DNA of 64,000 nucleotides from Streptomyces geranii (GTDB lineage Bacteria > Actinomycetota > Actinomycetes > Streptomycetales > Streptomycetaceae), in contig NZ_PJME01000008.1 of assembly GCF_002954775.1 (NCBI RefSeq), forward strand, positions 62,001 through 126,000, written 5' to 3'. Below, one piece after another: positions 1 to 64,000 of this stretch. A model generated the notes under the pieces. It had not been told where the DNA came from. It did not search any database and worked only from the letters and a program-made list of their open reading frames with translations. Both the position numbers and the translations under genes were made by a program. Within the stretch, counting starts at the first letter, position 1. The number at the start of each line of letters is the position of its first letter.

Positions 1-1
1 C

Positions 2-1075
2 AAGCTCAAGATCGAGAACTACGACGACACGATCTGGAAGGACAAGGACGACAAGGAGTGGCTGCAGCGCAACGACGGCGACGAGTCGTACAACGCGCCC
101 ACCTTCCGGATCGACCTGCGTGAGGCGATGCGGGTCTCCTCCAACTCCGCTTACGTGCAACTCGGTATGGACGTCGGCCTGGACAAGGTGAGGGAGTCCG
201 CCACCGACGCGGGCATCCTCGACAGCAGCCTGGCCAGTGCTGAGTTCCCGTCGTTCTCGATCGGTACCTCCAGTCCGAGTGCGGTCCGCATGGCCGGCGC
301 TTACGCGACCTTCGCAGCCAGCGGCAAGCAGAACAATCCGTACTCGGTCGAGAAGGTCACCAGCAAGGACGGCACGGTCTTCGATCACGAGAAGATCGCC
401 GACGCCAAGCAGACGTTCACCGCCCAGGTCGCCGACAACGTCACCGACGTCCTCAAGACCGTGGTCGACGACGGTACGGGTACGGCGGCTCAGCTGACCG
501 GCCGGGAGGTGGCCGGCAAGACCGGTACCACTGACGGCAACAAGTCGGCCTGGTTCGTCGGCTACACCCCGCAGCTGTCCACCGCGATCAGCATGTACCG
601 GATGGACGACGACGAGACCAAGAAGAATCGCCCCTTCCTGGAGATGTACGGCACGGGCGGCCAGGAGAAGATCCACGGCGCCTCGTTCCCGGCCGAGATC
701 TGGCACGACTACATGGAACAGGCCCTCAAGGGCCAGCCGGTGGAGAACTTCCCGACCCCCGAGCCCTACGGCGAGGTCGTCGACGAGGACCCGCTGCCGA
801 GCCCGACTCCCTCGGTCACCGAGTCCGAGGAGGAAGTGATCCCGACACCGAGCCCGACGCCCACCGACGAGATCGAGACCACTCCGTCTCCCTCGCCGAG
901 CGAGACCTGCGGCACCTTCGACATCAACTGCGAGGACACCGGAGGGACCGAGACGGGCGGCACCGACGAAGGCAGTACCGACGGCGGAGTGACAACGAGT
1001 CCAAGTCCGTCGGAGAGCGACGAAGACACTGACGGCAACTCGAACGGAAACGGCAGCGGAGGGATCTTCGGCTGA
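2..1075 (+). CDS. Penicillin-binding protein, C-terminal part (gene starts before the window)
   Basis: Transpeptidase end of a peptidoglycan synthase acting outside the membrane. The frame is open from base 2, so the start, any transglycosylase domain and the catalytic SxxK serine lie upstream of the window. Visible are the second active-site motif SSN (bases 137-145, followed by AYVQL) and the third motif KTGT (about 514-525), in the order and spacing of class A PBPs. After the transpeptidase fold comes a tail of about 100 residues rich in P, T, S, E and later G, N and D. This low-complexity extracellular extension is common in actinobacterial class A PBPs. Two parS sites follow the stop codon. 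The family is clear; the exact PBP is not assigned. Confidence 0.93.
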   Translation, partial: KLKIENYDDTIWKDKDDKEWLQRNDGDESYNAPTFRIDLREAMRVSSNSAYVQLGMDVGLDKVRESATDAGILDSSLASAEFPSFSIGTSSPSAVRMAGAYATFAASGKQNNPYSVEKVTSKDGTVFDHEKIADAKQTFTAQVADNVTDVLKTVVDDGTGTAAQLTGREVAGKTGTTDGNKSAWFVGYTPQLSTAISMYRMDDDETKKNRPFLEMYGTGGQEKIHGASFPAEIWHDYMEQALKGQPVENFPTPEPYGEVVDEDPLPSPTPSVTESEEEVIPTPSPTPTDEIETTPSPSPSETCGTFDINCEDTGGTETGGTDEGSTDGGVTTSPSPSESDEDTDGNSNGNGSGGIFG

Positions 1076-1109
1076 CCGGACGGAGGGCCGGATCAGCGTC
1101 CGGTACCGG

Positions 1110-1125
1110 TGTTTCACGTGAAACA
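1110..1125. other. parS: parS (ParB-binding site)
   Basis: Exact 16-mer TGTTTCACGTGAAACA, the Streptomyces parS consensus. ParB loads here to organise the origin region during sporulation septation. It pairs with a second copy 32 bp away centre to centre. Confidence 0.93.
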
Positions 1126-1141
1126 CCGATCCGATTCACGC

Positions 1142-1157
1142 TGTTTCACGTGAAACA
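1142..1157. other. parS: parS (ParB-binding site)
   Basis: Exact TGTTTCACGTGAAACA, second of a close pair. Its last base coincides with an upstream in-frame ATG of the next gene, which is one reason to prefer the downstream start for that gene. Confidence 0.93.
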
Positions 1158-1228
1158 TGGGGCCGTCGCACCGACCAGGTGCGGCGGCCCTCGGCGTACT
1201 CCTAGGCGCGTACGGCAGGATGTGCCCC

Positions 1229-2737
1229 ATGCCCAGTGCAGAGACGACGCAAGCGAGCGTGCGCGAGCCGGACCCCGTACGGCCGACCAGGGACGACGAG
1301 ATCGCCGTGGCCGGCAGTGAGCTGATCGGCGGCCCCATCGGGCGGCGTGCCCTGCTGGGGACGTCCTGGTGGACCCCGGTACGGGTGGTCGCGCTCGTGG
1401 CGATCGGCATGTTCGCCCTCGGCCTGGTCCAGAAGGCGCCCTGCTACAACGGCGGCTGGTTCTTCGGGGCCAGTACGCAGTACACGCACGCCTGTTACTC
1501 GGACATCCCGCACCTCTACCAGGGGCGCGGATTCGCCGACGGGCTCGTGCCGTACTTCGACAAGTTCGACGGCGACATGCAGTACCTCGAATACCCGGTG
1601 CTGACCGGTGTGTTCATGGAGGTGGCCGCCTGGCTCACGCCCGCGAGCGGCACCATCCAGCACCAGGAGCAGTGGTACTGGTTCGTCAACGCCGGGATGC
1701 TGATGGCGTGCGCGGCGATCATCGCCGTATGCGTGTCCCGTACGCACGCGCGGCGCCCCTGGGACGGTCTGCTGGTCGCTCTGGCGCCCGCCTTCGCGCT
1801 CACCGCCACCATCAACTGGGACCTGCTGGCGGTCGCTCTGACGGCCGCGGCGATGCTGATGTGGTCCCGGCAGCGGCCCCTCGCCTTCGGTGTCCTGCTG
1901 GGGCTCGCCACGGCCGCCAAGCTCTATCCCTTCCTGCTGCTGGGCCCCCTGTTCGTGCTGTGCTGGCGCGCGGGGAAGTGGAAGCCGTTCGGCAAGGCCG
2001 TGGGCGGCGCGGTCGTCGCCTGGCTCGCCGTGAACCTTCCGGTGATGATGTTCGCCTTCGAGGGCTGGTCGAAGTTCTACACGTTCAGCCAGGAACGGGG
2101 CGTCGACTTCGGCTCCTTCTGGCTGATCATCTCCCAGCGCTTCGACTATCCGTTCACCACCGAGACCGTCAACACCTTCGCGACGCTGCTGATGCTGGCC
2201 TCGGCCGCGGGCATCGCGGCACTCACGCTGACCGCCCCGCGCCGGCCGCGCTTCGCCCAGCTGGCCTTCCTGATCGTCGCGGCCTTCATCCTCACCAACA
2301 AGGTCTACTCGCCCCAGTACGTCCTGTGGCTGATCCCCCTCGCGGTGCTGGCCCGCCCGAAGTGGCGGGACTTCCTGATCTGGCAGGCGTGCGAGGTCGC
2401 GTACTTCCTCGGGATCTGGATGTACCTCGCGTACACGACCAGCGGCGACGCCCACAAGGGACTGCCCACCGAGGGCTACCAGTTCGTCATCGGCGTCCAC
2501 CTGGCGGGCACGCTCTACCTGTGCGCCGTGATCGTCCGGGACATCCTCATGCCGGAGCGGGACGTGGTGCGCCGGGCCGGTGACGACGACCCGTCCGGGG
2601 GGGTGCTGGACGGCGCCGAGGACGTCTTCGTCCTCGGCTCGGCCGCCCGTCCACCGCGCCACGCCGCGCACTTCGAGGGACCGCAGGTGGAGTGGGGCAG
2701 CCGGCCCGAACCGGAGGACGACGTCCGTTCGCTCTGA
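1229..2737 (+). CDS. Integral membrane glycosyltransferase, GT87/DUF2029-like
   Basis: Predicted polyprenyl-phosphate-sugar-dependent glycosyltransferase of the GT87 (DUF2029) type, with many hydrophobic segments through most of the protein and a charged C-terminal tail. This family includes actinobacterial mannosyltransferases; the donor and acceptor here cannot be read from sequence. An aromatic and acidic loop after the first membrane segment (CYNGGWFFG onward) resembles the catalytic first loop of GT-C enzymes. I chose the ATG at 1229 because AGGA at 1217-1220 is well spaced before it. In-frame ATGs at 1157 and 1220 lack such a site, and 1157 overlaps parS. The next gene is convergent and a strong hairpin separates them. 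Confidence 0.8.
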   Translation: MPSAETTQASVREPDPVRPTRDDEIAVAGSELIGGPIGRRALLGTSWWTPVRVVALVAIGMFALGLVQKAPCYNGGWFFGASTQYTHACYSDIPHLYQGRGFADGLVPYFDKFDGDMQYLEYPVLTGVFMEVAAWLTPASGTIQHQEQWYWFVNAGMLMACAAIIAVCVSRTHARRPWDGLLVALAPAFALTATINWDLLAVALTAAAMLMWSRQRPLAFGVLLGLATAAKLYPFLLLGPLFVLCWRAGKWKPFGKAVGGAVVAWLAVNLPVMMFAFEGWSKFYTFSQERGVDFGSFWLIISQRFDYPFTTETVNTFATLLMLASAAGIAALTLTAPRRPRFAQLAFLIVAAFILTNKVYSPQYVLWLIPLAVLARPKWRDFLIWQACEVAYFLGIWMYLAYTTSGDAHKGLPTEGYQFVIGVHLAGTLYLCAVIVRDILMPERDVVRRAGDDDPSGGVLDGAEDVFVLGSAARPPRHAAHFEGPQVEWGSRPEPEDDVRSL

Positions 2738-2760
2738 GCGAACACGCCGTCGAGGGGGCA

Positions 2761-2801
2761 TGCGAAGGGCCGTACACGGACTCCGTGTACGGCCCTTCGC
2801 A
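2761..2801. terminator. Bidirectional hairpin terminator
   Basis: A 20-bp perfect inverted repeat around a single central base at 2781, lying between two convergent genes (stops at 2737 and 2838). This is the expected layout of a shared Streptomyces terminator without a U-tract. Confidence 0.85.
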
Positions 2802-2837
2802 CGACCTCCGAGGCTCTGTGGCTCTGTGGCTGTGCGG

Positions 2838-3869
2838 TCAGCGGTCGACGATCCGGTCGAACTGCGTGGTGGTGTGCCGCAGATGGGCCACCAGTTCCTC
2901 GCCGACCTTCGGCTCCGGGGCGTCCGAGGGCACGAAGAGGATCGACACCTGCATGTGCGGCGGCTCCGCGAACCAGCGCTGCTTTCCGCCCCAGACGAAC
3001 GGCGCGAGATTCCGGTTGACCGTGGCGAGGCCCGCCCGGGCGACGCCCTTGGCGCGCGGCATGACGCCGTGCAGGGCCTTGGGGGCCTCCAGACCCACGC
3101 CGTGCGACGTACCGCCCGCCACGACCACCAGATAGCCGTCCGAGGCCGCCTTCTGCTGCCGGTAGCCGAAACGGTCGCCCTTGGCCACGTGGGTGACGTC
3201 CAGGACCGCGCCGCGGTACTCCGTGGCCTCGTGGTCCCCCAGCCACAGCCGCGTGCCGATCCGGGCGCGGAAGCGGGTCTGCGGGAACTGCTGCTGCAGC
3301 CGCCCGAGGTCCTCGGCTTTGAGATGGCTGACGAACATGGTGTGCAGGGGCAGCCGGGCCGCGCGCAGCCGGTCCATCCAGCCGATGACCTCCTCCACGG
3401 CGTCCGAGCCGTCGGTGCGGTCCAGCGGCAGATGGATCGCGAAGCCTTCGAGGCGTACGTCCTCGATGGCGGCGTGCAGCTGGGGCAGTTCCTGCTCGGT
3501 CACGCCGTGGCGCTTCATGGAGGACATGACCTCGATGACGACACGGGCGCCCACGAGGCCGTGCACGCCGTCCACCGACGAGACCGAGCGGATGACGCGG
3601 TCGGGCAGCGGCACGGGCTCCTCGCCCCGTCTGAAGGGCGTCAGCACCAGCAGGTCGCCGCTGAACCAGTCCTTGGTCCGCGCGGCCTCGTACGTCGTAC
3701 CGACGGCCAGGATGTCCGAGCCCAGCCGCGTGGCCTCCTCCGCCAGCCGCTCGTGCCCGAAGCCGTAGCCGTTGCCCTTGCAGACCGGCACGAGCCCCGG
3801 GAACTGCTCGGACACGTGCTTGTGGTGCGCACGCCAGCGCGCGGTGTCGACGTAGAGCGTGAGCGCCAT
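2838..3869 (-). CDS. Alanine racemase-like (fold type III PLP) protein
   Basis: About 343 residues. The N-terminal barrel has the PLP-lysine context of alanine racemases: PVCKGNGYGFG, with Lys31 as the likely Schiff-base residue. A later GTRLWLGD segment matches the racemase domain boundary. Substrate and activity are unknown; it may act on a D-amino acid or an analogue. It lies 67 bases downstream of femX in the same direction, so a shared transcript and a role near peptidoglycan precursor synthesis are plausible inferences. The ATG at 3869 (MALTLYVDT) begins the conserved domain; the frame continues upstream but that part has no family resemblance. Confidence 0.8.
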   Translation of the reverse strand: MALTLYVDTARWRAHHKHVSEQFPGLVPVCKGNGYGFGHERLAEEATRLGSDILAVGTTYEAARTKDWFSGDLLVLTPFRRGEEPVPLPDRVIRSVSSVDGVHGLVGARVVIEVMSSMKRHGVTEQELPQLHAAIEDVRLEGFAIHLPLDRTDGSDAVEEVIGWMDRLRAARLPLHTMFVSHLKAEDLGRLQQQFPQTRFRARIGTRLWLGDHEATEYRGAVLDVTHVAKGDRFGYRQQKAASDGYLVVVAGGTSHGVGLEAPKALHGVMPRAKGVARAGLATVNRNLAPFVWGGKQRWFAEPPHMQVSILFVPSDAPEPKVGEELVAHLRHTTTQFDRIVDR

Positions 3870-3936
3870 GGCCGGGACCTGGGACCTTTCTCGTGGCTGC
3901 GATGTGTCAGAGGTACGAAACGGGAGTTCCGGAACG

Positions 3937-5058
3937 TCAGCGGCGCGACATGTAGATGTCGAGCGCCTTGTGGAGCAGCTTGTTGAGCGGGAAGTCCCAC
4001 TCGCCGAGATACTCGGCAGCCTGCCCACCGGTGCCCACCTTGAACTGGATGAGCCCGAAGAGGTGGTCCGTCTCGTCCAGCGAGTCGGAGATGCCCCGAA
4101 GGTCGTAGACGGTGGCGCCCAGCGCGTAGGCGTCCCGCAGCATCCGCCACTGCATCGCGTTCGAGGGACGGAACTCACGCCCGATGTTGTCCGAGGCGCC
4201 GTAGGAGTACCAGACGTGCCCGCCGACGATCAGCATCGTCGCCGCCGACAGGTTCACACCGTTGTGGCGCGCGAAGTACAGCCGCATCCGGTTGGGGTCC
4301 TCGGTGTTGAGGGCCGTCCACATGCGCTGGAAGTACGACAGCGGGCGGGGCCGGAAGTGGTCGCGCACCGCGGTGATCTCGTACAGCCGCTGCCACTCCT
4401 CCAGGTCCTGGTAGCCGCCCTGGACGACCTCGACACCGGACTTCTCGGCCTTCTTGATGTTGCGGCGCCACAGCTGGTTGAAGTTCTGGTGGACCTCTTC
4501 CAGCGAGCGGTTGGCGAGCGGCACCTGGTAGACGTAGCGGGGCTGTACGTCGCCGAAGCCGGCCCCGCCGTCCTCGCCCTGCTGCCAGCCCATGCGGCGC
4601 AGCTTGTCGGCGACCTCGAAGGCGCGCGGCTCGATGAAGTCGGCCTCGGTGTCGCGCAGCCGCTTCACGTCCGGGCTCTGGATGCCCGCCTTGATCGACG
4701 TGGCCTCCCAGCGCCGGATGATCACCGGCGGGCCCATCTTCACGGAGAAGGCGCCCTGCTGCTTGAGGTGGGCCAGCATCGGCTGGATCCAGTCGTCCAG
4801 ATTCGGCGCGAACCAGTTGATGACCGGTCCCTCGGGCAGATACGCGAGATACCGCTTGATCTTGGGCAGCTGGCGGTACAGCACAAGACCCGCGCCGACG
4901 ATCTCGCCCGTCCGGTCGTCGAACCACCCGAGATTCTCCGAACGCCACTCGGCCTTGACGTCTGCCCAGGCCGGAACCTGCATGTGGCTCGCCGACGGCA
5001 GGCTCTGGATGTACGCCAGATGCTGCTCGCGGCTGATCGTCCTCAGGGTCAGGCTCAT
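3937..5058 (-). CDS. femX: FemX-type peptidyltransferase
   Basis: Fem/MurM-family aminoacyltransferase of 373 residues, the usual length, made of two GNAT-like domains with a helical insertion around residues 230-290. The family uses aminoacyl-tRNA to attach amino acids to the stem peptide of lipid II on the cytoplasmic side of the membrane. In Streptomyces coelicolor the orthologous femX is described as essential and as adding the glycine bridge. The conserved opening, including YLPEGPVINW, and the FQxKxGTGG-like C-terminal motif (FKVGTGGQAAEYLGEWD) fit. The ATG at 5058 opens the conserved start MSLTLRTIS. Confidence 0.9.
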   Translation of the reverse strand: MSLTLRTISREQHLAYIQSLPSASHMQVPAWADVKAEWRSENLGWFDDRTGEIVGAGLVLYRQLPKIKRYLAYLPEGPVINWFAPNLDDWIQPMLAHLKQQGAFSVKMGPPVIIRRWEATSIKAGIQSPDVKRLRDTEADFIEPRAFEVADKLRRMGWQQGEDGGAGFGDVQPRYVYQVPLANRSLEEVHQNFNQLWRRNIKKAEKSGVEVVQGGYQDLEEWQRLYEITAVRDHFRPRPLSYFQRMWTALNTEDPNRMRLYFARHNGVNLSAATMLIVGGHVWYSYGASDNIGREFRPSNAMQWRMLRDAYALGATVYDLRGISDSLDETDHLFGLIQFKVGTGGQAAEYLGEWDFPLNKLLHKALDIYMSRR

Positions 5059-5165
5059 TCCGGGCGCTCCTCGGGCTGGTGTGTCCCCATGGGTACAGGG
5101 GCTCCGGCTCTCGCGCCGAAGCCTACTGCGCCCTGCGAGCGCCTCGACTGGCCGTACGGCACCTG

Positions 5166-5192
5166 CGCCCCGGCCCAGTGCCGGCCGGGGCG
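5166..5192 (-). terminator. Hairpin terminator
   Basis: 10-bp perfect stem (CGCCCCGGCC / GGCCGGGGCG) with a 7-nt loop, just past the stop codon (5210) of the small membrane protein gene on the minus strand. Confidence 0.7.
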
Positions 5193-5209
5193 TCGGTGGA
5201 CGGCTCGGG

Positions 5210-5524
5210 TCAGCCGATCACGCCGCCGAAGAGGCCGCCGTGCGCCATGCCGAGGAAGAAGCCGACCGCTGCGGCGCCGAGGCCCAGGATCAGTCCGAAG
5301 CGTTCACGGGTCGTCTCCGAGACGAACTGTCCGTACGCGCCGGTGAGGATCCCCACCAGGCCGGTCCAGGAACTGAGCAGATGCAGACTGTGGAACATCG
5401 CCGTGACGAAGGCCGTCACCCCGAGCACCAGGGTCACAGCCAGCAGGCTGTCCTGGAGGGGATGGGGTTTGCCGTCGGTGGCGAACAGGGATCCGGCGGT
5501 GTTGGGTCGCAATGCCTGTGCCAT
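5210..5524 (-). CDS. Small conserved membrane protein
   Basis: 104 residues with three hydrophobic segments (about residues 23-45, 50-65 and 78-100) and a glycine-rich end (MAHGGLFGGVIG). I do not recognise a family with a known function. The start at 5524 is set by a strong ribosome-binding site, AGGAGGT on the coding strand, a few bases upstream; the frame continues further upstream without one. It is transcribed away from rpsF. Confidence 0.75.
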   Translation of the reverse strand: MAQALRPNTAGSLFATDGKPHPLQDSLLAVTLVLGVTAFVTAMFHSLHLLSSWTGLVGILTGAYGQFVSETTRERFGLILGLGAAAVGFFLGMAHGGLFGGVIG

Positions 5525-5561
5525 GTGGCACCTCCTGCGGAAGGCGGCGCATCGTAGCGCC

Positions 5562-5580
5562 GTACACACCCGATGTGTAC
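5562..5580. promoter_or_regulatory. Inverted repeat in the rpsF upstream region
   Basis: GTACACA-N5-TGTGTAC. Operator-like symmetry between the divergent small membrane protein gene and rpsF. The binding protein is unknown. A possible promoter further down is TTCAAC (5606-5611), 18 nt, TACTCT (5630-5635), reading toward rpsF. Confidence 0.35.
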
Positions 5581-5789
5581 AGATTGACGCCCAGCGGGGC
5601 CTGATTTCAACCGCAAGCCGCTGTGCGGGTACTCTGTACCGTCTGCACCGGTGTCTGCCCGGGCCGTGACGAGGAATCCCTTCCGGGAACCCCCGTTGTC
5701 AGTGGCCGCGGATACCGTTGCGTACGCATCAACAACCCTCCTGCCACGGAACGACCGTGGCCGCTGAGTCCAAAGGAGGTGGGTTCCAC

Positions 5790-6080
5790 ATGCGTCACTA
5801 CGAAGTGATGGTCATCCTCGACCCCGAGCTGGAGGAGCGCGCTGTCGCCCCTCTGATCGAGAACTTCCTCTCCGTCGTCCGTGAGGGCAACGGAAAGGTC
5901 GAGAAGGTCGACACCTGGGGCCGTCGTCGTCTCTCGTACGAGATCAAGAAGAAGCCCGAGGGCATCTACTCGGTCATCGATCTGCAGGCTGAGCCCGCGA
6001 TCGTCAAGGAGCTCGACCGCCAGATGAACCTGAACGAGTCGGTCCTCCGGACCAAGGTCCTCCGCCCCGAGACCCACTGA
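5790..6080 (+). CDS. rpsF: Ribosomal protein bS6
   Basis: 96 residues, full family length. It binds bS18 in the platform of the 30S subunit. The N-terminus [12 protein letters not shown] and the central [16 protein letters not shown] are typical. The start at 5790 follows a near-perfect Shine-Dalgarno (AAAGGAGGTGGG, from 5772). It is first of rpsF-ssb-rpsR-rplI, with gaps of 80, 57 and 18 bases, so one operon is expected. Confidence 0.98.
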
Positions 6081-6160
6081 GCCTCCCGCTCAGCCGGTCC
6101 CGGGATTTCGAGTAGCAGCACCAAAAGCAGCCAGCAGCAAACCCGCCGAGAGGTTCCCCT

Positions 6161-6766
6161 ATGGCAGGCGAGACCGTCATCACGGTCGTCGGCAATCTTG
6201 TCGACGACCCCGAGCTGCGCTTCACCCCCTCCGGTGCGGCGGTCGCGAAGTTCCGTGTCGCGTCCACCCCCCGCACCTTCGACCGCCAGACGAACGAGTG
6301 GAAGGACGGCGAGAGCCTGTTCCTGACCTGCTCGGTCTGGCGTCAGGCGGCGGAGAACGTCGCCGAGTCGCTCCAGCGAGGCATGCGCGTCATCGTGCAG
6401 GGCCGGCTGAAGCAGCGGTCCTACGAGACCACGCAGGGCGAGAAGCGCACGGTCTACGAGCTGGACGTCGACGAGGTCGGCGCCAGCCTGCGTAGCGCCA
6501 CGGCCAAGGTCACCAAGACCGCCGGCGGTGCCGGACGCGGTGGCCAGGGCGGTTACGGCGGCGGTGGCGGCCAGCAGGGCGGCGGCTGGGGTGGAAACTC
6601 CGGCGGCGCTCCGCAGGGCGGCGGCGCTCCGGCCGACGACCCCTGGGCGACCGGCGCTCCCGCCGGTGGCAACCAGGGCGGCGGCGGTGGCGGTGGCGGC
6701 TGGGGTGGAAACTCCGGCGGCGGTGCCGGCGGTGGCGGCGGCTACTCGGACGAGCCCCCCTTCTAG
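6161..6766 (+). CDS. ssb: Single-stranded DNA-binding protein
   Basis: 201 residues. An OB-fold occupies roughly residues 1-110 ([12 protein letters not shown], then [11 protein letters not shown]). A long glycine-rich linker (about 125-192) with repeated [10 protein letters not shown]-type units follows, then the acidic tip DEPPF, which recruits replication and repair partners. Its place between rpsF and rpsR matches the main Streptomyces SSB, usually called SsbA, rather than the shorter paralogue used in sporulation. Two copies of the sequence encoding [11 protein letters not shown] give an internal direct repeat. Confidence 0.97.
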
Positions 6767-6823
6767 GCCCTCGGGCCGAAGGTGGGTCGTACCCACACTT
6801 CTTGATCACACAGGAGAAACACC

Positions 6824-7060
6824 ATGGCGAAGCCGCCTGTGCGCAAGCCTAAGAAGAAGGTCTGCGCGTTCTGCAAGGACAAGGTCCAGTACGTGGACTA
6901 CAAGGACACGAACATGCTGCGGAAGTTCATTTCCGACCGCGGCAAGATCCGTGCCCGCCGCGTGACCGGCAACTGCACGCAGCACCAGCGTGACGTCGCC
7001 ACGGCCGTCAAGAACAGCCGTGAGATGGCGCTGCTGCCCTACACGTCCACCGCGCGATAA
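6824..7060 (+). CDS. rpsR: Ribosomal protein bS18, zinc-binding (C+) form
   Basis: 78 residues. Cysteines in CAFC and a later NC suggest the zinc-ribbon (C+) version of bS18. Streptomyces commonly carry a second, Zur-controlled C- paralogue used under zinc limitation. A clear Shine-Dalgarno (CAGGAGAAACACC) precedes the ATG. It is co-operonic with rpsF, its structural partner in the ribosome. Confidence 0.96.
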
Positions 7061-7078
7061 GGGAAGGGTGACCGACCA

Positions 7079-7525
7079 ATGAAGATCATCCTGACCCACG
7101 AGGTCTCCGGCCTCGGTACCGCGGGCGACGTCGTCGACGTCAAGGACGGCTACGCTCGCAACTACCTGATCCCGCGGAACTTCGCGATCCGTTGGACCAA
7201 GGGTGGCGAGAAGGACGTCGAGCAGATTCGTCGCGCTCGCAAGATCCACGAGATCCAGACCATCGAGCAGGCCAACGACATCAAGGCCCGCCTCGAAGGC
7301 GTCAAGGTCCGTCTGGCCGTCCGCTCCGGCGACGCCGGTCGTCTCTTCGGCTCCGTCACCCCGGCCGACATCGCCACGGCGATCAAGGCTTCCGGTGGCC
7401 CCGAGGTCGACAAGCGCCGCATCGAGCTGGGTGCCCCGATCAAGACGCTCGGCGCCCACGAGACGTCCGTGCGTCTGCACGCCGATGTGGCCGCCAAGGT
7501 CAACATCGAGGTCGTCGCCGCCTAA
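7079..7525 (+). CDS. rplI: Ribosomal protein bL9
   Basis: 148 residues, full length, with the N-terminal 23S rRNA-binding domain ([13 protein letters not shown], then YARNYLIPR), a long connecting helix and a C-terminal domain. It starts 18 bases after rpsR and is last of the operon, followed by a terminator hairpin. Confidence 0.98.
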
Positions 7526-7550
7526 AGGCCGCGCTCGTCAAGCAGTTGTG

Positions 7551-7576
7551 GGGCCGCATCCTCCGGGGTGCGGCCC
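7551..7576 (+). terminator. Terminator of the rpsF-rplI operon
   Basis: 8-bp stem GGGCCGCA/TGCGGCCC with a 10-nt loop, 26 bases after the rplI stop codon, followed by CTTCT. Confidence 0.75.
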
Positions 7577-7601
7577 TTCTGCATGAGCTGAGCCCGCCCG
7601 A

Positions 7602-7617
7602 TGTTTCACGTGAAACA
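7602..7617. other. parS: parS (ParB-binding site)
   Basis: Exact TGTTTCACGTGAAACA between rplI and the convergent MATE gene. Confidence 0.93.
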
Positions 7618-7633
7618 GCGGCAATCCGGTCGA

Positions 7634-7649
7634 TGTTTCACGTGAAACA
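7634..7649. other. parS: parS (ParB-binding site)
   Basis: Exact TGTTTCACGTGAAACA. It lies 32 bp centre to centre from the copy at 7602, the same spacing as the pair at 1110/1142. Confidence 0.93.
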
Positions 7650-7716
7650 AGGGAGGCGGGCGGACGTCGGTTCGGCGCCTCCACCGGACTCGACGCGCTC
7701 GGCGCTCTCCGTCCTT

Positions 7717-9063
7717 TCAGCGGGTGGCGCCCGTGACAACCCACCGGCCCGAACGGGCTCGCAGCCACAGGGTCAGCATGCGCACGGCCATCATGAGCGT
7801 CATCGCTCCCCAGAGCGCGGTGAGTCCGCCGCCGAGAGCCGGTACCAGCAGGGCCACCGGCGTGAAGACTGCGAGCGTGACCAGCATCGCCCGGGCCAGA
7901 TACGGGCCGTCGCCCGCGCCCATCAGTACGCCGTCGAGGACGTAGACGATCCCGCAGACCGGCTGGGCCAGCGCGACCACGAGCAGCGCGGGCAACGCGG
8001 CGTCCTTGACCACGGAGTCACCGGTGAAGAGGGACAGGAACAGCGGCCTGCTGGCGATCACCAGCAGGCCGAGCACGACTCCGGTGGCGATGCCCCACTC
8101 GACCATACGGCGGCAGGCGTCGCGGGCACCCCGGGTGTCGTTCGCGCCCAGGTAGCGCCCGATGATGGCCTGCCCCGCGATGGCGATGGCGTCGAGGGCG
8201 AAGGAGAGCAGGCTCCACAGGGACAGAATGATCTGGTGTGCGGCGACGTCCGCGTCCCCGAGCCGTGCGGCGACGGCCGTGGCGATCATCAGGATCGCCC
8301 GCAGGGAGAGCGTACGGACGAGGAGCGGCGCACCCGCCTGGGCGGAGGCGCGTATCCCGGCGGCGTCGGGGCGCAGCGAGGCGCCGTGCCGGTGGGCGCC
8401 GCGGACGACGACGGTGAGGTAGGCCGCCGCCATGCCCCACTGCGCGATGACGGTGCCCCAGGCGGAACCTGCGATGCCGAGATCGGCGCCGTACACGAGG
8501 CCTGCGTTCAGGGCGGCGTTGGCGACGAAGCCCGCGATGGCCACGTACAACGGGGTTCGGGTGTCCTGCAGCCCGCGCAGAACGCCGGTGGAGGCGAGGA
8601 CGACGAGCATCGCCGGGATGCCGAGTGCCGAGATCCGCAGATAGGTGATCGCGTACGGGGCCGCGGTGTCCGAGGCGCCGAAGAGGTTCACGAGTGCGGG
8701 TGCCGAGGGCAGGACGACGGCGATGACGGCGGCGCCGAGCAGGAGGGCGAGCCAGATGCCGTCCATGCCTTGGCGGATGGCGGCCTGGAGATCGCCCGCG
8801 CCGACCCGTCGGGCGACGGCGGCCGTGGTGGCGTAGGCGAGGAAGACGAAGACGCTGACGGCTGTGGTGAGGAGGACGGAGGCGATGCCGAGTCCGGCCA
8901 GCTGGGCCGTGCCGAGGTGGCCGATGATCGCGCTGTCCGCCATGACGAAGAGCGGCTCGGCGACCAGCGCGCCGAAGGCGGGGACGGCGAGTGCGACGAT
9001 CTCTCGGTCGTGCCGGCGCCGGGTCGCCCTGGGTCCAGCGGGAGCCTGTGTCATGACCACCAA
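7717..9063 (-). CDS. MATE family efflux protein
   Basis: About 448 residues with a dozen hydrophobic segments and the MATE/DinF pattern (AVPAFGALVAEPLFVMADSA near the start, a repeated half later). Proteins of this family export drugs or metabolites in exchange for protons or sodium; the substrate is unknown. The TTG at 9063 has a GGAAGA six bases upstream. The ATG at 9054 (MTQAPAG) is an alternative without a better ribosome site. The upstream interval holds DnaA boxes. Confidence 0.85.
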   Translation of the reverse strand: MVVMTQAPAGPRATRRRHDREIVALAVPAFGALVAEPLFVMADSAIIGHLGTAQLAGLGIASVLLTTAVSVFVFLAYATTAAVARRVGAGDLQAAIRQGMDGIWLALLLGAAVIAVVLPSAPALVNLFGASDTAAPYAITYLRISALGIPAMLVVLASTGVLRGLQDTRTPLYVAIAGFVANAALNAGLVYGADLGIAGSAWGTVIAQWGMAAAYLTVVVRGAHRHGASLRPDAAGIRASAQAGAPLLVRTLSLRAILMIATAVAARLGDADVAAHQIILSLWSLLSFALDAIAIAGQAIIGRYLGANDTRGARDACRRMVEWGIATGVVLGLLVIASRPLFLSLFTGDSVVKDAALPALLVVALAQPVCGIVYVLDGVLMGAGDGPYLARAMLVTLAVFTPVALLVPALGGGLTALWGAMTLMMAVRMLTLWLRARSGRWVVTGATR

Positions 9064-9068
9064 TCTAA

Positions 9069-9331
9069 TCTTCCACAGGTAAGAGATGCAATGTAGTTGT
9101 GACCATTACCTCTCCTCTTGGAGGGCGCGCTTCCGCGTGCCGCTGGCGGAGATCTTGGCCCGATGTGGAAACTTTTTCTCCTGCACAGCCGGTGGATGGG
9201 AAACATGCAGGTCAAAGGGGGTCGTTCGGAAGTCGCGAAAGCTTGTTCACAGGGCTGTCCACCGACTCGTGCACAGGTTTTGCGGAGTTCTCCACAGCAT
9301 CCGGGCCGTCGTCCACATGGCCTGTGGATAA
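9069..9331. promoter_or_regulatory. DnaA-box cluster upstream of dnaB
   Basis: A 450-base gene-free interval between the divergent MATE gene and dnaB. It contains one exact TTATCCACA (minus strand, 9323-9331) and near matches: TCTTCCACA (9069-9077), TTGTTCACA (9243-9251), TCGTGCACA (9267-9275), TTCTCCACA (9288-9296) and TCGTCCACA (9309-9317). The Streptomyces DnaA consensus is close to TTGTCCACA. This could regulate dnaB or titrate DnaA. Most members are one or two mismatches off consensus, so binding strength is uncertain. Confidence 0.6.
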
Positions 9332-9513
9332 CCAGATTGGCTGACGGTGCCCACGGGCCTACGGTGGTGCGGCGCCCACTCCGTCCCCCGGCCTCGGAAA
9401 CGTCACAAAACCGACGCGCCGCAAGCGGAGTTGGGCCTCTTATTTGTCAGTGCCGTGCCGTAGAAAAGAGGGGCACGGCGAGGTCCGCTCGTCGGACGGG
9501 AGGAGGTGGCTCG

Positions 9514-10989
9514 GTGAGTATTTCCGAGCCCTTGGACGATCCGTGGGCCGACAGCGGTCCCAGTGATCGTCTGCCGTCCTCCCGGCAGCGCCGCGAAGGA
9601 GGCCGGAGCCGCGACGAACAGCACGACCGCGGCCGGGAGGGCGGCGCGTGGGAGAGCGAGGGCACGTCCTTCGAGCGGGTACCGCCACAGGATCTCGACG
9701 CCGAACAGTCCGTCCTCGGCGGCATGCTCCTGTCCAAGGACGCCATCGCGGATGTCGTCGAGGTCCTCAAGGGCCACGACTTCTACCGCCCCGCGCACGA
9801 GATCGTCTACGGGGCGATCCTCGACCTCTACGCGAAGGGCGAGCCGGCCGACCCCATCACGGTCGCGGCCGAGCTGACCAGACGGGGCGAGATCACCAAG
9901 GTGGGCGGCGCCCCCTATCTGCACGCGCTGGTGCAGACGGTGCCGACGGCGGCGAACGCCGAGTACTACGCGGAGATCGTGCACGAGCGCGCGGTCCTGC
10001 GGCGCCTGGTCGAGGCCGGCACCCGCATCACACAGATGGGGTACGCGGCCGACGGCGACGTGGACGAGATCGTCAACAGCGCCCAGGCCGAGATCTACGC
10101 GGTCACCGAGCAGCGCACCACCGAGGACTATCTGCCGCTCGGCGACATCATGGAGGGCGCGCTCGACGAGATCGAGGCGATCGGCTCGCGTTCGGGGGAG
10201 ATGACCGGTGTGCCGACCGGGTTCACCGACCTCGACCAGCTCACCAACGGTCTCCACCCCGGTCAGATGATCATCATCGCGGCCCGTCCCGCCATGGGTA
10301 AGTCGACGCTGGCCCTGGACTTCGCCCGGGCCTGTTCGATCAAGCACAACATGCCGAGCGTGATCTTCTCCCTCGAAATGGGCCGCAACGAGATCGCCAT
10401 GCGTCTGCTGTCCGCCGAGGCCCGGGTGGCCCTGCACCACATGCGTTCCGGCACGCTGACCGACGACGACTGGACCCGCCTCGCCCGCCGGATGCCGGAC
10501 GTGTCGGCCGCGCCGCTGTACATCGACGACTCCCCGAACCTGTCGATGATGGAGATCCGCGCCAAGTGCCGCCGCCTCAAGCAGCGCGCTGACCTGAAAC
10601 TCGTCGTGATCGACTACCTCCAGCTGATGCAGTCCGGCGGCAAGCGCTCCGAGAGCCGCCAGCAGGAGGTCTCCGACATGTCGCGAAACCTGAAGCTCCT
10701 GGCCAAGGAGCTGGAGCTGCCGGTGATCGCGCTGTCGCAGCTGAACCGTGGCCCCGAGCAGCGCACGGACAAGAAGCCGATGGTCTCCGACCTGCGTGAG
10801 TCCGGCTCGATCGAGCAGGACGCCGACATGGTGATCCTGCTGCACCGCGAGGACGCGTACGAGAAGGAGTCACCGCGCGCGGGCGAGGCCGACATCATCG
10901 TCGGCAAGCACCGAAACGGCCCGACGGCGACGATCACGGTCGCCTTCCAGGGCCACTACTCGCGCTTCGTGGACATGGCCCAGACGTAG
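9514..10989 (+). CDS. dnaB: Replicative DNA helicase DnaB
   Basis: 491 residues. A short disordered, charged leader is followed by the N-terminal DnaB domain (begins VPPQDLDAEQSVLGGML) and the RecA-like ATPase with Walker A ARPAMGKS and Walker B LVVIDYLQLM. It forms the hexamer that unwinds DNA ahead of the fork and loads primase. The GTG at 9514 is preceded by GGGAGGAGGTGG; the frame is open to 9118 but without a ribosome site. No intein interrupts the P-loop, unlike dnaB in some mycobacteria. It follows a DnaA-box cluster. Confidence 0.97.
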   Translation: MSISEPLDDPWADSGPSDRLPSSRQRREGGRSRDEQHDRGREGGAWESEGTSFERVPPQDLDAEQSVLGGMLLSKDAIADVVEVLKGHDFYRPAHEIVYGAILDLYAKGEPADPITVAAELTRRGEITKVGGAPYLHALVQTVPTAANAEYYAEIVHERAVLRRLVEAGTRITQMGYAADGDVDEIVNSAQAEIYAVTEQRTTEDYLPLGDIMEGALDEIEAIGSRSGEMTGVPTGFTDLDQLTNGLHPGQMIIIAARPAMGKSTLALDFARACSIKHNMPSVIFSLEMGRNEIAMRLLSAEARVALHHMRSGTLTDDDWTRLARRMPDVSAAPLYIDDSPNLSMMEIRAKCRRLKQRADLKLVVIDYLQLMQSGGKRSESRQQEVSDMSRNLKLLAKELELPVIALSQLNRGPEQRTDKKPMVSDLRESGSIEQDADMVILLHREDAYEKESPRAGEADIIVGKHRNGPTATITVAFQGHYSRFVDMAQT

Positions 10990-11053
10990 GGCCGACCCCG
11001 CGACGAGGCCAAATGCGCTCGACGGAACGTGGCCCGGCCGGTGAACTGGCCCC

Positions 11054-12439
11054 ATGACAACACCTCAGGACGAACTTCTCCCCGGTACCCGTCGGGCGCT
11101 GCTGCACCGGATCGCCGTCGCCCAGAGCGAGGGGCGGGCGCCGTCGTTGGTCGCGGCGGTGGTCCGGGGCGGGGAGACGGTGTGGACGGGGGCGCGCAGC
11201 TCGGTGGCCGGGCACGCGCCCGACGCCGATGTGCAGTACCGGATCGGTTCGATCACCAAGACCTTCACCGCCGTACTGGTGATGCGGCTGCGCGACGAGG
11301 GGCTCCTCGATCTCGTCGACCCGCTGGAGAAGCATCTGCCGGGCACCGGCGCGGGGGAGGCCACCATCGCCGAACTGCTCGCGCACACCGGCGGGCTGGC
11401 GGCCGAGTCGCCCGCGCCCTGGTGGGAGCGGACCCCCGGGTCGCTGCGCCCGGAGCTGGCCGACGTACTCGGGGAGCGGCCGTTGGCGCATCCCGTGGGC
11501 CGGCGCCACCACTACTCGAACCCCGGCTACACCGTCCTCGGCGCGCTGGTCGAGGAGTTGCGCGGTGCGCCGTGGGAGGACGTGCTGCGGCGTGAGGTGC
11601 TCGAACCTCTCGGGCTGCGGCGGACCGGCGGGCAGCCGCGGGCACCGCACGCGGGCGGGTGGGCGGTGCACCCCTGGGCCGATGTGCTGCTGCCCGAGCC
11701 GGTCGAGGACCTCGGCCTGATGGCGCCGGCCGGTCAGCTCTGGTCCACCGCGGGGGACCTGGCCCGCTTCGCCGTCTTCCTCGCGAAGGGCGACGACCGG
11801 GTGCTGAGCGCCGCGTCCGTCGCGGAGATGCGTACGCCGGCCGCGCCGCCCGAGCCGGCGGACGTGGCCGCGGGTTCGGCGTACGGCCTCGGTATGCAGA
11901 TCCAGTACCGGGACGGCCGGCTGCTGGTCGGGCACGGCGGATCGCTGCCCGGCTTCCTGGCGAGCCTGACCATCGGGGTGGAGGACGACCTCGCGGCGGT
12001 CGTCCTGGCCAACTGCACCTCGGGTCCGCCGGTGGCCGCGGTCGCCGCCGACCTCGTACGCCTCGTCGCGGAGGCCGAGCCGCGGATTCCCGCGCCGTGG
12101 CGCCCGCTGCCCGAAGTCGACCGGTCGGTGCTGGAGTTGACGGGCCAGTGGTACTGGGGGACCGCCCCCTATGTCCTGCGGCTGTCGGCCGACGGGGGCG
12201 TCACGCTCGGGCCCCTGTCCGGCACCGGCCGCCGCTCGCGCTTCCGGGCGAACGGGGACGGCACCTGGACCGGCCTCGACGGCTACTTCGCCGGAGAGCC
12301 CCTGCGGGCCGTACGGCGGCCGAACGGAAGCGTGGACCACCTGGACCTCGGGTCGTTCGTCTTCGTGCGTCAGCCGTACGAGGAAGGGGCTTCCGTGCCG
12401 GGTGGGGTGGACCCGCAGGGATGGCGCGGGATCGGATAG
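11054..12439 (+). CDS. Serine hydrolase, beta-lactamase/class C PBP fold
   Basis: 461 residues with all three active-site motifs: S66-I-T-K69 (SxxK), Y154-S-N156 (YxN) and HGGSLPG (HxG, about residue 297). No signal peptide is evident, so it is probably cytoplasmic. Such proteins include esterases and D-aminopeptidases; the substrate is unknown. A C-terminal domain of about 110 residues (from LPEVDRSVLELTGQWYWG) resembles the beta-barrel domain that follows the catalytic domain in this family. It ends six bases from a convergent GNAT gene. Confidence 0.88.
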   Translation: MTTPQDELLPGTRRALLHRIAVAQSEGRAPSLVAAVVRGGETVWTGARSSVAGHAPDADVQYRIGSITKTFTAVLVMRLRDEGLLDLVDPLEKHLPGTGAGEATIAELLAHTGGLAAESPAPWWERTPGSLRPELADVLGERPLAHPVGRRHHYSNPGYTVLGALVEELRGAPWEDVLRREVLEPLGLRRTGGQPRAPHAGGWAVHPWADVLLPEPVEDLGLMAPAGQLWSTAGDLARFAVFLAKGDDRVLSAASVAEMRTPAAPPEPADVAAGSAYGLGMQIQYRDGRLLVGHGGSLPGFLASLTIGVEDDLAAVVLANCTSGPPVAAVAADLVRLVAEAEPRIPAPWRPLPEVDRSVLELTGQWYWGTAPYVLRLSADGGVTLGPLSGTGRRSRFRANGDGTWTGLDGYFAGEPLRAVRRPNGSVDHLDLGSFVFVRQPYEEGASVPGGVDPQGWRGIG

Positions 12440-12445
12440 GCGCCG

Positions 12446-12898
12446 TCAGAGCTGGAGCTTGAAGCCCACGTGCGAGGGCGCGAAACCGAGCCGTTCGTAG
12501 AAGCGGTGGGCTTCCGTACGGGTGACGTCCGAGGTCAGCTGGACCAGCCGGCAGTTCTCGCGGCGTGACATGTCGATGGCCCACTCGATGAGCCGCGTGC
12601 CCAGGCCGCTGCCGCGTTCGGCGGCGTGGACACGCACCCCTTCGACGATCGACCGGGTCGCGCCCTTACGGGACAGCCCGGGAACGATCGTCAACTGCAG
12701 CGTGCCGACGACCCGGCCCTCGCGGACCGCGACGACCAGATGCTGGTTCGGGTCCGCGGCCAGACGGTCCAGTGCGGTCAGATACGGGGTCAGGTCGTCC
12801 GGTGACTCGCGCCGCGCGCCCAGCGGGTCGTCGGCGAGCATGCCGACGATCGCGGGCACGTCCTCCGTCGTCGCGGGTCGTATCTCCAGCTCTCCCAT
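12446..12898 (-). CDS. GNAT family N-acetyltransferase
   Basis: 150 residues, a single GNAT domain. The acetyl-CoA loop is RGSGLGTRLIEWA (R/QxxGxG/A) and the end has the typical FYERLGF. The predicted role is transfer of an acetyl group to a small amine or protein; the substrate cannot be told from sequence. It is tail to tail with the beta-lactamase-fold hydrolase and separated from the next GNAT gene by 60 bases. Confidence 0.88.
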   Translation of the reverse strand: MGELEIRPATTEDVPAIVGMLADDPLGARRESPDDLTPYLTALDRLAADPNQHLVVAVREGRVVGTLQLTIVPGLSRKGATRSIVEGVRVHAAERGSGLGTRLIEWAIDMSRRENCRLVQLTSDVTRTEAHRFYERLGFAPSHVGFKLQL

Positions 12899-12958
12899 GG
12901 CCGCAGCCTATGCGGGCGGGCGCCCTGCGGCGCTCGCCGTCTGCCGCGCCGAGGGCCT

Positions 12959-13825
12959 TCAGCCCGCGGCGACCGTCAGGGGCGCGAAACGGCGCGTCCA
13001 GTCACCCGGCAGCTCCGGGATCCCGTACGTCATCACCGAGTTGAAGCCCGTTGACGCCAGCCCGCGCTCCTTCGCCCACGCCAGCAGTTCCTCGTGCCGT
13101 ACGTCGATGTCCGTACGCAGCGGGCGGTCGGTGCGGGCGGCCAGCGAGCCGAGGAGTGCCTTCGCCGTCTCGGTGTCGCGGGCGATCAGCGGACCGACGA
13201 CATGGGCGCCCATGTTGGGCCAGACACCCGCGTAGCCGATGATCCGGCCGTTCTCCTCGGCGACGCGCAACTGGTCGGCGAAGGCGGGCAGCCGGGTGAC
13301 GATGTGCGTGCGGTCGGTGCCGAACACCTCCTCGTCCAGCCGGACGATCGTGGCGAGATCCTCGGCCGTGGCCGCGCGCGTGCCCACCTCCGGCTCCCGC
13401 CCCTGCGGTGTGAAGCGCCCGCGGACCGTCTCGGCCCTGCCGGTGACCTTGAAGCCGAGTTCCTCGTAGAGCGGGCGGCCGTACGGGGTCGCGTGCAGCG
13501 TCAGCGGTGTGGTGCCCATCGCGGTGACCACATGCCGCATCAGCCGCCGTCCGACGCCCTGACGGGCATGCCGCTCGGCGACCAGCACCATGCCGATGGC
13601 GCCCAAGTCGGGGTCTCCGTAAGGCCCGTACTCGGTGACGACGCATGCGGTGACCAGTCCGCCGCCGGGGTCGTCGATGCCGTAGCCCTTCCCGGCCGTG
13701 AGGAGGAACCCCCACTTGTGCTCCTCGCGGGGCCAGCCCCGGTCCTCGGACAGGTCGGCGCAGGCGGCGAGATCACGGTGCGTCAGACGGCGGATGGGCA
13801 GATCAGCGAGGGAAGGAGTCGGCAC
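12959..13825 (-). CDS. Two-domain GNAT acetyltransferase
   Basis: 288 residues. The first GNAT domain (residues 5-130) has the CoA loop RQGVGRRLM; the second half (about 140-285) is a weaker GNAT-like domain ending in MTYGIPELPGDWT. This layout is frequent in actinobacterial GNATs of unknown substrate. I use the GTG at 13825 (MPTPSLADLPIRRL), where the conserved domain starts. An in-frame ATG at 13897 would add 24 basic residues, and neither start has a strong ribosome site. A parS lies upstream at 13930. Confidence 0.8.
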   Translation of the reverse strand: MPTPSLADLPIRRLTHRDLAACADLSEDRGWPREEHKWGFLLTAGKGYGIDDPGGGLVTACVVTEYGPYGDPDLGAIGMVLVAERHARQGVGRRLMRHVVTAMGTTPLTLHATPYGRPLYEELGFKVTGRAETVRGRFTPQGREPEVGTRAATAEDLATIVRLDEEVFGTDRTHIVTRLPAFADQLRVAEENGRIIGYAGVWPNMGAHVVGPLIARDTETAKALLGSLAARTDRPLRTDIDVRHEELLAWAKERGLASTGFNSVMTYGIPELPGDWTRRFAPLTVAAG

Positions 13826-14423
13826 GCAGGTCAGGCTGTCCGACCGGCGACCCTGACGTCCACCTGTTTGGGTACGGACGCACGCTCTTTTGGCCATGTC
13901 GTGCCGGTCCGTGCAGTGCGTGGACAGATGTTTCACGTGAAACGTCGGGCATCGGTCATCGGGTGACAGGCCCGGGCCTCGACTGAATTGGTGTGCGGCG
14001 CCCGGAAATTGAGGGAATTCATGGTTCGCCCGTTGCTCGTTCATGGTGAAGAAGGGCGGGAACTTGTGCGCGCGGCGACGGCCGGTATGGTCGACTCCGG
14101 TTCTCGTCCGCATCGGGGTGCGTATCTCTCGCGCGCGGCTGGAGCAGGGCAATGCAGCCTAACGGGACGGAGAGATCGAAGACTCGCATTTCCGGTTACA
14201 CGGTGGAGGTGTTCGTCCACAGTGGGACGCTGCGGTGAGAGCGCTGCGGCGATTGTCACACTCTGGCGTTATTTGTCCGTACGGGGCGGTAATCCGGATT
14301 GAATATGGCCGCGTTGGACAGGGGCCCAACGGGGAAAAGCAAGCCGTCAGCGGGGGCACGCGGGCACATTCCGACCGAGGAAGTGCGCAGACCGACCGAA
14401 AGATGTTCGAGGCGAGGCAGACC
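13826..14423. other. Gene-free interval between divergent genes
   Basis: About 600 bases between the two-domain GNAT (leftward) and the globin-reductase (rightward). It holds a parS (13930-13943), one DnaA-like 9-mer TCGTCCACA (14213-14221), and an AT-richer stretch at 14230-14310 that is the likely promoter region for the globin gene. Short open frames here have no recognisable content. Confidence 0.5.
13929..13943. other. parS: parS (ParB-binding site)
   Basis: Exact 14-mer core GTTTCACGTGAAAC at 13930-13943 with the flanking T on the left; the right flank is G instead of A. Confidence 0.9.
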
Positions 14424-16055
14424 ATGGACGCTCCGACCACCACGTCCGCCGACAACGGCACTTCCGGCGGCAGCGGCGGGAGCGGCTGGTTCAAGCCGCG
14501 CAAACAGCCCGAGACGCCTCAGGGCGGCGAGCAGGAGCCGGCGGAAGGCAGCCGACTGGCCGCGCTGCGCCCCGTGGGCAGGCCCGGTACGGGCGGCCCC
14601 CCGAGCCCCTCGCTGAACGACAGTGCCCGCCCGGCAGGACCCCCGCCGGAGCAGGAACGAATACCCGCGCCATCGGCCCCCGAGCCCCCGGCGATGCCTC
14701 CGCCGCCCGCGCCCTTGCCTCCGCTGCCCCTGTCACCCGCCTCCCCGCTTCCGGCACCTTTCGCTCCTGCGCCGCCGACCACGGACGTCCCGGTGCCCGC
14801 GCCCTTCGCCCCAGGGCCACTGGCTCCCGTACCCCCGGCTCCCGCACCCGAGTCCGCTCCCCCCGCGGCGCCTGCGGCCCCTGCCCTCGCCCGTCCGGAG
14901 CCGGTCCCCGTGGCGGCCACCCCGGAGCCCCTCCAGGAGGCGTCCTCGGACGCGGTGCTCATCCGGCGGACCATGGCCGTGGTCGGCCCGGTCGCCGACA
15001 AGACCACCTCCTACTTCTACGCGCTGCTCTTCGTACGCCACCCCGAACTGCGCTCCCTGTTCCCGGCCGCGATGGACACCCAGCGGGACCGGCTGCTCAA
15101 GGCGCTGCTCACCGCCGCCGAGCACATCGACAACACCGAGGTCCTCGTCGCCTATCTGCAGAACCTCGGCCGGGGCCACCGCAAGTACGGCACCCGGCCC
15201 GAGCACTACCCGGCCGTCGGGGAGTGCCTCATAGGCTCACTGAGCCGGTACGCCGCCGAGATCTGGAACCCGGAGACCGAGGCCGCCTGGGTCCGGGCGT
15301 ACACGACGATGTCGCAGGTGATGATCGACGCGGCGGCCGTCGACGAACTGCGCGCCCCGGCCTGGTGGTACGGCGAGGTCGTCTCGCACGATCTGCGGAC
15401 CCCGGACATTGCCGTCCTCACCGTCCGGCCCGACCAGCCCTACCCGTTTCTCGCCGGGCAGTACGCGAGCCTGGAGACGCCGTGGTGGCCCCGGATCTGG
15501 CGGCACTACTCCTTCGCCTCGGCGCCCCGCTCCGACGGCCTGTTGACGTTCCATGTGAAGGCGGTGCCCGCGGGCTGGGTCTCCAGCGCGCTGGTGCACC
15601 GCGCCCGGCCCGGCGACATCGTCCGGCTCGGCCCGCCCGCCGGCACGATGACCGTCGACCACACCACCGACAGCGGCCTGCTCTGCCTCGGCGGGGGCAC
15701 CGGCATCGCGCCCATCAAGGCACTGGTCGAGGACGTCGCCGAACACGGTGACCGGCGGCGGGTCGAGGTGTTCTACGGCGCCCGTACGGACGTCGACCTG
15801 TACGACATCGACACCCTGCTGCGCCTCCAGCAGAGCCATTCCTGGCTCGCCGTGCGCGCGGTCATCGACCAGCAGGCGCATCTCCAGCTGCCTGACGCCG
15901 TCCGGGAGTACGGGCCCTGGTACGGGTACGACGCCTATCTGTCGGGCCCGCCCGGAATGATCCGCAGTGGTGTGGACGCGCTGCGGCGAGCCGGATTCCC
16001 CGCGGACCGCATCCGCCACGACTCGGTGGAGGAACTGGTCGTCACCGGGGACTGA
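14424..16055 (+). CDS. Flavohemoglobin-like globin with FAD/NAD reductase and long Pro-rich leader
   Basis: 543 residues. Residues 1-170 are low-complexity (P, A, G, E). A globin domain spans about 175-308, with the flavohemoglobin heme-pocket pattern: B10 Tyr in YFYALLF, distal Gln in QRDRLL, and proximal His252 in HRKYGTRPEHY. The FAD domain (about 309-420) has RHYSFAS, and the NAD domain (about 420-543) has GGGTGIAPIKAL. Flavohemoglobins oxidise nitric oxide to nitrate using NAD(P)H. The long leader is not part of classical Hmp (about 400 residues), so the role may be modified. The ATG at 14424 has AGG nearby; 14403 is an in-frame alternative. Confidence 0.87.
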   Translation: MDAPTTTSADNGTSGGSGGSGWFKPRKQPETPQGGEQEPAEGSRLAALRPVGRPGTGGPPSPSLNDSARPAGPPPEQERIPAPSAPEPPAMPPPPAPLPPLPLSPASPLPAPFAPAPPTTDVPVPAPFAPGPLAPVPPAPAPESAPPAAPAAPALARPEPVPVAATPEPLQEASSDAVLIRRTMAVVGPVADKTTSYFYALLFVRHPELRSLFPAAMDTQRDRLLKALLTAAEHIDNTEVLVAYLQNLGRGHRKYGTRPEHYPAVGECLIGSLSRYAAEIWNPETEAAWVRAYTTMSQVMIDAAAVDELRAPAWWYGEVVSHDLRTPDIAVLTVRPDQPYPFLAGQYASLETPWWPRIWRHYSFASAPRSDGLLTFHVKAVPAGWVSSALVHRARPGDIVRLGPPAGTMTVDHTTDSGLLCLGGGTGIAPIKALVEDVAEHGDRRRVEVFYGARTDVDLYDIDTLLRLQQSHSWLAVRAVIDQQAHLQLPDAVREYGPWYGYDAYLSGPPGMIRSGVDALRRAGFPADRIRHDSVEELVVTGD

Positions 16056-16070
16056 CCCGACCGCGCACGG

Positions 16071-16553
16071 TCAGCCCAGGTCGGGCGCGTGCATCGCCCG
16101 TACGCCCTCGATGTTCCCGTCCAGGTAGTGGCGCAGGGACAGCGGTACGAGGTGGACGGAGGCGATGCCGACCCGGGTGAAGGGGATGCGGACGATCTCG
16201 TACTCGCCGCAGGGCTCGTCGATCTCGGGGCCGTGGCGCAGCGAGGGGTTCATGGACTCCAGGTGGCAGACGAAGAAGTGCTGCACCTTCACGCCCGTGG
16301 CGCCGCCGTCCGCGCCGATGTGCTCGACGGTGTCCACGAAGCAGGGGACCACGTCGGTGATCTTGGCGCCCAGCTCTTCGTGCACTTCACGGTGGAGGGC
16401 GTCGACGACGGTCGTGTCGTCCGGTTCGACCCCGCCGCCCGGAGTGAGCCAGTAGGGATCGATCCCCGGCTTGGTCCGCTTGATGAGGATCAGGTCGTCG
16501 CCATCGAGCAGGATGGCGCGTGCGGTGCGCTTGACCACGGGTCGGACGGTCAT
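16071..16553 (-). CDS. NUDIX hydrolase
   Basis: 160 residues. The Nudix helix carries REVHEELG (residues 55-62), the metal-binding catalytic core. The upstream part of the box, GVEPDDT (41-47), has Thr where the consensus Glu of GX5EX7REUXEEXGU should be. It would hydrolyse a nucleoside diphosphate linked to another group; the substrate is unknown. The ATG at 16553 begins MTVRPVVKRTARAILL, the canonical first strand. It is convergent with the globin-reductase 15 bases away, and two parS-type sites lie upstream. Confidence 0.85.
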   Translation of the reverse strand: MTVRPVVKRTARAILLDGDDLILIKRTKPGIDPYWLTPGGGVEPDDTTVVDALHREVHEELGAKITDVVPCFVDTVEHIGADGGATGVKVQHFFVCHLESMNPSLRHGPEIDEPCGEYEIVRIPFTRVGIASVHLVPLSLRHYLDGNIEGVRAMHAPDLG

Positions 16554-16574
16554 GGGAGGAATGTGGCCCGGCTG

Positions 16575-16588
16575 GTTCCACGTGAAAC
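16575..16588. other. parS: parS-like site, one mismatch
   Basis: GTTCCACGTGAAAC, one substitution (T to C at position 4) from the 14-bp core, about 80 bp from an exact copy at 16655. It may be a weak ParB site. Confidence 0.6.
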
Positions 16589-16653
16589 ATGCCGGGTCCC
16601 CACGAAGCGCTCTTGGCCGGGTAAAAGGCTGGACCCATACGAACGAAATGCGA

Positions 16654-16669
16654 TGTTTCACGTGAAACA
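16654..16669. other. parS: parS (ParB-binding site)
   Basis: Exact TGTTTCACGTGAAACA between the NUDIX gene and the lysR-type gene. Confidence 0.93.
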
Positions 16670-16711
16670 TCACAGAGGCCGGCAGAAGGATCACGGCGAT
16701 CCGGGCCGGGC

Positions 16712-17617
16712 TCAGTCCCAGTCGACGGCCGCGCGCTGGAGCCATTCGTGCGCCCGCGCGATATGGGGCATCGCCAGCGTGCCCGTGCGGACCACCAGGA
16801 AGTACGTCCGCAAGGGGGGCACCGGCGGATCGAGCAGGGCGACCACCTCGCCGCGCTCCAGCGCGGGCGCGCACAGATAGCGGGGCAGTACCGCGAGTCC
16901 CGCGCCCGCCGTGGCGCAGGCGAGCACCGCGCGCAGGTCGGGCACGATGACGGTGCCGGAGGCCGCCGGGCGGGAGTCGAAGACGGAGGCCCAGTAGCGG
17001 GCGATGAAGGGCAGCGACTCGTGGACCTCCACCACGGGGAGGTTCTCCAGGACGGACGCGCCCTTGCGGCGCAGCTTGCCGGGTCCGAAGTGGCCCGCCC
17101 AGCGCGGGGCGGCGACCAGGACGTGCTCCTCGTCGCAGAGCGCAGTCGCCGTGAGCAGGGAGCCGCGCGGACGGGCCGTACTGATGGCCAGATCGTGGTG
17201 TCCGGCGGACAGCCCCTCCAAGGTCTCCTCGGCGTTGCCGAAGGAGGCGCGCAGCGCGAAGCTCTGGCCGTCGTCCCCGGTCAGTTCGGTGAGGGCGGGC
17301 AGTGCCCGCTCCGCGGTGAACTCGGGTGGCCCGGCCAGGTGCAGTGTGCGGACGGAGGAGTCCTCCTCCAGCCCGGTCTCGGTGATCTCCACGAGCGCGT
17401 CGAGATGCGGCGCGGCCTTGTGCGCGAGTTCGTCGCCGATGGTCGTGGGGGTCACGCCACGGGCCTGACGCAGGAACAGCGGGCGTCCCAGCTGCCGTTC
17501 CAGGGTCCGGATCTGCGAGGTGACGGCAGGCTGTGAGAGGCCGAGCAGGGTGGCGGCACGGGTGAAGGACCCGGCGCGGTGGACGGTCACGAAGGTGCGC
17601 AGCAGGGCCAGATCCAT
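16712..17617 (-). CDS. LysR-type transcriptional regulator
   Basis: 301 residues. The N-terminal winged HTH (residues 1-60: DLALLRTFVTVHRAGSFTRA, then LSQPAVTSQIRTLE) and the periplasmic-binding-like effector domain (about 90-295) match LysR regulators. The ATG at 17617 is preceded by AAGGGAAG seven bases away. No divergent gene is present; the upstream interval holds only its own promoter region and the terminator of the gamma-lyase operon, so the target and effector are unknown. Confidence 0.9.
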   Translation of the reverse strand: MDLALLRTFVTVHRAGSFTRAATLLGLSQPAVTSQIRTLERQLGRPLFLRQARGVTPTTIGDELAHKAAPHLDALVEITETGLEEDSSVRTLHLAGPPEFTAERALPALTELTGDDGQSFALRASFGNAEETLEGLSAGHHDLAISTARPRGSLLTATALCDEEHVLVAAPRWAGHFGPGKLRRKGASVLENLPVVEVHESLPFIARYWASVFDSRPAASGTVIVPDLRAVLACATAGAGLAVLPRYLCAPALERGEVVALLDPPVPPLRTYFLVVRTGTLAMPHIARAHEWLQRAAVDWD

Positions 17618-17763
17618 GGCGCGCTTCCCTTCTCTGCCCTTCTCCCGGCCGTCCGGCCGGGCCCAACTATAAATAAGTCGATAGGTCTCTGTCGCTACAG
17701 TGATTGGACACTGACACAGAGTCAACTAGCCTTGCTTGCGCGGTTCTTCGCGCGCGGAACCGC

Positions 17764-17800
17764 GGCGGTCCGAGCCACGAGGGGGGAGGCTCGGACCGCC
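17764..17800 (-). terminator. Terminator of the holin-ptpA-gamma-lyase operon
   Basis: 13-bp perfect stem GGCGGTCCGAGCC/GGCTCGGACCGCC with an 11-nt loop, about 40 bases past the gamma-lyase stop codon (17842, minus strand). Confidence 0.8.
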
Positions 17801-17841
17801 GTCGCCCCGGCGGGAGCACCTCTTCGCCCCGCGCCCGGCGG

Positions 17842-19011
17842 TCACTCCGCCGACTCCTCAAGCGCCCGCAGCACATCCGCCACCAGGTCGCCCTCGTCCT
17901 CGGCGCCGACCGAGAGGCGGACGAAGCCCTCGGGCACGGCGTCCCCGCCCCACCTGCCGCGCCGCTCCGCCGTGGACCGCACTCCGCCGAAGCTCGTCGC
18001 GTCGTCCACGAGCCGCAGCGCGTCGAGAAAACGGTCGGCACGCGCGCGCGTGGGCAGCACGAAGGAAACCACGCACCCATAGCGCCGCATCTGCCGTGAC
18101 GCGATCTTGTACGAGGGGTCCTCCGGCAGTCCCGGATAGCGCAGCCCGGTCACCCCGGGCCGGCCGCGCAGGGCCTCGGCGAGAGCCAGCGCGGTGGTGT
18201 CCTGCCGGTCGACCCGCAAGGGGAGCGTGGCGATCGACCGGTGCGCGAGCCAGGCCTCCATGGGCCCGGGAATCGCCCCGACGATCTTGCGCCACCGCCG
18301 TACGGTGGCCATCGCGGCGGCGTCCGCGCCGGTGACGTAACCCAGCAGTACGTCGCCGTGCCCGGTGAGCTGCTTGGTCCCGCTGGCCACGGAGAAGTCG
18401 GCGCCCAGCTCCAGCGGGCGCTGGCCGAGCGGTGTCGCCAGGGTGTTGTCGACGGCCACGAGACAGCCACGCGCGTGTGCCGCCCCGGCGAGCCGCCGTA
18501 CGTCGCACACGTCGAGCCCCGGGTTCGACGGGGTCTCGATCCACAGCAGCCGCGCGCCGTCGAGGACGTCCAACTGGGCGTCGCCGCGGGTCGGGGCCGT
18601 GCGCACCTCGATGCCGTACGCCTCCAGTTGGGCCCGCACCAGCGGCAGCGCCTGGTAGCCGTCGCCGGGCAGGACGACGGTGTCCCCGGTGCGCAGCTGG
18701 GAGAAGAGCACCGACGAGACGGCGGCCATCCCGGAGGCGAAGACGAGCGTCTCCACGCCGTCCCGCCCCGGAGCCTCCAGCTCGCCGATGGCGCGCTCCA
18801 GCAGGGTCCAGGTGGGGTTCTCGTCGCGGCCGTAGGTGTACGGGCCGCTGGGGGCGCCTGGGAGGTGGTAGTGGGCCGCGAACACCGGGCCGGGGAGGGC
18901 CGGTTCGTGCTTGACCGGCTCGGGCAGCCCCGCCCGTACCGCGCGCGTGCCGTCACCCACACCCGGGTTCGCACGCACGCCCGAATCCTCGTCCGCAGCC
19001 GCCTCGCTCAT
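17842..19011 (-). CDS. Cystathionine gamma-lyase-type PLP enzyme
   Basis: 389 residues of the Cys/Met metabolism PLP family (fold type I). Lys213 in SGTKQ is the Schiff-base lysine; YTYGRDENPT near residue 60 and WIETPSNP near 157 are family motifs. It probably cleaves cystathionine or a related sulfur amino acid, though gamma-synthases share this pattern. Its start codon overlaps the ptpA stop by four bases (ATGA), so translation is coupled. A leading segment of about 35 acidic residues precedes the fold. Confidence 0.87.
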   Translation of the reverse strand: MSEAAADEDSGVRANPGVGDGTRAVRAGLPEPVKHEPALPGPVFAAHYHLPGAPSGPYTYGRDENPTWTLLERAIGELEAPGRDGVETLVFASGMAAVSSVLFSQLRTGDTVVLPGDGYQALPLVRAQLEAYGIEVRTAPTRGDAQLDVLDGARLLWIETPSNPGLDVCDVRRLAGAAHARGCLVAVDNTLATPLGQRPLELGADFSVASGTKQLTGHGDVLLGYVTGADAAAMATVRRWRKIVGAIPGPMEAWLAHRSIATLPLRVDRQDTTALALAEALRGRPGVTGLRYPGLPEDPSYKIASRQMRRYGCVVSFVLPTRARADRFLDALRLVDDATSFGGVRSTAERRGRWGGDAVPEGFVRLSVGAEDEGDLVADVLRALEESAE

Positions 19012-19499
19012 GCCGCCCGTCCCTCCACTTCCGTCCGTACCGCGGCGAGCAGGCCCTCGCTCGCCGCCTCCACCATCTCAAGGCACTCCTCGAAGCCGTC
19101 GACACCCCCGTAGTACGGGTCCGGGACGTCGAGGTCGCCGCCCGCGGCCGGATCGTAGGAACGCAGCAGCCGCACCTTCTCGGCGTCCTCAGGAGTGGGC
19201 GCGAGGCGGCGCAGTGCCTTCAGGTGGCCCGCGTCAAGGGCTATCACCAGGTCCAGACGGGCGAACCACGCGGCCTGGAACCGCCGGGCCGCGTGGTCGC
19301 CCTCGTAACCGGCCGCCGTCAGCACGGAGACCGTGCGCGGGTCCGCGCCGTCGCCCTCGTGCCAGCCGCCCGTGCCGGCACTGTCGACCTCGACCAGGCC
19401 GGCCAGCCCGGCCTCCGCCACCCGCGCGCGGAAGACGGACTCGGCCATCGGGGAGCGGCAGATGTTGCCGGTGCAGACGAAACAGACGCGATAGGGCAT
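19008..19499 (-). CDS. ptpA: Low-molecular-weight protein tyrosine phosphatase
   Basis: 163 residues. The P-loop C9-T-G-N-I-C-R15 follows strand VCFVC at the N-terminus, and the general-acid Asp lies in VPDPYYGG near the C-terminus. It dephosphorylates phosphotyrosine in cytoplasmic proteins. A Streptomyces PtpA of this type has been linked to secondary metabolism. It sits between a holin-like membrane gene (9 bases upstream) and the gamma-lyase (4-base overlap). Confidence 0.93.
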   Translation of the reverse strand: MPYRVCFVCTGNICRSPMAESVFRARVAEAGLAGLVEVDSAGTGGWHEGDGADPRTVSVLTAAGYEGDHAARRFQAAWFARLDLVIALDAGHLKALRRLAPTPEDAEKVRLLRSYDPAAGGDLDVPDPYYGGVDGFEECLEMVEAASEGLLAAVRTEVEGRAA

Positions 19500-19508
19500 C
19501 GGGCGTCC

Positions 19509-19886
19509 TCAGTCCTCGTCGGGCAGGACGATGTGCAGCGCCCAGGAGACGATCGAGATGATCAGACCGCCCAGGACGGCCGTCCAGAAGCCCTCGACAT
19601 GGAAGCTCAGGTCGAACTTGTCGGCCAGCCATGAAGTGAGCAGCAGCATCAGGGCGTTGACCAGCAGGGTGATCAGGCCGAGCGTGAGAATGAACAGCGG
19701 GAAGGTGAGCACCTTCACGATCGGCTTGACCAGGAAGTTCACCAGGCCGAACAGGAGCGCGACGACAACCAGCGTCCCGATCTTCTTGCCCGTGCTGTCA
19801 CCGGTCAGGGTGATCTTGTCCAGCACCCACACGGCCACGCCGAGGGCGCCCGCGTTGGCGATCGTCTTGACTACGAAATTCTTCAT
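19509..19886 (-). CDS. Four-helix membrane protein, phage holin 4_2 family
   Basis: 125 residues with four hydrophobic segments and the family signature of small actinobacterial holin-like proteins (GLVNFLVKPIVKVLTFPLFILTLG). Despite the family name these are chromosomal membrane proteins of unknown function. It is first of the operon with ptpA and the gamma-lyase. Confidence 0.85.
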   Translation of the reverse strand: MKNFVVKTIANAGALGVAVWVLDKITLTGDSTGKKIGTLVVVALLFGLVNFLVKPIVKVLTFPLFILTLGLITLLVNALMLLLTSWLADKFDLSFHVEGFWTAVLGGLIISIVSWALHIVLPDED

Positions 19887-19934
19887 GTGTCTGATCGTGG
19901 CAGACGAGATCGGTTACGAGTGTGGGCGAGGGCG

Positions 19935-20252
19935 ATGAAGGCATTCCGGTTGGATGAACTGGAGGCGGAACGTGCCGCCAACGACGGCGCCTACCTGCAG
20001 TTCCTGCGCGAACGGAACATGTCGGTCGGCCTGTACGCCCTGGACGCGGGCGAGCACGACCCGCAGCAGCCCCACAGCCAGGACGAGGTGTACTTCGTGG
20101 TGAGCGGACGGGCCGCGATCACCGTCGGCATGGAGACGACCCAGGTGGCGCGCGGCAGCGTCGTGTACGTACCGGCCGGGGTGGCCCACAAGTTCCACCA
20201 CATCAGCGAGGATCTCCGGGTCATGGTGGTCTTCTCTCCGCCCGAGAGCTGA
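19935..20252 (+). CDS. Cupin domain protein
   Basis: 105 residues, a single beta-barrel with metal-ligand positions in HSQDEVYFVVSG and a later VPAGVAHKFHH. The ligand or reaction is unknown. It is divergent from the holin-like gene with 48 bases between them. The ATG at 19935 (MKAFRLDELEAER) is preceded by GCGAGGGC. Confidence 0.83.
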   Translation: MKAFRLDELEAERAANDGAYLQFLRERNMSVGLYALDAGEHDPQQPHSQDEVYFVVSGRAAITVGMETTQVARGSVVYVPAGVAHKFHHISEDLRVMVVFSPPES

Positions 20253-20425
20253 CCCGCCGCCTCAGGGTTCCCTAGGGGATCGATCAGGGGAGGACAAGGG
20301 ATGCGAGGCCCCCGCCGGGCCGCCCTCCGGCCCTAGCATCGAAAGCGGAACATCGAATGTCCCGGCACGAGCGATGGGCACAGGCCCCGGCGGATGCGAC
20401 GGGCCGAGCAGTGAGGAAAAGGGCG

Positions 20426-20638
20426 ATGCGAGAGATCTTCGCGGGAATGCCGTGGTGGGTTAAGTGGGTCGCGGTGCCGGTCATCGCCCTCGTCGTGTTC
20501 GGCGGGCTGATAGCGACCGTCGTCGGCTTCGTCGTCGGCCTGCTCTTCAAGGCACTGGTCTTCGTCGCCCTGGTCGGCGGACTCATCTACGTCGTACGGA
20601 AGTTCACGTCGAGTTCGTCCTCGCGCAGCGACTGGTGA
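20426..20638 (+). CDS. Small membrane protein, DUF5326-like
   Basis: 70 residues. One long or two short hydrophobic segments (about 10-55) are followed by a basic and serine-rich tail ending SSRSDW. I recognise it as the short streptomycete DUF5326 type, with no known function. The ATG at 20426 follows GTGAGGAAAAGG; the frame extends upstream to 20357 without a better site. Confidence 0.68.
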   Translation: MREIFAGMPWWVKWVAVPVIALVVFGGLIATVVGFVVGLLFKALVFVALVGGLIYVVRKFTSSSSSRSDW

Positions 20639-20767
20639 CGGCCGAGGGGCGATCGGCGTACGCGGGACGGTGAGCGGGACGACGAGGGTGCCGGTAACAG
20701 GTTTCGCCGGTTCCCTCGGGCGGGGGAAGTTTCCCGTACGGGCCGTCTGCGCGCGGTGACAGGCCGT

Positions 20768-20773
20768 TAGAGT
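20768..20773 (+). promoter_or_regulatory. Possible -10 element for ssgR
   Basis: TAGAGT matches the Streptomyces -10 consensus about 100 bases before ssgR; no good -35 is seen. Just upstream (20724-20735) is a small symmetric element, GGGAA-GT-TTCCC. Confidence 0.3.
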
Positions 20774-20874
20774 CCGGAATTCGACGCGGGGACGGCCCCC
20801 GCGGACGGCGTATCCCCTCCTACCGTGTCTCTCCGCACGGGCAGCCCCCTCGCCTTCGAGAGTGACCCCCCGCC

Positions 20875-21795
20875 ATGGTCGACACCGCAGCCGCGGAACC
20901 ACAGGCTCCACCCGTACAGCGCCGGCCCGAGCAGCGGGCCGCGCCCTCCCAGGGGACTCGCGTCCGGCCCACCGAGAGACCCGCGCCGGCACCCGCGCCC
21001 GCCCGGGCATCCGCTCCCGTGCTCGAAGCGCCCACCGAGACGCACCCCACGGCCACCCTCATCGGCTCCGTGCAGCGGGCGATGCGACTGCTGGAGTCCG
21101 TCGCCACGCACGAGCACGGCGCCCCCGCCAAACAGCTCGCCCGCGAGACCGGCCTCGCCCTCCCGACCGCCTACCACCTGCTGCGGACCCTCGTCTTCGA
21201 GGGCTATCTGCGGCGCGACAAGGGGCTGTTCTTCCTCGGCGAGGCGGCCGAGCGGCTGGGCAGCAGCGGAGCACGGCAGAAGCGCCGCAGCACGGTCGTG
21301 GACGCACTCGCGCACTGGCGGGACACGATCGGCGTACCCGTGTACTACGCGGTGTACCGCGACGGCGAGATCGAGGTCATGTGCATCTCCGACACCCCCG
21401 CCAACCCGGCGGTCCAGGAGTGGGCGGACTTCCGCGAGACCGGCCACGCGCACGCCGTAGGGCAGTGCCTGCTCTCGCAGCTGGACGAGCAGGACCGCCG
21501 GGACCACCTCGAACGCCATCCCGTGCAGGCGGTCACCCCCTACACGGTGCGTGACAGTCACGCACTGCTGCGCCGCCTCGACCGGATGCGGCGGATGGAA
21601 CTGGTCGTGGAGCGCCAGGAGTACGCACTGGGGACGGTCTGCGCGGCCGTTCCGATCACCATCGGTGCCACCGCCGCCACATTGGCCATTTCTCTACCTT
21701 CCAACCAGGCTGATCGACTGCTAATCGCGGCTCAGCAGTTGCAGGCAGAGGTAGGAAGACTACTGGGGTCACTCGCGATCTCTATCAGTATCTGA
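20875..21795 (+). CDS. ssgR: IclR-family activator of ssgA
   Basis: 306 residues. A Pro/Ala-rich leader of about 55 residues precedes an IclR winged HTH (about 62-125, IGSVQRAMRLLESVA, then LPTAYHLLRTLVFEGYL) and the effector-binding domain. Its position 99 bases upstream of ssgA identifies it as SsgR, the activator needed for ssgA transcription in Streptomyces coelicolor. The predicted start ATG lies just after a CCCCGCC stretch with no clear ribosome site, so the leader length is uncertain. Confidence 0.9.
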   Translation: MVDTAAAEPQAPPVQRRPEQRAAPSQGTRVRPTERPAPAPAPARASAPVLEAPTETHPTATLIGSVQRAMRLLESVATHEHGAPAKQLARETGLALPTAYHLLRTLVFEGYLRRDKGLFFLGEAAERLGSSGARQKRRSTVVDALAHWRDTIGVPVYYAVYRDGEIEVMCISDTPANPAVQEWADFRETGHAHAVGQCLLSQLDEQDRRDHLERHPVQAVTPYTVRDSHALLRRLDRMRRMELVVERQEYALGTVCAAVPITIGATAATLAISLPSNQADRLLIAAQQLQAEVGRLLGSLAISISI

Positions 21796-21894
21796 AAACT
21801 CACTCCTTGTGATTCACCGTGTACTTTCAGCAAGATGCGAGCAGTATCAGAGCGATGATTACAGGCCAGTCCACGGCAAGTGACGGGGTAGGCG

Positions 21895-22332
21895 ATGCGC
21901 GAGTCGGTGCAGGCAGAAGTCATGATGAGCTTTCTGGTCTCGGAGGAGCTCTCCTTCCGCATTCCGGTGGAGCTGCGCTACGAGACCTGTGATCCCTATG
22001 CCGTCCGGTTGACCTTCCACCTGCCTGGCGACGCCCCGGTGACCTGGGCCTTCGGGCGCGAGCTGCTGATCGACGGCGTGGGCCGGCCGTGCGGGGACGG
22101 AGATGTGCGGATCTCGCCCGCCGACAACGACGTGCTGGGCGAGGTGCTGATCCGGCTTCAGGTCGGCGGCGACCAGGCGCTGTTCCGCTCGGGAGCGGCA
22201 CCGCTGGTGGCGTTCCTCGACCGTACGGACAAGCTGGTGCCGCTGGGGCAGGAGCGTTCCCTCGCGGACTTCGACGCCCATCTCGACGAGGCGCTGGTCC
22301 GGATCCTCGCGGAGGAACAGAGCGCCGGTTGA
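21895..22332 (+). CDS. ssgA: Sporulation-specific cell division activator SsgA
   Basis: 145 residues, almost the known SsgA sequence from its first residues (MRESVQAEVMMSFLVSEEL) to VAFLDRTDKLVPLGQE and a closing ILAEEQSAG. SsgA-like proteins occur only in morphologically complex actinomycetes. SsgA promotes septum formation and marks sites of wall growth, partly through SsgB and FtsZ. Transcription should depend on ssgR upstream. A bidirectional terminator follows. Confidence 0.97.
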   Translation: MRESVQAEVMMSFLVSEELSFRIPVELRYETCDPYAVRLTFHLPGDAPVTWAFGRELLIDGVGRPCGDGDVRISPADNDVLGEVLIRLQVGGDQALFRSGAAPLVAFLDRTDKLVPLGQERSLADFDAHLDEALVRILAEEQSAG

Positions 22333-22360
22333 GCGGATCGGCGGCGGGCCTCCCGACGGT

Positions 22361-22404
22361 GGCGTAACGCTTCTCCTGCACGGCGGGAGGAGAAGCGTTA
22401 CGCC
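22361..22404. terminator. Bidirectional hairpin terminator
   Basis: 16-bp perfect inverted repeat GGCGTAACGCTTCTCC/GGAGAAGCGTTACGCC with a 12-nt loop, between convergent ssgA and the YibE/F gene. Confidence 0.85.
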
Positions 22405-22429
22405 TGGCCCTGGCTCGGTGCCTGCGACC

Positions 22430-24466
22430 TCAGTGCTTGCGGCGACGGCCCTTCCCGGCCCGTGCCGGGGCCGACTGGGCCGCCGCCCCTGCCGCGGCAG
22501 CCGCACCCGCTCCGGCGCCCGCCTTCGCTCCCGCCGCGGCTCCTGCTCCGGGCCCGGCTGCAGCGGGCGTACCCGCGACCGACGGCGCCTTGCCCTGGCG
22601 GTCGGCCGAGACCATCAGGGCCGCCAGCAGCGTCGTCACCGGCACCGAGGCGACCAGACCGATCGAGCCCACCAGGGTCCGGACGATCTCCTCCGCGACG
22701 AGTTCGCTGTTGGCGACCGTCCCGACGCTGCTCTGCGCGATCGAGAAGAGCAGCAGCAGCGGCAGCGCGGCGCCCGCGTAGGCGAGGACGAGGGTGTTGA
22801 CGACCGACGCGATGTGGTCGCGGCCGATGCGGATACCTGCGCGGTACAGCCCGCGCCAGCCCATCGTCGGATTGGCCTCGTGCAGCTCCCAGACCGCCGA
22901 TGTCTGGGTCACCGTCACATCGTCGAGGACACCGAGCGAACCGATGATGACGCCCGCGAGCAGCAGGCCGCTCATGTCGATGGACGGATACAGGCCATGG
23001 ATGAGGCCCGTGTTGTCGTCGGTGTTGCCGGTCAGCGCGGCCCAGCCGATGAACAGCGAGCCGAGGACGCCGATCAGCACCAGCGAGATCAGGGTGCCGA
23101 GCACCGCCACCGACGTACGGGCCGAGAGGCCGTGGCACATGTAGAGCGCGATCAGCATGATGGCGCTGGCGCCGATGACCGCCACGACCAGCGGGTTCGA
23201 GCCCTGGAGGATGGCCGGCAGGATGAAGAAGGTCAGCACCATGAAGCTGACGGCCAGGGCGACCAGCGCCATCACACCGCGCAGCCGGCCCACGACCACG
23301 ACGGCGAGCGCGAAGATGCCGGCCAGCAGGGCCATGGGCAGCCTGCGGTTGACGTCGGTGACCGAGTACTGCAGGTCCCTCGGCGCGGAGGGCTCGTAGG
23401 CGACGACGACCTTCTCGTCCTCGTGCAACTGCCGTGACTGGTCCGGCTGGACGATCTCCGTGAACGTACGGCCCTTGTCGTCACCGGTGTCGACGCGGAT
23501 CGTCGCCCTCTTGCAGTCGCCGGTCGCCTGCTGCTGGGCCGAGGAGCCCTCGGCGGTGGACGTGTCGCCGGTCGGGGTGTCCCCCGAGGCGTTGACGGAC
23601 TTGCAGTCCACCGCGACGACCTTGGTGACCGTCGCCTCATGGGTCTGCCGGTCGAAGCCGACGCCGGTGCGTTCGTGCGAGGGGGCGCCGCCGGGCCACA
23701 GCACCACGAGCCCGACCACGACCGCCGCGGCGAAGGGGATCAGGATCGCCCCGATGATCTTCCGCAGGTGGATGGAGACGGGGGCGGCCGGTCCGTGGCT
23801 GTGACTGTGGCCGTGCGACGAGTGACCGTGGTTGTCGTCGGGTCCGTGGGAGTCACCGGGTCCGTGCCCGTGTCCGCCGCCCTGCCCACCGCCCGGTCCG
23901 TGCCCTTGCCCACCACCGGCACCACCGCCGTGACTGCCACCAGGCCCGCCACCGTGACCGTCAGCCGGTCCGTGTCCATGCTCATGGTGTCCGTGACCGG
24001 CGCCTTGATCCGGGCCGAATCCGTGATCGTGCCCGCCGCCTGCCCCGGAGCCAGGACCTGAGCCGGGGCCAGGCCCTCGCCCGCCCCCGGACGCGGGAAT
24101 CTGGCCGAACTGCCCGGTCCCGGGCCCCTCGGCACCGCCGAACCCGGAGTCCTGGCCGCCCGGGCCCGTGCGCCCGCCCTGACCCGCTGCCGACCCCGCT
24201 CCAGGCCCGTAGCCGTGCTCGACCCTCCGCCCGGGCCCGTATCCGGGACCAGGCCTGTCACTCGGTCCGGGCGCCCCGCCCGCACCGCCCGTTCCGGCTC
24301 CGTTTCCGGGCGCACCGCCGGGGCCGCCGGGGCCGTCGCCCAGCCGGAACCTGCGCTGCGGGCCGGTGCTCTCGCTGCTTCCGCTGCCCGGCCCGGAAGC
24401 GCGCCCGGCACCGGTTCCGCGCGGTGGCTCGGAGGGCGGGTACGGGGGTCCTTGCGTCGTGGTCAC
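22430..24466 (-). CDS. YibE/F-family membrane protein with Gly/His-rich N-terminus
   Basis: 678 residues. The first 230 or so are low-complexity: Gly/Pro at the start, then a dense run of GHGH, HEHGHG and GHSHSHG-type units (about residues 140-225) that could bind metal. A membrane segment (about 233-255), an extracytoplasmic domain of about 110 residues, then seven or so hydrophobic segments of the YibE/F domain follow. A basic Ala/Gly-rich tail (KGRRRKH) ends it. YibE/F proteins are of uncertain function. The GTG at 24466 begins MTTTQGPPYPPSEPP. Confidence 0.82.
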   Translation of the reverse strand: MTTTQGPPYPPSEPPRGTGAGRASGPGSGSSESTGPQRRFRLGDGPGGPGGAPGNGAGTGGAGGAPGPSDRPGPGYGPGRRVEHGYGPGAGSAAGQGGRTGPGGQDSGFGGAEGPGTGQFGQIPASGGGRGPGPGSGPGSGAGGGHDHGFGPDQGAGHGHHEHGHGPADGHGGGPGGSHGGGAGGGQGHGPGGGQGGGHGHGPGDSHGPDDNHGHSSHGHSHSHGPAAPVSIHLRKIIGAILIPFAAAVVVGLVVLWPGGAPSHERTGVGFDRQTHEATVTKVVAVDCKSVNASGDTPTGDTSTAEGSSAQQQATGDCKRATIRVDTGDDKGRTFTEIVQPDQSRQLHEDEKVVVAYEPSAPRDLQYSVTDVNRRLPMALLAGIFALAVVVVGRLRGVMALVALAVSFMVLTFFILPAILQGSNPLVVAVIGASAIMLIALYMCHGLSARTSVAVLGTLISLVLIGVLGSLFIGWAALTGNTDDNTGLIHGLYPSIDMSGLLLAGVIIGSLGVLDDVTVTQTSAVWELHEANPTMGWRGLYRAGIRIGRDHIASVVNTLVLAYAGAALPLLLLFSIAQSSVGTVANSELVAEEIVRTLVGSIGLVASVPVTTLLAALMVSADRQGKAPSVAGTPAAAGPGAGAAAGAKAGAGAGAAAAAGAAAQSAPARAGKGRRRKH

Positions 24467-24599
24467 CGCCCGATCATCGCAAGAACGACCGGGGCCCTCT
24501 GTTCACCTCGCCCAAATTGACGCTAGCGTTGAGGCACCTTTGCACACGCGGGAGCTCGGAGCACCGGGCTGAGAGGGCGCTGACCTCCGTCTTAGCGAT

Positions 24600-24613
24600 G
24601 TTTCACGTGGAAC
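24600..24613. other. parS: parS-like site within riboswitch, one mismatch
   Basis: GTTTCACGTGGAAC: one A-to-G change from the parS core, within the variable arm of the thiC leader. Confidence 0.55.
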
Positions 24614-24629
24614 ATGTGGAACGAGTGAT

Positions 24630-24643
24630 GTTTCACATGAAAC
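24630..24643. other. parS: parS-like site within riboswitch, one mismatch
   Basis: GTTTCACATGAAAC: a central G-to-A change. With flanks (24627-24646) it forms 9-bp arms around a CA centre, so it can also fold as an RNA hairpin. Confidence 0.55.
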
Positions 24644-24704
24644 ATCGGCAGACGGAATCCGCTGCGTCGACCGCTGAACCTGTTACCGGGTAATGCCGGC
24701 GTAG

Positions 24705-26528
<1,824 letters not shown>

Positions 26529-26562
26529 CACCGGCCCCGGTGGCGGGCCGGGACGGCGGTCC

Positions 26563-26600
26563 AGGTGGTCGGGCGGCTTCGACAGCCGCCCGCTCCACCT
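26563..26600 (+). terminator. thiC terminator
   Basis: Two-part stem: AGGTGG/CCACCT and CGGGCGGC/GCCGCCCG with a 7-nt loop and small bulges, 35 bases after the thiC stop. Confidence 0.8.
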
Positions 26601-26656
26601 GTGCCCTGAGCCCTCAGCCCTGCGTTCCGCAAGGACGCAGGGCCCCGCGTCGGGCG

Positions 26657-26677
26657 CCCGCCGGTCACTCCGGCGGG
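26657..26677 (-). terminator. Possible terminator overlapping the stop codon of the membrane protein gene
   Basis: 8-bp stem CCCGCCGG/CCGGCGGG whose 5-nt loop contains the TGA (minus strand, 26665-26667). Confidence 0.4.
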
Positions 26678-27540
26678 TGGTCCGGGCCCCCGAAGTCCGG
26701 GCTGGTGAAGTCCGGGCTCGAAAAGCTGGGGCGGTGGCTCGTGGTGTGACCGCCCTCGGGGCTGGTGAAACCGGGCCGGTTGTAGCCGAGGTTCGGCATA
26801 CGGCCGGTGGTGGGTTGCGGGGCGGGCTTGCGGTTCATGGCAGCCGTACCGGGATCGGCGAGGGCGTCGCGGAGGAACGGCAGGATGCCCCGCTCCAGCA
26901 GGGCTTCGCGCCAGGCCTCCCTGGCCAGCGCCACCTCCCCGGTCAGTTCGCCGTACGCCCCGGCCTCCTCCGGATCCGGGCTGTTGCGCAGGGCGGTGAG
27001 CAGCAGGCCGACCGCGGCGACGAGGATCGCCGCCGCGGTCACCGCACCGAACACCCATCCGGTGGTGAGCATGGTCGTGGCGAAGGCCGGCTCGGGGTCG
27101 AGCATCTTGAGGATGTAGCCCACGAGCAGGAAGATCGCCGCGGCCGTGCCCGCGAGGACGGGAGCCAGCACCGCGACGACGGCGACGGCGCCCGCCCCGG
27201 CGGTCTCGGCGGCGACCTCGCCCATGTTGGTGGCGAACCCCATCGCGCTCGTACCCGGCTCGGTCGAGCCGGACTCGCGGACGGACGTCGGGGTGGACGG
27301 CGCCGGGTGGCGCAGTTCGTCGCGGACCTTCACGTAGTGCTGGTATTCGGCCGCCGCGGCGACCGTGATGAGCGCGGTGGCGTTGAGTGCCATGGTGCGC
27401 AGTTGTTCGGGGTTCAGGCGCTGACCGACGGCGGCCAGTTCCGGGCGTTGTGGGGCGGAGCGCAGCGCCTCGTCGAGGATCCGCTCGTATTCCTGGCGGT
27501 CCTCGTTCAGCAGGTGCTGCGGAACGCTGTTCATGTGCAT
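26665..27540 (-). CDS. Hypothetical two-helix membrane protein
   Basis: 291 residues, no recognised family. Charged N-terminal region (1-65), a hydrophobic patch (around 50-65), two long membrane segments (about 125-155 and 170-200), and a C-terminal tail with short repeats of the form PSFSSPDFTSPDFGGPD. The tail repeats suggest an unstructured cytoplasmic end. The ATG at 27540 has GGAG nine bases upstream; 27534 is the alternative. It is convergent with thiC. Confidence 0.68.
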   Translation of the reverse strand: MHMNSVPQHLLNEDRQEYERILDEALRSAPQRPELAAVGQRLNPEQLRTMALNATALITVAAAAEYQHYVKVRDELRHPAPSTPTSVRESGSTEPGTSAMGFATNMGEVAAETAGAGAVAVVAVLAPVLAGTAAAIFLLVGYILKMLDPEPAFATTMLTTGWVFGAVTAAAILVAAVGLLLTALRNSPDPEEAGAYGELTGEVALAREAWREALLERGILPFLRDALADPGTAAMNRKPAPQPTTGRMPNLGYNRPGFTSPEGGHTTSHRPSFSSPDFTSPDFGGPDHPPE

Positions 27541-27767
27541 CCCCCGATGCTCCGTAGGGCTTGGGGCTCGGCATGCTGACGAGCCGTCGGGCAGAAACGG
27601 AGGGGAGCCTGCTACGGATAAGCCGATGGTAGAGCGGCGACGGCGCGCGGTGACAGGGGGTTTGAAGAATTTGCCGAGTGTCTCTCCCCCGGCAGACCCC
27701 TCCGCGACCCCCGTCCGGCGCGGTCGGCGGTCGGGGGACACCTGCCCCGGGAAGGCCCGGACAGCCG

Positions 27768-28886
27768 TCAGAGCTCCAGCGGAAGTTCCTGGACCAGCAG
27801 TTTTCCGGCCATGGTCACACCGCCGTCCATCGCGATGGCGAGTCCGTCGGCGTAGACATGCGGATGTTCGATGTTCGGGCCGGAGTTGTCCTCGCCGTCG
27901 TCCTCGGTGCCGACTTCGCCCACCAGATAGGGGATGGGGCTGTGGCCGTGAACGATGCGGGTGCCGCCGTACGTATCGAGAAGGGAGCGTACGGCCTCGG
28001 CACCGCCCTCGTCGCGGAAGGAGAAGCGCTTGGTGAACTTGCGGAACAGGTCCCAGACCTCGTCCGCGTCGTTGCGCGTGATCGTCTCGCGGACGGTGTC
28101 GTTGACCGCCTCGATCGAGTCGCCGTAGTCGAGGTAGGCGGTGGTGTCCGAGTGCACGAGCAGGTGGCCGTCGACCGCCTCGATCGCGTCGAGGCGGGCC
28201 ATCCACTGGAGGTGGTGGTCCTGCAGCCGGTCCATGTCGGTCTTCTGGCCGCCGTTCAGCAGCCAGGCCGCCTGGAAGGTGGCCGTGCCCGCGCCGGAGT
28301 TGACGGGGGTGTCGCCGAACCGCTTGGCGCCCAGGAGCAGCAGCTCGTGGTTGCCCATGAGGGCCTTGCAGTAGCCGCCGGCCGCCGCCGCCTCGGCGGA
28401 CAGCCGCATGACGAGGTCGATGACGCCGATGCCGTCCGGGCCCCGGTCGGTGAAGTCGCCGAGGAACCAGAGCCGGGCGGTGCCCGCGGACCAGTTGCAC
28501 TCGCTGTCGATCAGGCCCTGCTCCTGGAGGGCGTCCACCAGTTCGTCGATGTAGCCGTGGACGTCCCCGACGACGAACAGGGGTCCGGGGCCGTCGGCGG
28601 CCAGGTCGGCCGGGTCGACGGCGGCCTGAAGCGTGTCACCGCGGTTGATGACGGGCAGGTCGCGCTGGGTCGGGGTGTACCCGTCCGGGTACTCCTCCGG
28701 ATCCGCCGGGCCCTGCGCGCCCTCCGCGGTCTCCTGGACCTCGGTGTCGGCCGTCCCGGCGGGAATGTCACCGGGGGCCGTACCGTCGGCGTACGGACCG
28801 GTCTCATGGACGTACGCGGGCACCCGGAAGTCGCGCAACGTCGCCGTCCGCGTCACCTCGGGTCCCTGACCGGCCCCCTGAGTCAT
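27768..28886 (-). CDS. Metallophosphoesterase (calcineurin-like)
   Basis: 372 residues. An acidic leader of about 85 residues precedes a catalytic domain with the full set of dinuclear metal motifs: GDVHG, GDFTDRG, GNHE and VHGHSP. The arrangement resembles the ApaH/PrpE Ser/Thr-phosphatase-like branch, so it may act on phosphoproteins or dinucleoside polyphosphates; the target is unknown. The ATG at 28886 follows GGAGGGG; an in-frame ATG at 28901 adds five residues. Confidence 0.87.
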   Translation of the reverse strand: MTQGAGQGPEVTRTATLRDFRVPAYVHETGPYADGTAPGDIPAGTADTEVQETAEGAQGPADPEEYPDGYTPTQRDLPVINRGDTLQAAVDPADLAADGPGPLFVVGDVHGYIDELVDALQEQGLIDSECNWSAGTARLWFLGDFTDRGPDGIGVIDLVMRLSAEAAAAGGYCKALMGNHELLLLGAKRFGDTPVNSGAGTATFQAAWLLNGGQKTDMDRLQDHHLQWMARLDAIEAVDGHLLVHSDTTAYLDYGDSIEAVNDTVRETITRNDADEVWDLFRKFTKRFSFRDEGGAEAVRSLLDTYGGTRIVHGHSPIPYLVGEVGTEDDGEDNSGPNIEHPHVYADGLAIAMDGGVTMAGKLLVQELPLEL

Positions 28887-29296
28887 CGACCCCTCCACCA
28901 TCGCGCCGCATCTGCACCACATTGGACTGCCTGGTCGCAGCGGCCCGCGGTGTCGTGGGCCCATCATAGGAATGCGGATCGCGCCATGTGATGACCCAGG
29001 GGTGGTGAATCGGCGAAGGAGCCCAGTTCACCGCGGCTTTCGCCCCGATTCGGAGGGGCTTTCCCGTACGGGACCGCCCCGGACTCCCCTGCTTCGTTCC
29101 TTGCTCCGCCCCTCGGACATCGACGCTTCGTACGATCATGACACCGGCGTGCGGGAATCGTCCCGACGCCGGTGTCCGCATTCCCGGACGAGCCGGGCTC
29201 CCGCTTCCCCTACGGGGCCGACCCCTCGTACGGCCCCGCTCCCCGGGAGCCCGCCCCGCACAGGCCCACGTTCCCCGTCCCGTCAGAGCCCCCGGG
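28887..29296. other. Gene-poor interval
   Basis: About 410 bases between the phosphoesterase start and the LacI stop. A GTG-initiated frame at 29172 reads SAFPDEPGSRFPYGADPSYG and on through Pro-rich sequence, in codons typical of the genome, then runs antisense into the LacI gene. It may be a gene remnant. No tRNA or terminator seen. Confidence 0.4.
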
Positions 29297-30409
29297 TCAC
29301 CCTTCCTCGGGCGACCGCGGCGGACTGACGGTCGTACGCGGCGGACGGCGCTGCGAGGACGTCCGCACGATCAGTTCGGTCGGTATCACCTGCTCGACCG
29401 GCAGGTCCGAATCGATGTTCTCGATGGCGTCGATCAGCAGCTGGACCACCGCCGTGCCGATACGGCGCGGCTTCAGGGAGAGCGTGGTGATCGGCGGCTC
29501 GGTCGTCGCGTACACCGTGGACTCGCTGCAGCAGACCAGCAGCAGGTCCTCCGGGACGCGCAGGCCGTAGCGGCGGGCCGCGGCGAGCAGGTCGGTGCCG
29601 TTCGGGTCGAAGAGGCCGTAGACCGCGTCCGGGCGGTCCGGGCGGGCCAGCAGCCGGTCGGCGGCGATGGCGCCCGCGCACGGGTCGTGCGCCGGGTAGG
29701 CCTCGTACACCGGGTCCTGGCCGACCCGCTCGCACCAGTGCAGGTACGCCGTGGTGGAGAGGTGGGTGTAGGTGTCGGTGGAGGTGCCCGTCAGGAGGCC
29801 GATGCGGCGGGCGCCGGCGGCGGCCAGATGGTCGAGGATGCCCAGGACCGCCGCCTCGTGGTCGTTGTCGACCCACGCGGTGACCGGCAGCGAGCCCGCC
29901 GGACGGCCGTCGGAGACGACCGGCAGTCCCTGCCGGACGAGTTCGGTGACCACCGGGTCCTGGTCGGAGGGGTCGATGACGACCGTGCCGTCCAGGGCGA
30001 CGTTCGACCACACGTCGTGGCGTGAGGTCGCGGGCAGGATGACCAGGGCGTAGCCCCGGGCGAGCGCTGCCGAGGTGGCGGCTCTGGCCATCTCGGCGAA
30101 GTAGGCGAACTCGGTGAAGGTGAAAGGTTCATCCCCGTACGTCGTCACGGTCAGGCCGATCAAGCCCGACTTGCCGGTACGGAGGGTTCGGGCCGCGGCC
30201 GACGGGCGGTAGCCCAGCCGGTCGGCGACCTCACGGACATGGCGTCGGGTGGCGTCCGGGAGCCGGCCCTTTCCGTTGAGGGCGTCGGAGACGGTCGTGA
30301 TCGAGACCCCTGCGGCGGCGGCCACGTCTCTGATGCCTGCCCGGCCCGGCCGGCTGGCTCGTCGGGTTGTCTCCGCGCGGCTCACCTGGTGCTTCCCTGC
30401 TGCTGTCAT
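29297..30409 (-). CDS. LacI-family transcriptional regulator
   Basis: 370 residues. HTH domain at about residues 23-75 (IRDVAAAAGVSITTVSDALNG, then YRPSAAARTLRTGKSGLIG, including the hinge) followed by a periplasmic-binding-like sensor. The ligand, probably a sugar or nucleoside, is unknown. The ATG at 30409 gives a basic leader before the HTH; the frame extends upstream to 30475 without support. It is divergent from hisC across a 412-base interval containing palindromes. Confidence 0.9.
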   Translation of the reverse strand: MTAAGKHQVSRAETTRRASRPGRAGIRDVAAAAGVSITTVSDALNGKGRLPDATRRHVREVADRLGYRPSAAARTLRTGKSGLIGLTVTTYGDEPFTFTEFAYFAEMARAATSAALARGYALVILPATSRHDVWSNVALDGTVVIDPSDQDPVVTELVRQGLPVVSDGRPAGSLPVTAWVDNDHEAAVLGILDHLAAAGARRIGLLTGTSTDTYTHLSTTAYLHWCERVGQDPVYEAYPAHDPCAGAIAADRLLARPDRPDAVYGLFDPNGTDLLAAARRYGLRVPEDLLLVCCSESTVYATTEPPITTLSLKPRRIGTAVVQLLIDAIENIDSDLPVEQVIPTELIVRTSSQRRPPRTTVSPPRSPEEG

Positions 30410-30497
30410 GGCGAGCCGATAGTAGGGCTCATGCGGTGGGGTAGTGCGGACGCATATGCAGCCGTTGACAGGCACGTTTCTGCATGGTCAATAGATA

Positions 30498-30526
30498 TCA
30501 ACTGCCTTGGAAAGAAAGTCAGTTGA
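30498..30526. promoter_or_regulatory. Inverted repeat in the lacI-hisC interval
   Basis: TCAACTG-N15-CAGTTGA in an AT-rich patch close to the LacI-type gene; a possible operator. Confidence 0.3.
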
Positions 30527-30586
30527 ACGATATTACTGCCCTACGTGACTTGTCCGCGCGCATAGGCCTGCCAAGTGACCGATGTT

Positions 30587-30614
30587 TCGAAGAGGTCTCA
30601 ACTCACCTCTTCGA
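30587..30614. terminator. Hairpin in the lacI-hisC interval
   Basis: 10-bp perfect stem TCGAAGAGGT/ACCTCTTCGA with an 8-nt loop and no coding gene immediately upstream. It could be an attenuator, terminator of a small RNA, or operator. Confidence 0.4.
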
Positions 30615-30676
30615 GGGATGCGCGCCACGGCGTGAGCCACCGGCGCGTGCCCTGAGGTGCGATGCGCCCCCTGTTT

Positions 30677-30692
30677 CGTACAACTTTGTACG
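30677..30692. promoter_or_regulatory. Palindromic operator candidate upstream of hisC
   Basis: CGTACAA-CT-TTGTACG, 7-bp perfect arms, 130 bases before hisC. Symmetry and size suit a dimeric repressor; the protein is unknown. Confidence 0.45.
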
Positions 30693-30821
30693 GTGATACC
30701 CCTGATGCCTGTGTGACAGGTGGGGTTGGGTTCCGGACCCGACCGGCCCGTACCCGGTGGCGCCGAATCCTCATAAGGTGAGGAGCATTGGTAACCGGTG
30801 GTGGTCACGAGGAGGACTGCG

Positions 30822-31901
30822 GTGAGCGAGACGAGCCCCAAGCTGCGAGCCGAGCTGGAGGGTATCCCCACCTACAAGCCGGGCCGGCCGGCCGCGGCCG
30901 ACGGTCCGGTGGCCTACAAGCTGTCCTCGAACGAGAACCCGTATCCGCCGCTGCCCGGCGTGCTGGAGACCGTCACGGCCGCGGCCGGGTCCTTCAACCG
31001 CTACCCGGACATGGCCTGCACAGGGCTCATGAACGAGCTGGCCGAACGTTTCGCCGTGCCGGTGTCCCACATCGCCACCGGCACCGGCTCGGTCGGGGTG
31101 GCGCAGCAGCTGGTCCAGTCGACGAGCGGGCCCGGCGACGAGGTCATCTACGCCTGGCGGTCCTTCGAGGCCTATCCGATCATCACGCAGATCAGCGGCG
31201 CCACGTCGGTCAAGGTCCCGCTGACGCCCGGGGACGTGCACGACCTCGACGCGATGGCGGACGCGATCACCGACCGGACCCGGCTGATCTTCGTCTGCAA
31301 CCCCAACAACCCGACGGGGACGGCCGTACGGCAGGCCGAGCTGGAGCGGTTCCTGGACCGGGTGCCCGCCGATGTGCTGGTCGTACTGGACGAGGCCTAC
31401 AAGGAGTTCGTCCGGGACATCGAGGTGCCGGACGGGGTCGTGCTCTACCGCGACCGGCCGAACGTCTGTGTGCTGCGGACCTTCTCCAAGGCGTACGGTC
31501 TCGCCGGGCTGCGGGTCGGGTTCGCGATCGCGCACGAGCCGGTGGCGGCGGCGCTGCGCAAGACGGCGGTGCCGTTCGGGGTGAGCCAGCTCGCCCAGGA
31601 CGCGGCGGTGGCCTCGCTGCGGGCCGAGGACGCGCTGCTCGGCCGGGTCGGCTCACTGGTCTCCGAGCGCACCCGGGTGGTCGACGCGCTGCGCGGCCAG
31701 GGCTGGACGGTGCCCGACACCCAGGCGAACTTCGTGTGGCTGCGGCTGGGGGAGCGCACGGTCGACTTCGCGGCGGTGTGCGAGCGGGCCGGGGTGGTCG
31801 TACGGCCGTTCCCGGGCGAGGGCGTTCGGGTGACGGTCGGCGAGACCGAGGCGAACGACATCTTCCTGACGGTGGCGGAGGGCTTCCGCAAGGAGATCTA
31901 G
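30822..31901 (+). CDS. hisC: Histidinol-phosphate aminotransferase-type enzyme
   Basis: 359 residues of PLP fold type I, subgroup I-beta. [10 protein letters not shown] near the start, [16 protein letters not shown], and the PLP lysine in [14 protein letters not shown] are all present. It transaminates imidazole acetol phosphate in histidine synthesis or a related aromatic oxoacid. It is not in a his operon here, so it is likely a second copy (hisC2 type) or an aromatic aminotransferase. The GTG at 30822 follows GGAGGA by five bases. A terminator separates it from cydA. Confidence 0.88.
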
Positions 31902-31940
31902 GGCACATTCGGATGCTGTTTCAGCTGGTCAGAGCTGGTG

Positions 31941-31975
31941 AGGGGGGTCGCTGCCGAGCGGGCGGGGACCCCCCT
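31941..31975 (+). terminator. hisC terminator
   Basis: 9-bp stem AGGGGGGTC/GACCCCCCT with a 17-nt loop, then TTC, 39 bases after the hisC stop. Confidence 0.75.
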
Positions 31976-32015
31976 TCATCTACTGGCGAAACGGTGCTGC
32001 ATAATTGCTTGTGAA

Positions 32016-32031
32016 TGTGAACGCTTTCACA
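32016..32031. promoter_or_regulatory. Rex operator upstream of cydA
   Basis: TGTGAACGCTTTCACA, one change from the Streptomyces Rex operator TGTGAACGCGTTCACA. Rex represses the cyd genes when NAD+/NADH is high and releases under oxygen limitation. A -10-like CATAAT lies at about 32000-32005, so bound Rex would block the promoter start region. Confidence 0.88.
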
Positions 32032-32053
32032 AGCGTAGGTAAGGAGCGGCACC

Positions 32054-33562
32054 GTGGACCTGGCTCTGGCGCCGGAGACCCTGGCGCGATGGCAGTTCGG
32101 CATCACCACCGTCTACCACTTCCTCTTCGTCCCGCTGACGATCTCGCTCGCCGCTCTCACGGCCGGACTGCAGACCGCCTGGGTGCGCACGGAGAAGGAG
32201 AAGTACCTCAAGGCCACCAAGTTCTGGGGCAAGCTCTTCCTGATCAACATCGCGATGGGTGTCGTCACCGGCATCGTGCAGGAGTTCCAGTTCGGTATGA
32301 ACTGGTCCGACTACTCGCGCTTCGTCGGCGACGTCTTCGGCGCCCCGCTCGCCTTCGAGGCGCTGATCGCCTTCTTCTTCGAGTCCACCTTCATCGGGCT
32401 GTGGATCTTCGGCTGGGACAAGCTGCCGAAGCGGATCCATCTGGCCTGCATCTGGATGGTCTCGATCGGCACGATCCTGTCGGCGTACTTCATCCTCGCG
32501 GCCAACTCCTGGATGCAGCACCCCGTCGGCTACCGGATCAACGAGGCGAAGGGCCGTGCCGAACTCACGGACTTCTGGCTGGTCCTGACCCAGAACACGG
32601 CCCTCACCCAGGTCTTCCACACCCTCTCCGCGGCCTTCCTCACGGGTGGCGCCTTCATGGTCGGCATCGCCGCCTTCCACCTGACGCGCAAGAAGCACAT
32701 CCCGGTGATGCGGACCTCGCTGCGGCTCGGCCTGGTCACCGTCGTCATCGGCGGTCTGCTCACCGCGATCAGCGGCGACACCCTCGGCAAGGTCATGTTC
32801 AAGCAGCAGCCCATGAAGATGGCCGCCGCCGAGGCCCTGTGGGACGGCGAGGCACCCGCGCCCTTCTCCGTCTTCGCCTACGGGGACGTGGACAAGGGCC
32901 ACAACAAGGTCGCCATCGAGATCCCGGGCCTGCTGTCCTTCCTCGCCAACGACGACTTCAGCTCGTACGTCCCCGGCATCAACGACGTCAACAAGGCCGA
33001 GCAGGAGAAGTTCGGGCCCGGCGACTACCGGCCCAACATCCCGGTCGCCTACTGGGGCTTCCGCTGGATGATCGGCTTCGGCATGACGTCCTTCACGATC
33101 GGCCTGGCCGGACTCTGGCTGACCCGCAAGAAGTTCATGCTGCCGCAGCACCTGCGCACCGGCGAGGACGAGGTGCCGAACCTCTCGCTGCTCCCCGGCA
33201 AGGTGCTCGGCCCGACGCTCACCAAGTGGTACTGGCGGATCGCCATCCTCACGTTGGGCTTCCCGCTGATCGCCAGTTCCTGGGGCTGGATCTTCACCGA
33301 GATGGGCCGTCAGCCCTGGGTCGTCTACGGCATCTTCCAGACCCGGGACGCGGTCTCCCCCGGCGTCTCGCAGTGGGAGATTCTCACCTCGATGATCGTC
33401 TTCACCTCGCTCTACGCGATTCTCGCCGTCATCGAGGTCAAGCTCCTCGTGAAGTACGTCAAGGCCGGACCGCCCGAACTGACCGAGGCCGACCTCAACC
33501 CGCCCACGAAGATCGGCGGCGACCCACAGGACGCCGACAAGCCGATGGCCTTCTCCTACTAG
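32054..33562 (+). CDS. cydA: Cytochrome bd oxidase subunit I
   Basis: 502 residues, multi-pass membrane protein of the quinol oxidase that reduces O2 with high affinity. The N-terminal WQFGITTVYHFLFVPLTI holds the heme-ligand His; GRQPWVVYGIFQT is the conserved region near the third heme. The length fits the short Q-loop form usual outside enterobacteria. It starts with GTG after AAGGAGC. It begins the cydA-cydB-cydDC run under Rex control. Confidence 0.96.
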   Translation: MDLALAPETLARWQFGITTVYHFLFVPLTISLAALTAGLQTAWVRTEKEKYLKATKFWGKLFLINIAMGVVTGIVQEFQFGMNWSDYSRFVGDVFGAPLAFEALIAFFFESTFIGLWIFGWDKLPKRIHLACIWMVSIGTILSAYFILAANSWMQHPVGYRINEAKGRAELTDFWLVLTQNTALTQVFHTLSAAFLTGGAFMVGIAAFHLTRKKHIPVMRTSLRLGLVTVVIGGLLTAISGDTLGKVMFKQQPMKMAAAEALWDGEAPAPFSVFAYGDVDKGHNKVAIEIPGLLSFLANDDFSSYVPGINDVNKAEQEKFGPGDYRPNIPVAYWGFRWMIGFGMTSFTIGLAGLWLTRKKFMLPQHLRTGEDEVPNLSLLPGKVLGPTLTKWYWRIAILTLGFPLIASSWGWIFTEMGRQPWVVYGIFQTRDAVSPGVSQWEILTSMIVFTSLYAILAVIEVKLLVKYVKAGPPELTEADLNPPTKIGGDPQDADKPMAFSY

Positions 33563-33583
33563 GCCCAGGGAGCTGGAACCGCC

Positions 33584-34588
33584 ATGCAACTTCACGACGT
33601 CTGGTTCGTCCTCATCGCCGTCCTGTGGATCGGCTACTTCTTCCTGGAGGGCTTCGACTTCGGGGTCGGCGTCCTCACCAAGCTGCTCGCCCGCGACCGG
33701 GCCGAGAAGCGGGTCCTGATCAACACCATCGGACCCGTCTGGGACGGCAACGAGGTCTGGCTGCTCTCGGCGGGCGGCGCGACCTTCGCCGCCTTCCCCG
33801 AGTGGTACGCCACCCTCTTCTCCGGCTTCTACCTGCCGCTGCTGCTAATCCTGGTCTGTCTGATCCTGCGGGGCGTCGCCTTCGAGTACCGGGTGAAGCG
33901 GCCCGAGGAGAACTGGCAGCGCAACTGGGAGACAGTGATCTTCTGGACCTCGCTGCTGCCCGCGTTCATGTGGGGCGTGGCCTTCGCCAACATCGTGCGC
34001 GGGGTCAAGATCGACGCGGACTTCAACTACGCCGGCAATCTCGCCGATCTGCTCAACCCGTACGCCCTGCTCGGCGGCCTGGTCACCCTGTCGCTGTTCA
34101 CCTTCCACGGCACGGTGTTCGTCGGCCTCAAGACCGTCGGGGACATCCGGGAACGGGCGCGGAAACTGGCGGTTCGCGTTGGACTCGTGACCGCCGTGGT
34201 CGCGCTCGCGTTCCTGAGCTGGACACAGGCCGACAAGGGCGACGGCGGCTCCCTGGCAGCGGCGATCGTGGCCGTGCTCGCGCTCGTCGCCGCGCTGGGG
34301 GCGGCGCAGAAGGGGCGTGAGGGCTGGGCGTTCGCGTTCTCCGGGGTCACCATCGTGGCCGCCGTCGCGATGCTGTTCCTGACGCTCTTCCCGAACGTCA
34401 TGCCGTCCTCGCTCAACCCGGACTGGAACCTCACGGTCACCAACGCCTCGTCGAGCCCGTACACGCTGAGGATCATGACGTGGTGTGCGGGGATCGCCAC
34501 CCCGCTGGTCCTGCTCTACCAGGGCTGGACGTACTGGGTGTTCCGCAAGCGGATCGGCACGCACCACATCGCCGAAGCCGCGCACTGA
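33584..34588 (+). CDS. cydB: Cytochrome bd oxidase subunit II
   Basis: 334 residues, with eight or so membrane segments and the CydB opening WFVLIAVLWIGYFFLEGFDFGVG. It pairs with CydA to form the oxidase. It starts 21 bases after cydA with a clear ribosome site (CCAGGGAGC). Three parS sites follow its stop codon. Confidence 0.95.
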   Translation: MQLHDVWFVLIAVLWIGYFFLEGFDFGVGVLTKLLARDRAEKRVLINTIGPVWDGNEVWLLSAGGATFAAFPEWYATLFSGFYLPLLLILVCLILRGVAFEYRVKRPEENWQRNWETVIFWTSLLPAFMWGVAFANIVRGVKIDADFNYAGNLADLLNPYALLGGLVTLSLFTFHGTVFVGLKTVGDIRERARKLAVRVGLVTAVVALAFLSWTQADKGDGGSLAAAIVAVLALVAALGAAQKGREGWAFAFSGVTIVAAVAMLFLTLFPNVMPSSLNPDWNLTVTNASSSPYTLRIMTWCAGIATPLVLLYQGWTYWVFRKRIGTHHIAEAAH

Positions 34589-34623
34589 GTTGCAGTAGCA
34601 GTCTGCGGGAGGTGGTTTCGCGA

Positions 34624-34638
34624 TGTTTCACGTGAAAC
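34624..34638. other. parS: parS (ParB-binding site)
   Basis: Exact core GTTTCACGTGAAAC (34625-34638), left flank T; right flank C. First of three within 80 bp. Confidence 0.9.
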
Positions 34639-34641
34639 CGA

Positions 34642-34657
34642 TGTTTCACGTGAAACA
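34642..34657. other. parS: parS (ParB-binding site)
   Basis: Exact TGTTTCACGTGAAACA. Its centre is 18 bp from the previous copy, closer than the 32-bp pairs elsewhere. Confidence 0.92.
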
Positions 34658-34687
34658 TCGCGAAACCGGCCCCCTGGACCGAAGGGC

Positions 34688-37600
34688 ATGTTTCACGTGA
34701 AACCAATCGATCCGCGGCTCTTCCGGTACGCCGGTGCCACCCGCCGTTTCCTGCTCGCGGTCGTCGGCCTGGGTGCCGTCGGCGCCGGGCTGGTCATCGC
34801 GCAGGCCATGCTCATCGCCGAGGTGGTGGTCGGCGCCTTCCAGCACGGACTGTCGGTCACCGAACTCCGTACGCCGCTGCTGCTGTTGGTGGCCGTCGCC
34901 ACCGGCCGTGCGATCGTCTCCTGGCTCACCGAGCTGGCCGCCCACCGGACGAGCGCGGCCGTGAAGTCGGAGCTGCGCGGGCGGTTGCTGGAGCGGGCCG
35001 TCGCGCTCGGTCCCGGGTGGCTGAGCGGGCAGCGGACCGGGTCGCTGGTCGCCGTCGCGACTCGGGGGGTCGACGCGCTCGACGACTACTTCTCGCGCTA
35101 TCTGCCGCAGTTGGGGCTCGCGATCGTGGTGCCCGTGGCCGTGCTGGCGCGGATCGTCACCGAGGACTGGGTGTCGGCGGCGATCATCGTCGGCACCCTG
35201 CCGCTCATCCCGGTCTTCATGGTGCTGATCGGCTGGGCCACGCAGTCCCACATGGACCGTCAGTGGCGGCTGCTGTCCCGGCTGTCGGGGCACTTCCTCG
35301 ATGTCGTGGCCGGGCTGCCGACGCTGAAGGTGTTCGGCCGGGCCAAGGCGCAGGCCGAGTCGATCAAGCGGATCACCGGCGAGTACCGGCAGGCGACGAT
35401 GCGGACCCTGCGGATCGCCTTCATCTCGTCGTTCGCGCTGGAACTGCTGGCGACGCTGTCCGTGGCACTGGTCGCGGTGACCATCGGTATGCGGCTCGTG
35501 CACGGCGAGATGGACCTGTACATCGGGCTCGTCATCCTCATCCTCGCGCCCGAGGCGTATCTGCCGCTCAGGCAGGTGGGCGCCCAGTTCCACGCGGCGG
35601 CGGAGGGACTGGCGGCGGCCGAGGAGATCTTCGCCGTACTGGAGACGCCGGTGCCGGAATCCGGGACCGGGGCGGTTCCGGCGGGCGGGATCGCCTTCGA
35701 GGGCGTGACCGTCCGCTATCCCGGTCGGTCGGTCGACGCGGTGGCCGACGTGTCCTTCGCCGTGGCGGCCGGGGAGACCGTCGCGCTCGTCGGACCAAGC
35801 GGCGCGGGCAAGTCGACGCTGTTGCACGCGCTGCTCGGGTTCGTACGGCCGGCGGAGGGGCGGGTGTGCGTCGGGAGAGCCGATCTCGCCGGGCTCGACC
35901 TGGAGCAGTGGCGTGCGCGGGTGGCCTGGGTGCCGCAGCGCCCGCACCTGTTCGCCGGGTCGATCGCCGAGAACGTACGGCTGGCCCGCCCCGACGCCGA
36001 TGACACCGCCGTACGGCGGGCGCTGGCCGACGCCGGTGCGCTGGAGTTCGTGGACGCGTTGCCCGAGGGCGTCGACGCGCTGCTCGGTGAGGAGGGGGCC
36101 GGGCTCTCCGCCGGGCAGCGGCAACGGCTCGCGCTGGCCCGGGCGTTCCTCGCGGACCGGCCCGTGCTGCTGCTCGACGAGCCGACGGCCGCGCTGGATG
36201 GGGAGACGGAGGCCGAGGTCGTGGCCGCCGTGCGACGGCTCGCGGTCGGGCGGACGGTACTGCTGGTCGTGCACCGGCCCGCGCTGCTGGAGGTGGTGGA
36301 CCGGGTGGTGCGGGTGACGGAAGCCGCCGTACCTGCCCAGCTGCCCGCTTCCGAGCAGGCTCCCGGTTCCCCGGATGGGCTCCTCGCGGGTGCTCCGCAG
36401 GTGCCCCTGGTCGACGAGGAGGAGTTCGTATCAGGGGCTGCCGCAGGGCGAGTCGGCGTGCTCGCGCGGGTGCGGGCCATGTCAGGGGCCCGGCGCGGGC
36501 GGCTCGGGCTCGCGCTGCTGCTCGGGAGTCTGGCCCTCGGCAGTGCCGTCGGGCTCATGGCGACCTCCGGATGGCTCATCTCGCGGGCCTCGCAGCAGCC
36601 GCCCGTGCTGTATCTGATGGTCGCTGTGACGGCCACGCGGGCCTTCGGGATCGGTCGGGCCGTCTTCCGGTACGCCGAGCGGCTGGTGTCGCACGACGCC
36701 GTGCTGCGGATGCTGGCCGACACGCGGGTCGCCGTCTACCGGCGGCTGGAGCGGCTCGCGCCCGCCGGACTGCGCACGACCCGGCGCGGCGACCTGCTGT
36801 CGCGGCTCGTCGCCGATGTGGACGCCCTCCAGGACTACTGGCTGCGCTGGTTGCTGCCCGCCGGTGCCGCCCTCGTCGTCTCCGCCGCCTCCGTCGGGTT
36901 CACGGCGTGGCTGCTGCCCGAGGCCGGCGCGGTGCTCGCCGCCGGGCTGCTCGCGGCCGGTGTCGGCGTCCCCCTCGTCACCAGCGCCGTGGCCCGGCGC
37001 GCGGAACGCCGGCTCGCCCCGGCCCGAGGGGCACTCGCCACGCACGTGGCCGACCTGCTCACCGGCACAGCCGAGTCGACGGTCGCGGGCGCCCTGAACG
37101 CACGTACCGAGGAAGTCCGGCGGGCCGACTCCGAGCTCACCCGGATCGCCTCGCGCGCCGCCACCGCCACCGCCCTCGGCGACGGACTCACCGCGCTGCT
37201 CTCCGGACTCACAGTCGCCGCCACCGCCCTCGTTGCAGCCCAGGCGGTCGTCGACGGACGGCTCGCCGGTGTCGTGACGGCCGTCGTCGTCCTCACTCCC
37301 CTGGCCGCCTTCGAGGCCGTCCTCGGCCTGCCGCTCGCCGTGCGGTACCGGCAGCGGGTGCGCAGGAGCGCGGAGCGCGTGTACGAGGTCCTGGACGCGC
37401 CCGAGCCCGTACGCGAACCCGAACAGCCGCGCCCCGCGCCCCTGTCGCCGTTCCCGGTCGTCGTCAAGGAGCTGGTCGCCCGTCATGCCGGGCAGGACCG
37501 GGACGCGCTCGCCCGGCTCGACCTCACCCTCGACGAAGGGTGCCGGATCGCGGTCGTAGGCCCGTCCGGGTCCGGCAAGACGACCCTCGCGCAGGTCCTC

Positions 37601-38209
37601 CTGCGGTTCCTGGACGCGGACGCCGGCTCCTACACGCTGGGCGGCGTGGACGCGTACGCGCTCGACGGCGACGACGTACGGCGGCTGGTCGGGCTCTGCG
37701 CCCAGGACGCGCACCTCTTCGACAGCTCCGTGCGCGAGAACCTGCTGCTCGCGAAGAAGGACGCCACCGAGGACGACCTGCGCGGCGCCCTCGCGCGGGC
37801 GCGGCTGCTGGACTGGGCGCAGGCGCTGCCCGACGGGCTCGACACGCTGGTCGGCGAGCACGGGGCGCGCCTTTCCGGCGGGCAGCGGCAGCGGCTGGCG
37901 CTCGCCCGGGCGCTGCTCGCGGACTTCCCGGTGCTGGTGCTCGACGAGCCCGCCGAACACCTCGACCTGCCGACCGCCGACGCGCTCACCGCCGATCTGC
38001 TGGCCGCCACCAAGGGCCGTACGACGCTGCTGATCACCCACCGGCTGGCCGGACTCGACGCCGTGGACGAGGTGATCGTGCTGGACGGCGGACGGGTCGC
38101 GCAGCGGGGAACGTACGCGGAACTGGTCGCCGTGGACGGGCCGCTGCGGGGGATGGCGGAGCGGGAGGCGGAGTCCGAGCGGCTGGCCCTGGCTGCGGCG
38201 GGGAGCTAG
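34688..38209 (+). CDS. cydDC: Fused CydD-CydC ABC exporter
   Basis: 1173 residues: two full ABC half-transporters in one chain. The first membrane domain (about 1-320) is followed by NBD1 (Walker A GPSGAGKST near residue 368; signature LSAGQRQR; LLLDEPTA). A second membrane domain and NBD2 (GPSGSGKTT near 956; LSGGQRQR; VLVLDEPAEHL) follow. CydDC exports glutathione/cysteine or binds heme and is needed to assemble cytochrome bd. The ATG at 34688 lies in a parS, so the first residues MFHVKP are encoded by it. A start 99 bases past cydB, without a clear ribosome site, leaves the exact start open. Confidence 0.93.
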   Translation: MFHVKPIDPRLFRYAGATRRFLLAVVGLGAVGAGLVIAQAMLIAEVVVGAFQHGLSVTELRTPLLLLVAVATGRAIVSWLTELAAHRTSAAVKSELRGRLLERAVALGPGWLSGQRTGSLVAVATRGVDALDDYFSRYLPQLGLAIVVPVAVLARIVTEDWVSAAIIVGTLPLIPVFMVLIGWATQSHMDRQWRLLSRLSGHFLDVVAGLPTLKVFGRAKAQAESIKRITGEYRQATMRTLRIAFISSFALELLATLSVALVAVTIGMRLVHGEMDLYIGLVILILAPEAYLPLRQVGAQFHAAAEGLAAAEEIFAVLETPVPESGTGAVPAGGIAFEGVTVRYPGRSVDAVADVSFAVAAGETVALVGPSGAGKSTLLHALLGFVRPAEGRVCVGRADLAGLDLEQWRARVAWVPQRPHLFAGSIAENVRLARPDADDTAVRRALADAGALEFVDALPEGVDALLGEEGAGLSAGQRQRLALARAFLADRPVLLLDEPTAALDGETEAEVVAAVRRLAVGRTVLLVVHRPALLEVVDRVVRVTEAAVPAQLPASEQAPGSPDGLLAGAPQVPLVDEEEFVSGAAAGRVGVLARVRAMSGARRGRLGLALLLGSLALGSAVGLMATSGWLISRASQQPPVLYLMVAVTATRAFGIGRAVFRYAERLVSHDAVLRMLADTRVAVYRRLERLAPAGLRTTRRGDLLSRLVADVDALQDYWLRWLLPAGAALVVSAASVGFTAWLLPEAGAVLAAGLLAAGVGVPLVTSAVARRAERRLAPARGALATHVADLLTGTAESTVAGALNARTEEVRRADSELTRIASRAATATALGDGLTALLSGLTVAATALVAAQAVVDGRLAGVVTAVVVLTPLAAFEAVLGLPLAVRYRQRVRRSAERVYEVLDAPEPVREPEQPRPAPLSPFPVVVKELVARHAGQDRDALARLDLTLDEGCRIAVVGPSGSGKTTLAQVLLRFLDADAGSYTLGGVDAYALDGDDVRRLVGLCAQDAHLFDSSVRENLLLAKKDATEDDLRGALARARLLDWAQALPDGLDTLVGEHGARLSGGQRQRLALARALLADFPVLVLDEPAEHLDLPTADALTADLLAATKGRTTLLITHRLAGLDAVDEVIVLDGGRVAQRGTYAELVAVDGPLRGMAEREAESERLALAAAGS
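34689..34703. other. parS: parS overlapping the cydDC start
   Basis: Exact core GTTTCACGTGAAAC (34690-34703) immediately after the A of the predicted ATG; it spans codons 1-6. Confidence 0.88.
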
Positions 38210-38276
38210 CCGCTTGCTCCCCGGCTCGCTGGGCGCTCGACTTTCGGTGACAAACGGGACTAATTAGGCTCGGGGG

Positions 38277-39791
38277 ATGGCCGATCCCCCGTTTCGTCCC
38301 CAGCCGTGCGTGCCGCAGTTGCTGGAGGCCATGCGGGCCGTGGGGAGCGGGCTCGGGCCGCGTGCCACGCTGGAGCGGATCTGTGCGACGGCGATCGCGT
38401 TGGTGGACGCCGAGCGTGTGGCCATCGGGGTGCTCGCCGAGGACGGTGACGGCTTCGCCGACACGGTCCACCACGGTGTCGACGAGGAGACCGCCCGCTG
38501 GACCGAGCCGATCCGGGTGCGCGGCGAGGTCTTCGGGAAGCTGTATCTGGGGGACAAGCGCGGCGGCGGGCCGTTCACCGAGCACGATCTGACCCTGGTC
38601 CGCGTGCTGGCCACCGAGGCGGGCATCGCCATCGGCAACGCCCGGCTCTACGAGGCCGCCCGGCAGCGCGAGCGCTGGATCGACGGGTCCGTGGCCGTGA
38701 CCACCGCGCTGCTCTCGGGCGGTGACATCGGCGACTCGCTCCGGATCGTCGCCGAACAGGCCCGTCGGCTCTCCGGGGCCGCCGCCGGGATCGTGCTGCT
38801 GCCCGCCGCAGAGGGCGGCCTGGAGATCGTCGCCGTGGACGCGGACAGCCCCTCCGCCGCGCTCGGCGTGGTCCTCCCGGCGGAGAACGAGGTCGTAGCC
38901 GAACTGCTCGACGGCGAGCCGGTGTTCGTCGAGGACGCGGCCACCGACCCCCGTTTCGCCGACGGCACAGGACTCGCCAGCGACTACGGGCCCACGGTGC
39001 TGCTGCCTCTGCAGAGCGACGGCCGGGTCGTCGGCAGCCTCGCCATGCCCCGCGCGCGGGGAGAGCGTGCGTTCACCGAGACCGAGCGCGCGCTCGCCGT
39101 GCAGTTCGCCGCGCAGGCCGCACTCGCGCTGATGATGGCCGAGGCCCAGCGCGACCGGGAACGGCTCGCGGTGTACGAGGACCGGGACCGCATCGCCCGT
39201 GACCTGCACGATCTCGTCATCCAGCGGCTGTTCGCCACCGGGATGATGCTGGAGAGCGCCCAGCGGGGGACGGTCGCGCCCGGCGTACGGGACGGCGTCG
39301 GCAGGGCCGTCGACGAGCTCGACGTCACCATCCAGGAGATCCGTACCGCGATCTTCGCGCTCCAGGACGACCCGGGCGAGGTGCCGTCGGAGCTGTCCAC
39401 GAGGGCCGAGCGGGAGATCCACATGGCCTCCGTGGCACTCGGCTTCAAACCCTCGCTCCGGGTGGCCGGCCCGGTCGACACCGCCGTCGGCGAGCTGACC
39501 GGCAAGAACCTCGTCGCCGCCCTCCGCGAGGGCCTGTCCAACGCCTTCCGCCATGCCGGGGCGTCCCGCATCGACGTCGTCGTCGACGCGAACGTGACCC
39601 TGCCGGACGGCCGCCCCGGCGTACGGCTGACCGTCACCGACGACGGCGTCGGCATCCCCGAGGGCGGTCGGCGCAGCGGCCTCAGGAACCTGCGGCGGCG
39701 TGCCGAGTCGCTGGGCGGCGACAGCACGCACGGGCCCGGCAGCGGCCCGGACGGCGGCGGTACGACGGTGGTGTGGCAGGCGCCGTACTGA
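38277..39791 (+). CDS. GAF-domain histidine kinase, DevS/DosT-like
   Basis: 504 residues, cytoplasmic. A first GAF-like domain (about 15-125) and second GAF (about 140-285) precede HisKA_3 (RIARDLHDL with phospho-acceptor His311) and a HATPase domain (NAFRHAG, DDGVGIP, GLRNLRRRAE). Overall it resembles the redox/oxygen kinases DevS and DosT, but the first GAF is some 50 residues shorter between GVDEETARW and IRVRGEVFG, where the heme pocket loop should be. No response-regulator gene is adjacent. It follows cydDC by 67 bases. Confidence 0.87.
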   Translation: MADPPFRPQPCVPQLLEAMRAVGSGLGPRATLERICATAIALVDAERVAIGVLAEDGDGFADTVHHGVDEETARWTEPIRVRGEVFGKLYLGDKRGGGPFTEHDLTLVRVLATEAGIAIGNARLYEAARQRERWIDGSVAVTTALLSGGDIGDSLRIVAEQARRLSGAAAGIVLLPAAEGGLEIVAVDADSPSAALGVVLPAENEVVAELLDGEPVFVEDAATDPRFADGTGLASDYGPTVLLPLQSDGRVVGSLAMPRARGERAFTETERALAVQFAAQAALALMMAEAQRDRERLAVYEDRDRIARDLHDLVIQRLFATGMMLESAQRGTVAPGVRDGVGRAVDELDVTIQEIRTAIFALQDDPGEVPSELSTRAEREIHMASVALGFKPSLRVAGPVDTAVGELTGKNLVAALREGLSNAFRHAGASRIDVVVDANVTLPDGRPGVRLTVTDDGVGIPEGGRRSGLRNLRRRAESLGGDSTHGPGSGPDGGGTTVVWQAPY

Positions 39792-39893
39792 GGGTGCCGT
39801 ACCGCGCGTTGCTGGGCCGTTCGTGGCAACGGGTCCCCCAGGCGTACGACTTGAACAGGCGGCCGGTCCGGTTTGCGGTACACGATCGCTGAC

Positions 39894-40955
39894 ATGGGCT
39901 CACGTCGCCGTCATCCGCTGGTCGTTCCGGTTCTCCTGTGCGCGTTCGTGGTCCTGGTCGCCCGGCCCACGACCGCCTCGGGCGAAGGCGCCGACCCCGA
40001 CTCCGTCACCGACTCGGGCCTCAGCACCGAGGTGACCCGGCTGTACGCGGACGCCGCCGTGGTGACGCGGCAGTACGAGGCCGGACGGCGCGAGGCCGAG
40101 GCGGAGGGGGCCAAGGCCCGGCGGTACGAGGAACTCCTCACCCGCGAACGGCGGGACATCGCCGTCCTGCACGAGGACCTGGGCCGGATCGCGCGCGGCC
40201 AGTACCGCAGCGGCGGCGATCTGCCGTTCACCGCGCAGATCCTGCTCGCGGACGATCCCGAGGAGCTGATGCGGGGTCAGCGGGCCGTGTGGCAGGCCGA
40301 TCTGGCCCTGAACAACGCGATCGACAAGAGCCGGCGCGCGGAGGCCCGGCTCGCCGCCGACGAGGCGAAGGCGGCGGCGCACTGGCGGAAGCTGGAGCGG
40401 CGCAACGCCGAGATCGCCAAGCTGAAGCGGATGATCGAGGAGAAACTCGAAGAGGCCCGCTGGACACTGCAGGGCCGCGCCGACGACTCGGTCGCGGCGG
40501 GCTCCTGCCGGGGCGCCGTCCGGCTCGACCAGCCGGACCCCGGGACCATGCCGGAGTACGTCACGCCCGTGGAGACGTACGAACTGTCCGCGAGCTTCGG
40601 CAGCGGCGGTGACCGCTGGGCCAACGGGCACACCGGGCAGGACTTCGCGGTGCCGATCGGCACTCCGGTGCGGGCGGTCGGCGCGGGCAAGGTGGTGTCG
40701 GTGTCGTGCGGGGGCGCCTTCGGCATCGAGATCGTGATCGAGCACGCCGGGGGCTACTACTCGCAGTACGCGCACCTCGCCACCGTCACCGTCGACCAGG
40801 GGCAGCGGGTCACCCCGGGCCAGTGGATCGGCCAGACCGGCACGACCGGCAACTCGACCGGCCCCCACCTGCACTTCGAGGTGCGCGTCACCCCGGAACT
40901 GGGCTCCGGGGTCGACCCGGCGGCCTGGCTCTCGGCGCGCGGGGTGCAGCTGTAG
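39894..40955 (+). CDS. Secreted M23 (LytM-like) peptidase with coiled coil
   Basis: 353 residues. Signal peptide (hydrophobic VVPVLLCAFVVLVA near residue 11), a long charged coiled-coil region (about 45-200), and a C-terminal M23 domain with zinc ligands in NGHTGQDFAVP and GPHLHFEV. It probably cuts peptidoglycan cross-links or activates an amidase outside the membrane. The ATG at 39894 begins the signal peptide; an in-frame TTG at 39873 adds seven residues. Confidence 0.87.
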   Translation: MGSRRRHPLVVPVLLCAFVVLVARPTTASGEGADPDSVTDSGLSTEVTRLYADAAVVTRQYEAGRREAEAEGAKARRYEELLTRERRDIAVLHEDLGRIARGQYRSGGDLPFTAQILLADDPEELMRGQRAVWQADLALNNAIDKSRRAEARLAADEAKAAAHWRKLERRNAEIAKLKRMIEEKLEEARWTLQGRADDSVAAGSCRGAVRLDQPDPGTMPEYVTPVETYELSASFGSGGDRWANGHTGQDFAVPIGTPVRAVGAGKVVSVSCGGAFGIEIVIEHAGGYYSQYAHLATVTVDQGQRVTPGQWIGQTGTTGNSTGPHLHFEVRVTPELGSGVDPAAWLSARGVQL

Positions 40956-40978
40956 GAGGGGTGGGCGGGGTGCAGGTA

Positions 40979-41006
40979 AGGGGCGTGCGCCAGGACGGAC
41001 GCCCCT
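40979..41006. terminator. Hairpin between convergent genes
   Basis: 8-bp stem AGGGGCGT/ACGCCCCT with a 12-nt loop, between the M23 gene and the HAD gene. Confidence 0.65.
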
Positions 41007-41032
41007 ACCGGCGGCGCCCGTACATCCGCCTC

Positions 41033-41902
41033 TCAGGCGCGTTCCGCGAGCAGCCGCTCGATCACGACCGCCACCCCGTCCTCGTTGTTCGGCGCTGTGT
41101 GTCCCGAGGCCGCCGCGAGGACGTCCGGGTGTGCGTTGCCCATCGCGTACGAGCGGCCCGCCCAGGTGAGCATCTCGACGTCGTTCGGCATGTCCCCGAA
41201 GGCCACGACCTCCTCGGCCGAGATGCCCCGCTCCGCACAGCACAGGGCCAGCGTGCTCGCCTTGGAGACACCGGGACCGCTGATCTCCAGCAGCGCGCTG
41301 GGGCTGGACCGGGTGACGGTCGCCCGGTCGCCGATCGCCAGCCGGGCGGTGGTGAGGAACGCGTCGGGGTCCATCGTGTGGTGGAAGGCGAGGATCTTCA
41401 GCACCGGCTCACCGTCGCTCGGCCCGCCCGGCGCCAGCAGCTTCTCGGCGGGCGCCAGATTGTCCGGCACCTCCATGTGCAGCTTCGGGTACTCCGGCTC
41501 CTGGTGGAAGCCGTACGTCTGCTCCACCGCGTACACCGTCCCCGGCGCCGCGTCGCGCAGCAGGCGTACGGCGTCCAGCGCGTTGTCCCTGGCCAGCTCC
41601 CGCACCTTCACGAAGCGGTGGGCGCCGGGGCCGCCGTGCAGGTCGACCACGGCGGCGCCGTTGCCGCAGATCGCCAGCCCGTGACCATGGACGTGCTGGC
41701 CCACGACGTCCATCCAGCGCGCCGGGCGGCCCGTGACGAAGAAGACCTCGACACCCGCGGCCTCGGCGGCGGCCAGGGCGGCGACCGTGCGCGGGGACAC
41801 CGACTTGTCGTCGCGCAGCAGAGTGCCGTCGAGGTCGGTGGCGATCAGCCGGATCGGGACGGTGCCGGCGGGGGTCTCGGGCTCTCGGGTCGCTGAGGTC
41901 AC
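41033..41902 (-). CDS. HAD-superfamily phosphatase, Cof type
   Basis: 289 residues. Motif I DLDGTLL (catalytic Asp), motif II VTGRP, and motif IV GDMPNDVEML show a Cof/type IIB HAD hydrolase, a group acting on small sugar phosphates or cofactors. Substrate unknown. The GTG at 41902 starts MTSATREPETP. A similar gene is at 51305-52117, so these are paralogues in the same window. Confidence 0.88.
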   Translation of the reverse strand: MTSATREPETPAGTVPIRLIATDLDGTLLRDDKSVSPRTVAALAAAEAAGVEVFFVTGRPARWMDVVGQHVHGHGLAICGNGAAVVDLHGGPGAHRFVKVRELARDNALDAVRLLRDAAPGTVYAVEQTYGFHQEPEYPKLHMEVPDNLAPAEKLLAPGGPSDGEPVLKILAFHHTMDPDAFLTTARLAIGDRATVTRSSPSALLEISGPGVSKASTLALCCAERGISAEEVVAFGDMPNDVEMLTWAGRSYAMGNAHPDVLAAASGHTAPNNEDGVAVVIERLLAERA

Positions 41903-41980
41903 CCGGCCATTCTCGCGTATGGGCGCGCACGCCCGTGCGGGAGCCCGCACAGGTGAGTGGCCGCGCGGGCGGGGGCCGGG

Positions 41981-42898
41981 TCAGCCCAGCTGTCCCGACG
42001 CCTCCGTGGCGATGCGCTCGAAGACCTGCTCGTCGGCCGCGAAGTCGGAGTCCGGGATGGGCCAGTGGATCACGATCTCGGTGAAGCCCAGCTCCCGGTG
42101 CCGCCCCGCGAAGTCGACGAACGCGTCCACCGACTCCAGCGGGCGCCCCCGGTCCGGGGTGAACCCGGTGAGCAGGATCCGGTCGAGACCGCTCACGTCC
42201 CGGCCGATCGCGGCACACGCGTCGGCCAGCCTCTCGTTCTGCGTGCGCAGGGCGTGGAGCGACTGCTCGGGCGTGCCGTTCTCGAACAGTCGGGGATCGC
42301 CGGTGGTCACCCACGCCTGCCCGTGCCGCGCGGTGAGGTTCAGCCCGCGCGGACCGGTCGCGGCCACCGCGAAGGGCAGCCGGGGCCGCTGCACACAGCC
42401 CGGGATGTTGCGCACCTCGTGCGCCGAGTAGTAGTCGCCCTGGTACGAGACGCCGTCCTTGCCGTCCTCGGTCAGCAGCTTGTCGAGCAGCGCGACGAAC
42501 TCACCGAACCGGTCGGCCCGCTCCCGGGGCGTCCACGGCTCCTGGCCGAGCGCGGTGGCGTCGAAGCCGGTGCCGCCCGCGCCGATACCGAGGGTGATCC
42601 GCCCGTTCGACACGTCGTCGAGGGAGATCAGGTCCTTGGCCAGCGTCACCGGGTGCCGGAAGTTCGGCGAGGTCACCAGCGTGCCCAGCCGCAGCCGGTC
42701 GGTCACCGCGGCGGCTGCCGTGAGTGTGGGTACGGCGCCGAACCACGGGCCGTCCCGGAAGGTGCGCCAGGAGAGGTGGTCGTAGGTGTAGGCGGTGTGG
42801 AAACCGAGCTGCTCCGCGCGCTGCCAGGCCGCACGGCCGCCCTCGTGCCAGCGGCGGTACGGCAGGATCACGGTGCTCAGACGCAGACTCTCGCTCAT
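41981..42898 (-). CDS. LLM-class F420-dependent oxidoreductase
   Basis: 305 residues, a TIM barrel of the luciferase-like monooxygenase family. SFNLK-type pattern [25 protein letters not shown] and GIGAG identify the coenzyme F420 branch typical of actinobacteria. It oxidises or reduces an unknown substrate. A parS lies 26 bases upstream of the start codon. Confidence 0.87.
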
Positions 42899-42922
42899 GG
42901 ATCAGAGCCTAGGCGCCGTTCA

Positions 42923-42938
42923 TGTTTCACGTGAAACA
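42923..42938. other. parS: parS (ParB-binding site)
   Basis: Exact TGTTTCACGTGAAACA between the LLM oxidoreductase and the hypothetical gene. Confidence 0.93.
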
Positions 42939-42960
42939 GTGACCGAGCACCAGCGAGCGG

Positions 42961-43407
42961 TCATCGGGTGCGGCTGCCGAGCCATGGGCTGAGGCCGAGC
43001 AGCGGGATGTACTCCTTGTACGTGCGGTCGCCGGGTAGCGGCACCACCAGGTGGTGGGTGGGCGGGAAGCGGCGGGCCGTGACGAACGCCAGGCCGTCGT
43101 AGACCGAGCGGAGGAACGCGGGGACGTCGTCGCGCGGGATGTCGGGGCACTCGACGCCCTCGACCGTGATCAGCGCGTCGTCGTCGGGGAAGAGGCGGAC
43201 GGTCACCCGGGGGACTCCGCCGAACTCGGCGTAGGCCTCGTGCGGGAGCGAGCCGTCCGGGTCCGTGGTGACGCCGACGCCTGCGGCCGTGCGCCGGGAG
43301 GTCTGGTCGGCGCCGATGTCGTGGCTGACCTCGATCTCACGGGCGTACTCGGCGGCGAGGGCGCGCAGGGCGGTGACGGCGGCCTCGGTGGTGGGCAGGT
43401 GGTTCAT
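42961..43407 (-). CDS. Hypothetical protein
   Basis: 148 residues, no membrane segment and no recognised family. Alternating charged and hydrophobic pattern suggests a small soluble alpha/beta domain. ATG at 43407 (MNHLPTTEAAV) has GAGGG close upstream; an in-frame ATG at 43419 is the alternative. It lies 34 bases downstream of kptA in the same direction. Confidence 0.6.
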   Translation of the reverse strand: MNHLPTTEAAVTALRALAAEYAREIEVSHDIGADQTSRRTAAGVGVTTDPDGSLPHEAYAEFGGVPRVTVRLFPDDDALITVEGVECPDIPRDDVPAFLRSVYDGLAFVTARRFPPTHHLVVPLPGDRTYKEYIPLLGLSPWLGSRTR

Positions 43408-43441
43408 GCCCTCGATCATGCCGCTGCTCGTCCCCTATGGG

Positions 43442-43990
43442 TCAGCGCGGCTCGGAGAACCGCAGATAGCGCGGCGGTACCGCCTCCGTGAGCCACACCC
43501 CGTTCGCGCTGACGTGGAAGACATGGCCGTCGCGGTCCATGGCGGCCGAGTCCACCGGGAGGACGACGGGCCGGCCTCGGCGGGCGCCGACCCGGGTCGC
43601 GGTCTCGCGGTCGGCCGAGAGGTGCACGGCGTGCCGGTTCATGGGTCGCAGGCCCTCGGCGCGGATCGCGTCCAGGAAGCGGTCCACCGTGCCGTGGAAG
43701 AGGTACGGCGGCGGGGTCGCCTGGGGCAGCCCGAGGTCGACCTCGACGCTGTGGCCCTGGCTGGCGCGGATCCGGGTGCCGTCGACCGCGAAGCGCTTCT
43801 TGTCGTTGGCGGCGACGACATGGTCCAGTTCCTCGCGCGTGAACCGGAAGTTGTGGGCCGCGGCAGCCGCGATCAGCGTGTCGATCTCGACCCAGCCGGC
43901 CTCGTCGAGCGCGAGCCCGATCCGCTCCGGCTGGTGCCGCAGATGCTTGGACAGGTACTTCGACACCTTTATGGTGCGTCTTTCATCCAT
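43442..43990 (-). CDS. kptA: RNA 2'-phosphotransferase, Tpt1/KptA family
   Basis: 182 residues. The family motifs are an N-terminal winged helix beginning KVSKYLSKHLRHQPE, then DKKRF, RIRASQGHSVEVDL, and YLFHGTVDRFLDAIRAEGL with HVHLS-like NRHAVHLSAD. The enzyme transfers a 2'-phosphate from RNA to NAD+. Bacteria lack the fungal tRNA splicing that makes this substrate, so the job here is unknown; RNA repair or removal of 2'-phosphate damage is a guess. The ATG at 43990 is chosen because the domain starts there. Confidence 0.9.
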   Translation of the reverse strand: MDERRTIKVSKYLSKHLRHQPERIGLALDEAGWVEIDTLIAAAAAHNFRFTREELDHVVAANDKKRFAVDGTRIRASQGHSVEVDLGLPQATPPPYLFHGTVDRFLDAIRAEGLRPMNRHAVHLSADRETATRVGARRGRPVVLPVDSAAMDRDGHVFHVSANGVWLTEAVPPRYLRFSEPR

Positions 43991-44046
43991 CTCACAAGGG
44001 TGCCGGGTGAGACCGTCGTCACGCATTTGATTTTGGTCCGGAGGTT

Positions 44047-44100
44047 TGATCCACAGCCAAGTCCAGTTATCCACAGGGGAATTGGCGAATCTGTGGACAA
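44047..44100. promoter_or_regulatory. DnaA-box cluster between kptA and the SDR fusion gene
   Basis: TTATCCACA (44067-44075, exact), TTGTCCACA on the other strand (44092-44100, exact) and TGATCCACA (44047-44055, two mismatches) in 54 bases upstream of kptA. Confidence 0.68.
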
Positions 44101-44111
44101 CGGACCGGCCG

Positions 44112-45869
44112 TCACAGCGGTGGGTTCACCCGTGCCAGTGCCCGCAACGCCCCGGGGACGAAGCGGGACATGAGATGCGCGCCCCGGGCCTCCGCCGTCA
44201 CCGGCGCGACCGCCTCGTTGCGGACCACCGCCCGCAGGATCGCCGAAGCGACCTTCTCCGGCGGGTAGTTGCGCAGCCCGTACAGCCGTGCGGACCGCTT
44301 CTGCCGCCGCGCCTGCTCCTCGGCGTCGACCCCGGCGAAGCGCGCGGTCGAGGTGATGTTCGTGTTGACGAGCCCGGGGCAGATCGCCGAGACGCCGATG
44401 TCCTTGGCCGCCAGCTCGGCGCGCAGGCACTCGCTGAGCATCAGGACCGCGGCCTTCGAGGTGCTGTACGCGGGCAGCGCCTTGGAGGGCAGATAGGCGG
44501 CGGCCGACGCGATGTTCACGATGTGGCCGCCCTGTCCGCGCTCGGCCATCTGCTTCCCGAAGAGCCGGCAGCCGTGGATGACACCCCACAGGTTGACGTC
44601 CAGGACCTTCTTCCAGTCCTCCGGGGTGGTGTCGAGGAAGGACCCGGAGAGCCCGATCCCCGCGTTGTTCACCAGCACGTCCACGACGCCGTACTCGGTG
44701 GCGACCTTCGCGGCGAGCTTCTCCATCGCCTGCTCGTCCGTGACGTCGACGGTCTCCGCCCAGGCCTCGGGGGCGCCGACCAGCAGGGCCAGCTCGGCCG
44801 TGCGGGCCGCGCTCTCGGCGTCCCGGTCGACGGCCACCACCCGGGCGCCCGACTCGGCGAACGCGAACGCCGTCGCCCGCCCGATGCCGCTGCCCGCCCC
44901 GGTGACCAGCACCAGCCGGCCGCCGAAACGCTGCGCGTACCTGCCGGTCGCCGCCGCCGGGAGCCGTCCGCCCTCGTTGGCGGTCACGAACTCGTCGATC
45001 CAGGCGGCCAGCTGGTCGGGCCGGGTACGCGGGATCCAGTGCTTGGCGTCGAGCGTGCGGCGCACCAGCCCGGGCGCCCACCGCTCAAGACCGTCGGTCA
45101 GCCACTCGGAGAGGAACGCGTCCCCCAGGGGCGTGATGAGCTGCACGGGCGCGTGCGCGTACGCGTCCGTGCGCGGCCTGCGCAGCCGGGCCCGGATGTT
45201 GTCCCGGTACAGCCAGGTGCCGTTGGCCGCGTCCGAGGGCAGGGTGGCCGTCGGATAGCCGTCGTCGGCGGAGATCTTCTCGACGCGGGCCAGCAGCTTC
45301 GGCCAGCGCTTGCCGAGGGGGCCGCGCCAGGCGAGTTCGGGCAGCACGGGCGTGTGCAGCGCGTACACGTACCAGGACTTGCGGCCCTGGACCAGGAGCC
45401 GGGCGACCGCGCGCGGGGTGGGCCGTCTCAGGCGCTCCTTCGTCCAGTGGCCGAGGTGGTCCAGGGACGGCCCGGACATCGACGTGAAGGACGCGATCCG
45501 GCCCTCGGTACGGGTGACGGTGACGAACTCCCAGGACTGCACCGAGCCCCAGTCGTGCCCCACCAGATGCACCGGCCGGTCCGGGCTCACCGCGTCCGCG
45601 ACCGCCAGGAAGTCGTCGGTGAGCTTCTCCAGGGTGAAGCCGCCGCGCAGCGGACGCGGCGCCGTCGAGGCGCCGTGGCCCCGCACGTCGTACAGGACGA
45701 CATGGAAGCGGTCGGCGAGGCGTGCGGCGACCTCGGACCACACCTCCTTGGTGTCCGGGTAGCCGTGCACGAGGATCACCGTGGGGTCGGCCGGGTCGCC
45801 CAGTTCGGCGACGCACAGCTCGATCCCGCCCGTCCGTATCCGGCGCTCACGCGCCCCTTCGAGAGTCAC
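44112..45869 (-). CDS. Alpha/beta hydrolase-SDR fusion protein
   Basis: 585 residues. The first half (about 15-290) is an alpha/beta hydrolase of epoxide-hydrolase type: VILVHGYPDT oxyanion motif and nucleophile elbow GHDWGS (Asp). The second half (about 315-585) is a short-chain dehydrogenase: TGAGSGIG for NAD(P), NNAG, and the YSTSK catalytic pair. Such fusions are known in actinobacteria, but substrate and whether the parts work in sequence are unknown. It ends 11 bases from a DnaA-box cluster. Confidence 0.9.
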   Translation of the reverse strand: MTLEGARERRIRTGGIELCVAELGDPADPTVILVHGYPDTKEVWSEVAARLADRFHVVLYDVRGHGASTAPRPLRGGFTLEKLTDDFLAVADAVSPDRPVHLVGHDWGSVQSWEFVTVTRTEGRIASFTSMSGPSLDHLGHWTKERLRRPTPRAVARLLVQGRKSWYVYALHTPVLPELAWRGPLGKRWPKLLARVEKISADDGYPTATLPSDAANGTWLYRDNIRARLRRPRTDAYAHAPVQLITPLGDAFLSEWLTDGLERWAPGLVRRTLDAKHWIPRTRPDQLAAWIDEFVTANEGGRLPAAATGRYAQRFGGRLVLVTGAGSGIGRATAFAFAESGARVVAVDRDAESAARTAELALLVGAPEAWAETVDVTDEQAMEKLAAKVATEYGVVDVLVNNAGIGLSGSFLDTTPEDWKKVLDVNLWGVIHGCRLFGKQMAERGQGGHIVNIASAAAYLPSKALPAYSTSKAAVLMLSECLRAELAAKDIGVSAICPGLVNTNITSTARFAGVDAEEQARRQKRSARLYGLRNYPPEKVASAILRAVVRNEAVAPVTAEARGAHLMSRFVPGALRALARVNPPL

Positions 45870-45918
45870 TCGTCCTCCGTCTCAAGGAACACGACCGTCG
45901 GCCCAAGGTCCACGACCG

Positions 45919-46797
45919 TCACTTCGCCTCCGCCCAGCGCCGCACGTGCGGCAGATCGTCGTCCAGCCAGAACGCGCTCTCGCGCGGGTCCACGGAGTCC
46001 GTGACGACCAGGATCTCCTCGAACTTCGCGCCCGTGCCCCGGAATCCGAGATGCGGCTCGACCGCCCACAGCCCCGGCTGCGGCGGGTGGTCGGAGAAGC
46101 GGTACGGCGACCACAGGGGCGACCAGCCCTCGCGGTGGCCGCGCAGCGCGTCCCCGGCGAGCCCCTTCAGGGACTGCGTGCCGAACCCGAACAGCCGGGG
46201 CGACCAGGGCCGTTCCCGCACCCGGTCGACCTTGTGGGCGATCACCCCGAAGGGATACGCGCGATGCCGGTTGGCGTAGCCCTGGCGGACCATGAGGCGG
46301 TCCACGTCCTCGTAGATCTCGCGCAGCGGGCGCCGCTCGCGCACCTCGCGCAGGATCAGCTCGCGGTGCGCCTCCAGGTCGGCCATCAGCCGCTCCTGCA
46401 CCGGGTTGGCGCCGAGCGAACCCGAGTAGCCGATGTCCGCCGCGAATCCCTTGTGCACCGGCGCCATGTCCAGGATGAACGGCATCCCGGGCTCCAGCCG
46501 GCGGCCGGTCGGGAAGAACTGCAGCGGGACACGGAAGTTCACGAACGCCGTGCGGTCCCCGAACCAGGCGAACGGCAGATGGAACCAGTCCCGCACGCCT
46601 CGCTCGCGCAGCCACTCCCGCTGCATCCGGGCCGCCTCGCGCTCGGTGATCCCCGGCTCAAGACGCGCCGCGACCGCCTCCGCGCACTCGTACGCCAGCC
46701 GCTGCACCCGCCTGAACCCGGCCAGTTCTCCAGCCAGTTCACCGACCAGCTCCCCGGCCGGTTTCGCGGTGAGCCCGCCCGCCTTCGCCGTCGTCAT
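45919..46797 (-). CDS. M24 metallopeptidase (aminopeptidase P/methionine aminopeptidase fold)
   Basis: 292 residues of the pita-bread fold. The metal ligands are seen as D in FILDMAPVHKG and GFAADIGYSG, then later H and E in AHKVDRV and FEEILVVTD. It hydrolyses a peptide or acts as a creatinase-like enzyme; the substrate is unknown. The ATG at 46797 begins MTTAKAGG; a repetitive LVGELAGELAGF stretch precedes the catalytic domain. The promoter TTGACG-N17-CAGATT is upstream. Confidence 0.83.
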   Translation of the reverse strand: MTTAKAGGLTAKPAGELVGELAGELAGFRRVQRLAYECAEAVAARLEPGITEREAARMQREWLRERGVRDWFHLPFAWFGDRTAFVNFRVPLQFFPTGRRLEPGMPFILDMAPVHKGFAADIGYSGSLGANPVQERLMADLEAHRELILREVRERRPLREIYEDVDRLMVRQGYANRHRAYPFGVIAHKVDRVRERPWSPRLFGFGTQSLKGLAGDALRGHREGWSPLWSPYRFSDHPPQPGLWAVEPHLGFRGTGAKFEEILVVTDSVDPRESAFWLDDDLPHVRRWAEAK

Positions 46798-46843
46798 CGC
46801 CCGCCGCCCACCGTCCCCATCGACCGCGCTACGCACCCGTAAC

Positions 46844-46883
46844 TTGACCTTGCGAATCTGGCACTTGTTAGAGCCCGCGTCAA
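46844..46883. promoter_or_regulatory. Overlapping divergent promoters
   Basis: Minus strand: TTGACG (46878-46883), 17 nt, CAGATT (46855-46860) toward the M24 gene. Plus strand: TTGACC (46844-46849), 17 nt, GTTAGA (46867-46872) toward the ABC operon. The two overlap, so use may be mutually exclusive. A single exact DnaA box TTGTCCACA lies at 46900-46908. Confidence 0.45.
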
Positions 46884-47081
46884 CAGTCGAACGTCTGTCT
46901 GTGGACAACCGGGGCCGACAACCCGATGATCTCTCCGGCGATCTCCCCGGAGATGTGGAAACTCAGGGACCGGTTGTTCGACTTCAGGGGGACCCCTACG
47001 GGCCCGTACGACTGCAGGTGGATGCCGAGACAGCTCTACGGGTTGACGACCGGTGTGGTGTACGCCACTACCGTCGACGAC

Positions 47082-48074
47082 GTGACTGTGATCGCGACCG
47101 AAAGCCTGAGCAAGCGGTTCCCCCGGGTGACCGCGCTCGACCGGCTCTCCATGGACATCGGACCCGGTGTGACCGGACTCGTCGGCGCCAATGGCGCCGG
47201 CAAGTCCACCCTGATCAAGATCCTGCTGGGTCTGTCTCCCGCCACGGAGGGCCGGGCCACCGTGCTCGGCCTCGACGTCGCCACCGAAGGCGGCGCCATC
47301 CGTGAGCGCGTCGGCTACATGCCCGAGCACGACTGCCTGCCGCCCGACGTCTCGGCCACCGAGTTCGTCGTGCACATGGCGCGCATGTCCGGGCTCCCGC
47401 CGGCCGCCGCCCGGGAGCGCACCGCGGACACCCTGCGCCATGTCGGCCTGTACGAGGAGCGCTACCGACCCATCGGCGGCTACTCCACCGGCATGAAACA
47501 GCGCGTGAAGCTCGCGCAGGCCCTCGTCCACGACCCGCAGCTGGTCTTCCTGGACGAGCCGACCAACGGCCTCGACCCGGTCGGCCGCGACGAGATGCTC
47601 GGCCTCATCCGCCGGATCCACACGGACTTCGGCATCTCGGTCCTGGTCACCTCCCACCTCCTCGGCGAGCTGGAGCGGACCTGCGACCACGTGGTGGTCG
47701 TCGACGGCGGCAAGCTCCTGCGCTCCAGCTCCACCACCGACTTCACCCAGAACACGGCCGTCCTCGCCATCGAGGTGACCGACACCGACGACCACCCGGA
47801 CGGCACCCGCGCGGTCCGCGAGGCGCTCCACGCGCGCGGGGTGGACACCCACGACGGCAGCGGACTGCCCGGCGCCGGCCACATCCTGCTCCTCACCGCC
47901 CAGGGCGAGGAGACCTACGACCTCGTCCGCGACACCGTCGCCGACCTCGGCCTCGGCCTGGTGCGCATGGAACAGCGCAGACACCACATCTCCGAGGTCT
48001 TCACCGACAGCGACGGACAGAGCGGTGACATGCCGCAGAACCTGGGCAAGGAGGCGGTCGGCCATGGCGGTTGA
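47082..48074 (+). CDS. ABC transporter ATP-binding protein (first)
   Basis: 330 residues. Walker [10 protein letters not shown], signature [10 protein letters not shown], Walker [13 protein letters not shown]. The C-terminal part is the acidic accessory region found in ABC-2/CcmA-type exporters. I choose the GTG at 47082 ([13 protein letters not shown]), which begins the conserved fold. It has no ribosome site, and TACCGT ends seven bases before it, so the message may be leaderless. The frame is open from 46926 but that part is unlike the family. Next gene overlaps by 11 bases. Confidence 0.88.
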
Positions 48075-48981
48075 GCAGACCCCGGCACAGATCCCGGCAC
48101 CCGCGGGCGCCCAGTCCCGCATCCACAACATCGGCTACCGCTCGTACGACGGCCCCCGCCTCGGCCGCGCCTACGCCCGCCGCTCCCTCTACTCGCAGTC
48201 CCTGCGCGGCGCCTACGGCCTCGGCCGCTCGGTCAAGTCCAAGGTGCTGCCTATGGTGCTCTTCGCCGTGATGTGCGCCCCAGCGGCCATCATGGTGGCG
48301 GTCACGGTCGCCACCACGGCCAAGAAACTGCCCGTCGAGTACACCAACTACGCGATCGTCATGCAGGCGGTCATCGGCCTGTACGTCGCCTCGCAGGCAC
48401 CCCAGGCCGTCTCCCGGGACCTGCGCTTCAAGACCGTACCGCTGTACTTCTCGCGCCCGATCGAGACCGCCGACTACGTCCGCGCCAAGTTCGCGGCACT
48501 CGCCTCGGCCCTGTTCCTCATCACCGCGGTACCGCTGGTCGTGCTCTACGTGGGCGCCCTGCTGGCCAAGCTCGACTTCACCGACCAGACCAAGGGATTC
48601 CTCCAGGGGCTCGTCTCCGTGGCACTGCTCTCGCTGCTCTTCGCCGGTATCGGCCTCGTCATCTCGGCGGTCACCCCGCGCCGCGGCTTCGGCATCGCGG
48701 CCGTCATCGCCGTACTGACCATCTCCTACGGCGCTGTCTCCACCCTCCAGGCCATCGCCGACGCCCAGGGCAGCGGCAGTGCCGTCCCCTGGATCGGCCT
48801 CTTCTCGCCCATCACCCTCATCGACGGGGTGCAGACCGCCTTCCTCGGCGGAACGTCCGCCTACCCCGGAGGGGTAGGCCCCAGCACCGGCGAAGGCGTC
48901 GTCTTCCTCCTCGCCGCCCTGGGAGTCATCGCCGGCTGCTACGGCCTGCTGATGCGCCGCTACCGAAAGGTCGGACTGTGA
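48064..48981 (+). CDS. ABC transporter permease (first)
   Basis: 305 residues, about six hydrophobic segments, of ABC-2 type. Cytoplasmic N-terminus (IHNIGYRSYDGPRLGR is characteristic of these actinobacterial permeases). It is preceded by AAGGAGG and overlaps the first ATPase gene by 11 bases and the second ATPase gene by 4 bases (GTGA). Substrate unknown. Confidence 0.87.
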   Translation: MAVEQTPAQIPAPAGAQSRIHNIGYRSYDGPRLGRAYARRSLYSQSLRGAYGLGRSVKSKVLPMVLFAVMCAPAAIMVAVTVATTAKKLPVEYTNYAIVMQAVIGLYVASQAPQAVSRDLRFKTVPLYFSRPIETADYVRAKFAALASALFLITAVPLVVLYVGALLAKLDFTDQTKGFLQGLVSVALLSLLFAGIGLVISAVTPRRGFGIAAVIAVLTISYGAVSTLQAIADAQGSGSAVPWIGLFSPITLIDGVQTAFLGGTSAYPGGVGPSTGEGVVFLLAALGVIAGCYGLLMRRYRKVGL

Positions 48982-49889
48982 CCACGCTCAACATCGACCA
49001 CGTCTCGCGCTGGTTCGGCAACGTGGTGGCGGTCAACGACATCACCATGACGATCGGCCCCGGCGTCACCGGCCTCCTCGGCCCCAACGGCGCCGGAAAG
49101 TCCACCCTCATCAACATGATGGGCGGCTTCCTGGCCCCCTCCACCGGCACCGTCACCCTCGACGGACAGGCCGTGTGGCGCAACGAGCAGATCTACAAGC
49201 ACATCGGCATCGTCCCCGAGCGCGAGGCGATGTACGACTTCCTCACCGGCCGCGAGTTCGTCGTCGCCAACGCCGAACTGCACGGCCTCGGCGCCAAGGC
49301 GGCCCAAAGGGCGCTCGCCACGGTCGAGATGGAGTACGCGCAGGACCGCAAGATCTCCACGTACTCCAAGGGCATGCGCCAGCGCGTCAAGATGGCCAGC
49401 GCGCTCGTCCACGACCCCTCGCTCCTGCTCCTCGACGAGCCCTTCAACGGCATGGACCCGCGCCAGCGCATGCAGCTCATGGACCTGCTGCGCCGCATGG
49501 GCGCCGAGGGCCGCACGGTCCTGTTCTCCTCGCACATCCTCGAAGAGGTCGAACAACTGGCCGCCCACATCGAGGTCGTCGTCGCCGGACGGCACGCGGC
49601 CAGCGGCGACTTCCGCCGCATCCGCCGTCTGATGACCGACCGCCCGCACCGCTACCTCGTCCGCTCCAGCGACGACCGCGCCCTGGCCGCCGCCCTGATC
49701 GCCGACCCGTCCACCTCCGGCATCGAGGTCGACCTCGCCGAGGGCGCCCTGCGCATCCAGGCCGTCGACTTCGGCCGCTTCACCGCCCTGCTGCCCCGCG
49801 TCGCCCGGGACCACGGCATCCGGCTGCTCACGGTCTCGCCGTCCGACGAGTCCCTCGAATCCGTGTTCTCGTATCTCGTCGCCGCGTAG
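48978..49889 (+). CDS. ABC transporter ATP-binding protein (second)
   Basis: 303 residues, Walker A GPNGAGKST, signature YSKGMRQRVK, Walker B LLLLDEPFNGMD. GTG start at 48978 overlaps the preceding stop in GTGA, indicating translational coupling. It pairs with the permease downstream; the operon thus encodes two ATPase-permease pairs. Confidence 0.9.
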   Translation: MTTLNIDHVSRWFGNVVAVNDITMTIGPGVTGLLGPNGAGKSTLINMMGGFLAPSTGTVTLDGQAVWRNEQIYKHIGIVPEREAMYDFLTGREFVVANAELHGLGAKAAQRALATVEMEYAQDRKISTYSKGMRQRVKMASALVHDPSLLLLDEPFNGMDPRQRMQLMDLLRRMGAEGRTVLFSSHILEEVEQLAAHIEVVVAGRHAASGDFRRIRRLMTDRPHRYLVRSSDDRALAAALIADPSTSGIEVDLAEGALRIQAVDFGRFTALLPRVARDHGIRLLTVSPSDESLESVFSYLVAA

Positions 49890-49900
49890 GAGGCCGACTC

Positions 49901-50620
49901 ATGTACGACCCCACAGTCGCCCGGCTCACCTACCGGGCGTTGCTCGGCCGCCGCCGGGCCCTCATCCTGGGCGCGCTGCCCCTGCTGCTCATCGTGATCG
50001 CCGTCGCCGTACGCGGTCTCGTCGGCGCCGACGACCAGACTGCGGCGGACGTCCTGGGCGGGCTCGCGCTCGCCACCATGGTGCCGATCATCGGCGTCAT
50101 CGCGGGCACCGGCGCGATCGGCCCGGAGATCGACGACGGCTCCGTCATCTATCTGCTCGCCAAGCCGCTCAAGCGGCCGACGATCATCTTCACCAAGCTG
50201 ATCGTCGCGATCGGCGTCACCATGGCGTTCTCGGCGGTGCCGACGTTCATCGCGGGCCTGATCCTCAACGGCAACGGCCAGCAGGTCGCCGTCGCCTACA
50301 CGGTCGCTGCGCTCGTCGCCTCCATCGCCTACGCCGCGCTCTTCCTGCTCCTCGGCACGGTGTCACGGCACGCGGTGGTCTTCGGGCTCGTCTACGCCCT
50401 GGTCTGGGAGGCCCTGTTCGGCTCCCTGGTGGCCGGGGCACGCACCCTGAGCGTCCAGCAGTGGGCCCTGGCCGTAGGCCACAAGGTCACCGACGGCGAC
50501 CTGGTCACCTCGGACGTCAGCCTGCCCACGGCGACGGTCCTGCTGATCGTGGTCACCGTCCTCGCCACCTGGTTCGCGGGCCAGAAGCTGCGCACGCTGA
50601 CACCGACCGGCGACGAGTAG
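49901..50620 (+). CDS. ABC transporter permease (second)
   Basis: 239 residues, about six hydrophobic segments, ABC-2 type. The ATG at 49901 has a ribosome site, TAGGAGG, partly inside the stop region of the ATPase gene. It is last of the four-gene operon. Confidence 0.87.
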   Translation: MYDPTVARLTYRALLGRRRALILGALPLLLIVIAVAVRGLVGADDQTAADVLGGLALATMVPIIGVIAGTGAIGPEIDDGSVIYLLAKPLKRPTIIFTKLIVAIGVTMAFSAVPTFIAGLILNGNGQQVAVAYTVAALVASIAYAALFLLLGTVSRHAVVFGLVYALVWEALFGSLVAGARTLSVQQWALAVGHKVTDGDLVTSDVSLPTATVLLIVVTVLATWFAGQKLRTLTPTGDE

Positions 50621-50729
50621 GACGTACGCCGGAGGCCCGGCCGTTCTTGACAGGGACTTCACGCGTGTCCGGGCACACTGGACAAACGGGGACGCGGGGC
50701 GACGGGGAAGCAGGGCGAGGAGGACGGGG

Positions 50730-50969
50730 ATGGCAGGGAAGACAGCACGCGGTGACGGACTGGCGGGGCCCGGGGACGACTGGGACGAGCTGGTTCTCGA
50801 CGAGGACTTCATACGTTCCGCCGACACCGCCGAACCGTCCGCCCGCGCCCGCATGCTCGCGGCGCGCTGGCGGAAGGAGGCGCCCGAGCCGCAGCCCTGG
50901 CGGTCGGACGAACCCCCGGCGGGCTGGTTCTTCAGCAAGTCGCGGCGCCGCCGCTGGCGCCGGAAATAG
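50730..50969 (+). CDS. Small hypothetical protein
   Basis: 79 residues. Acidic N-terminal half (DDWDELVLDEDFIRSA) and strongly basic C-terminus (SKSRRRRWRRK). A typical AGGAGGACGGGG ribosome site precedes the ATG at 50730. No family recognised; codon use is like the neighbours. Confidence 0.68.
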   Translation: MAGKTARGDGLAGPGDDWDELVLDEDFIRSADTAEPSARARMLAARWRKEAPEPQPWRSDEPPAGWFFSKSRRRRWRRK

Positions 50970-51304
50970 CTCACCAGTTTTATTCGGTGGCGTTCGACTC
51001 GGCGTACGGGCACAGTAGTTCTGTCCAGTACGCCTGATCTGTCCGATGTCGAAGATCCGGTGGCTGGAGACGGGTACTGGGAGCGGAGCCGCGCGACGCC
51101 GATGCACGGCTGTCCGCGCGGCTTCCTTCAGGGCAGCCCGCGGCGGGCTCCGGAGCAGTCACTACCTCCGGCGGGCCGCTCAGCTGGGGGCGCTGCCCGG
51201 GGCGGCCACTTCGAGCGCGCGAGTCACTTCGCGCGGGCCGCCCTCCCAGGCCCCCTCGCAAGCACTCCCGGCCCCCTGACACTCACCTGAGTGTGCAACC
51301 GCAG
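50970..51304. other. Gene-free interval
   Basis: 335 bases between the small hypothetical gene and the HAD gene stop. GC-rich, no recognised gene, tRNA or strong palindrome. Confidence 0.4.
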
Positions 51305-52117
51305 CTACGCGAGCAACCGCTCCAGCACCACCGCGATGCCGTCCTCGTCGTTCGACGACGTCACCTCGTCCGCCACCGCCCGCAGTTCGGCGTGCGCGTT
51401 GGCCATCGCCACCCCGCGCGCCGCCCAGGCGAACATCGGGATGTCGTTCGGCATGTCACCGAATGCGATCGTGTCCGCGGACCGCAGGCCCAGCCGACGG
51501 GCCGCCAGGGACAGCCCCTTCGCCTTGGACAGGCCCAGCGGAAGGAGTTCCACTATGCCCTCGCCCGCCATGGTCACTGTCACGAAGCCGCCCGCGGTCC
51601 GCGCGGCGACCTCGGTCAACCGGTCGGCGGACAGCGTCGGATGCTGGATGTAGATCTTGCTCAGCGGCTCGGCCCACAGCTCCGAGGGGTCCGTCAGCGG
51701 TACGAAGGGCAGTGAGCCCACGCCCGAGTAGCCCGCCCCGACCAGCACCTCGCCGTCCAGGCCCGCCCGGCTCGCCGCCAGGAACAGCGGCCCGGTCTCC
51801 GCCTCGATCTTCGCCAGCGCGAGCGAGGCCAGCTGCCGGTCCAGGGTGATCGACGTCAGCAGCCGGTGCGCCCCGGCGTCGTACACCTGTGCGCCCTGGC
51901 CGCAGACCGCGAGTCCCTCGTAGCCGAGTTCGTCGAGGATGTGCCGGGTCCAGGGCACCGCACGGCCGGTGACGACGATGTGCGCGGCGCCCCGCGCGGT
52001 GGCCGCGGCGAGGGCCTCGCGGGTGCGCGCCGAGACCGAGTCGTCGGAGCGCAGCAGCGTGCCGTCGAGGTCGGTCGCGACGAGCCGGTACGGGAACGAC
52101 CCGGAGCCGTCGGTCAC
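51305..52117 (-). CDS. HAD-superfamily phosphatase, Cof type (second)
   Basis: 270 residues with DLDGTLL, VTGR and [10 protein letters not shown] motifs, a paralogue of the gene at 41033-41902. GTG start at 52117 overlaps the serS stop in GTGA, so it is translated with serS. Substrate unknown. Confidence 0.88.
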
Positions 52118-53403
52118 TTGGCGACCGGCTCCAGCAGCTCCCGCCCGCCCAGATACGGGCGCAGCACCTCGGGCACCCGCACCGAACCGTCGGCCAGCTG
52201 GTGGTTCTCCAGGATGGCCACGATCGTGCGCGGTACGGCGCACAGCGTGCCGTTCAGCGTCGCGAGCGGCTGCACCTTGTTCTTGCCGTCGCTGGTGTCA
52301 CGCATCCGGACCGACAGACGCCGGGCCTGGAAGCCGTCGCAGTTGGAGGCCGAGGTCAGCTCGCGGTACTTGCCCTGGGTCGGGATCCACGCCTCGCAGT
52401 CGAACTTGCGGGACGCCGACGCGCCGAGGTCGCCCGAGGCCACGTCGATGACCTGGTAGGGCAGTTCGAGGCCGTCGAGCCACTGCTTCTCCCAGTCCAG
52501 GAGGCGCTGGTGCTCGTTCTCCGCGTCCGCCGGGTCGACGTACGAGAACATCTCGACCTTGTCGAACTGGTGCACGCGGAAGATGCCTCGCGTGTCCTTG
52601 CCGTAGGTGCCGGCCTCGCGGCGGAAGCACGGCGAGAAGCCGGCGTAGCGCAGCGGCAGCTTGTCGGCGTCGAGGATCTCGTCCATGTGGTAGGCGGCGA
52701 GGGGGACCTCGGAGGTGCCGACCAGGTAGAAGTCGTCCTTCTCCAGGTGGTACACGTTCTCCGCGGCCTGGCCGAGGAAGCCGGTGCCCTCCATCGCGCG
52801 CGGGCGGACCAGCGCCGGGGTCAGCATCGGGACGAAGCCGGCCTCCGTGGCCTGCGCGATCGCCGCGTTGACGAGGGCGAGTTCGAGGAGCGCGCCGACG
52901 CCGGTGAGGTAGTAGAAGCGCGAACCGGACACCTTGGCGCCGCGCTCGACGTCGATGGCGCCCAGCGCCTCGCCCAGCTCCAGGTGGTCCTTGGGCTCGA
53001 AGCCCTCGGCGCCGAAGTCGCGGATCGTGCCGTGCGTCTCCAGGACGACGAAGTCCTCCTCGCCGCCTACGGGGACGTCCGGGTGGACCAGGTTGCCGAG
53101 CTGGAGGAGGAGCTTCTTGGCGTCCTCGTCCGCCTCGTGCTGCTCGGCGTCGGCCGCCTTGACGTCGGTGGCGAGCCGGCCCGTCTTCTTGAGCAGCTCG
53201 GCCTTCTCCTCGGGGGAGGCCTTGGAGATGAGCTTGCCGATGCTCTTCTGCTCGGAACGCAGCTCGTCGAAGCGGACGCCGGACGCCCTGCGCCGCTCGT
53301 CGGCGGACAGGAGAGCGTCGACGAGCGCGACGTCCTCTCCACGGGCACGCTGCGAGGCGCGCACACGGTCGGGGTCCTCACGGAGCAGGCGAAGGTCAAT
53401 CAC
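52114..53403 (-). CDS. serS: Seryl-tRNA synthetase
   Basis: 429 residues, full length. N-terminal coiled-coil tRNA-binding arm (about 30-110) and class II core with motif 2 [14 protein letters not shown] and motif 3 [15 protein letters not shown]. It charges tRNA-Ser. GTG start at 53403 ([10 protein letters not shown]). It is coupled to the following HAD gene. Confidence 0.97.
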
Positions 53404-53963
53404 GGTCCAAGGCTACCGGTGCGAGGTCGGCGCTCACGACTCGGTATTTCCATACACCCCTTCTGCTGCTATTTGCCCGAAATGCCGATCACGTCAAGGG
53501 GAATGGGAGCGGTCCCCCGGAAGGATCTGCGGAGGCCTCGCCGGTTGACTCGAATCCCTTGCGGCGAACGGGACTTGAGGTGCGGCGAGGCGTGGTAATC
53601 CACACCCTCGAAAAGTTATCCACAGGCTGTGCGAAAGATCTGTGGATTACGGCGGTGATCGTTTCGGAAGGTGTCCGGCAGATGACCAATTCCCGAAGCA
53701 AACCACCCTCACGCCCACTTTCGGGTGGAAATGCGTAACCCCGGGGAGTTACGCCAGGGAAACGAGTGGACGAAGGGTGGCATGCCGGGCTGTGGACGAG
53801 TCGACGGTCTGTAGGCCGATTTGTCGACAGACCGGCACTCCGTTGTCGACTTGTCCCCAGGTCGAGAAGCTGGCCTGTGGATAACTTCTGTGGATAACGC
53901 AAATCGGCTGGTAGGACTGGCCCCAGGTAGCTGCCAGGAGCTTCCAGGAGCTGAAGGTCCGGT
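53404..53963. other. serS-pheA interval
   Basis: 560 bases. The serS-proximal third (53404-53590) holds its promoter region; no tRNA or T-box was recognised. The pheA-proximal two-thirds hold the DnaA-box cluster. Confidence 0.5.
53596..53897. other. DnaA-box cluster (large)
   Basis: Three exact TTATCCACA boxes: 53616-53624 (+), 53876-53884 (-) and 53889-53897 (-). One-mismatch boxes: TAATCCACA at 53596-53604 and its reverse at 53641-53649, TCGTCCACA (reverse) at 53791-53799, TTGTCGACA at 53821-53829, and TTGTCCCCA at 53851-53859. Eight boxes in about 300 bases, both orientations, makes this a likely DnaA-binding locus. Its position some tens of kb from oriC is inferred from gene order. Confidence 0.78.
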
Positions 53964-54896
53964 TTAGAAGCGGCCGTCCTGGCAGCGGGCCACCCAGTCG
54001 GCGGCCGTCACGAACTCGTCGTCGGACGTCCCCGGCAGCGGAGCGCGCACGTCCTCGACGCCGATGTCCGCACGCGGGTACGAACCCAGGTACCGCACCT
54101 TGAGACAGATCCGCCGGAGCCCCATGAGCGCCTCGGCGACCTTCCGGTCGGAAATGTGTCCCTCGGCGTCGATCGCGAAGCAGTAGTTGCCGATGCCCTG
54201 CCCGGTCGGCCGGGACTGCAGCAGCATCAGGTTGACGCCGCGTACGGCGAACTCGCCCAGCAGGTCGCGCAGTCCACCGGGGTGGTCGTCGCGCTGCCAG
54301 ATGACGACGGACGTCTTGTCGGCGCCGGTCGGCGCGGCGGGCCGGGCGGGCCTGCCGACCAGGACGAACCGGGTCTGCGCGTTCTCCGCGTCGTGGATGC
54401 CGGTCTCCAGCGCCGTGAGGCCGTAGCGGGCGGCGGCGAACTCGCCGGCGAAGGCGGCGTCGTAGCGGCCCTCCTGGACCAGCCGGGCGCCGTCCGCGTT
54501 CGAGGCGGACGACTCCCACACCACGTCCGGGAGGTTGATCTTCATCCAGTTGCGGATCTGCGACTGCGCCGCCGGATGGGCGGTGACCGTCTTGATCTCC
54601 GACAGCTTGGTGCCCGGCCTGACCAGCAGCGCGAAGGTGATCGACAGCAGCACCTCGCGGTAGATCATCAGCGGGGCGCCCGCGACCAGCTCGTCCAGCG
54701 TGGTGGTGATGCCGCCCTCGACGGAGTTCTCGATCGGCACGAACGCCGCCTCGACCTCGCCGCTGCGCACCGCGTCGAGCGTGGCGGGCACGGACACCAT
54801 CGGGATCAACTCCCGGGTGGCCGCCTCGGGAAGCGTGCGCAGGGCAACCTCGGTGAAGGTGCCCTCGGGGCCGAGATACGCGTAGCTGGCTGGCAT
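53964..54896 (-). CDS. pheA: Prephenate dehydratase
   Basis: 310 residues. Catalytic domain (about 1-185) with the TRF motif in NAQTRFVLVG and the conserved opening YLGPEGTFTEVAL. The C-terminal ACT domain (about 200-290) binds phenylalanine for feedback control; the usual ESRP reads QSRP. It forms phenylpyruvate from prephenate. It lies 51 bases past dtpA in the same direction. Confidence 0.95.
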   Translation of the reverse strand: MPASYAYLGPEGTFTEVALRTLPEAATRELIPMVSVPATLDAVRSGEVEAAFVPIENSVEGGITTTLDELVAGAPLMIYREVLLSITFALLVRPGTKLSEIKTVTAHPAAQSQIRNWMKINLPDVVWESSASNADGARLVQEGRYDAAFAGEFAAARYGLTALETGIHDAENAQTRFVLVGRPARPAAPTGADKTSVVIWQRDDHPGGLRDLLGEFAVRGVNLMLLQSRPTGQGIGNYCFAIDAEGHISDRKVAEALMGLRRICLKVRYLGSYPRADIGVEDVRAPLPGTSDDEFVTAADWVARCQDGRF

Positions 54897-54947
54897 GCCC
54901 TCACCCTAATGGCCCCCGCAGAGCCCCGGCGCACGCTTCCTTCCCCG

Positions 54948-56267
54948 TCACCCCTCCAGCAGCGACTGCCCCACGTACTCCCCCTCGCCCGCCCCGCCGG
55001 GCACCGCGAACAGCCCGCTCGACTCGTGCCGGATGAACTTGGAGAGGGCGTCGCCCCGGTCGAGCTTGCGCTGGACGGTGACGAAGCCGCGCAGCGGGTC
55101 CGCCTGCCAGCACACGAAGAGGAGCCCCGCGTCGGGCGTACCGTCCGTGCCGATCCCGTCGTGGAAGGACCAGGGGCGCCGCAGCATGGCCGCGCCCCCG
55201 TTCTCGTCCGGGCGCGCGATCCGCGCGTGGGCGTTGATGGGGACCACGAGATCGCCGTTCGCGTCGACCTTCTCCAGATCCATCGCGGTGGTCTCGGTAC
55301 CGCCGCTGAGCGGAGCCCCGTTCGACTTCTTCCGCCCGACGACGTCCTCCTGGGCCTTGACCGACAGTTGCTCCCAGTCGTCGAGCAGCATGCGGATGCG
55401 GCGTACGACGGCGTAGGAGCCGTTGGCCATCCAGGACGGTTCGCCGGTGGCGGGCACGAAGATGCGCTTGTCGAAGTCGGCCTCGGTCGGCTTGGGGTTG
55501 CGGGTGCCGTCGATCTGGCCCATCAGGTTGCGGGCGGTCATGGGCTGCGCGGTGGCGCCCGGCGACCGGTTGAAGCCGTTCATCTGCCAGCGGACCCGGG
55601 CCGCGCTGCCCGCGTCCTTCTGGATCGCGCGCAGGGCGTGGAAGGCGACCAGGGCGTCGTTCGCGCCGATCTGCACCCACAGATCGCCGTTGCTGCGGGC
55701 CTTGTCGACGTGGTCGGAGGAGAACTCGGGCAGCGGGTCCAGCGCGACCGGGCGCTGCTTCTCCAGCCCGGTGCGGGCGAAGAAGCCGTAGCCGAAGCCG
55801 AAGGTGATCGTCAGCGACGAGGGACCGGCGTCCCGGGCGACATCCGTGTCGTCGTGCGCGGCGGGCTCTCCCGCCATGAGCCGCTGGGCGGTGTCGGACC
55901 AGCGGCGCAGCAGTGCGGCGGCCTCCTTGCGCCCGGCGCCCGCCGCGAGGTCGAAGGCGACGAGGTGGCCGCGCGCCTGGAGGCCTTCGGTGATGCCCGG
56001 CTGATGTTTCACGTGAAACATGACCCTGTCCGTACCCACCGAGGTGAGCGGGAGGGACTGGCCGGAGGAGCCGGTGGAATCGGATCCGGAGCCGACGGCA
56101 TAGCCGGTGGCCCCGCCCGCCGCGCCGAGCGCGAGCCCGGTGGCACCGGCGGTACCGAGCAGCCGCCTGCGCGAGATGCCGGGTTCCCCGTGCTCGTGCT
56201 CGGTGCTTCCGGGGGCGTTCTCCCGGTTGCTTTCCCGGTCGTTTTCCTTGGTGGACTGCTCGGGCAT
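54948..56267 (-). CDS. dtpA: Tat-exported DyP-type peroxidase
   Basis: 439 residues. Tat signal at about 32-50 (ISRRRLLGTAGATGLALG), then the heme peroxidase fold with the family motif GXXDG in MGQIDGTRNP and a heme-ligand His in PINAHARIARP. It belongs to the EfeB/DyP-A type. In Streptomyces lividans DtpA with Sco and ECuC supports copper loading of an oxidase needed for development; gene order here matches. A parS is embedded in the gene (residues 83-88 read MFHVKH). ATG at 56267. Confidence 0.93.
   Translation of the reverse strand: MPEQSTKENDRESNRENAPGSTEHEHGEPGISRRRLLGTAGATGLALGAAGGATGYAVGSGSDSTGSSGQSLPLTSVGTDRVMFHVKHQPGITEGLQARGHLVAFDLAAGAGRKEAAALLRRWSDTAQRLMAGEPAAHDDTDVARDAGPSSLTITFGFGYGFFARTGLEKQRPVALDPLPEFSSDHVDKARSNGDLWVQIGANDALVAFHALRAIQKDAGSAARVRWQMNGFNRSPGATAQPMTARNLMGQIDGTRNPKPTEADFDKRIFVPATGEPSWMANGSYAVVRRIRMLLDDWEQLSVKAQEDVVGRKKSNGAPLSGGTETTAMDLEKVDANGDLVVPINAHARIARPDENGGAAMLRRPWSFHDGIGTDGTPDAGLLFVCWQADPLRGFVTVQRKLDRGDALSKFIRHESSGLFAVPGGAGEGEYVGQSLLEG
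56005..56020. other. parS: parS within dtpA
   Basis: Exact TGTTTCACGTGAAACA inside the dtpA coding sequence. Confidence 0.92.
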
Positions 56268-56275
56268 GGTGCGGT

Positions 56276-58288
56276 TCAGCCGATCTGCGCGTTCTTGGTG
56301 ACGGTCACTTGGTCGATGTCGGAGGTCCGCACCGTCACGGCGATCTTCCAGGTGCCGGTCATGGGGATCTGTACCGCGTTCGCCGTCCAGTGGCCGGTGG
56401 CGACGTGGTCCGGGTTCACGGTCAGCGGCCCGATCTTCTTGGCGGTGAGGGTGAAGGCGACCTTGACCTCGGGCACGTCGAAGGCGCGGCCGTTGGGCCG
56501 TTCCACGTAGACGTGCATGACGTTGCCGCCGACCCGGGCGGGGTTGATGTCGATCCGGGCGAGGCCCTTGCCGTCCTGGCCGCCGGTGTCGAAGGGCATG
56601 TCCAGGGTCAGCGCGCCGGTCCCGGCCCCGGAGTCCGCGGCGGACGACGAGGCCGAGGCCGCGGTGGCCGCCTTGGCCTCCTCCTCCGTACGGCCCGGTT
56701 CGGTGGACGTCAGCACGGTGGTGACGGCGAGCAGGACGACGGCGACGCCCGCCTCGGCCAGCACCGAGCGGCGCAGCCCGGTGCGCAGGGGGTCGGCGTC
56801 GCGCAGCCGCTTCACGCGCGCGGTGTCGACGGCGGCCCGCTGCCGGGCGAGCTGGGCGGCACGCTTGGTGTCCCCGCCCGCGACGGCGCCCGCGGCGACC
56901 GGTTCCTTCTCGGCGTCGGCGCTCTCGTGCTCCGTATCTTCCGTGGCCTCCGTCTCGACGGCTTCGGCGGTCTCCGGGAGCTGGGCGGTCCAGCGGCGCG
57001 AGATGTAGGCGAGGCCGACGAGGACGACGACCAGGCCGATCTTGACGAGCAGCAGCTGCCCGTACGAGGTGCCGGTGAGCGCGGACCAGGAGCCGACCTG
57101 GCGCCAGGACTGGTAGATGCCGGTCGCGACCAGCGCCAGCACGCTGCCGAACGCGAGGCGGGAGAAGCGGCGTACGGCCGAGCCCTCGATCGGGGCGTCG
57201 GCGGGTGCCCGGAACAGGGCTACGAGGAGGGCGGAGAGCCCGCCGAGCCAGAGGGCGACGGCCACCAGGTGGATCACGTCGACGGGCATCGCGATGCCCG
57301 CCTGGAGCCCGGTCGAGGCGTGTTCGGCGAGCGCCCAGGTGGCGGCGAGGCCGATGGCCACGACACCGCCGCCGATGGCGAGCCCGAAGGTGAGGTCGCG
57401 CCGCGCGGTGGCGCGGTACGCCGCCTCCTCGGCCTCCTCTTCCTCCGTGCGGTCGTCCTCGCCGAGGCCGGCGTCCTCCGCTTCGTCGTCCTCGTCCGGT
57501 CTGGCGTACGCCCCGAAGAGGACCGCGATGAAGAGAGCGCCGGCCGCGAGCAGCAGCAGGCGGGAGACGAGGGCGGCGCCGGTCTTGGTCTGGAGGACGT
57601 CGGCGAGGAGGCTCAGGTCGAAGATGTCGGCGACCTTGCCGGAGCCGGTGTACGAGCCGCGCATCAGCAGCAGGGCGAGGGTGGCGGCGGTCATCGCGAG
57701 CCATCCGGCGGCCACGAGCCGCTGGAGCGCCCGCACACCGGCCCCGCGCTGCCAGCAGGCGAGGACGAAGGCGGCGCCGCCGACCATGACGATGAAGCCC
57801 GCGTACGACACGTACCGGCCGAAGCCGTAGAGGGCGCCGACGACTCCGCCGCCCGCCGACTGGTCGGAGACCGAGACGGAGGTGACGGAGGGGGCGCCGA
57901 CGGAGAAGGTGAAGGCGCCCGCGACGGGGTGGCTGTCCGCCGAGACGACCTGGTAGGCGACGGTGAAGGTGCCGTCGGGCAGTCCGGAGTGGAGCGGGAC
58001 GCCGTAGGTCGTGCCGCTGATCTCGGCCGCCTTGCCGGTGTCGACGCGCTTGCCCTTGGGGTCGAGCACCCGGAACGCGCCGTCGGAGAACGCGATCTTC
58101 TCGGAGAAGGTGAGCGTCACCTGGTCGGGGGCCTTGTCGACCACCACTCCCTGCGAGGGGGAGCTGCCGATCAGAGCGGCGTGTGCGGATGCGGGCGCGG
58201 CGCCGGCCAGCCCGGTGAGCAGTGCGGCGGCGAGCGCGAGGAACAGCAGCACCAGGGGGCGTACGCGGGGGGCGATGGTCTGTGTCAC
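56276..58288 (-). CDS. CopC-CopD-YtkA-like copper protein
   Basis: 670 residues. A signal peptide ends at ASA before the mature N-terminal His (HAALIGSSPSQG), the copper ligand of CopC (about 35-130). A CopD membrane domain with eight or so segments follows (about 155-440), broken by an acidic stretch near 270-295. A second segment (about 510-530) and a C-terminal YtkA-like domain (about 555-660) end it. Probably copper uptake or delivery across the membrane. GTG start. 19 bases from the preceding gene. Confidence 0.88.
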   Translation of the reverse strand: MTQTIAPRVRPLVLLFLALAAALLTGLAGAAPASAHAALIGSSPSQGVVVDKAPDQVTLTFSEKIAFSDGAFRVLDPKGKRVDTGKAAEISGTTYGVPLHSGLPDGTFTVAYQVVSADSHPVAGAFTFSVGAPSVTSVSVSDQSAGGGVVGALYGFGRYVSYAGFIVMVGGAAFVLACWQRGAGVRALQRLVAAGWLAMTAATLALLLMRGSYTGSGKVADIFDLSLLADVLQTKTGAALVSRLLLLAAGALFIAVLFGAYARPDEDDEAEDAGLGEDDRTEEEEAEEAAYRATARRDLTFGLAIGGGVVAIGLAATWALAEHASTGLQAGIAMPVDVIHLVAVALWLGGLSALLVALFRAPADAPIEGSAVRRFSRLAFGSVLALVATGIYQSWRQVGSWSALTGTSYGQLLLVKIGLVVVLVGLAYISRRWTAQLPETAEAVETEATEDTEHESADAEKEPVAAGAVAGGDTKRAAQLARQRAAVDTARVKRLRDADPLRTGLRRSVLAEAGVAVVLLAVTTVLTSTEPGRTEEEAKAATAASASSSAADSGAGTGALTLDMPFDTGGQDGKGLARIDINPARVGGNVMHVYVERPNGRAFDVPEVKVAFTLTAKKIGPLTVNPDHVATGHWTANAVQIPMTGTWKIAVTVRTSDIDQVTVTKNAQIG

Positions 58289-58307
58289 GGTGGTCCCTCC
58301 CTCGGTC

Positions 58308-58775
58308 TCAGTGTCCGGTCTTCGGGTTGTACGTCGCGGACTTCACCGGCATCTCGACGGTGATCGGCGAGGTTTTGGCAAAGTGCAGCTGGACGGCGAC
58401 CTTCTCGCCCTCGCGCGGCTTGCGCTTGAGCTGTTCGAACATCAGGTGGTCGCCGCCGCTCTGGAGGACGAGTTCGCCGTGGGCCGGGATGTCGAGGCTC
58501 TCGGCCTCCTCCATGGTCTGCCCGACGGTCCTGTGCACGGTGACCTCGCCCGCGACCTCGCTGGTGACGCGGGTGAGCACCTCACCGGCGGCGCCCTTGT
58601 TGGTGATGACGAGGAACCCGGCGGCCATGGTGTCCGAGACGGGCTGGGGCATGTAGGCGGAGCCGACGGACAGTCCGGCGCCGTCGGAGGAGCCGTCGGA
58701 GTCGGAACCGCCGCACGCGGTGAGGGCGAGCGCCCCCGCGAGCACCGCGGCCGTCACCGAGGGGACGCGCCTCAC
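58308..58775 (-). CDS. PCuAC copper chaperone lipoprotein (ECuC type)
   Basis: 155 residues. Lipobox LTAC at residues about 17-20 anchors it outside the membrane. The DUF461/PCuAC domain has MPQPVSDTMAAGFL and the copper motif GDHLMFEQL. It hands Cu(I) to Sco or an oxidase. GTG start at 58775 overlaps the sco stop (GTGA), so the two are translated together. Confidence 0.9.
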   Translation of the reverse strand: MRRVPSVTAAVLAGALALTACGGSDSDGSSDGAGLSVGSAYMPQPVSDTMAAGFLVITNKGAAGEVLTRVTSEVAGEVTVHRTVGQTMEEAESLDIPAHGELVLQSGGDHLMFEQLKRKPREGEKVAVQLHFAKTSPITVEMPVKSATYNPKTGH

Positions 58776-59425
58776 GGGTTCTGCCCCTTGATGATCTTCG
58801 GGAGGTCCTTGGTGTAGTCGTCGACGGTGGCGTCCTCGCCGTAGAGGACGTAGCCGCCGTCGGTCTTCGGGGAGAACGCGATGACCTGGGTGCCGTGCAT
58901 CGAGATCGTCTTGCCGTTCTTGTCCTTCGACGTCGGCTCGATGGAGATGCCGAGGGTGCGGGCGCCCGCCTGGATGGTGGCGAAGTCGCCGGTCAGGCCG
59001 ACCACCTGGGGGTCGATGCCCTTGAGCCACTTGCCCAGCTCGGCCGGGGTGTCGCGCTTGGGGTCGGTGGTGACGAAGACGATGCGGAGCTTGTCCTGGT
59101 CGGCCTTGGACAGCTGCTTCTTGGCCACGGCGATGTTGTTCATCGTCAGCGGGCAGACGTCGGGGCAGTTGGTGTAGCCGAAGTAGATGAGCGTGGGCCG
59201 GCCCTTGGTCTCCGCGCGGAAGTCGTACGGCTTGCCCTGGGTGTCGGTGAGGACCAGGTCGGGCTTCTCGAACGGCTGGTCGAGGATCGTGGCGGCCTTG
59301 TCGGAGCCCGCCTCGACGGAGACATCGGCGACGGACTGGTTGTCGGAGTCGCCGCTGCCGCAGGCGGAGAGGGTCAGGGTGGCCGCGACCAGCAGGGCGG
59401 ACGCGGCGAACAGCTTCTTGCGCAT
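58772..59425 (-). CDS. sco: Sco1/SenC copper chaperone lipoprotein
   Basis: 217 residues. Lipobox LSAC, then a thioredoxin fold with CPDVC (CX3C) and a distal His in MHGTQVIAF, the three copper ligands. It inserts copper in the CuA site of cytochrome oxidase and other extracellular copper enzymes. It starts with ATG at 59425 after AAGGAGAT... reversed sequence (TCTCCTTATG context). Confidence 0.93.
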   Translation of the reverse strand: MRKKLFAASALLVAATLTLSACGSGDSDNQSVADVSVEAGSDKAATILDQPFEKPDLVLTDTQGKPYDFRAETKGRPTLIYFGYTNCPDVCPLTMNNIAVAKKQLSKADQDKLRIVFVTTDPKRDTPAELGKWLKGIDPQVVGLTGDFATIQAGARTLGISIEPTSKDKNGKTISMHGTQVIAFSPKTDGGYVLYGEDATVDDYTKDLPKIIKGQNP

Positions 59426-59579
59426 AAGGAGATGTCCCGAAGGTGTGGTTCGTGGAAGGCCCGGTGCGCCGGCGGGCGGGGCCGTACCGGGAAGAGGTCG
59501 TACAGGGAAGGCGTCGTACCGGGAGGGGGCGTACGGGAGAACCGCACGCCCCCGGCGCGCACCGGAGGGTGAGCGAGGG

Positions 59580-60320
59580 TCAGGCGGCGGTGCGGCGACG
59601 GCCGGCCAGCACGCCGAACGCCACGCCCGCGACCCCGACGACGATGCCCACGACGCCCAGCACGCGCGCGGTGGTGTCGCCGCTGTCGGCGGGCTCGGCC
59701 GCGGTGGTCGTGGTCTTCGCGGCGGGCTCCGCGGAGGCCGCCGCCTCGGTCTCCTCCGTGGCGGAGCCGCCGTGGTGGTCCCCGGTGGCGGCGGACAGGG
59801 CGAGCACCGGAGCCGGGTTGTCGGGCTCCTCGGCGCCGTCCGCCTGGACCTCGATCCAGCGGACGACCTCCTTGTTGGAGTACGTCTGCAGCGCCTTGAA
59901 CACCAGTTCGTCGGCGTCCTCGGGCAGCTGGCCGATGGAGAGCGGGAACTTCTGGAAGAAGCCGGGCTCGATGCCCTTGCCCGCTGCGGTCCAGGTGACC
60001 TTGGAGACGGCCTCGGAGATCTTCTCGCCGTGCAGCTCGACCGGGGTGGCCAGCTTGGACTTGGTGACCTTGACGGTCCAGCCCGCGACCGGCTCCGGCA
60101 TCACCGAGGCGAGCGGGTGGTCGGTCGGGAAGCTGACCTCCAGCTTGGTGGTCGAGGCGTTGTCGCGCTCGTTCGGCACCTTGAAGTTGACGGTCGCGTA
60201 ACCGCCCTTGGCGGCGGTGCCCTCGGCGGACACGCTGACGTGCGCGAAGGCGGGGCCGGAGAGGACGAGGACGGTGGCGCCGGCGAGGGCACCGGCGGCG
60301 GCGATACGGGAAACCTTCAT
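59580..60320 (-). CDS. ycnI: YcnI/DUF1775 copper-associated protein
   Basis: 246 residues. Signal peptide cleaved after FA, leaving mature N-terminal HVSVSAEG; the first His is a copper ligand in YcnI. The DUF1775 beta domain (about 28-175) is followed by a low-complexity stretch (about 180-215) and a C-terminal membrane helix with RRR anchor. Likely a copper-binding surface protein. ATG at 60320. Confidence 0.9.
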   Translation of the reverse strand: MKVSRIAAAGALAGATVLVLSGPAFAHVSVSAEGTAAKGGYATVNFKVPNERDNASTTKLEVSFPTDHPLASVMPEPVAGWTVKVTKSKLATPVELHGEKISEAVSKVTWTAAGKGIEPGFFQKFPLSIGQLPEDADELVFKALQTYSNKEVVRWIEVQADGAEEPDNPAPVLALSAATGDHHGGSATEETEAAASAEPAAKTTTTAAEPADSGDTTARVLGVVGIVVGVAGVAFGVLAGRRRTAA

Positions 60321-60506
60321 GTCGGAAGGCGCTCCACTTCGGTTCGAGGGGCATGCGAGGGGCATGCGAGAGACAGGAGGGGAAGGGGACGCGCGGGCGG
60401 AACGGTGCACACGCGCGTGTGTGCCGCACCACGGCGGCCTTCCTCCGGCCCTCGGACCCCCGGATCACAGGACCCTGGGAAACCGACGGGGAGCGGTCGC
60501 GCCGTG

Positions 60507-61406
60507 TCAGGCGGCGAGCACGAGAGCGGCGGCGGGCGGACCGCGCCGGATCACCGAGTGCTGGAGCGCGGCGGCGGGTGGCCGCGGCGGTACGAGGGTG
60601 CACGCGCGCGGGGCCTGCGGTGCCGTGTCCGGGGTACCCGCAAGACCGGTACGGAGTGCGCGCGCCAGCGCGAGCGCCCCGCGCAGGGAGCGTACGAGCG
60701 CCCCCTCGGCCACTCCGTGCGCCGACAGCCGCATCAGCCGCAGCAGGGCCAGGTCGCCGCGCCGCAGCACCCAGCCCGTGACGACGGCCGCGAGGAGGTG
60801 ACCGAGCAGCATGGGCAGCGAGGGCAGTCCGGAGGTCAGGGACGCGGGAATCCCGGTGGCGGAGGCGAGAGCGTCCGCGGAGTGGCCCATGGACCCCATG
60901 TCCGCGCCGGAACCCATCACCATGCCGCCCGTGCCGCCGGAACCGCCCGCGACTCCCGTACCGCCCGTGCCGATCCGCGCGTCGGTGAGGATGCGCTGGG
61001 CCTGGGCCGGGCTGATCGCGGCGAGCGGCGCACCGCACAGCAGCCGGGCGGCGCGGGCGACCAGGTCGGTGTCCGTCGCGGCGGCCGTGGACGCCGAGGC
61101 CGACGCGGCGGCGGTCACCGAGGCGGTGGTGTGCTGTCCGAGCCCGAACAGCGTGTGCAGGACCGTCTGGCCGACGGCCAGCAGGGCGACGATGCCCGGC
61201 AGCGAACGGGCCCGTCCGGCGAGCGGTGCCGCGCACGCCAGGACCCCGAGGAAACCGGCGCCCAGGGTCCACAGCGGGACGGCGGCGCAGGAGGCCAGGG
61301 TGTGCCCGGCGCCGGCCAGCACGACACAGACCGCGGCGAACACCGCGGCCCTCAGCATCCGGACCGTGCTTCCGGAGGGCGCTGTGCGCCGGCGGCGGGC
61401 AGTCAT
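60507..61406 (-). CDS. Hypothetical membrane protein of the copper cluster
   Basis: 299 residues. Hydrophobic segments near 20-40, 45-65, 75-90 and 195-215, a long Ala/Ser/Gly/Met-rich loop (about 95-190, with MVMGSGADMGSMGHS), and a basic C-terminal tail. Met/His content of the loop could bind copper. No family with known function recognised. ATG at 61406. It is head of the leftward cluster. Confidence 0.68.
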   Translation of the reverse strand: MTARRRRTAPSGSTVRMLRAAVFAAVCVVLAGAGHTLASCAAVPLWTLGAGFLGVLACAAPLAGRARSLPGIVALLAVGQTVLHTLFGLGQHTTASVTAAASASASTAAATDTDLVARAARLLCGAPLAAISPAQAQRILTDARIGTGGTGVAGGSGGTGGMVMGSGADMGSMGHSADALASATGIPASLTSGLPSLPMLLGHLLAAVVTGWVLRRGDLALLRLMRLSAHGVAEGALVRSLRGALALARALRTGLAGTPDTAPQAPRACTLVPPRPPAAALQHSVIRRGPPAAALVLAA

Positions 61407-61657
61407 GGCGGGCTCATCATCGCACTGGCCCCACGGCACCCATACGGCAGGTCCACAAGGTGGTGTACGGCCGGATTACACCCCGTACGGCCGGGTACAA
61501 GCGGAAGGAAACTTCTGCCAATCAACGCCCCACATACACCGATTGCAGCTCGCAGCGCATCCCCCGTATGGGCGGCATCACGTCAACTGCGTGCTTACAC
61601 ACCGGCACTCGCGGCAATACGTACAGGTATGTCGAGCCGCGGCCTGGAGGCTGGAGC

Positions 61658-62143
61658 ATGAGCATCTGGTGGTCACTCCATCTGCGGCGCGAGGCTGCGA
61701 GCGTTCCGCTCGCCAGACGCCTCCTGCTGGGCACCATGGAGACGGCGGGCGTAGACCCGGACATCTCCTACGACCTCTCCCTCGCGCTCAGCGAGGCCTG
61801 TGCGAACGCCGTCGAACACGCCGGTGACACCGCGCAGGGCGACTCCCTCGGGGCCTATCGCGTCACCGCGTACCTCGACGGCGAGAAGTGCCGCATCGAG
61901 GTCGCCGACTCGGGCCCCGGCTTCCCCGCGAGCACGGCGAGTCCGACAGTGGCGGAGCCCCCGCGCCGCCCGGTACCCGTCGCGTCCGTCCCGTACGACT
62001 CCGAGCACGGCCGCGGACTGTCGCTGATCGAGGAACTCGCCGACCACGTCACCATCGGCAACAAACCGGGCCGGGGCGGCGCGGTGGTCAGCTTCGACAA
62101 GATGCTCAAGTGGCGCAAGGACGCACCGCTGATGGCTGTCTGA
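61658..62143 (+). CDS. RsbW-like ATP-binding (anti-sigma factor) protein
   Basis: 161 residues. A single GHKL ATPase fold: N-box ALSEACANAVEHAG, G1 DSGPGF and G2-like SEHGRGLSLIEELADHV. This form is that of the many streptomycete RsbW/SpoIIAB-like serine kinases that hold sigma factors; its partner is not next to it. ATG at 61658 is preceded by GGAGGCTGGAGC. It is divergent from the copper cluster. Confidence 0.87.
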   Translation: MSIWWSLHLRREAASVPLARRLLLGTMETAGVDPDISYDLSLALSEACANAVEHAGDTAQGDSLGAYRVTAYLDGEKCRIEVADSGPGFPASTASPTVAEPPRRPVPVASVPYDSEHGRGLSLIEELADHVTIGNKPGRGGAVVSFDKMLKWRKDAPLMAV

Positions 62144-62233
62144 CGCTCGGTCACTTCAGCTTTCTCGCGCTTCACAGGCAGCTCTCAGCCCGCGCCCATG
62201 ATCCTGATGGACGGCGTCCCTAATTTCCTGTTC

Positions 62234-63184
62234 ATGACGGGAAACCACAAGGACACCACGATCACCCGGCGCCGCGCTCTCGCGGTGACCGGAGGCACGG
62301 TCGCCGCCGGCGGACTCGCGGTCGCGGGCTACCAGACGGCCTTCGCGGACGACGCGACGACCACGACGACGGCCGACGCCACCGCGTCCGCCACCGCGAG
62401 CGAGAGCAGCGGCACCTGCGTCCTCATGTCGAGCGTGACGGAGGGGCCGTACTACCTCGACAACGCGCTGGTGCGAAAAGACATCACCGAGGGCAAAGCC
62501 GGGGTCCCGCTGACCCTGCGCATCACCGTCCAGGACACCACCGAGTCCTGCGGCCCGGTGGCCGGCGCGGCTGTGGAGATCTGGCACTGCGACGCCTGGG
62601 GCTACTACTCCGGCTACACCACCGCCAACCCCGGCGGCTCGGCCCCCGCCGAGAGCGAGGACGGCTCCACCGCCAACGACAACACCTACCTGCGCGGCTA
62701 CCAGATCGCCAACGCCAACGGGGTCGTCAAGTTCGAGACGATCTTCCCCGGCTGGTACACCCCGCGCACCTGCCACATCCACGTCAAGGTGCACACGGGC
62801 GGCGCGAAGGAGGACGGCACCTACGAGGGCGGCAAGGTCAACTACACCGGCCAGTTCTTCTTCCCCGACGACGCGGCCGAGGCGATCTTCGCCCTGGAGC
62901 CCTACTCCCAGCACTCCGGCAGCTACACCACCCTCGACAACGACATGGTCTACGACGGCGGCGGCGCGTCCAGCGGACTCCTCACGCTGAAGCCGGTCCA
63001 CAAGAAGGACGTCTCCAAGGGCTACAAGGGCTTCATCACCCTGGGCATCGACCCCGACGCCGAGAACACGGGCGCGGGCAGCGGCGGAGGCGGCGAGCCC
63101 CCGAGCGGCGACGCCCCGACCGGGACGCCCCCGACGGACGCTCCGACCGAAAGTGCCTCACCCTCCGCCACGGCCTCCTCGTAA
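62234..63184 (+). CDS. Tat-exported intradiol-dioxygenase-like protein
   Basis: About 316 residues. Tat signal at 8-45 (TTITRRRALAVTGG), a Thr/Ala/Ser-rich spacer, then the intradiol ring-cleavage dioxygenase fold with iron ligands Tyr in EGPYYLDN, Tyr in FPGWYTPRT and two His in CHIHVKV. Tail is Pro/Ser/Thr-rich (PTDAPTESASPSA). Such extracellular enzymes could open catechols; substrate unknown. In-frame starts at 62198 and 62207 give longer leaders with no better ribosome site. Confidence 0.85.
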   Translation: MTGNHKDTTITRRRALAVTGGTVAAGGLAVAGYQTAFADDATTTTTADATASATASESSGTCVLMSSVTEGPYYLDNALVRKDITEGKAGVPLTLRITVQDTTESCGPVAGAAVEIWHCDAWGYYSGYTTANPGGSAPAESEDGSTANDNTYLRGYQIANANGVVKFETIFPGWYTPRTCHIHVKVHTGGAKEDGTYEGGKVNYTGQFFFPDDAAEAIFALEPYSQHSGSYTTLDNDMVYDGGGASSGLLTLKPVHKKDVSKGYKGFITLGIDPDAENTGAGSGGGGEPPSGDAPTGTPPTDAPTESASPSATASS

Positions 63185-63193
63185 GGTACGGCC

Positions 63194-64000
63194 ATGAGCA
63201 GCCGTGAGGACGAGGCGCTGGCGCTGGCCGCCGTGGACGCGCTGACCGGGCAGCTGGCCCTGGCTCCCAAGCCGGGCCTGCCCGACCCGCGCGATCTCGA
63301 CGCGCGTGTCACGCGCAAGGACCAACTCGCTCTGCGCTGGTCGGCCAAGGCGCTCGCGCCCGGCCTCGCGGCGATGGCGGCGGCGGCCCGCCGCACCGGC
63401 GAACCGACGCCCGCGCTCCGTACGGAACTGGGCGCGATCGGCCGCTCCACCGAGCACTCGGTGGCACTGGCGGGCGGCGGCCACCGGGGCGCCCTGTGGG
63501 CGCTCGGCCTGCTGGTCGCGGCGGCGGCCCTGGACCCCGGGGCCAAGGCACGCGACGTCGCTGCCGCCGCCAAGAAGATCGCCTCCCACCCCGACAAACG
63601 CGCCCCGCGCAGACCCTCCCGGGGCTCCTCGGTGTCGGCGAAGTACGGCGCGGCCGGCGCCCGAGGCGAGGCGAGGGCCGGATTCCCGCACGTAAGACGG
63701 GCGTTGGACGCCTTGGCCACCGCCCGCTCGACCGGCGCGACGGAGGCGGAGGCCCGCCTGGACGCCCTCCTGACGGTCATGTCGACCCTCCAGGACACCG
63801 AACTCCTGTACACAGCGGGCCCGCACGGCCTACGCCACGTCCAGGCGGGCGCCCGCGAAATCCTGGAAGCGGGCGGAACGTCGACGGAGGCCGGCGCCAA
63901 GGCCCTGACGGCCTTCGACACCGACCTCCACACACGCGGCTGGAGCCCAAGAGGCAGCGCGGGCCTGTTCGCGGGCGCCTTGTTCCTGGACGCTCTCCCG
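63194..64000 (+). CDS. CitG-like triphosphoribosyl-dephospho-CoA synthase (truncated by window end)
   Basis: At least 269 residues, open to the window edge. Recognised from its motif series: KPGLPDPRD, GGHRGALWALGLL, GARGEARAGFPHV, LQDTELLYTAGP and SPRGSAGLFAGALFLDAL, all parallel to CitG/MdcB. The family makes the prosthetic group precursor of citrate lyase or malonate decarboxylase from ATP and dephospho-CoA. No decarboxylase genes are visible in the window, so they may lie downstream. Confidence 0.82.
   Translation, partial: MSSREDEALALAAVDALTGQLALAPKPGLPDPRDLDARVTRKDQLALRWSAKALAPGLAAMAAAARRTGEPTPALRTELGAIGRSTEHSVALAGGGHRGALWALGLLVAAAALDPGAKARDVAAAAKKIASHPDKRAPRRPSRGSSVSAKYGAAGARGEARAGFPHVRRALDALATARSTGATEAEARLDALLTVMSTLQDTELLYTAGPHGLRHVQAGAREILEAGGTSTEAGAKALTAFDTDLHTRGWSPRGSAGLFAGALFLDALP

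Follow-up and report, generated by a model that had tools for sequence, protein, structure and literature searches.

Why is the short region between serS and pheA in Streptomyces geranii crowded with DnaA boxes, and could it be the counterpart of D78, a DnaA-box cluster of Streptomyces coelicolor? The cluster occupies positions 53596-53897, 193-494 bp upstream of serS, in a 64,000-nucleotide stretch of DNA (contig C7:62001-126000) that is referred to here as the window. The original prediction had put it between these two genes, and the Pfam identification of both neighbours bears this out (Table 1). The predicted count of three exact and five one-mismatch boxes is also recovered in 53596-53897 with the Streptomyces consensus TTRTCCACA; with TTATCCACA alone as the query, three exact boxes and two with one mismatch are found in the same interval. 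The variant TTGTCCACA is described as the high-affinity box of S. coelicolor (PMC4285127).

A chance grouping of boxes can be ruled out. The surrounding 220 kb of the contig was simulated 60 times with a first-order Markov model, and the densest 302 bp of the real sequence contain eight boxes (TTRTCCACA with at most one mismatch), whereas the simulated maximum is three. Over the whole 220 kb there are 58 boxes, against an average of 26.7 in the 60 simulations. The 10.2-Mb assembly has 26 exact copies of TTATCCACA, seven of them on the cluster's contig and three inside the cluster itself, and the locus is one at which several strong DnaA boxes lie within a few hundred bp outside oriC.

One premise of the original prediction did not hold, namely that the cluster is far from oriC. 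The sole strong full-length DnaA match (C7:35989-36474) lies on the same contig, 79.4 kb away, and two DnaA-box groups near it (C7:34750-35270) correspond to the expected oriC. In all 20 other genomes compared, which had been picked for carrying either the serS cluster or a related module described below (the 44-kb type), the distance between cluster and dnaA is about 76.0-96.4 kb, with a median of 83.2 kb. At about 1% of a 10-Mb chromosome from dnaA, the serS cluster is thus oriC-proximal. Around oriC there are also 22 exact GTTTCACGTGAAAC palindromes across about 130 kb (C7 17088-145028), which we take to be the parS word. On the other side of oriC, a further DnaA-box cluster (C7 14097-14309) stands just after a small membrane-protein gene, presumably crgA, and a similar cluster occurs in two of six comparable segments of other genomes.

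Table 1. Features of the serS-pheA region and related DnaA-box loci, in positions of the window (contig positions in brackets)
Feature	Position	Strand	Basis
Third box cluster, offsets 0/45/66/80, upstream of the replicative helicase gene dnaB	9243..9331 (C7:71243-71331)		box scan
Second three-box module: TGATCCACA at +0, TTATCCACA at +20, opposed TTGTCCACA at +45	44047..44100	+	box scan
serS, seryl-tRNA synthetase	52114..53403	-	Pfam PF00587, PF02403
Conserved block at the serS start, probable leaderless serS promoter with -10-like TAGCCT	53404..53446	-	alignment, by eye
Conserved block GTTGACTCG..CCCTTG.GG..GGGACTTG, left of the cluster	53543..53579		alignment
Outer left DnaA box TAATCCACA, 20 bp before L2	53596..53604	+	box scan
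L2, strong left box TTATCCACA	53616..53624	+	box scan
L3, weak opposed box, here TAATCCACA, 25 bp from L2	53641..53649	-	box scan
Weak middle-segment box TCGTCCACA, not generally conserved	53791..53799	-	box scan
Weak DnaA-like word TTGTCGACA, 55 bp before R1	53821..53829	+	box scan
Conserved core TTGTCGACTTGTCCCCAGGTCGAGAAGC adjoining the right boxes	53843..53870	+	49-row alignment
R0, weak box TTGTCCCCA, 25 bp before R1	53851..53859	+	box scan
R1, strong right box TTATCCACA, 260 bp from L2	53876..53884	-	box scan
R2, outer right box TTATCCACA, 13 bp beyond R1	53889..53897	-	box scan
pheA, prephenate dehydratase; ends before the cluster	53964..54896	-	Pfam PF00800, PF01842

The cluster consists of two halves that are mirror images of each other, each made up of a strong box and a weak opposed box 25 bp further inward. 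Among the 159 genomes of the union defined below, L2 is TTATCCACA in 153 and R1 in 150. The outer left box L1 is in most genomes TTGTCCACA, 30 or 31 bp before L2, in place of the TAATCCACA found here at -20, and an exact TTRTCCACA stands at -30/-31 in 108 of the 159. R2 is an exact TTRTCCACA in 95, at a 13-bp offset from R1 (a gap of 4 bp) in 90 and at a 12-bp offset (a gap of 3 bp) in a minority of five. The right core, TTGTCGACTTGTCCCCAGGTCGAGAAG, extends over R0. It is strongly conserved across the 49 rows of the alignment, a few of which repeat a genome; among 31 genomes it has at most six mismatches in 27 positions in 20 and between 7 and 13 in 11. On the left, part of the conserved block outside the cluster is a weak DnaA word in some genomes. 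The interval 53404-53560 contains, besides the probable serS promoter, a GTCAATAAAAG-like element whose distance from serS shifts in roughly whole helical turns in the 80 genomes where it was recognised. A generic promoter and terminator scan of the cluster region, expected to perform poorly on high-G+C promoters, found none.

The conservation of this arrangement is best read from the serS upstream regions of 61 Streptomyces genomes that were drawn without regard to boxes (four of them from previously collected stretches), and the cluster is present in all 61. In 16 genomes from five other genera of the order, where pheA was not found next to serS and absence refers only to the serS side and the pair pattern, the cluster was not found upstream of serS (0/16). 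The 1 kb upstream of serS has no box in 15 of these and one box in the other, and a strong opposed pair 240-270 bp apart was found in none of the 16, compared with all four Streptomyces controls. The union of 159 genomes joins the unselected 61 with 36 picked on a three-box pattern and 62 picked on the R core. An exact R-core search yielded at least 118 stretches, with 80 loci among the matches listed; 73 rows were kept, and the removal of eight duplicates and three rows without a usable serS start left the 62. Those three have L2-R1 distances of 262 bp (L188, 2 bp from 260), 259 bp (L195) and 260 bp (L208). Five further rows without L2 were left out, four with the word near the end of the locus and the fifth being L240, in which serS, pheA and the right core are present and L2 was not found. 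R-core matches in Blastococcus and in a Proteobacteria MAG have neither L2 nor R1 and were taken as chance. A record titled Kitasatospora aureofaciens, the genus being as titled, keeps the architecture in the R-core sample. The three-box pattern was dropped as a definition of the serS cluster, its exact-spacing serS-type form occurring in 27 of 295 genomes versus 61 of 61 for the cluster.

Both inner boxes stay imperfect across the genus. In 58 of the 61 unselected genomes and in 156 of the union, the L3 core TCCACA is placed at precisely +25 relative to L2, and a leading TT occurs at L3 in none of the 159, against 3.9 expected from L3's own base frequencies. R0 has one mismatch to the consensus in all 159 and is never perfect, with shifts of up to 2 bp allowed and 62 of the genomes picked on the R-core word; in the 61 unselected genomes, no perfect box was found at -25 from R1. 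It stands exactly at -25 in 148 of the 159 and is displaced by 1-2 bp in the other 11, and its mismatch varies by lineage (CCCCA, GCACA, ACACA, TCACA).

The distance between the halves changes in turns of the helix. From L2 to R1 it is 257-261 bp in 126 of the 159 genomes, 268-273 bp in 19, 278-280 bp in seven and 290-295 bp in five, and distances of 302 and 312 bp also occur. It falls within a quarter turn of 260 + 10.5k bp in 155 of the 159 (30 of the 33 that do not belong to the 260 class) and in 59 of the 61 unselected genomes (19 of the 21 outside that class), leaving four and two distances, respectively, out of phase. Anchors were set without the weak boxes in the unselected 61; as a check for circularity, they were compared with anchors placed with the help of L1, L3 and R0, and the L2-R1 distance was identical with both anchorings in 60 of 61 genomes, the exception being L146 (303 versus 273 bp).

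Kinship was controlled for with a tree of pheA DNA from 151 genomes (eight of the 159 are not in it), on which length changes of 5-40 bp were counted by parsimony. Between the halves, 22 changes gave a V (mean cosine) of 0.684 at a period of 10.5 bp and of 0.525 at 11.0 bp, and the 51 changes between serS and L2 gave 0.515 and 0.560. The control interval from R1 to pheA is unphased, with V values of -0.005 and 0.051 over 79 changes, and its V in another analysis was -0.002. At 10.5 bp, the value for the halves was reached by 0 of 50,000 control-size draws, as was that for serS-L2; at 11.0 bp the phasing of the halves is weaker (p=0.0005 against control-size draws). All of these p values are indicative, since the samples overlap, the tree comes from one gene fragment and the changes are parsimony counts. 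The best period in the union was 10.2 bp for the halves, 10.9 bp for serS-L2 and 7.9 bp for R1-pheA (not significant, p=0.44), and the two phased intervals differ slightly (10.9-11.25 bp for serS-L2 versus 10.2-10.7 bp for the halves). In a sub-sample of at most 70 named genomes, the halves and serS-L2 were again phased, and R1-pheA was weakly so (V=0.22, p=0.008 at 11.1 bp; V=0.12, p=0.06 at 10.5 bp). Applied without a tree to the 17 different L2-R1 distances, the phasing test gave p=0.0003 at 10.5 bp and p=0.0006 over 9.5-11.5 bp. Inferred length changes thus follow the turn of the helix between the halves and on the serS side, but not on the pheA side.

The box anatomy, its conservation and location, the helical phasing and the weak boxes that stay imperfect are seen directly in the sequences; DnaA occupancy, looping, an effect on initiation and identity with D78 are inferred. 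Going by sequence, we lean slightly towards reading the 300-bp element as an oriC-proximal DnaA hub that restrains initiation; it would most likely be orthologous to D78, and its function analogous to that of datA. In this model, DnaA would load onto L2/L1 and R1/R2, the strong boxes, and from there extend cooperatively to the weak opposed L3 and R0, each 25 bp further in. With the halves on one face of the helix and about 25 turns apart, DnaA-DnaA contact could be made by looping, possibly via DnaA domain I dimers. The complex would keep DnaA from oriC, or alter the nucleotide state of DnaA, and would do so early in each round, as initiation is soon followed by duplication of the element. The phase relative to serS is preserved as well, which makes it probable that the complex contacts or senses the serS promoter.

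This putative looped restraining complex, with its contact to the serS promoter, is derived from three mechanisms known elsewhere. Selected oriC boxes tolerate respacing by a whole turn but not by a fraction of one (PMC4285127). High-affinity boxes in E. coli are bound by DnaA singly, while ATP-DnaA fills low-affinity sites cooperatively (PMC8682772). Domain I of actinomycete DnaA dimerises, and a proposal for S. lividans has domain I dimers, together with a long domain II, bridging the distant box clusters within oriC (PMC13270200).

A second locus in the window resembles one half of the serS cluster. The boxes of the module at 44047, 44067 and 44092 have the orientation and spacing of those at 53596, 53616 and 53641, the left half at serS, and the module (contig C7 106047-106100) lies 9.5 kb from the serS cluster, upstream of a kptA-type RNA 2'-phosphotransferase gene. 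Of 295 Streptomyces genomes, 190 match the spaced pattern TCCACA-N14-TCCACA-N16-TGTGGA; among the matches listed for them, most belong to the 44-kb type and some to the serS type, and the reversed form of the pattern has no match in the same 295-genome table. In a sample of the order the pattern was found in 115 of 197 genomes, all in one of six genera. Of 38 loci fetched, all preselected for the TCCACA cores and spacing, 34 are of the 44-kb type, with TGRTCCACA as the first box in 34, TTATCCACA as the second in 33 and TTGTCCACA as the third in 33. Their spacers hold a conserved CCAA...TTGG pair that flanks the central box; the pair does not correspond to a DnaA word and is a possible site for a partner protein.

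Two other observations were made in the window. The box offsets 0/45/66/80 upstream of dnaB recur in five of six other genomes and the sixth keeps 0/45/80; the final two boxes form a facing pair with a 14-bp spacing, a feature shared with the E. coli DARS cores, and the third box of those cores is absent. Positions 17680-17804 match Scr3920 (RF02828), a Streptomyces small RNA, in Rfam.

The main rival to an initiation-restraining hub is that the element chiefly serves DnaA-dependent control of serS, with DnaA bound 190-490 bp upstream looping to the serS promoter and tying seryl-tRNA supply to replication or the growth state. We regard this as possible, though not probable; what keeps it a serious contender is the phase towards serS (V of 0.52 at 10.5 bp and 0.56 at 11.0 bp over 51 changes, with 0 of 50,000 control draws reaching it at 10.5 bp), which is what a transcriptional element would be expected to show; the sequence does not demand a role in replication. 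The element accompanies serS in 61 of 61 genomes, and DnaA acts as a transcription factor elsewhere (PMC8203912). Against serS control, the probable serS promoter, placed by eye, sits at the start codon, with about 150 bp between it and the closest box, the two halves hold a phase of their own, and a like-spaced module beside another gene 9.5 kb away points to the handling of DnaA rather than to serS. The two roles may also be combined, in that one phase-locked, genus-specific DnaA loop would limit initiation and at the same time read or set serS expression, the mirror half-sites with their weakened inner boxes closing a loop that engages the serS promoter; this combined role seems to us rather unlikely.

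Passive titration, in which the boxes only soak up DnaA and their arrangement is irrelevant, would suit the high local box number and the proximity to oriC. B. subtilis offers a parallel, with several DnaA-box clusters outside its origin: removal of six leads to early initiation, which is partly relieved when one cluster is restored at various sites, yet their role in initiation is judged minor and the source text at hand mentions no phased bipartite layout (PMC5295017). The fixed 25-bp pairs, the persistently imperfect weak boxes and the phased bipartite architecture are unexpected of a passive sponge and argue against plain titration, which we consider improbable. Still less probable is a positive, DARS-like site that reactivates ADP-DnaA. 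Like DARS1 and DARS2 of E. coli, the serS cluster and the 44047-44100 module are two loci that share a three-box arrangement including an opposed pair (PMC8682772), but the E. coli cores, as scanned at bioD-uvrB and rppH-mutH, both have boxes at 0 (+), 14 (-) and 26 (-), whereas the shared module here has them at 0 (+), 20 (+) and 45 (-); moreover, reviews call the S. coelicolor clusters repressors (PMC4585315, PMC5742627). A structured or small RNA, rather than DnaA sites, is an unlikely source of the conservation, and we give it next to no weight. The 316-nt serS-sense strand does fold better than shuffled sequences (z=-5.7), and nine of the + strand's 24 consensus pairs vary in pair type while remaining at least 90% paired. 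The outer stem of this fold, however, is formed by the inverted DnaA boxes themselves, RNAalifold on 30 sequences leaves the middle mostly unpaired (24 and 14 pairs per strand over about 490 columns), no Rfam match was found at the cluster, and helical phasing belongs to DNA.

How the proposed hub relates to known negative elements bears on its identity. Smulczyk-Krawczyszyn et al. reportedly described three DnaA-box clusters of S. coelicolor in 2006, D78, H69 and H24, all of them near oriC; D78 is said to bind DnaA more tightly than oriC does, and its deletion is said to raise initiation. D78, moreover, is presumably named after the cosmid that carries serS-pheA. In reviews, the S. coelicolor clusters repress untimely initiation in the manner of datA (PMC4585315, PMC5742627), and one of the two places them close to oriC. 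The serS cluster shares with them the genus, the DnaA-box grouping and the nearness to oriC; mirror halves, helical phasing and retained weak boxes were not found described for them in the review passages. The proposed equivalence with D78 fits a cluster that lies near oriC, has a rigid layout and was found in all 61 Streptomyces genomes sampled. Its premise of a remote position was wrong, and the original prediction did not include the bipartite, helically phased architecture. The 44047-44100 module, 9.5 kb away, is also a candidate for D78, as it could lie in such a cosmid.

Among the E. coli elements, datA is likewise intergenic, with several DnaA boxes outside oriC and a negative role (PMC4585315, PMC5295017), and its spacing is constrained, as are the 25-bp distances L2-L3 and R0-R1 and the phased L2-R1 distance here. 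It differs in requiring an IHF site between its boxes 2 and 3 (PMC4585315), and in our scan its box layout is unlike that of the serS cluster. The R1-R2 tandem, with both boxes in one orientation, recalls the E. coli double DnaA box; the latter prefers a gap of 2-3 bp (PMC11317965), whereas the R1-R2 gap is 4 bp here.

The cluster itself is probably already known in S. coelicolor as D78. What is new is the genus-wide anatomy, the helical phasing and the maintenance of the weak boxes; among the titles and opening lines of abstracts in the open-licence literature, no description of a phase-locked mirror architecture with persistently weak inner boxes was found. To our knowledge, how initiation is limited in the multi-genomic hyphae of Streptomyces is poorly understood. 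Reviews cite the Streptomyces DnaA clusters just as datA-like repressors (PMC4585315, PMC5742627). The hub proposed here offers a falsifiable mechanism, with strong-weak pairs at 25 bp, halves on one face of the helix and a phase to serS, and the 44047-44100 module deserves attention alongside the serS cluster in studies of initiation control. The precise arrangement in the sampled Streptomyces suggests a built structure that limits chromosome copying, not a simple sponge. If a single loop did also engage the serS promoter, it would link chromosome copy number with the capacity for translation in a bacterium that grows as multi-genomic hyphae.
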